Source of the DNA: a virus
Length of the DNA: 24,233 nucleotides
IMG/VR virus record: IMGVR_UViG_3300023109_000138
Location: 1 to 24,233 of that record
Direction: 5' to 3' (one strand)
In this document: piece after piece, positions 1-24,233 of the stretch
Layout of the letters: each line of letters begins with the position of its first letter
Numbering within the stretch: position 1 is the first letter of the stretch
Position numbers and translations under genes: made by a program
The notes under the pieces: generated by a model
Told to the model about the DNA's origin: nothing
What the model saw: only the letters and a program-made list of their open reading frames with translations
Database searches by the model: none

Positions 1-81
1 AATACATTTATTATTTAATAATGTATCAATGTCTGAAATATTAGCCCCTTCAAAATATGTTTTTAAATTATGTAGTGCCAT
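1..81 (-). CDS. Start of an unidentified gene, cut by the window edge
   Basis: An ATG at 81-79 opens a reading frame that stays open for 27 codons to the window edge, beginning MALHNLKTYFEGANISD. The ATG overlaps the TAA stop of the upstream nucleotidyltransferase gene by one base (TAATG), a translational-coupling arrangement also seen at 10533, which supports it as a real start. Too little is visible to assign a family. Confidence 0.6.
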   Translation of the reverse strand, partial: MALHNLKTYFEGANISDIDTLLNNKCI

Positions 82-1352
82 TAGTTTCCGTATTTTATGA
101 TTCCCATTAGCTGGTTAATCGCAGCAAAGGTACCTGTTAGTTTAAAGGTTTTTCCTTTAAATTTAAAAACTACTCCTTCAGTTGGGATGATCGACTCAAT
201 ACCACCAATTCCCTCTAGTCTTTTTAGTTCTCTTTCAACCTTCGCAATTTGAGTAAGGTCTCCATTCTTTTTAATCTTGTCAGCTTCAGTTCTAATCTGA
301 TTATGTAATCTTGCCTTCTCAGCATCTGGATTAGCAGCAACAAAATTAGAAGCGTTCTTTAAAACATCTGCACCTAACTCTAAAAATAGATTCTCAAAAG
401 GTAAAATGTTTTCTTTATACTTCTTATTTCTTTGACCATCAAAATCTTTAACAGCCTTATTTTGTTCCGGTGTTAATTCCTTCTTTAATGCAGTTAACTT
501 AAGAGTCTTCTTATCTAAGTAAGCCCATCTTAAAAGTAAACCCTCTTTATGTGCAGGGTCTAGGTCTGCAAAGTTCTCTTCGATTTGGCCTCTCCACCAC
601 ATCTCGTGATACATTTTAACCTCATCTTGATCTGATAGACTATAAGTATCTCTCAGTTTATTTATCGCCTTTTCGTAATAGCCGACTCTATCATCAAAGT
701 TAATGTCTTTTCCTAACTTTAAAATTTGAGGGGGAATTATTGTAAACGTATTTTGCACATCCGCTTTTAGCTCTTTAAGTGCTTTAACTATTTCTGATGC
801 GATATTCTCTTCACCTATGATATTACCCTCACCATCAGTAACTTTCATACCGTGGAATTGAATAACATCTCTGTCATAATAAATTACATTAGGGTTTTTA
901 GAGTAAATTAACTCCATATTGATAAAAGACTTACCATCTTGGAATACAGATTGGTCCTTAAGCTTTGGGAGTGCGTCTGCTAGGTCTTTAGCAGCAAAGA
1001 TGAATGTTTCTTCAACCAGCTTCGAAGCGTGGCCAGTGAACATCTTAATGATACCATTTAAGTCGAGTGGATTGGCTAATTGTCCCTTATTTCTAGCGAA
1101 CATAGCATTACCATCCTTTACAGTTGCAAATACATTCTGACCATCTGTCTTTTCAGTTGGTGCCTCTTCAAAATCAAGACCTCCTTGTAGTGCAGATCTT
1201 ACAATAGTTTTAAAATCAGCAAATGTTAATGAGTGGTCATCGAATGGATGCATCATGTGGCCAGCGGCCCCACCTTCAAATACGAAATTGTCCAAGTTAT
1301 TGACCTGGACTTTCTCGCTTAAGAATTCTTTAAATGTATATAGTTTCTTCAT
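81..1352 (-). CDS. Ligase-like nucleotidyltransferase with a capsid-targeting-like N-terminus
   Basis: The protein has 423 aa. Visible motifs fit the covalent nucleotidyltransferase (DNA/RNA ligase and capping enzyme) fold. Motif I is K68-T-D-G71, the likely lysine-nucleotidyl site; FARNKG follows at 85-90; a motif III-like FINMELIY lies at 143-150; a motif IV-like EGVVFKFKG lies near 392-400 with KLTG after it. The segment EGGAAGHMMHPFD (26-38) is, to my recollection, a hallmark of an uncharacterised family common in marine T4-like phages. The expected chemistry is transfer of AMP or GMP to the lysine and then to a nucleic-acid end; the substrate is unknown. The first residues, MKKLYTFKEFLSE, resemble the T4 internal-protein capsid-targeting leader (MKTYQEFIAE), and V24-F-E26|G27 resembles a prohead-protease site. 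It follows the 549-aa repeat protein by 19 nt, so the two are probably co-transcribed. Superfamily call fairly sure; ligase activity and packaging are inference. Confidence 0.72.
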   Translation of the reverse strand: MKKLYTFKEFLSEKVQVNNLDNFVFEGGAAGHMMHPFDDHSLTFADFKTIVRSALQGGLDFEEAPTEKTDGQNVFATVKDGNAMFARNKGQLANPLDLNGIIKMFTGHASKLVEETFIFAAKDLADALPKLKDQSVFQDGKSFINMELIYSKNPNVIYYDRDVIQFHGMKVTDGEGNIIGEENIASEIVKALKELKADVQNTFTIIPPQILKLGKDINFDDRVGYYEKAINKLRDTYSLSDQDEVKMYHEMWWRGQIEENFADLDPAHKEGLLLRWAYLDKKTLKLTALKKELTPEQNKAVKDFDGQRNKKYKENILPFENLFLELGADVLKNASNFVAANPDAEKARLHNQIRTEADKIKKNGDLTQIAKVERELKRLEGIGGIESIIPTEGVVFKFKGKTFKLTGTFAAINQLMGIIKYGN

Positions 1353-1371
1353 AAGAAGTTTTAGATTGTTT

Positions 1372-3021
1372 TTATCCTAACGATGATTGTAATGCACCAA
1401 CTGCTGCACCATAGTCACCGTCGTGTTTAGTTAATAAACCGTCTACAACTTCTTGAGCTTTTTCTTCATCGAATTCGTCACCGAATGCTTGTTGTAAAAC
1501 TGAGAATGCATACTCTTTAAAATCTTCATCAGACTTTACTTCTGCTTCGTTAGTTGTTTCTTCTTCAACAAATTCTTCTGCGTTTTCTTTATCATCAGCA
1601 TCAACTGCTTCTACGTCAAATTCTTCATCGCCAACTTTAAAGGTCTTTTCACCTTTTGCAATCGCTTCAGCTCTTGCAGCTCCGAATGCATTTCCTTCTT
1701 CAACATCTTCAGTTTCTTCAACAAATTCTTCTGCGTTTTCTTTATCATCAGCATCAACTGCTTCTACATCATATTCTTCATCACCAACTTTAAAAGTCTT
1801 TTCGCCTTTTGCAATTGCCTCTGCTCTTGCAGCACCAAATGCATTTCCTTCTTCAACTTCTTCGTTTGATTCTTTAATTACTGGAAATTTCTTACCGTTA
1901 AACTCAAAGTCTTCAGCATCTTCTTCAATAGCTTTAGCTCTTGCAGCTAAGAATGCATTACCTTCATTCATCACAGACTCGTTAGCCCAGATTAATTCAA
2001 ATGCATCTACTATTTTTTGTGCTGGTTGAGAGTAACCAAATCCATCTAAGAATACTGCCATACCTTCAACGATACCGATACCTGACCATCCAGCTGCATT
2101 AGCTAGACCGGAGGAATGTTCGTCTAATAGGTTAATAATTGTTTTCTTACCAACAGGAATTGCCATGCCACCTAAATTATCAATGTCTACCATGATAGTA
2201 CTAATCGTACCCCCTAGTGCTTTACTTACTGGGTCTCTGTATGAGTGGAAGTTAGCGTCTGTTAGGGCTTCAGCTAATAAGTATCTACATGCTCCTAAAA
2301 AACTTTCAGAGTTTGCAATTGCAGAATGCTTCATAAAGAATGTATTTAAAAACTTAGAAACCTTCTTTGCGTCTCTTGCGTTACCTTTACTTGGTTTAAA
2401 TGCTTCATTAATAATCAGTGACTCAAATGCTGGAATTAATTCTTTATCTCCATATACATCTGCCATATACCATTTACCATCTCTTTCATCAAACAAGTAA
2501 ACGAATTCTGCTCCTGCTCTTTCGCTAGCATCAGAAATATAATCTTCGATTTTCTTAGCGTCACCTTTTAGAGTTGTTTTATCTCCGTAGAAATTAATCT
2601 TACTAGGATCTGCTTCCAAACCTGAGCCACCCCCTTTCTTAAGTAAAAACTTAACTGTTCCGGAATTCATGTAACCCTTCTTAATTGTAGGTAACATGTG
2701 GTCTGGATAACCATCGTAGTGCATATACACTGACTCTATTTTTCCTCTTTTAGAAATAATACCAACTTGTGATCTGGTACCTTCTTCAATGATAGCTAAA
2801 GACTCAGATACTTCAGAAGCACCTAGCTTAGCAAAAAATTTGTTTCTGTCTTCTTCGTTTAAATCTTTTACAGATGTAACGCCAAACTCAGATAATAATG
2901 TTTCGAATTGGTAAGCTGACTCTGTACGAGCTGCTTTTTGTTCTTCTTCTAATTTCATTTTTGTTGCTTCAGCGGAAGCGTTAGCGAAATCTTCAAAAGA
3001 CTGTAGTTTTAATGAACCCAT
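1372..3021 (-). CDS. Phage protein with tandem C-terminal 'GNAF' repeats, possibly head-associated
   Basis: The protein has 549 aa and no named function. Residues about 80-205 form a module around VYMHYDGYPDHMLP (98-111), a pattern I recognise from many uncharacterised phage proteins. A central alpha-rich part follows (about 206-345). Then come three 'EGNAF-AARA-AI' modules starting at residues 352, 391 and 442; copies two and three are about 50 aa and nearly identical. The C-terminus (about 497-549) is an acidic helical domain ending GALQSSLG. Each module is preceded by hydrophobic-x-E|G (MNE|G, VEE|G, VEE|G), close to the T4 gp21 prohead-protease consensus. The gene has its own GATATATAATA element 36 nt upstream, overlapping the end of uvsW, so it may be expressed apart from the replication genes. 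A scaffold or internal head protein is possible, but a tail or regulatory role is not excluded. Confidence 0.65.
   Translation of the reverse strand: MGSLKLQSFEDFANASAEATKMKLEEEQKAARTESAYQFETLLSEFGVTSVKDLNEEDRNKFFAKLGASEVSESLAIIEEGTRSQVGIISKRGKIESVYMHYDGYPDHMLPTIKKGYMNSGTVKFLLKKGGGSGLEADPSKINFYGDKTTLKGDAKKIEDYISDASERAGAEFVYLFDERDGKWYMADVYGDKELIPAFESLIINEAFKPSKGNARDAKKVSKFLNTFFMKHSAIANSESFLGACRYLLAEALTDANFHSYRDPVSKALGGTISTIMVDIDNLGGMAIPVGKKTIINLLDEHSSGLANAAGWSGIGIVEGMAVFLDGFGYSQPAQKIVDAFELIWANESVMNEGNAFLAARAKAIEEDAEDFEFNGKKFPVIKESNEEVEEGNAFGAARAEAIAKGEKTFKVGDEEYDVEAVDADDKENAEEFVEETEDVEEGNAFGAARAEAIAKGEKTFKVGDEEFDVEAVDADDKENAEEFVEEETTNEAEVKSDEDFKEYAFSVLQQAFGDEFDEEKAQEVVDGLLTKHDGDYGAAVGALQSSLG
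1552..1854 (-). repeat. Two ~150-bp tandem coding repeats (GNAF modules 2 and 3)
   Basis: Two adjacent direct repeats, roughly 1552-1701 and 1702-1854, encode residues 390-490 of the 549-aa protein. They differ mostly at synonymous positions, plus Tyr/Phe in VGDEEYDV/VGDEEFDV and a short ETEDV/ETTNE difference at the boundary. A more diverged third module lies just before them (residues 352-383, about 1873-1968). The near-identity points to recent duplication or continuing homogenisation by recombination. Confidence 0.85.
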
Positions 3022-3056
3022 TTTTATTAAATTTATTTTTTAATACTTTACTATTG

Positions 3057-3067
3057 TATTATATATC
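3057..3067 (-). promoter_or_regulatory. Candidate phage promoter element GATATATAATA upstream of the 549-aa gene
   Basis: An exact copy of the 11-mer GATATATAATA on the minus strand, overlapping the uvsW stop codon, 35 nt upstream of the ATG at 3021. The same 11-mer occurs at 7501-7511 (-), 7592-7602 (+) and 15579-15589 (-). It resembles the T4 late element TATAAATA in composition and in the absence of an obvious -35 box. If spaced as in T4, transcription would start near 3052 and leave a short A-rich leader. Promoter function is inferred. Confidence 0.5.
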
Positions 3068-4567
3068 ACCGTCAAAAGTAACATTTTTTACCTCAAACGG
3101 GAACTTCTGTTCCTTATAGATCTTTTGACGTGCTTTGGAATGTCTAATAAGATAGTTATCCCAATCTGGTGATGATAAGTCATCTACGAAATCAATGATA
3201 TTTACCTCTGATTTTGTATGGTGTTTTCTTAGTCCCCTACCGATTGATTGTCTAATTATGACTTCCGATTTAAACGATTCGGTAAAGAAGATGTTATGTA
3301 TTTTCTTAATCGAGATCCCTGTTGAGAACGTACCATAAGAGGCAACAATGACAACCTGTGCGCCTGCTTCCATCTTCTTCTTGTATTCTTCACGGATGTC
3401 TTTGTCGGTATTACCATCCACATAATAGATGGGTTTGTCACTATCTTGGCGCAGTTTCTCATAAATTCTTTTGCCGTGTTCGATTCGGTGGAAAAGAACA
3501 AGGCTATTCCCACGTACTCTGGAAATAATGTTACAAATGAAAGCCAAGCGCCCTGTTGAATTGATGACATAATTACTTTCAAATCTGAAAACGTCTTTAC
3601 TTTCATATCTGTTTTGGGACATCTCATAAAAAGCATTCTTTGTGCTCTGAGGTGCATAATCCATTTTTATTACTTTCACATTACAACCTGCAATGTGACC
3701 TTCATCTTGAAGGAATGCCGCATTGACCTCTGTAATCACAGGGCCTGTATGTGCCATTAGGGTTAATCTATCTAACGTCTTTGCTTTTGGAATTGTCCCC
3801 GAGAGTCCAAATCGATAGTTTGCAGCAGTACATTTGTGTAGAATTGTTTTAATAGAAGTAGACTTAGCCTTGTGAGTCTCATCGATGATTACAGCGTCAA
3901 ACTGTTCAAAGTATTCTTTATCTTTCTTAACAAGAGATTGATACGTACCAATTACCATGTTTCTACCTGGTCTAATCTTTTGACCAGAATAGATCTGTTG
4001 TACCTTAATATTCGTTGCATTACGCCAGTTATAGTCCATAAAGTCCTCAGAGGCCTGTACAACTAACGAAACGTTTGGGACAATAAGTAATATCCTTCCA
4101 GCCTTGCCCTTCTCTAACATATACGCAATAGCCATATACGTTATCAAGGTTTTACCAGCTGATGTTGCTAATTCACTTAGACATCTTCTAAATTTTAGGA
4201 TATTATATGCTGCCTCGATTTGATAATCTCTTGGGTCTAATTCATGGCCATCAAAATAGTCTTCTGCCCACTTTGTAAACTCTTCTTGTTTTACCGAAGG
4301 ATCGAATAGTGAAGTAACACCATTCATCTTTAACTCGAACTTGTATTGTTTACACAAATCCATCACCTCTTTCCAAAGCCCAGATGGAATCCACTTATCA
4401 TCCTTAATATAGGAGATATAGCCATCCCATAGCCCCTTCTTCACAAGAGGGTGAAAGCGCCAGTTTTCAATTCTACGATTAAATGTAATATTGAGTTGTT
4501 CTATTTCTAGTTCACTCGCATCATCAATACGCAGAAACTGCTTATTATCTGTTAAACTCAGTTCCAT
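3059..4567 (-). CDS. uvsW: UvsW-type superfamily 2 helicase (recombination and branch migration)
   Basis: At 502 aa it is close to the roughly 500 aa of T4 UvsW. An N-terminal domain (1 to about 105) precedes the helicase core. Visible motifs: a Q-motif-like RDYQ (113-116), Walker A ATSAGKT (134-140), motif Ia-like LIVPNVSL (161-168), motif II DETH (229-232), motif III SGT (256-258), a motif V-like YGTFSTGISI (411-420), and motif VI QSIGRGLRK (440-448). T4 UvsW is an ATP-driven RNA-DNA and DNA-DNA helicase that unwinds R-loops and branched intermediates and shifts initiation from origin-based to recombination-dependent replication. The start lies one base after the uvsY stop (TAA-A-ATG), so the pair is likely translationally coupled; a uvsY/uvsW neighbourhood is also found in T4. 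All core motifs look intact. Confidence 0.95.
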   Translation of the reverse strand: MELSLTDNKQFLRIDDASELEIEQLNITFNRRIENWRFHPLVKKGLWDGYISYIKDDKWIPSGLWKEVMDLCKQYKFELKMNGVTSLFDPSVKQEEFTKWAEDYFDGHELDPRDYQIEAAYNILKFRRCLSELATSAGKTLITYMAIAYMLEKGKAGRILLIVPNVSLVVQASEDFMDYNWRNATNIKVQQIYSGQKIRPGRNMVIGTYQSLVKKDKEYFEQFDAVIIDETHKAKSTSIKTILHKCTAANYRFGLSGTIPKAKTLDRLTLMAHTGPVITEVNAAFLQDEGHIAGCNVKVIKMDYAPQSTKNAFYEMSQNRYESKDVFRFESNYVINSTGRLAFICNIISRVRGNSLVLFHRIEHGKRIYEKLRQDSDKPIYYVDGNTDKDIREEYKKKMEAGAQVVIVASYGTFSTGISIKKIHNIFFTESFKSEVIIRQSIGRGLRKHHTKSEVNIIDFVDDLSSPDWDNYLIRHSKARQKIYKEQKFPFEVKNVTFDGDI

Positions 4568-4568
4568 T

Positions 4569-4991
4569 TTATAGTCCGTTTAGAGACAATCTATTTCTTA
4601 TTGCAAAACCCATATTATCCAGAGTCTTCACTGAGTCTCTAAAGAATTCTAGTTGATTTTCAAGATGAGATAATACCATGTTCTCATCTGCTAGGTCATT
4701 CTCTAGAAACTTTTCTTTTTGTTTCTCGCCTAGTTTATAGTCGTAATTATAGTAGCGGATATACGCATCTCTATATCTAGCAGAGATCGCGGTCTTCTGT
4801 TCTCTTATCTTTACGTTTAGATATGCAATCTGATCTACGCAGGTCTGTCTTGATGATAACACATTGGCTATCACTTCTTCCATTCCATCTACTTTCTTTA
4901 GTCCCCTTGCAAGACCTCTAATAGTATCAGACCACTGTTGTCTTTGAGCACTCAACTTTTGGTCCAGTGCCTGAATCTTTTCTTTGCTCAT
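4569..4991 (-). CDS. uvsY: UvsY recombination mediator
   Basis: The protein has 140 aa (T4 UvsY has 137) and is highly charged and helical. Alignment by eye to T4 UvsY matches a central RYRDAYIRYYNYDYK stretch with an acidic EKQKEKFLENDLADENMVL-like helix after it, and a C-terminal GFAIRNRLSLNGL that parallels GFAIKHIQDMR in T4. In T4, UvsY oligomers load the UvsX recombinase onto gp32-coated single-stranded DNA by displacing gp32. The location directly before uvsW and downstream of gp32 in the same transcription unit supports the call. The gene follows the 69-aa ORF after 10 nt. No uvsX lies in the window. Confidence 0.85.
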   Translation of the reverse strand: MSKEKIQALDQKLSAQRQQWSDTIRGLARGLKKVDGMEEVIANVLSSRQTCVDQIAYLNVKIREQKTAISARYRDAYIRYYNYDYKLGEKQKEKFLENDLADENMVLSHLENQLEFFRDSVKTLDNMGFAIRNRLSLNGL

Positions 4992-5001
4992 ATTAGTTAT
5001 A

Positions 5002-5211
5002 TTAGAACAATGACTTTTTGTTTGGATTTGACCTTACAAACTTAGCGGCTTTTTGGCCCTTTTTAAGTTTAGGTTTTTCCACAACAAAGTCTTTGCTCTC
5101 CACGTTAAACTCTTCAACATCAAAACCCACAATGAGTTTATTGCCCTTAAATCTTTGGGAGTCCTTAAAAAAATCTTCTAATTTATCTTCCATTTCTTCT
5201 ATACGTACCAT
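5002..5211 (-). CDS. Small protein between primase and UvsY, unidentified
   Basis: The protein has 69 aa. The N-terminal third is acidic and helical (MVRIEEMEDKLEDFFKD) and the C-terminal third is basic, ending NPNKKSLF. The ATG at 5211 overlaps the primase stop by 13 nt; a second in-frame ATG at 5193 lies just after that stop and could be the true start. Tight packing in a co-directional replication block argues that it is real. The last residues, KKSLF, recall short sliding-clamp-binding tails such as the end of RB69 DNA polymerase (KKASLFDMFDF), so a small clamp partner, possibly a gp33-like late-transcription coactivator, is conceivable. I see no convincing sequence match to gp33. Confidence 0.6.
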   Translation of the reverse strand: MVRIEEMEDKLEDFFKDSQRFKGNKLIVGFDVEEFNVESKDFVVEKPKLKKGQKAAKFVRSNPNKKSLF

Positions 5212-6275
5212 AGATCTAATTCGCTTGATGTGAAATACTTTTCAATTTGTTTCCATGCATCTGATTTTTGCTGGTAACATACTTTCACCAAGTCGTTTAG
5301 GTCCTTGATATTATATGTATCTAGCTTAAAATCAGTAAGAAATTTAGACCACATAAATACTGGTCTACCCTTCTTTAGCTTCTCTGCCATTTTCTTTTTA
5401 CCTGTAGTATCGTTATCAAACATATAACGTACTGTTGCCATCTCATCAAATTCTTCTGTCGATCGACCGGCAGTGGCCAATGCTAATGAGTTGTGCATAA
5501 ACTTTGCGTCAAGTGGTCCTTCAAATAGAGTTACTGGCTGTTGGAAATTAACCTGCATAATACCAAATAGCGTTGATGCCTTTGCAAGTTTATTTAATTC
5601 CTCTTGTGGTAACTCAAGTGGTTTATTCCACTCTTCATAGAGTTTAGGTAGATCATAAGTCAAATACCTTGACCCATAGCCTTTCATTCGTCTGGATTGT
5701 GCGCCGATAATTTTACCTTCCATTCCCTTATTTAAAATCCAAAGGCGATTACCTTTAGGGGAAAATAAGAACTCATCAGCTTTATTGTGTAACAGCCTAT
5801 CTTTAAGCTGAAACCATATCCAGTCTCCTGGTTCAATTTTTTTAGCGCCAAATATCTGTTTAAACTCTGCTACAGTTAGTGCCTTCTCTTGGACGCTAGC
5901 AAGTGAGGCGTTTTGTAATACTTGTTCTTGACTAACCTGAGTCTTATTGGCTTTAATATAGTCAATAATAGTAAATGAGTCGCCTGAATTAGGCATTCTC
6001 ACTTGATGGTCTTTTAATAGTCCATAAAGATTAGTATGGTGTGAACAATTGTAGCAATGATACTGAAGCGTATCCCAATACATGTTACCTCTCTTCTTGG
6101 TATCATCTTCATGGGAATCACCACAATAAGGACACGCCAGGGTTATACGCCCTGGCATGTCTTTAAGTAGTTGCTTGTTAGGAGTAGTATGATGTTCTAC
6201 ACAAACTTGTTTTAGTGCTACTTTAATTCTACTCTTAAGCTCCTCTGTTATTTGTATATTAGAGGTTGAGGTCAT
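5199..6275 (-). CDS. 61: DNA primase, T4 gp61 type
   Basis: At 358 aa it is slightly longer than T4 gp61 (342 aa). An N-terminal zinc ribbon is seen as C48-P-Y-C51 and C74-Y-N-C77 with aromatic surroundings, typical of DnaG/gp61 primases. A TOPRIM-like catalytic core follows: FEGPLD (251-256) supplies the conserved glutamate, and MFDND (285-289) the DxD acidic pair. In T4, gp61 works with the gp41 helicase in the primosome to make short RNA primers for Okazaki fragments. The gene overlaps the end of gp32 by 17 nt, implying coupled translation, and its own end overlaps the next small ORF. The next methionine is residue 40, so the ATG at 6275 is the likely start. No gp41 helicase is in view. 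Confidence 0.93.
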   Translation of the reverse strand: MTSTSNIQITEELKSRIKVALKQVCVEHHTTPNKQLLKDMPGRITLACPYCGDSHEDDTKKRGNMYWDTLQYHCYNCSHHTNLYGLLKDHQVRMPNSGDSFTIIDYIKANKTQVSQEQVLQNASLASVQEKALTVAEFKQIFGAKKIEPGDWIWFQLKDRLLHNKADEFLFSPKGNRLWILNKGMEGKIIGAQSRRMKGYGSRYLTYDLPKLYEEWNKPLELPQEELNKLAKASTLFGIMQVNFQQPVTLFEGPLDAKFMHNSLALATAGRSTEEFDEMATVRYMFDNDTTGKKKMAEKLKKGRPVFMWSKFLTDFKLDTYNIKDLNDLVKVCYQQKSDAWKQIEKYFTSSELDLWYV

Positions 6276-7191
6276 TCAAGAAAGAATCTAAATCATCATC
6301 CGTGTTTGCCTTCGCTGGTTCTTCAGTCTTAGTTGCTGTTGCTGTTGCTGTTGCAGCTGCTACTGGAGTTGCTTCTCTCTGTGGCTCTGCCTTTGGAGCA
6401 GTTTTTGTAGCCGGAGTTGAAGTTACCTCTGCGATAGAATCACCTGGATTTAGATACATTCTTAGAACGTTATTTACGAATGCTCTTGTGTCTTCATCCC
6501 AAGCTTTGTAGTCATAGCCTGCAAGTGAAGGAGCGCCTTCTAGTTCTGCTTTAATAGATGTCATAGTATCTTGAGATCTTTCCGCTGGAGAGTCTCCCAT
6601 TACGATAGCTGATTTGTTAGCCGAGAATTTCGACTTATCATAGTTATTATATTCACCTTGTCTTGTGATAACTAACTCAAAGTTCTTACCTTCGAAAAGG
6701 TCGAATACTTGTGTTGGCTCACCGAAATCAGGCTTCAATTCTGAGTCGATTTTCTCTTTGATCTTGTAACCAAACTTGAATACTTTGTAAGTACCCTCTA
6801 GTTCTGGGTTTTGTGGATCTTTAATAATTTTGATAAGAGAATAATACTGTTGACGTCTCTTTAATTTCTCTGATGACTTACGGTCTACTGCAGAATCTGA
6901 TTTTCTTAATTTCCAGAATACATCTGCAATTGGACAGTGTTCACCAATTGTTTGAGGAGAGTCTACTAATTTACCATCTCCATTAGAGTTAGTTAACCAG
7001 TGTACGTACTTTTGAATCAGAGATTTTCTTGGGTTCTCTGGGTTTGGAACAAAACGCACTAGTGCTTTGTAAGTTCCGTCTTTGCCGTCATCGGCAGTTG
7101 GTTTGTAAACTTCGTTTACGGTTGTTCTTTCAGGCTGGTGTGTTTCCACATCTTCCACGCCTAAGTTAAAAATGTCAAATGAATCGCTCAT
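6259..7191 (-). CDS. 32: Single-stranded DNA-binding protein gp32
   Basis: The protein has 310 aa (T4 gp32 has 301). A polar N-terminal segment is followed by an OB-fold core (about 40-245) containing YKALVRFVPNPENP and the VHWLTNSNGDG region. An Ala/Thr/Pro-rich linker spans about 255-295, and the acidic tail DDDLDSFLNDLNL (298-310) is the classic protein-interaction tail of gp32. In T4, gp32 coats single-stranded DNA and recruits polymerase, primase, UvsX/UvsY and gp59. Oddity: of the T4 zinc ligands (His64, Cys77, Cys87, Cys90), His64 aligns and there is a Cys at 86, but it is the only cysteine in the protein, so the zinc site appears lost. It heads the gp32-primase-ORF-uvsY-uvsW cluster and is preceded by an 87-nt AT-rich leader. 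Confidence 0.93.
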   Translation of the reverse strand: MSDSFDIFNLGVEDVETHQPERTTVNEVYKPTADDGKDGTYKALVRFVPNPENPRKSLIQKYVHWLTNSNGDGKLVDSPQTIGEHCPIADVFWKLRKSDSAVDRKSSEKLKRRQQYYSLIKIIKDPQNPELEGTYKVFKFGYKIKEKIDSELKPDFGEPTQVFDLFEGKNFELVITRQGEYNNYDKSKFSANKSAIVMGDSPAERSQDTMTSIKAELEGAPSLAGYDYKAWDEDTRAFVNNVLRMYLNPGDSIAEVTSTPATKTAPKAEPQREATPVAAATATATATKTEEPAKANTDDDLDSFLNDLNL

Positions 7192-7278
7192 AATTTTCTT
7201 TTAGTTGTTTAAAATTGTTTAATAATGAAATACTTTAATGTCTTTCAGTTCCTTATAGTTGTACAATATACAATAGTT
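7192..7278 (-). promoter_or_regulatory. 32: gp32 leader: AT-rich spacer, possible promoter or translational operator
   Basis: These 87 nt separate the 64-aa ORF from gp32, the longest gap inside the replication block. The distal part contains TTGTATATTGTACAA (with the palindrome TTGTACAA), and the part next to the ATG is a C- and G-poor stretch with two TTTAAACAA-type repeats. T4 gp32 represses its own translation by binding an unstructured A/T-rich leader, so a similar operator is plausible here. I found neither a pseudoknot nor a copy of GATATATAATA. Function is inferred from context. Confidence 0.35.
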
Positions 7279-7473
7279 TCAATCTAGTGTTAAAATAGCT
7301 GGACAGCGCCCAGACCTTGAGTCTGCAGGCAATTCCTTCCAAGTCCCGTCCTCTTGCTTAATCAGCCCTGATTTGTGTAGCAACTCCTCACGTTCTTGCG
7401 AAGTGATTGCGTTGGCTTCCACCATTTGTTTGAGAATCTCATTGAGACGGAAGTAGTCCGCTGTTATCAACAT
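7279..7473 (-). CDS. Small hypothetical protein upstream of gp32
   Basis: The protein has 64 aa, starting MLITADYFRLNEILKQ and ending ILTLD. It looks like a small soluble helical protein with a KSGLIKQEDGTWKEL segment. The family is not recognised. Support for reality: the exact GATATATAATA element lies 28 nt before the ATG, an A-rich leader (AAACAAAAG) follows, and the local base composition is richer in G+C than the flanking non-coding DNA. It is the first gene leftward from the divergent regulatory region and may be co-transcribed with gp32 and the replication genes. Confidence 0.6.
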   Translation of the reverse strand: MLITADYFRLNEILKQMVEANAITSQEREELLHKSGLIKQEDGTWKELPADSRSGRCPAILTLD

Positions 7474-7500
7474 GTCAATTGTACTTTTGTTTATTATACA

Positions 7501-7511
7501 TATTATATATC
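7501..7511 (-). promoter_or_regulatory. Candidate promoter element GATATATAATA facing left (64-aa ORF / gp32 block)
   Basis: Exact minus-strand copy of GATATATAATA within TAGATATATAATA, ending 28 nt from the ATG at 7473. The same 13-mer sits on the plus strand at 7590-7602, making a divergent pair. An A-rich AATAAACAAAAG leader lies between the element and the start. The upstream edge overlaps the palindrome at 7509-7522. Promoter function is inferred from repeated occurrence at gene starts. Confidence 0.55.
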
Positions 7512-7522
7512 TAAATTTAGAT
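7509..7522. promoter_or_regulatory. 14-bp perfect palindrome at the left-facing promoter
   Basis: ATCTAAATTTAGAT is its own reverse complement and overlaps the upstream edge of the left-facing GATATATAATA element by three bases. The position would suit an operator for a dimeric DNA-binding protein. AT-rich palindromes arise easily in such DNA, so this is only a candidate site. A second, looser inverted repeat lies nearby at 7538-7545 and 7568-7575. Confidence 0.3.
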
Positions 7523-7537
7523 TTGTTTCTTCATAAT

Positions 7538-7575
7538 ATGTTAATAACTTTTTTGCAAAATAAGTGCATTAACAT
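7538..7575. repeat. 8-bp inverted repeat in the divergent intergenic region
   Basis: ATGTTAAT (7538-7545) and ATTAACAT (7568-7575) are perfect reverse complements separated by 22 nt, between the two divergent GATATATAATA elements. The spacing (about 30 bp centre to centre, close to three helical turns) would place both half-sites on one face of the DNA. No stop or start codon depends on this sequence. A regulatory role is speculative. Confidence 0.3.
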
Positions 7576-7591
7576 GCTAAAAAAATAGCTA

Positions 7592-7602
7592 GATATATAA
7601 TA
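7592..7602 (+). promoter_or_regulatory. Candidate promoter element GATATATAATA driving the GH17 gene
   Basis: The only plus-strand copy of GATATATAATA found, 25 nt upstream of the ATG at 7628. Flanks match the left-facing copy (TAGATATATAATA, then A/T bases, then TAAACAAA). If the spacing follows T4 late promoters, transcription would begin near 7607 with a leader of about 21 nt. Its presence ties the inverted GH17 cassette to the same expression class as neighbouring phage genes. Inferred. Confidence 0.55.
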
Positions 7603-7627
7603 CATAGATTAAACAAATTATATAGAA

Positions 7628-8608
7628 ATGACAGCTAATCAAATATTAGGAAACTCAGATTACCCGATGATCGCGTATAGTGGATTTAGAGGCAAGTCTA
7701 GAGACGTGGAACCAACCATGGAACAGATCAAAGAAGATCTACAATTACTTGCTTGGAGTGGATATAAAGTCGTAAAGACTTACGATCTTCAACATGAGTT
7801 TGCTTCAAATGTACTTAAAGCTATTAAAGAGCTAAAGGCTGAGAATGAAAACTTTGAGATGTATGTAATGTTAGGTACATGGATAGAATGTCATAATGCA
7901 TGGACTCCTGAAAAAGATCACTCTAGGGGAAATGCTCAACAAAATAATGATGAAATAAACAAAGCGATTGAGTTAGCTCATGAGTACTCGGACATAGTAA
8001 AAATCATATCTATAGGAAACGAGGCTAGAGTACATTGGTCTCATTGGGATTTTGTTCAACCAAAAGAAATTCTAAAGTGGATTAAAGTTTTCAGAGTCTA
8101 TATAGATAGTGGTTATTTAGATTCTGATCTATGGATTACAAGCTCTGATAATTATGCTGCATGGGGCGGAGAAGAACAATATCAATCAGACGATCTTATA
8201 GAGTTAATTAATGCTGTAGATTATATTTCAGTACATGTATATCCTTATATTACTATTGGAGATCTACCAGAAGGTATAGATTTAATAGAGAATACATTTA
8301 ATACTGCTATAACTCACTTTATGAAAGTAAAAGAATATCTAAATGAAATTGGTGTTGATAAAGCTGTACATATAGGTGAAACCGGCTGGGCAACCAAAGC
8401 ATCAAACTTCTTATCTGATATTTCTAACGAAGAAAACCAGGCTGCGTATCACGATGCTCTTAAAAACTTTGCAAAACATTCTAGAACTTCTATTTGTTTA
8501 TTTTCAGCATTCGACGAACAATGGAAATGTGAATGGGATGCAGACGATCATGAAAACAACTTCGGAATCTTTAACCTAGATAGAACTCTTAAAGGAGCAG
8601 GAAGATAA
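7628..8608 (+). CDS. Glycoside hydrolase family 17 enzyme (beta-1,3-glucanase-like)
   Basis: The protein has 326 aa and forms a single (beta/alpha)8-type catalytic domain. GH17 landmarks are visible: SIGNE at 128-132 with E132 as general acid/base, SVHVYPY at 201-207, GETGW at 250-254 with E251 as nucleophile, and FSAFDEQWK at 292-300 followed by NFGIFNLDRTLK (311-322), which match the EAFDEPWK and HxGLF segments of bacterial GH17 proteins. The family hydrolyses, or sometimes transglycosylates, beta-1,3-glucans such as laminarin. There is no signal peptide, membrane segment or carbohydrate-binding module, so it would act in the cytoplasm, be released at lysis, or ride on the virion. It reads opposite to all structural and replication genes, yet has the phage-wide GATATATAATA element upstream, which suggests an established phage gene. 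Family call is strong; substrate and location are inferred. Confidence 0.9.
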   Translation: MTANQILGNSDYPMIAYSGFRGKSRDVEPTMEQIKEDLQLLAWSGYKVVKTYDLQHEFASNVLKAIKELKAENENFEMYVMLGTWIECHNAWTPEKDHSRGNAQQNNDEINKAIELAHEYSDIVKIISIGNEARVHWSHWDFVQPKEILKWIKVFRVYIDSGYLDSDLWITSSDNYAAWGGEEQYQSDDLIELINAVDYISVHVYPYITIGDLPEGIDLIENTFNTAITHFMKVKEYLNEIGVDKAVHIGETGWATKASNFLSDISNEENQAAYHDALKNFAKHSRTSICLFSAFDEQWKCEWDADDHENNFGIFNLDRTLKGAGR

Positions 8609-8634
8609 TCTTACCAAACATCAACTAAAATTAC

Positions 8635-8640
8635 AGGAGG
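8635..8640 (+). promoter_or_regulatory. Strong Shine-Dalgarno sequence AGGAGG
   Basis: AGGAGG ends six bases before the ATG at 8647 (AGGAGGTGTCCTATG), a near-ideal anti-SD match and spacing. The other gene starts I inspected in this window have A-rich leaders without such a match, so this site stands out and fixes the start of the 61-codon gene. Confidence 0.75.
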
Positions 8641-8646
8641 TGTCCT

Positions 8647-8832
8647 ATGTCATGGGACCACAGGCCTTGGGAAATGCAATCACGCCAACGCTATGAAATA
8701 GAGTGGGAAAGACGTGAGTTTAAACGGCTTGAAATAGCTGAAGAACTAAGACTTGAAAAAAAGTTGAATAAAATTGAAACCTTTTCTGGGAAGTCGCATA
8801 TAAGGCATGTCTTTAAGGCCAAAGAAAGATAA
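8647..8832 (+). CDS. Small highly charged protein after the GH17 gene
   Basis: The protein has 61 aa, starting MSWDHRPWEMQSRQRYEIEW and ending HVFKAKER. It is rich in Arg, Lys, Glu and Trp; residues about 15-42 would form a long charged amphipathic helix, and the C-terminal tail is basic. The family is not recognised. The start is fixed by AGGAGG six bases upstream. It follows the GH17 stop by 38 nt on the same strand and is probably on the same transcript. Base composition is more GC-rich than its neighbours, as is the repeat region that follows, which may mean a different origin from the surrounding phage DNA. Confidence 0.65.
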   Translation: MSWDHRPWEMQSRQRYEIEWERREFKRLEIAEELRLEKKLNKIETFSGKSHIRHVFKAKER

Positions 8833-8844
8833 GTACCATTCCAG

Positions 8845-8917
8845 GGCTGGAGGCAGAGACTAGGCTGAAGGCAGAGATTAGGACAGTTTTGGAGTCCCGC
8901 GGTTGAAGCAGAGACTT
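8845..8917. repeat. Imperfect short repeats in the convergent intergenic region
   Basis: Two adjacent 18-bp units, GGCTGGAGGCAGAGACTA (8845-8862) and GGCTGAAGGCAGAGATTA (8863-8880), differ at two positions. A third, shorter unit, GGTTGAAGCAGAGACTTGG, starts at 8901. The segment lies between the ends of the plus-strand 61-codon gene and the minus-strand RuvC-like gene and is G-rich compared with the rest of the window. A small hairpin (AGACT-TGGTT-AGTCT, 8911-8925) overlaps the end. No T-tract follows, so a standard intrinsic terminator is not evident. Role unknown. Confidence 0.55.
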
Positions 8918-8919
8918 GG

Positions 8920-9633
8920 TTAGTCTGGCAAATTTTCCCCAAGTTGCTGAAGCAAATAATGATTAAGGAACCAAGCATCGACTAGATCATCAAATGGTTT
9001 TGGAACCTTCTTAACCTCATCACCTATTTCATTTACACAATAATTAAATAAAGAAGTCTTAGCTAACTCTGGACTCTCTACTATATTATTTAAAAAGGCT
9101 ACCCAAAGTGCTAACTTGTTCATGTTACCTTTACCTGCATGTTTCTTAATAGTTGTGGGTGCAACGGTCAGTAAATTTTTGACCTCGAGTTGGCATATCA
9201 TTTGTTCTTTTAGGATTGCAGCTCCTGCTGCCATGTCAATCATATTATTAGTTCCCATCTTAGAACCATACGACGTACCCTCAAATGCTATGTGATAATC
9301 TTGTTTGCTGTTTGTTATGCTTATGATTAGATTAATAATATCATCCGCTGTTTTGATGTACCTCTTAATCTTTGCAAATTCGTTTTTGGAGTAATCCCCA
9401 ACTGTTAAATGCCAATCGGGTTGGTGTACAAGAGTAACGTCTTTAAATAGACTTATTTCTTCTTGCCTCTTTTGTTCGGCTTTTGTTCCTGAACCAGCTT
9501 TAATATAGGAGATAAAGTGATATTCATTCGTATCAGACTGCCAGACACAAATGCCAGGGGAATTAAGCGAGAAGTCAACAGTAACTAAATTCAAATTAGA
9601 ATCTTTTACCCATCGCAGCACCAAGAGCGGCAC
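8920..9633 (-). CDS. RuvC-like (RNase H-fold) Holliday-junction nuclease
   Basis: Up to 237 aa from a GTG at 9633. The fold signature of RuvC-type resolvases is visible: first strand VTVDFSLNSPG with catalytic D20, IAFEGTSYGSK with E118, then APTTIKKHAGKGNMNK (158-173), which I recognise from phage RuvC-like proteins, and FDDLVDAWFL (214-223) with the C-terminal aspartates D215/D216 and D219. The likely role is cleavage of branched DNA before packaging, the job of endonuclease VII (gp49) in T4. The start is uncertain: the GTG overlaps the 123-aa gene by 38 nt, while a TTG at 9594 lies one base after that gene's stop and would place the catalytic Asp at residue 7, normal for RuvC-like enzymes. 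I favour the later start biologically but list the longest frame. Confidence 0.78.
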   Translation of the reverse strand: MPLLVLRWVKDSNLNLVTVDFSLNSPGICVWQSDTNEYHFISYIKAGSGTKAEQKRQEEISLFKDVTLVHQPDWHLTVGDYSKNEFAKIKRYIKTADDIINLIISITNSKQDYHIAFEGTSYGSKMGTNNMIDMAAGAAILKEQMICQLEVKNLLTVAPTTIKKHAGKGNMNKLALWVAFLNNIVESPELAKTSLFNYCVNEIGDEVKKVPKPFDDLVDAWFLNHYLLQQLGENLPD

Positions 9634-9967
9634 CGACTAATCTGGAGGTTAATAGATCGTAGAATATACCTTTTTGAATACCCAGTACTTTAGCTAACAT
9701 CTTACCGATAGATTTTCCTAAGGCAAAACCAGTTAAACCACCGATAATAGAACCTAAAAGACCTTCTTCAACTAGGTCTTCTTCTAATCTGTCTAAATCA
9801 AACTCACCAGTCTCTTCATTTAAGTATTGTTTTACAAACTCTTCTAGAGCTTGATCAACCTTTTCCTCTAATTCAGGAGTCCACTCAGACTGTAGGCCTT
9901 CTGTTAATAGAGCCATATCAGTTTCTGTGAGTTGTTGTTCAACTAAGTAATCATTAAATGTTTTCAT
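9596..9967 (-). CDS. Small protein with capsid-targeting-like leader and glycine-zipper hydrophobic segments
   Basis: The protein has 123 aa. It begins MKTFNDYLVEQQ, strikingly like the T4 internal-protein leader MKTYQEFIAEA that targets proteins into the prohead core. L21-T-E23|G24 fits the T4 prohead-protease consensus (I/L-x-E|G). The middle (about 30-68) is strongly acidic and helical. The C-terminal half holds two Gly/Ala-rich hydrophobic segments, GLLGSIIGGLTGFALGKSIG (69-88) and RLVGAALGAAMGKRF (109-123), resembling glycine-zipper membrane-active segments. An internal head protein delivered with DNA, or a protein that helps DNA cross the inner membrane, would fit; neither is shown. It sits between a tail gene and the RuvC-like gene. 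No named family recognised. Confidence 0.65.
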   Translation of the reverse strand: MKTFNDYLVEQQLTETDMALLTEGLQSEWTPELEEKVDQALEEFVKQYLNEETGEFDLDRLEEDLVEEGLLGSIIGGLTGFALGKSIGKMLAKVLGIQKGIFYDLLTSRLVGAALGAAMGKRF

Positions 9968-9981
9968 AATGTATATATCGT

Positions 9982-10533
9982 TTAATCTATTTCTAAATCT
10001 AGGCTCATCTTATTGTAAACAAAAGCACATTCAAACGTATTGAAGTCAGCTACATTTTCTGCCATATTTAGATTTAACTCGTTAATAGAGTTTAGTATTA
10101 TTTTTTCAAATTTCATAAAAGCAACAGAACTACCTTCTGCATCTAGAATCCTTAAAGTAAATGGTTCGATATAAGGCTCTTTAGTAGTTCTTGCATAATA
10201 GTATAATAGAGTGTCCATCATAATCCAATAGTTAATAAAACCATCTAATAACTGGAAAGTAACTGTAAATTCTCTTGTTATTGTATTTTGGATTGGGACT
10301 GCACCTCTATGGTATCTAGTTGTACCATCATTATCTGCTTGTGTAATTGGGTCAAACGTAATACCAGGAATATTAACACCTTGTATAGAATAGTTAACAA
10401 AATCCACTGGCTCTGCTAACAGTCCACCTGGAATTCTGTTTAAATACTTTTTGTACTTATCTACAACTTCCTCTGGAATAAACTTTCTAGGAAATCTAAA
10501 ATCGTATGCGTTATTTCTACTATTTAAAATCAT
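9982..10533 (-). CDS. Tail-tube/baseplate-like structural protein (gp19/gp54-type fold suspected)
   Basis: The protein has 183 aa. The N-terminus, FRFPRKFIPEEVVDKYKKYL (12-31), leads into IPGGLLAEPVDFVNYSIQGVNIPGI, then REFTVTFQLLDGFINYWIMMDTLLYYY (87-113) and a beta-rich end, FNTFECAFVYNKMSLDLEID. This order (loop, alternating beta strands, a 'TVTF-LDG-NYW' strand-helix unit) resembles small tail-tube-type proteins of T4-like phages, and I have seen similar sequences in marine myovirus tail clusters. No single diagnostic residue confirms it. The ATG overlaps the stop of the 689-aa gene by one base (TAATG), so the two are translationally coupled and probably assemble together. Confidence 0.5.
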   Translation of the reverse strand: MILNSRNNAYDFRFPRKFIPEEVVDKYKKYLNRIPGGLLAEPVDFVNYSIQGVNIPGITFDPITQADNDGTTRYHRGAVPIQNTITREFTVTFQLLDGFINYWIMMDTLLYYYARTTKEPYIEPFTLRILDAEGSSVAFMKFEKIILNSINELNLNMAENVADFNTFECAFVYNKMSLDLEID

Positions 10534-12602
10534 TATCCAAGAGTAAATTTACCTTTAGTAACCATAGATTCATCAACACCGTTATCTAAACTAATATAGA
10601 AATCTCGGTTTTGCATACCTCTAATTGAATTTGCATTTTGTTCGTTAATCTTAAATAAGACTTCACCTTTACCCATATCAATATCTTTATTATAGACATG
10701 GTTAAACTTTAATTTAGATTTACCGTCATTAAAAGTTAAAATAACTAACTCAGCGTTTTCAAAAGATACTAATTCGAAATCATCACCTCTTTTCTTTGCA
10801 ATCACAAATTTAATATACGTAGAAAAAGGAGGGATTGTGATTGATAGATCTCCCTCGTTAACGAAATCAGAAGTATCAAACTCTTCAACCTCTTTTAACA
10901 TCTCATTATTACCTGTACCTGTAAGTTCTACTTTAGCAGAAGAAGCAATTACATTATGTCTTTCAATAAATGTAGGCACGTACTTTGTTGATCTTGGTAA
11001 ATTATCTGTAATAAAACCAGAGATCGTTTTGTTAGAAGTTAAACTAGGTAAAACGTTGTAAACTTCCGTCAATATATTTGGGTTGTCAATTTTAAGAGCA
11101 GATAATTTCTTACCATATTTAGCCGGGTAGTTTACTGTTAAAGCTGCTTTCTTTACAATTTGAGTATTATCTGTTTGATTGTAAATTCTCATCGTCACAT
11201 CGATCGAGAAGTTAACCGCAACATTAGCATTTTTAATCACAGGTCTAAAGACGATAGGTGTACTAAAGTCTTCATATTGTGTAAATGTAGTATCTGATGT
11301 TTTAATAAAAGAAGTACCCACTTGTTCAAATACTTCAGTGTCGTATATTACAACAATATCATCTGAGCTGGTTTGAATTCTATTTAATATATTACTTTCA
11401 AAGCCGGAAATTGAATTATCTTTTTCTCCGTAAATATTAAAGTAATCTCCATCTTCAGCATCTTCAACCACTACGGTAAAATCAGAATACTCATCTTCTC
11501 TAGAAACTGTAAATTTATTCTCTTCTCCAGTATAGACATAATCAAAACCTGCTATAGTTTCTAATTTTTCTAGTAATTTAAAATTAATACCGTAATTAGC
11601 AAGTGGATTTACATCACTAGTATTAAGAGTACCATCACCATAAAATCTATCTAAGAACTCCTGGTTCTGTCCGATTAATGATGGGATTTTAATATTAATA
11701 TATTTAGACCAAAGTACTTCACCTAAAATAAATGGTTTAGGATTTGAAAATTCATAGTTACTTTGATTTAAGTAGACTAGTTGAGTTAAAAAGTTTTTAA
11801 TACCAGTATTTCTTTCAGTAGTTACCTCGAATAGAAAACCTTCATAACCTCTTGCTGCAAAACTAAATCCAGATCTTAAGTGTAGTCTAACTGTATCATA
11901 TTGGATATAGTTAATATTCGCAGTTGCTTCAGTCTGATAATTTAATAAATCATTTTCTCTAGAACCAGTCCATTCAACTGCATTATTAATAAAATTATGC
12001 ATTTCATAATCTCCAGTAGAGTCATAACCCAGTAATGCATATTTAGTTTTATCACCACCGGGTGCGTTAATAGCATGGTATCTACCAATAGTCTGATTAA
12101 GATCATTACCTGTAGCTTCGTCTGGTGAAGCAAATAGAGGGTTAGCTCTAGTATCAACAATAGCTTTACCACCAATTAAACCAGGGTATGAATATTCTAC
12201 TGTACCATTTTGGTTCGGGGTATATTCTGCGATATTAGTTATTGCTGAGAATGAATAAATACCCAATTCACCGCTAATTGCAAAATCAGCTGGATTAGGT
12301 AAAGCGCTTAAATCAAACTTATATGTCTTTCCATTTTGTAGAAGTAAAGTTCTAGCTGCAAAATTCTCAACAGCTAAATAACCAGATATAGATGTCACAT
12401 CAAAATTCACTACCGCAGAACCTAACTCATTAATTAAGTGCCTAGTACTGAAAGGATCTCCCTGGACTGTGTCTAAGAACATCACCTCACTACCATTATC
12501 GTCTACTTCTATACGATATGGCTCAGGATTACCTTGGTCGTGGTAGATAAACTCAAGTAAAATGTCTTGGTCTATCTTAAAATATCTGGATGATTGCGCC
12601 AT
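10533..12602 (-). CDS. Large tail or baseplate structural protein, unidentified
   Basis: The protein has 689 aa, soluble, beta-rich, without membrane segments, rich in Asn, Asp, Ser and Thr as is typical of phage tail proteins. The N-terminal part (about 1-130) has an FKIDQDILLEFIYHDQGN motif. The C-terminal 110 residues (579-689) look like a separate Ig-like or jelly-roll module: LSITIPPFSTYIKFVIAKK, LVILTFNDGKSKLKF, KGEVLFKINEQNA, FYISLDNGVDE, KGKFTL. It is flanked by the membrane-anchored 268-aa gene (3-nt gap) and the tail-tube-like gene (one-base overlap). I infer a baseplate or neck component from context; no T4 gene equivalent is recognised. Confidence 0.6.
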   Translation of the reverse strand: MAQSSRYFKIDQDILLEFIYHDQGNPEPYRIEVDDNGSEVMFLDTVQGDPFSTRHLINELGSAVVNFDVTSISGYLAVENFAARTLLLQNGKTYKFDLSALPNPADFAISGELGIYSFSAITNIAEYTPNQNGTVEYSYPGLIGGKAIVDTRANPLFASPDEATGNDLNQTIGRYHAINAPGGDKTKYALLGYDSTGDYEMHNFINNAVEWTGSRENDLLNYQTEATANINYIQYDTVRLHLRSGFSFAARGYEGFLFEVTTERNTGIKNFLTQLVYLNQSNYEFSNPKPFILGEVLWSKYINIKIPSLIGQNQEFLDRFYGDGTLNTSDVNPLANYGINFKLLEKLETIAGFDYVYTGEENKFTVSREDEYSDFTVVVEDAEDGDYFNIYGEKDNSISGFESNILNRIQTSSDDIVVIYDTEVFEQVGTSFIKTSDTTFTQYEDFSTPIVFRPVIKNANVAVNFSIDVTMRIYNQTDNTQIVKKAALTVNYPAKYGKKLSALKIDNPNILTEVYNVLPSLTSNKTISGFITDNLPRSTKYVPTFIERHNVIASSAKVELTGTGNNEMLKEVEEFDTSDFVNEGDLSITIPPFSTYIKFVIAKKRGDDFELVSFENAELVILTFNDGKSKLKFNHVYNKDIDMGKGEVLFKINEQNANSIRGMQNRDFYISLDNGVDESMVTKGKFTLG

Positions 12603-12605
12603 GTT

Positions 12606-13412
12606 TTAAAATTGTAAAAATTTAGGTGACCAGTAAAGTCCCACACCTATTGAAGGTCCTGTGCTAATTACTTGATCGTTATTTAAGTTAATACCATATC
12701 CAACTCCAAAACCAACTAACCATCTAGATTTCTTTTGGTCTTGTCTATTTAATCTGCTATTTACTAAATTAATATTTTCAATATCTTTAATTTCTAATCC
12801 AGGGTAGCTTGTAGATAATTTTAATCTATCAGCACCATCTACGTTCTCAATTGCTGCCATTAAGCTTAGAGTTTGTGTTAACTCAAATTTAGTTTCTAAT
12901 ACTTTAAACTGTTCAAATTCATATTTAAAGGTAGAAAACCCTGTTAATTCTCTAGAGTTACCATTGCCAAAATCTTCAGCAGATGAAAATGTAACTTTAG
13001 TAGTTGTCGTGTCTATAGTCTCAGTTGTAGTAGTTACATTTAGACTATCTTTAATTTCTAAGTTAGCTGAGATTAACGAGTTAACGTCTTTTAAATCTTT
13101 ATTTAATGCTAACGCTTTCTGATACTTCTTCGTTAACTTAGCTTGACTAGATTGCATATTTGATAAATCAAACTCATAAGATCTAATCTGAGCAAGCTGA
13201 TCGCCATTATCATTTCTTAATATAGTAACAGAGTCTTGAGCTGCTTTAAAATTATTAAGTTGTCTACCAGCATCTTCTTGTGCTAACTTGACATCTTGTT
13301 TTAAATTCTCAATACTATTACACTGTCTAAGAAATAACATAACGACAAGAGCTCCAGCGATAAATGTCACTAGAGTCTTGTTCGAGAGTATATTTTTTAT
13401 TTTGTCTTTCAT
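12606..13412 (-). CDS. Membrane-anchored coiled-coil protein with a beta-rich C-terminus (spanin-like candidate)
   Basis: The protein has 268 aa. Residues 14-28 (LVTFIAGALVVMLFL) form one transmembrane helix or signal anchor followed by RQC. A predicted coiled coil runs from about 33 to 115, then a Thr-rich hinge (VTTTTETIDTTTTKV, 126-140). The C-terminal part is beta-rich and ends GFGVGYGINL, GPSIGVGLYWSPKFLQF: glycine-alternating strands with a terminal Phe, as in outer-membrane beta-signal sequences. Such a layout could bridge inner and outer membranes like an Rz-type or unimolecular spanin, though length and C-terminus are unlike known spanins. It lies among tail genes (21 nt after the fibre gene, 3 nt before the 689-aa gene) with no holin or endolysin visible beside it, so a structural role is possible. 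Confidence 0.55.
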   Translation of the reverse strand: MKDKIKNILSNKTLVTFIAGALVVMLFLRQCNSIENLKQDVKLAQEDAGRQLNNFKAAQDSVTILRNDNGDQLAQIRSYEFDLSNMQSSQAKLTKKYQKALALNKDLKDVNSLISANLEIKDSLNVTTTTETIDTTTTKVTFSSAEDFGNGNSRELTGFSTFKYEFEQFKVLETKFELTQTLSLMAAIENVDGADRLKLSTSYPGLEIKDIENINLVNSRLNRQDQKKSRWLVGFGVGYGINLNNDQVISTGPSIGVGLYWSPKFLQF

Positions 13413-13433
13413 AATTTAATTTTTATAGGCTTA

Positions 13434-15521
13434 CTATGAACAAGTCCCGTTATAGTTCAAACCACCGGCACCTGAAACCCATACCGGACCATTCGGGAAT
13501 GAATCGTAATCAACCTGATGACATATTGTTAATGAAGGAGTTCCGTATGGACAATTGTTGTTTTGTGTACCAATTGGAGATGACATTTGTACAGTTCCGT
13601 CACAGTCACGCCATTGGATTACATTACACTCGTTTTGGTAAAAACTAGTTACAACATACGATTGGCAAAGCGGCGGTGCTTGTGTTGTGGCAGGAGTCTG
13701 TGTTGTGGTTGCAACCACATTCCATTTTGCCCAAAGAGTTAATTTATCATAAATTCCTTCACTTCCCGTATATACTGATGTCGGTGGTACAGCTCCAGCA
13801 CTATAATTTGTACCGGTAGTGTACTGACTAGTATTCCAAGAATCAAATGTGTAACCGTCACGTACGTATGCTGTATTAGCTGCTACTGATAATGGGTGTG
13901 TACCAGTTTGATCTGGGATTCCCGTTGACCCACTACCAAGAGTACCTCCATTAGGATTGTAAGTAATTTTATAGAGCTCTTCCCCGACAGCAGTGTCAGT
14001 ATCACTTACTTGTTGCCCAGCATTACTATATCCACTAGGTACTGTAACGACTAAAGTGTATGTATTACTACCTTCTCCTAATACAGTTGGTGTAAACGAA
14101 ACTATAGTACCGTTATTCGACCAAGTCATGACAGCATTCGCCCCTTCTACGCCGTTAGCTACATTTACGTTAATATTACTAGCTGTATATAATGGTAAAG
14201 GAGTTTGTGTTGTTGGCGTCGGAGCCTGTGTTGTTGGCGTCGGAGCTTGTGTTGTTGGCGTCGGCGCTTGTGTTGTTGCATCAGCAGCATTCTGTGAAAC
14301 AGCGATAGTTGCTGTAGTATTCGGATCTTGTGGGTGTGCAATAACTAAGTTACCACTTCTAGCAGAATATGATGTATTCGCTGCTACTGTAATATCAATA
14401 TAACCTGGATCAGATGCATCAAAAGTAATCCAGCTAGGTTTACTAGTAATATCAATTCCACTAAATATTAAGTCATCAGTAGGACCTGTTTGGATAAACA
14501 CTTCTAGACCTCCTCCTGTATTACTTAATCCTGTAAGTACGTTTGGATTTTCAAAGCTAATTGAATAATTAGTTGGTGCTTCTGTAGTCGAAGAAGTCGT
14601 AGTCACTTGAACACCAGTCCAATCATTACCGGAATTATCATACTCGTAACTTTCAGTAGATGGCACTAATTCAATACTTGGATCAGTACTCGTATAAGGA
14701 GTACCATATTGATTAACTAAAAGATCTCCATCTGGTTCAATGTTAATAGTATAACCTCCACCGCCTTGACCACAAGGAGCCATACAGAAGTCTACCCAAG
14801 TAATATTAGTTCCGTCAGAAATACCACCTTGGAATACATTAGTACTAGAGTTATATCTAATAAGACCAGTATCTGGAGATAATGTATTATTTGCCGGTAC
14901 TTTAAATGATGAGTTATCTGCAATAGAAAATCTATCAAAAGCAGCATTAAACTCTACATTAACTGCAGCATCTAAATCAAATGATTTTCCAAAAGTATAT
15001 TTAACAGAGTTATCTGCCTCATCACTAGAAGATATATCAATAGATACATTTTTACCATTATTATCAGCACCGTGCCATAGTCTTAAATATTCATCAGAGT
15101 CTAAACCACCTTGTACACCCTGTGCATGTTTACCAATAGTTAATGTAGCTCTTAAAGCGGTCAACCCATCGTAGGGTGTATTTTCATTAAACATCTGATC
15201 CCCTAAAAATATAGTAGGGTGTAAATTATCAGTTGTAATTTTAGGCTTTAATATAGAATAAGTCTCATTAGCTGAGTCAGGATTGACATTAATAACATGC
15301 CATGGCGAAGTTGTAGCGCCTGTTAAACCTTGTGGCCCAACATCACCTTTTTGCCCCTTGCTACCAGTGTTACCCTTGGTACCTTGTATACCTTGGGAAC
15401 CCTTCTGACCAGAAGGACCTCCTCCATTCGCTACAATTTGATCAAAGTTATAGTTTATCTTCTCAAACTTAATAGCGTCCGAATCACTAGGGTGTAGTAT
15501 TTCTTGTATATTAATGGCCAT
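13434..15521 (-). CDS. Modular tail-fibre/adhesin with collagen-like, BACON-like and InlB-type repeats
   Basis: The protein has 695 aa. Order of parts: an N-terminal attachment-like segment, ILHPSDSDAIKFEKINYNFDQI (8-29); a collagen-like Gly-X-Y stretch (35-69, GPSGQKGSQGIQG and onward) expected to form a trimeric stalk; a beta-rich fibre body containing TGLIRYNSSTNVFQGG (218-233), a common phage-fibre motif; a BACON-like domain (about 318-411, with PSWITF and the final IAVSQNA); a three-copy TTQAPTP linker (416-440); a 'GYSN' module (445-513); an InlB/Listeria-Bacteroides repeat-like module (516-602: YKITYNPNGG, GYTFDSWNT, LTLWAKWN); a second Thr/Pro linker; and a Cys-rich C-terminal domain (619-695). 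BACON and InlB-type modules suggest glycan or surface binding. The gene starts 4 nt after the 2856-aa gene. Virion adhesin is a strong inference. Confidence 0.85.
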   Translation of the reverse strand: MAINIQEILHPSDSDAIKFEKINYNFDQIVANGGGPSGQKGSQGIQGTKGNTGSKGQKGDVGPQGLTGATTSPWHVINVNPDSANETYSILKPKITTDNLHPTIFLGDQMFNENTPYDGLTALRATLTIGKHAQGVQGGLDSDEYLRLWHGADNNGKNVSIDISSSDEADNSVKYTFGKSFDLDAAVNVEFNAAFDRFSIADNSSFKVPANNTLSPDTGLIRYNSSTNVFQGGISDGTNITWVDFCMAPCGQGGGGYTINIEPDGDLLVNQYGTPYTSTDPSIELVPSTESYEYDNSGNDWTGVQVTTTSSTTEAPTNYSISFENPNVLTGLSNTGGGLEVFIQTGPTDDLIFSGIDITSKPSWITFDASDPGYIDITVAANTSYSARSGNLVIAHPQDPNTTATIAVSQNAADATTQAPTPTTQAPTPTTQAPTPTTQTPLPLYTASNINVNVANGVEGANAVMTWSNNGTIVSFTPTVLGEGSNTYTLVVTVPSGYSNAGQQVSDTDTAVGEELYKITYNPNGGTLGSGSTGIPDQTGTHPLSVAANTAYVRDGYTFDSWNTSQYTTGTNYSAGAVPPTSVYTGSEGIYDKLTLWAKWNVVATTTQTPATTQAPPLCQSYVVTSFYQNECNVIQWRDCDGTVQMSSPIGTQNNNCPYGTPSLTICHQVDYDSFPNGPVWVSGAGGLNYNGTCS
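14202..14276 (-). repeat. 21-bp tandem repeats encoding TTQAPTP
   Basis: Three and a half near-identical 21-bp units (plus strand GCTTGTGTTGTTGGCGTCGG-like) encode the Thr/Pro linker at residues 416-440 of the 695-aa fibre protein. The linker separates the BACON-like domain from the 'GYSN' module. Because the repeat lacks stops on both strands, it creates a spurious long plus-strand open frame here. Confidence 0.85.
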
Positions 15522-15525
15522 CTTC

Positions 15526-18500
15526 TTATGACGTTATTTTTATCATAGGTCTTATTCTATAAGAGTAACCTAATCTTTTATTATATATCAATCTAAAATT
15601 AAGGGGCTTTTGTTCGTGAGCCCTAAAAGTAAAGTTTTGATCTTGTGTATATCCACCATCGTCTAATGCGTCGATAGTAGTTGCATTTTCAAAAGCTGAA
15701 AACTGTCCTTTGATTCTACGCGTAAATAGCTTAATTTGATTTAGGCTAAATAGGTTGACCAAATTTTCTTCAATATAAAGTTGAGCATCATCAACCAAAG
15801 TGGTTTTATCTTCAGCAGAATCAGCCACTGCAACATATTGTTGAATTGCATTGAATACTCCATCCGACGATAATTTATCTTTAATAGTATCTGTGATATA
15901 AAAATCTACAATAATGTTATCTTTATTTTCAAATATAACTAAATCAGTAGTATTAGTATTATCTAATAAAATTACGTCTTGTTCTTCTTCTGACCCAACA
16001 TACTCTGAAGTAAAATTAAGTAAATTATAGCTATCTTTTACTTTCATAATAGTTGAAGCCAAATATGATTTCTCTTCTTTAGTTTCAAATGTACCAGGTA
16101 CCTGCTCAATATTTCCACCGGATAAAGATCGAGTATAATAGTTTTTATCCCATGAAGATTTAAACACATGTACGTCTTTTTTATCAATAGCAACTTCACC
16201 AATTAATGGGTAAAGAGGCAGTTTATCTGTAGACGTAGATAGTTTAGTTACCGACGCGGCGTTAAATTCATTTACCTTTCTATAGAAATGGTTTTTAATA
16301 TAACCCCATTGATTGTCATGAGTACCACCGTCGTATATAAATCCTAAGTTAAATGCAACACCACATCTATTATATCTCTTATAGTAATCTTTTGCAAGAT
16401 TAATTTCATCTATATCTGTTAGAGAGTGTTTATACATTTGTTCTTCTAAGATTATCTCTGTAGAATCCGATGTACTCTGTAAAGTATTGGTTTTCATGTG
16501 GCTATATACATCTGTAAAAGTAACCACAGGTTTAGTATCAACTGTATATCCACCATTTTGTCTAACTAGGAATGGATAGTATGTAAAACCATCTGTTAAA
16601 TCATAACCAATATTACCTGAAAACAGTTTAAAAGATTCTGGCTTATCCGTATCAGGAATAGTTTGTACTTTAGAGTCTTTTACAATTTCAGTACCATCTT
16701 CTAAATTAATAACAAACTGGTTATTTAAAACTTGACCATCGTTATTTACGGTTGTAAATACTATATTGTTAGGTTCTCTTAATAACATTGTCGCTACATC
16801 TCTAGCGGATAGTGCGTCTAAAATAGATTTATATGCATTTATACCTCCTTTTTCATAAGTATATTCTGCAGTTGACTGTAAATACGCAGGTATATTTTGT
16901 AAATTTGCATTTGGTGTTAGTGGAACTCCATTTGAATCTAACCCGTCACCATTATCACCATCTGAAATATCTTTAGGTGGTTGTGCTAATACTAAAGTAT
17001 CTTGTCCATCTAACCTTGCGATATTTAATCTTAAAAACATCTCACCGAATGGAGATTCTATCTTAACTATTAAGTTACCAAACTTAGAATCATCATCCTT
17101 ATTAATTTGCTCTAAAAATTGAGGAATTGAACCATCAACATGCTGTAATCCATTTACCTCTAAATAATTAGAAGCACTTGGGTCTGTAAAATTAGCATCT
17201 CGTAAGTTAAGAGCTCCATCGATTTTAATATCTGAATATTCAAATGTTAGGTTTTCTGATTTCCAAACTAACGAATGATTTAATTCATATAATAATTTTC
17301 TATTTAAAGTACCATCTGACCATAAATCATCTAGACTTAATGAAATCATAAAGACAACAAATTTAAACTTTTTATTTTGTATTACTTCATAGTCGATACC
17401 ATTTGATTCTTGTGCTGTTTTTACATTTAGTAAAATACTAAATCTATATCCATTAAATTCAGAAGACTTAATAAAATCTACTGGATTAGAGGCAGTAAAC
17501 TCTTTTCTACCTTTAAATATAAATTTTAAACCTTTAAATATAGTACTTGCAAATGCAGTATTATTACCACCTTCAACTCTAGTATACTTTTTCTGTCTAT
17601 CTGTTTTTACAAAAGTCTTATAGTTATTATTGCCCTTTGTCTCGAATCCTTCTGTTACAAAGAATCTATCAAAATAATCATAATTAGTATCTTTAAATAT
17701 AGCAGGAGTAATCTCAAAGTTATCCATAAAGTTAATATAACTAAAAGAATCATTTAGCCTATATACAGGATTAGCATCACTACCTACGTTATTCTTAAAA
17801 TAAGCTGGTAAATTATTAATGTAAAACCATTCATGTGTCATACCTAATCTATTTCTACCATCGGCAGATAAATCAGGTGCAAAATTAGATCTACCGAAAG
17901 CCTCATTAGCGTTTAGGTAGTATGGTTGTTCTCTAACAGTTAAGCTATCTTTTAAAACCCATTTATTAATAGAAGGAACTACTCTTGACTTGATAGCATA
18001 TTCTTTTAAATAGTTTTCTTGTAATCTATCAAACTCACTAGTAATTTGATTTTCATTAAACTCATCTGCTTGTTCTTCTAATAAAATATCACTTAATCCG
18101 TTAAAATAATCAACTGGATTTAGCGTGTATTCTGTATTCTCTTTACTACCAAATGGGTATATGTCATTTGAATCATCTTGTTCAGGCTCGTATGCTATAT
18201 TAGCAGGAGTCTCATAAACTAACTCTTTTAGGTCTGAGTTTGAAGTATCATAAAAATCAAAATTCATATCATGAATATCAAACGCAGAAAATAAACCTAC
18301 TTTAACTAGATTATCTGCATAGGTTTTAATTTCACCAGCCTCAATCGTATTAGGTTTTTCCAATACAATTTTCTTATATTGTAAAGGTAATCTTTCAATA
18401 TCATCTACAATATCAATAACTTTATTATAGATCCCTCTAGATTTTGTATTAATATAATCATTTACATTAATATCACTAGCAGAATCTAATGTTACTAATA

Positions 18501-21500
18501 TTGACTTGCCAGTTGAATTACCGCCATTGAAATAATAAATTGAACTATTATTAATTGTATTACAATTCTCTGGGCTATCACAATCATTAATATCTAATCT
18601 AAGTAAATTATTTACATCTAAATTATTTGAATCAACACTAATCCACTGATTAGCATTTGCATTAGGGATTGCAATACCAGCAGATAATAGTCTATAACCT
18701 TGTACATCTGTTTTAATATAGAAGTGGTCAGCTCCATCGTATGATAGTGCTGTAAACCCATTATCTATAGAATTAATAGATTTTACTATTGCACTTGTAA
18801 CTTGAGGTATGGTTCCTTGGTTAGAGAAATTAACTCCACCAAATTGACCTGCTGGTATATCTAATGCAAAGAATGTATTATTATCAATATCATAAGGTAC
18901 TTGCAGCTCTTCAATTCTAACAATAGAATTATTAACACCATTTGATTGCCATGGAATAAAATCAGGCTGTAATGGTTTTAATGTAGCTCTTTTTTCTGAC
19001 AATATAATAGATCTATCTGACTCTACCTCAATGTTTAAATTATTGTAAAGTTCTGGATATACCTTTGCTCCAGTAAATTGGTCTTCCTCTCCAATTCTAT
19101 TTTGAATATAAGTAGCAACACCTTGTATGCCCTGTCCATCAATATAAATAGGTCCAAACTCTAACAATTGCCCATCAGTAGGATTAACTATTGTAAATTT
19201 CCAATCCTCTTGTCCTAATGATTGCTGTGGAATTAGCCTAGTAAACTTAAGTCTATATGTCTGTTCTTTTGAAGGGAATATTGCAAACCCATCGTTTACA
19301 GCAGGGTTCTCTAAGATGTTTACCTTTACAAAGTCACTACCTGGTTTTCCATCAACCTTTATATCGATTGAATTTCCAGTTTCAGCTAATTTAATTTCTG
19401 AAGCAATTGAATTTCTAGAATCTTCAACATTTAACTCTAGGTTACTAGGGTTATATACTGTCTTTGGAGATATTTTATAGAATTTATCAGATGTTGCCGC
19501 GTACCCTAATGTAGGAGTTTCAGATATTAATTTATATGGTGGAATAGCAGATGAATTTTCGCTATTAATATATGAATTAACATTTTTAAACTTAAGTCTT
19601 CCTGTATTTGCAGAATCTAATGTACCGTAACCTGAATCAATATCATTTACATATAAACCAAAATATCTACTAACAGAATAATCAGTAGCAGCGTCATCAT
19701 TAAATAGGAACTCTAGGTTAATTAAATTTGCACATGCTAATTTATTTCTTTGGAACCCACTTGTAATTAACTCATTAGCATCGATTAACGTAGAATCTTG
19801 ACTAATAAAATCGCTATCTAAATACTCTCCTTTAGAAGTAAACCCTCCATTTTCTAAATCAATACCATTAAATGAAGACCTTTGTAATTTATCAAAGTTC
19901 ATTGTAATTGGAGTTTTAGGGAATGACTCAGATTGTATATGGTTTCTAATATATGTACCTAATTCAGAATCTCTAGATAAATCAAATGTTTTTACAATTT
20001 CACTATTCTTTAAAATCTCTTTTATATTATCTAAATTAGATCGTGTATCAAAGTCTAAAGTACCAATAGGATCTTTTACTCTAAAGATTACAAATTTGTT
20101 AGGTATTGTTTTATCTAACCAAATAGGAGCCATCATTCTAAAGTCTTCATCATGTATCTTAGAATAGTTATAGACTGTACCGTAATGGTAATCCTCTTCT
20201 ATTTGATGTTCAAAAGTATCTTGTACTGCAAAGTTTGAGTAAGACTCTTTTATTTTGTATATTTGGTCTGCAGGTGTTTTAGTATTTTTAAAGAATCTTT
20301 GTAGATCGTATGACCACTTTCCATCTTTATTAACTGCCCATTTTTTATATTCAACTGATGCTAATTCTTTTGTAGCCTCTATTGATTCAATATACATTTT
20401 ACCATTACTATTAACTACTAACTTCGCGTTAGTTGATAATTTAGGGTTTGTTCTTAATAGTGGTTTAGAAATATTATCTAAACTATAATTCTTTTCTAGG
20501 TTAAAATTAGGAATCGATTTGTTAATAATATCAGCATCATCAACAGTCGCCAATGTGTATGTTTGGGGCAACTCTGTTTGCATCAAACAACCTTCACAAT
20601 CAGTATATCCATAATTAATTACAGCCGCAGAGGATAGCCCTAAATCAACTGGGTTAACCTGAACAGTTCTAATAGAATCATTATTATATTCTGTTATATT
20701 ATCTAATATATCTTGAGCATCATCAATATTAACAGCAACAATTTTATGTTGCATTGACATACACTCTAATACAGTAGGACCATTTATTATTCCTCTATCA
20801 CCAATAACCTCGTGTAATTCTTTTATATAAGAACTGCCATTATCAGTATCTTTATGTAAACCATCTATGACATATAAATTCCAATAAGGAGATCCATCTT
20901 GGAATCTCGCAACACATGATAAAAATGCATAAAATACATTTTCTCTAGAAGCAATCGACTGACCTACTTCAAATGTAGAAGAACCTGCAGGTCTTTCAAA
21001 CTGAGTACTACATGTACCTAAAATTATATTAGCATCTTCTGTACTAGCATTACCAGTACTACCTTGTAATAAATCTGTATCGTTTCCAACTACGCCCTTC
21101 CATACATAGTTACCGGTATAACCACTTGAGTTATAGTTTTCCCAAACAGCAAATCGCCTATCTGTGTCTAATGAATAAGTTGCATTATTGAAACTATCAA
21201 CGTTAACCTTACTAGCTAAGAACGTAGTACTTGACCATGATAATCCATAATCAACTTGGTTCGCAGCCTCTAATGAAGTAAAAGGTACTATATTATGTTG
21301 TAATATGTATTGTAATTTAGCCAATTCAGATAAAGACCCTACTCCATCTTCTTGATTAGCTCTAAAATAAAGTTTTGTAAGAACTAAATCACTGTCATCA
21401 GCTAAACAAACATTATCAATTCTAATAGGATCTACTGTATTATAGTAAACACCAACATCGTATGTTTGGTATTTTATCCTTGGCGGGCAATCTTGTGCAT

Positions 21501-24096
21501 ATCCATCACTTCCTTCTACCCAAGCACCTTGTTGAAATTCAAAGTATTTGTCAGTATCGGCTGAAACACTATCATTATAGTAACCTGTTAATGCTGTAAA
21601 CTCAGCAGGCGCAGAATTACTAAGATATGTATTAGCTATAACTTCATCAGTAAATATCTGTCCTCCTGCTGTAATAACTTGGCTTAATAAGACTGGCTGA
21701 TTACTTGGATTTGTAGCATCTATTACGTTTTGCCAAACGGTTTGGCCTCCGTACTCATAAGTGCCTGCACATAAATCATTTACATCTTCATCAAAGTTAA
21801 CAGTTATTTCCCATGCATTCCCTAAACTAACTTGACATTCTACAATAGTTTCTATTACATCTATGCCAAGCTGTATAGCTTTAGCATCACCACCACTAGT
21901 AGCCGAAACCGATAACCATCTAGTAGCTGGGTTAGAAGTACTAATCGCCGTTCCAAAAGCTGCATCTAAATAAATTTGATCTCCTGACGTTAAATCAGCT
22001 ATACTAGTATTCCCGCTAGTTGCATCTAAATAACCAGTATTACTTCTAGTTGCTGAACAAGCTTCGTCTGAGTTTGTTACAAATGCAGAATACTTTATTG
22101 CAATGGCCGCGGTTGGATTAACAGTTATCACTACAGTATATGGGGTGGGCGCATCTTCATACCCATCATTAACCTGTATTACAAATGTAATTTGATCAGG
22201 CTGTGTTATACTATAGTTAGCTTCATACGTCCAAGCACCAGTTGTATTGTCTAAATCTAAAGAACCTGGGTTAGTAATGCCATTCGAAGAAGTTGGCCCT
22301 GATACGATACTCCATACTAATTGATCTCCAGTATTAGAGTCAGAAGCAGATGCTGTACCACCAGTACTACTCCATTGATCTAAAGTAGTATTAAATGAAG
22401 TATTTGAAAATGTTGGAGGATTATTACCGGGAGCTAAAGTTCTTAATGTAATTATACCCACACCAGTTGATTCTTCACCATCTGTATCTGTTACCTTGTA
22501 ATAAAAATACTCTTCTAGATTACTATTATTAGGTGTTAAATTAAGACCACTCTTTTTTGTATAAGTAAACGTAAAAGCACCTACATTTGAGTTAACTACA
22601 AAATCACCGTTCGTTAAACTTGCTGCAACTTGTGCTTCAGTTTGTGGAGTACCTGTATTATCACATAAAGTATATGTTAAAAGAGCCGACGCATCATTAT
22701 CATCTGTTGAACCAGCTGAGGCAAGATCTTGTTGTGTTGATATATTAGTAGTACCAAATCCATTAATAGAATATGTTGCATTTCCAGGAACTGGGGCTTG
22801 ATTTTGTGGCGGGTTAATTGTAACTGTAATAGTTCCAACTGTAGTTCCACCGTCACTATCTATTGCAGTATATGAAAAAGCATCATTACCCGTATAATCA
22901 GTATTTGGCGTATATATTATAGATGGCTGATTTCCAGTTAAAACAGCACTTGTCGATAAATTTGACCCCTGTGCATTTGCATCCTGAATATTACCATTTT
23001 GCGGCACACTAGTTATTTCAATAGTTAATCCGTTACCAAATTGATCTTCAGCATCAGATACATTACTCTGTTGCCCTGAGCCAACTGACCAACCACTACC
23101 ACTAGCAAAATTTAAAGTTATTGGAGTACCATTCATAGTCATAGTCCTACTAAAATCAGGAGCTACTGGAAGGTTATTACCACCGGTTTGTGAAATTAAT
23201 AAACTTGTAGAATTTACACCATTAACCCCTGGATGTCGTAATGTAAAAGCCTGGCTTCTACCACTAGCAGTTGGGTTAGCATTAATATTAAATTCAATAC
23301 TACCACCAGTTACAGTTGAAGATACATTAGTTGAAATCCAAGCAACTGTACTAGGATTAGGGTCAATGTGACTCGAGTTAAATGCAGTTGAGTTATTTGT
23401 AATTGTAAAAATCCTAGTTGTACTAGATGCCGCGGCCGGAGCATTATATGTGGCATCATTATTCCAAGCAATCGCTGGAGCTAAAGTTGTCGTTGTACCC
23501 GTCCCACTAACTTGGCATGTTATAGCAACACCGGAATTTGAATATCCAGCAGGTGCAATAACATCAACATCATAATTTTGAGTACCCAATGCATATTGAG
23601 GAGGGTCAACACTATCTATTGTACCTTCATCTACCGAAGCTATAACATTAATTCCGACTGCACCGGCTTGTATTGACACATTAGCTTCAGAACATGTAAA
23701 CTCTGGCAATGTTGTCGTTGTTGTAGGCTCCTCAGTTGTCGTTGTTGGGGCCTCAGTTGTCGTTGTTGGGGCCTCAGTTGTCGTACTAGTCGTTATTATT
23801 GACGCGGATATTAAACCAGAATTAGATATTTGTGTGGCAACAATACTACCATCATTTGGTTGTTGGAATGCGTAGAAATCTTGTCCCCCTGCAAATCCAC
23901 TACTTAAAGTACCTGAAGCTGCATCGGGATTATTATCATTCACCTGATAAACAATGTCACCGGTCGTAACATAACCCACATTATTACTGTCATTAACCCA
24001 AGCAATAATTGTACTTCCTGTCCCCCAGTTTGCTATCGCACTGGCAGCAGTAGAAAATCCAGATGTAGTATTAAGTGTAAAACTTATATTTGCCAT
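15526..24096 (-). CDS. Giant (2856-aa) modular virion structural protein/adhesin
   Basis: Order of parts: a small N-terminal beta domain (1-100); a TTTEAPT linker (103-130); a 'GYSN' module (133-195); a second TTTT linker; a BACON-like domain (about 206-305, AWIST to LLISQTGG); three cadherin-like or VCBS-like Ig domains (about 310-430, 431-552, 558-662; the first has IIYTPNTDYTGNDAFSYTAIDSDGG, the third is announced by NNPPTF); a Cys-containing beta region with ACSA...GYL and GDQIYLDAAFGTAI (about 665-1185); then a long C-terminal region (about 1190-2856) without repeats, including LRTNPKLSTNAKLVV (1214-1228). I recall the latter from large structural proteins of Bacteroidetes T4-like phages. 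The adhesive modules are at the N-terminus, so the C-terminal two thirds is probably the part built into the particle. No signal peptide or membrane segment. A one-mismatch relative of the promoter motif lies 35 nt upstream. Confidence 0.8.
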   Translation of the reverse strand: MANISFTLNTTSGFSTAASAIANWGTGSTIIAWVNDSNNVGYVTTGDIVYQVNDNNPDAASGTLSSGFAGGQDFYAFQQPNDGSIVATQISNSGLISASIITTSTTTEAPTTTTEAPTTTTEEPTTTTTLPEFTCSEANVSIQAGAVGINVIASVDEGTIDSVDPPQYALGTQNYDVDVIAPAGYSNSGVAITCQVSGTGTTTTLAPAIAWNNDATYNAPAAASSTTRIFTITNNSTAFNSSHIDPNPSTVAWISTNVSSTVTGGSIEFNINANPTASGRSQAFTLRHPGVNGVNSTSLLISQTGGNNLPVAPDFSRTMTMNGTPITLNFASGSGWSVGSGQQSNVSDAEDQFGNGLTIEITSVPQNGNIQDANAQGSNLSTSAVLTGNQPSIIYTPNTDYTGNDAFSYTAIDSDGGTTVGTITVTINPPQNQAPVPGNATYSINGFGTTNISTQQDLASAGSTDDNDASALLTYTLCDNTGTPQTEAQVAASLTNGDFVVNSNVGAFTFTYTKKSGLNLTPNNSNLEEYFYYKVTDTDGEESTGVGIITLRTLAPGNNPPTFSNTSFNTTLDQWSSTGGTASASDSNTGDQLVWSIVSGPTSSNGITNPGSLDLDNTTGAWTYEANYSITQPDQITFVIQVNDGYEDAPTPYTVVITVNPTAAIAIKYSAFVTNSDEACSATRSNTGYLDATSGNTSIADLTSGDQIYLDAAFGTAISTSNPATRWLSVSATSGGDAKAIQLGIDVIETIVECQVSLGNAWEITVNFDEDVNDLCAGTYEYGGQTVWQNVIDATNPSNQPVLLSQVITAGGQIFTDEVIANTYLSNSAPAEFTALTGYYNDSVSADTDKYFEFQQGAWVEGSDGYAQDCPPRIKYQTYDVGVYYNTVDPIRIDNVCLADDSDLVLTKLYFRANQEDGVGSLSELAKLQYILQHNIVPFTSLEAANQVDYGLSWSSTTFLASKVNVDSFNNATYSLDTDRRFAVWENYNSSGYTGNYVWKGVVGNDTDLLQGSTGNASTEDANIILGTCSTQFERPAGSSTFEVGQSIASRENVFYAFLSCVARFQDGSPYWNLYVIDGLHKDTDNGSSYIKELHEVIGDRGIINGPTVLECMSMQHKIVAVNIDDAQDILDNITEYNNDSIRTVQVNPVDLGLSSAAVINYGYTDCEGCLMQTELPQTYTLATVDDADIINKSIPNFNLEKNYSLDNISKPLLRTNPKLSTNAKLVVNSNGKMYIESIEATKELASVEYKKWAVNKDGKWSYDLQRFFKNTKTPADQIYKIKESYSNFAVQDTFEHQIEEDYHYGTVYNYSKIHDEDFRMMAPIWLDKTIPNKFVIFRVKDPIGTLDFDTRSNLDNIKEILKNSEIVKTFDLSRDSELGTYIRNHIQSESFPKTPITMNFDKLQRSSFNGIDLENGGFTSKGEYLDSDFISQDSTLIDANELITSGFQRNKLACANLINLEFLFNDDAATDYSVSRYFGLYVNDIDSGYGTLDSANTGRLKFKNVNSYINSENSSAIPPYKLISETPTLGYAATSDKFYKISPKTVYNPSNLELNVEDSRNSIASEIKLAETGNSIDIKVDGKPGSDFVKVNILENPAVNDGFAIFPSKEQTYRLKFTRLIPQQSLGQEDWKFTIVNPTDGQLLEFGPIYIDGQGIQGVATYIQNRIGEEDQFTGAKVYPELYNNLNIEVESDRSIILSEKRATLKPLQPDFIPWQSNGVNNSIVRIEELQVPYDIDNNTFFALDIPAGQFGGVNFSNQGTIPQVTSAIVKSINSIDNGFTALSYDGADHFYIKTDVQGYRLLSAGIAIPNANANQWISVDSNNLDVNNLLRLDINDCDSPENCNTINNSSIYYFNGGNSTGKSILVTLDSASDINVNDYINTKSRGIYNKVIDIVDDIERLPLQYKKIVLEKPNTIEAGEIKTYADNLVKVGLFSAFDIHDMNFDFYDTSNSDLKELVYETPANIAYEPEQDDSNDIYPFGSKENTEYTLNPVDYFNGLSDILLEEQADEFNENQITSEFDRLQENYLKEYAIKSRVVPSINKWVLKDSLTVREQPYYLNANEAFGRSNFAPDLSADGRNRLGMTHEWFYINNLPAYFKNNVGSDANPVYRLNDSFSYINFMDNFEITPAIFKDTNYDYFDRFFVTEGFETKGNNNYKTFVKTDRQKKYTRVEGGNNTAFASTIFKGLKFIFKGRKEFTASNPVDFIKSSEFNGYRFSILLNVKTAQESNGIDYEVIQNKKFKFVVFMISLSLDDLWSDGTLNRKLLYELNHSLVWKSENLTFEYSDIKIDGALNLRDANFTDPSASNYLEVNGLQHVDGSIPQFLEQINKDDDSKFGNLIVKIESPFGEMFLRLNIARLDGQDTLVLAQPPKDISDGDNGDGLDSNGVPLTPNANLQNIPAYLQSTAEYTYEKGGINAYKSILDALSARDVATMLLREPNNIVFTTVNNDGQVLNNQFVINLEDGTEIVKDSKVQTIPDTDKPESFKLFSGNIGYDLTDGFTYYPFLVRQNGGYTVDTKPVVTFTDVYSHMKTNTLQSTSDSTEIILEEQMYKHSLTDIDEINLAKDYYKRYNRCGVAFNLGFIYDGGTHDNQWGYIKNHFYRKVNEFNAASVTKLSTSTDKLPLYPLIGEVAIDKKDVHVFKSSWDKNYYTRSLSGGNIEQVPGTFETKEEKSYLASTIMKVKDSYNLLNFTSEYVGSEEEQDVILLDNTNTTDLVIFENKDNIIVDFYITDTIKDKLSSDGVFNAIQQYVAVADSAEDKTTLVDDAQLYIEENLVNLFSLNQIKLFTRRIKGQFSAFENATTIDALDDGGYTQDQNFTFRAHEQKPLNFRLIYNKRLGYSYRIRPMIKITS
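15579..15589 (-). promoter_or_regulatory. Candidate promoter element GATATATAATA inside the end of the giant gene
   Basis: Exact minus-strand copy of the 11-mer, within the last 65 bases of the 2856-aa gene and 57 nt upstream of the 695-aa fibre gene. It would let the fibre and downstream tail genes be transcribed independently of the 8.6-kb gene before them. Coding constraint could also account for the sequence (it encodes part of LIYNKRL), so confidence is lower than for the intergenic copies. Confidence 0.4.
23707..23790 (-). repeat. 21-bp tandem repeats encoding TTTEAPT
   Basis: Units of 21 bp (plus strand CCTCAGTTGTCGTTGTTGGGG-like) encode the linker TTTEAPT-TTTEAPT-TTTEEPT at residues 103-130 of the 2856-aa protein. 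This matches in period and composition the TTQAPTP linker of the 695-aa protein, and in both proteins a 'GYSN' module follows the linker. Confidence 0.85.
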
Positions 24097-24130
24097 TTAA
24101 CTTTAATTCTATTTTAGAGAATTCCTTCTC

Positions 24131-24141
24131 TAGTATATATC
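24131..24141 (-). promoter_or_regulatory. Possible promoter element GATATATACTA upstream of the giant gene
   Basis: One mismatch from GATATATAATA, located 34 nt upstream of the ATG at 24096, a distance similar to that of the exact copies at 3057 and 7501. It overlaps a perfect 7-bp inverted repeat (24115-24121 and 24126-24132, loop TTCC on the plus strand). The intergenic region 24097-24162 holds nothing else recognisable. Confidence 0.4.
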
Positions 24142-24162
24142 CCCACTTTGAGATACCACTTA

Positions 24163-24233
24163 TTACTGAGATATTGGTCTAAGTAATCTTGCAGCTTTAA
24201 TAGAATTTAAGTTCTTTCCTTTAGCACCGTATT
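24163..24233 (-). CDS. 3' end of an unidentified upstream gene, cut by the window edge
   Basis: Read on the minus strand, the frame entering at 24231 stays open for 22 codons (YGAKGKNLNSIKAARLLRPI then SQ) and ends at a TAA at 24163-24165; the other two frames stop within a few codons. The basic, helical tail resembles an ordinary C-terminus. Position before the tail genes suggests another tail or baseplate gene, but the fragment is too short to identify. Confidence 0.5.
   Translation of the reverse strand, partial: YGAKGKNLNSIKAARLLRPISQ

Follow-up and report, generated by a model that had tools for sequence, protein, structure and literature searches.

A trimmed, apparently intact GH17 laminarinase gene behind a putative late promoter in a T4-like phage of a likely Bacteroidota host

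Introduction

Why would a phage carry a laminarinase gene on the strand opposite to its neighbours, and where would the enzyme meet its substrate? Few labile carbon pools in the ocean match that of laminarin, an algal sugar polymer in whose degradation Bacteroidota play a major part. We addressed these questions for a viral stretch of 24,233 nucleotides (positions 1 to 24,233 of IMG/VR record IMGVR_UViG_3300023109_000138; hereafter the window), which contains a predicted GH17 endo-beta-1,3-glucanase (laminarinase) gene at 7628..8608 (+ strand; ATG start, 326 aa), with E132 as the putative acid/base and E251 as the putative nucleophile.

Results

The phage protein is a member of GH17

The original prediction had assigned the open reading frame to GH17 from its sequence alone. 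Its best solved relative was FbGH17A (6FCG), an endo-laminarinase from a marine Formosa, with a phmmer E-value of 8.3e-81 over residues 2-320; the identity between the two proteins was 45% in a pairwise sequence alignment and 41% in a structural alignment of the predicted model. That model, generated with AlphaFold2 from 30 sequences (window and bacterial), had a pLDDT of 87.8 and a pTM of 0.89. Foldseek placed 6FCG first (E 2.2e-35) and a Rhizomucor GH17 glucanosyltransferase second, and VIA-align superposed 324 residues of the model on 6FCG at 2.2 A with a Z-score of 44.9, against 28.1 for the next entry. Lower ranks also belonged to GH17 (4WTP and plant glucanases). The Pfam profile PF00332 (GH17) matched the C-terminal part only, with 24.8 bits (E 2e-5), below its 28.2-bit cut-off, and searches of PHROGs and NCBIfam with the protein returned no match. 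By sequence and fold, the phage protein is a GH17 member, far beyond chance, and the predicted family is confirmed by both the strong phmmer match and the modelled structure. Beyond one catalytic domain, the model showed neither a further domain nor an attachment region, in agreement with the earlier claim that a fibre-attachment domain was absent.

Catalytic and glucan-binding residues are largely retained

Both catalytic glutamates, reported previously as present, aligned with columns that were invariant in 80 out of 80 bacterial homologues. A docking study of MlGH17A from Muricauda lutaonensis names glucan-contacting residues (PMC13188888), whose numbers we mapped onto the phage protein by alignment offset rather than from the MlGH17A sequence itself. 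Residues R63, Q93, W123, W130, E170, Y246, E306 and E368 of MlGH17A corresponded to identical residues in the phage protein (R25, Q55, W85, W92, E132, Y207, E251 and E309, respectively). By contrast, E352 (-2 subsite) and N248 (+3 subsite) corresponded to S293 and T209; serine at position 293 also occurred in 3 of the 80 bacterial homologues. Bacterial endo-laminarinases are described as having a long beta3-alpha3 loop, and GH17 transglycosylases as having a shorter one (PMC13188888). In the alignment, the phage protein retained W85, W92 and the loop length, and model pLDDT was low near this loop (about 50 at residues 91-100).

Across the 80 homologues, the phage protein retained 70% of the bacterial invariant or near-invariant columns and 9% of the most variable ones, a pattern that fits a constrained enzyme after far divergence. 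As judged from sequence, the protein is apparently an intact endo-beta-1,3-glucanase/laminarinase, with predicted activity.

The phage gene lacks the ends of its bacterial homologues

The 80 bacterial proteins that we fetched were nearly all from Bacteroidota, the others being from a few Balneolota and from single metagenome-assembled genomes (MAGs) labelled SAR92 and Acidobacteriota. All 80 were longer than the phage protein, most having about 420-430 aa, and 76 carried a lipoprotein-type N-terminus with an aligned cysteine. The phage reading frame begins exactly at the mature domain (MTANQILGN), and the lipoprotein signal is absent. A hidden signal peptide or upstream start was rejected because the open frame reaches only 5 codons further (331 aa), which bears out the earlier statement that there is no signal peptide. 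About 50 C-terminal residues are also missing, bacterial-invariant columns among them; a broken C-terminus with a downstream coding remnant was rejected, as only 38 bp separate the gene from the next reading frame (orf8647). The loop that follows the strand with 'HTYP' at its end is missing as well, and its F and W are present in 79-80 of the 80 bacterial proteins.

Identity to the aligned homologues ranged from 42 to 49%, with no close one, and the phage protein sat on a very long branch of the tree. Because it was near-equidistant from the homologues and its branch was so long, the tree names no donor, and a recent copy from a sampled host was rejected on the same near-equal distances. Two genome samples (396 and 395 genomes) yielded matches in 47 and 42, respectively, and all FbGH17A-like matches had a longer open frame; no leaderless, likewise truncated bacterial copy was found among the homologues and genome samples examined. 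These comparisons suggest that the phage enzyme derives from Bacteroidota lipoprotein laminarinases with loss of the signal and the C-terminal extension; the gene may previously have resided in phages not yet sampled. Separately, FbGH17A-type genes occurred outside Bacteroidota in L108 (a SAR92 MAG) and L132 (a Thermoanaerobaculia MAG), through either horizontal transfer or mis-binning.

The gene occupies a variable slot between RuvC-like and gp32-like genes

On the left, the gene is flanked by a gp32-like single-stranded DNA-binding protein gene (6259..7191, - strand; Pfam 5e-18) and a small conserved phage reading frame, orf7279 (7279..7473, -). On the right lie a small + strand reading frame, orf8647 (8647..8832; MSWDHRPW..., 61 aa), a RuvC-like resolvase gene (8920..9633, -) and a tail-tube-like gene (9982..10533, -). 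The inverted position described earlier was thus reproduced: GH17 runs against gp32 on its left and against the RuvC-like and tail-tube-like genes on its right.

A gp32 scan gathered 80 related phage loci, whose common order was tail tube, orf9596, RuvC-like, slot, orf7279, gp32, primase and UvsW. None of the 80 loci contained GH17, nor did a profile search detect it in 12 longer related records of up to 212 kb. Slot contents varied: 41 relatives had a short slot, and many others carried a two-gene cassette on the opposite strand. This cassette (in L002-L035 and others) encodes two proteins, one of 96-110 aa (SRNKxLLLMGAKxTGSF) and one of the CxxC type with about 50 aa; the cassette sequences tested had no Pfam or PHROGs match. 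The same slot is filled by a homing endonuclease (NUMOD3; phrog_314) in L074 (8812-9546) and L075, which suggests that the slot is a hot spot for insertions.

The nearest relatives, L002 and L004 (98% gp32 identity), have two small genes at the GH17 position. DNA homology with them extends to 7567 and starts again at 8616, so the exchanged segment (7568..8615) spans about 1048 bp with GH17 and its promoter, in place of a 548-bp piece with the two small genes. Since orf8647 is kept in many relatives, it lies outside the insert. GH17 has the genomic hallmarks of a viral auxiliary metabolic gene: it is phage-encoded, has phage genes on either side, is missing from close relatives and is of cellular descent. 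On the alignment with L002 and L004, it is evidently recent cargo in this phage.

Among named phages, the closest in their capsid and gp32 proteins include Tenacibaculum phage PTm1 and the Prevotella Lak phages, and a tail-fibre-like protein (13434-15521, -) combines a collagen-like region with a BACON domain that scores above the Pfam cut-off. Given these phages and this domain, the host is likely a member of the Bacteroidota, and a marine host is plausible. Other reading frames in the window include one of 2856 aa (15526-24096, -) that contains Thr-rich repeats as well as a bacterial Ig domain and probably encodes a tail protein or adhesin, and one at 12606-13412 (-) with a weak match to an Rz-like spanin (E 0.003), a candidate lysis gene among tail genes.

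A late-type promoter motif came with the insert

The original prediction had noted a promoter motif shared with other phage genes. The motif, GATATATAATA, occurred four times in the window, whereas 0.12 occurrences were expected, which substantiates that claim. The copy before GH17 (7592..7602, +) lies 25 bp before the ATG and is the only one on the + strand; another (7501..7511, -) precedes the divergent orf7279 and is conserved in relatives. Across the 80 relatives, we counted 202 copies on the gp32 strand and none on the opposite one, so that the GH17 copy is an exception to this strand rule. Five longer relatives contained 12, 10, 7, 6 and 3 copies, on one strand only in each (38 versus 0), and the reversed-motif control did not occur in them. 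In the 212-kb relative (L164), the motif precedes the major head protein, tail sheath and tail fibre genes and the connector operon, and also some non-structural operons, including a helicase operon. At 38200-42700 of L164, it precedes an operon whose products match 2OG-Fe(II) oxygenase and glycosyltransferase, and in the window a variant, GATATATACTA, precedes the giant reading frame at 15526-24096. No conserved upstream hexamer accompanied GATATATAATA, and a consensus scan detected no sigma-70-type promoter for GH17. From the motif and its gene context, we assign GATATATAATA to a putative class of T4-like late promoters.

The alternative cassette is preceded by a distinct promoter element, TATATTAGTACT, present on both strands of relatives; the long conserved element before this cassette ends in TATATTAGTACTGTAATTAAA. 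Elements of the form TGCAAAATAATTGCC..TTTTTTTATGTCA..TATATTAGTACTGTAATTAAA stand before small genes on both strands, for example at L189:1147, L192:152 and the L002 slot. The promoter of the replaced cassette is probably of an early class. Of this early-type element, the window keeps only the first 14 bases, the upstream end TGCAAAATAAGTGC (7554..7567, +), and the junction follows directly; because these bases remain and the rest is gone, the left junction lies inside the early-type promoter. The insert brought its own copy of the phage late-type motif, replacing an early-type promoter.

Discussion

We propose that the phage took up a Bacteroidota-type laminarinase gene into a variable slot, as a cassette of one gene, and that the cassette came without the lipoprotein signal and C-terminal extension, under the phage's own late-type promoter. 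The enzyme would then be made alongside virion proteins, build up in the cytoplasm and meet its substrate at lysis, either laminarin in the periplasm and around the cell or beta-1,3-glucan of the host exopolysaccharide. Family, residues, truncation, insertion and promoter motif can be read from the sequence itself, and from them we infer activity, timing, release and benefit; we give roughly even chances to an active, soluble endo-beta-1,3-glucanase that is made late and freed at lysis. Release at lysis is preferred because a leaderless, late-made enzyme reaches polymer only when the cell opens. Several points weigh against it. T4-like late transcription begins before lysis, so the enzyme could still act inside the cell, and GATATATAATA also lies upstream of some non-structural operons. 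Moreover, a free enzyme gives the phage no obvious private benefit, the missing F/W loop may change specificity, and with a single phage sequence selection is not directly measurable.

Among the three roles that the original prediction left open, release at lysis, or else incorporation into virions, is favoured over an early metabolic role by the late-type promoter and the clean removal of the lipoprotein signal, and transglycosylation is disfavoured by the long beta3-alpha3 loop. An auxiliary metabolic gene would have the enzyme degrade imported laminarin oligosaccharides in the infected cell, with the glucose supporting phage replication. GH16 laminarinases of marine Bacteroidota viruses have been read in this way (PMC11126160, PMC11019789), and a protein without a signal peptide stays cytoplasmic until lysis. 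However, in Formosa an MFS-linked GH17 is proposed to split laminarin oligosaccharides at the inner membrane (PMC6246565), so that little polymer is expected in the cytoplasm, and the replacement of an early-type by a late-type promoter speaks against this role without deciding the matter; we regard it as unlikely. The enzyme could instead be packed in or on the particle and clear a beta-1,3-glucan capsule or exopolysaccharide at entry. Its promoter class is that of the head, sheath and fibre genes, but the model shows the catalytic domain only, without further domains or an attachment region, and the gene is isolated on the opposite strand and missing in all 80 relatives, which makes a virion depolymerase doubtful.

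A change of activity, to a beta-1,3-glucan transglycosylase or towards another host glycan, would suit the replacements S293 (MlGH17A E352) and T209 (MlGH17A N248), the missing F/W loop and the transferase RmBgt17A as second-best fold match (Z 28.1). We nevertheless consider it improbable, given that the protein has kept a long beta3-alpha3 loop and its tryptophans W85 and W92 (PMC13188888), that 6FCG is by far the best match and that S293 also occurs in 3 out of 80 bacterial homologues. Finally, the gene was found in one contig only, with no phage relative in IMG/VR or deposited phage genomes, as would suit a neutral passenger or an assembly artefact. Yet the open frame and catalytic residues have been kept despite about 55% divergence, a phage-type promoter lies inside an insert with clean junctions, and none of the bacterial copies seen combines a missing leader with this truncation; there is very little to recommend this explanation.

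For release at lysis, a further step can be proposed more tentatively: the refitted lipoprotein laminarinase may turn lysis itself into an event that hydrolyses laminarin in the periplasm and around the host. If so, cell breakdown or virion spread might become easier, and there would be a direct link between phage lysis and the turnover of one of the sea's major carbon stores. A late cytosolic laminarinase would enter the lysate rather than the living host, with an ecological effect unlike that of the usual auxiliary-gene account of viral GH16. The locus offers a clean natural experiment, with near-identical phages that have or lack GH17 and two readable promoter classes.

Comparison with known laminarinases

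Protein and DNA-pattern scans of IMG/VR, which require exact conserved peptides or readable similarity, detected no other phage GH17; the single DNA-pattern match (L172) read as an unrelated long reading frame. INPHARED contained no phage GH17, and BFVD searched with the phage model returned nothing closer than remote TIM-barrel proteins of about 14% identity, for which GH5 was the best annotation. Viral laminarinase genes published for marine Bacteroidota viruses belong to GH16 (PMC11126160, PMC11019789). Like the gene described here, they are viral genes for beta-1,3-glucan hydrolysis with a presumed Bacteroidota host, but GH16 is a beta-jelly roll, unrelated to the phage GH17 in fold and family; no GH16 was found in the 12 relatives examined. 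A CAZyme list for mangrove soil viruses contains a GH17 1,3-beta-glucanase (PMC6460857), an earlier report of GH17 in viral contigs, given there as a table entry.

The closest characterised enzyme, FbGH17A of Formosa sp. Hel1_33_131 (6FCG; PMC6246565), has in common with the phage protein the GH17 TIM barrel, both catalytic glutamates and the long beta3-alpha3 loop, at 41-45% identity over the whole phage protein. FbGH17A belongs to a family of about 430 aa with a signal and a C-terminal extension, whereas the phage protein has neither and lacks the F/W loop. Viral laminarinases of GH16, and one viral GH17 as a table entry, were thus already known; what appears new is a trimmed, soluble GH17 enzyme put under a late-type promoter by cassette exchange.
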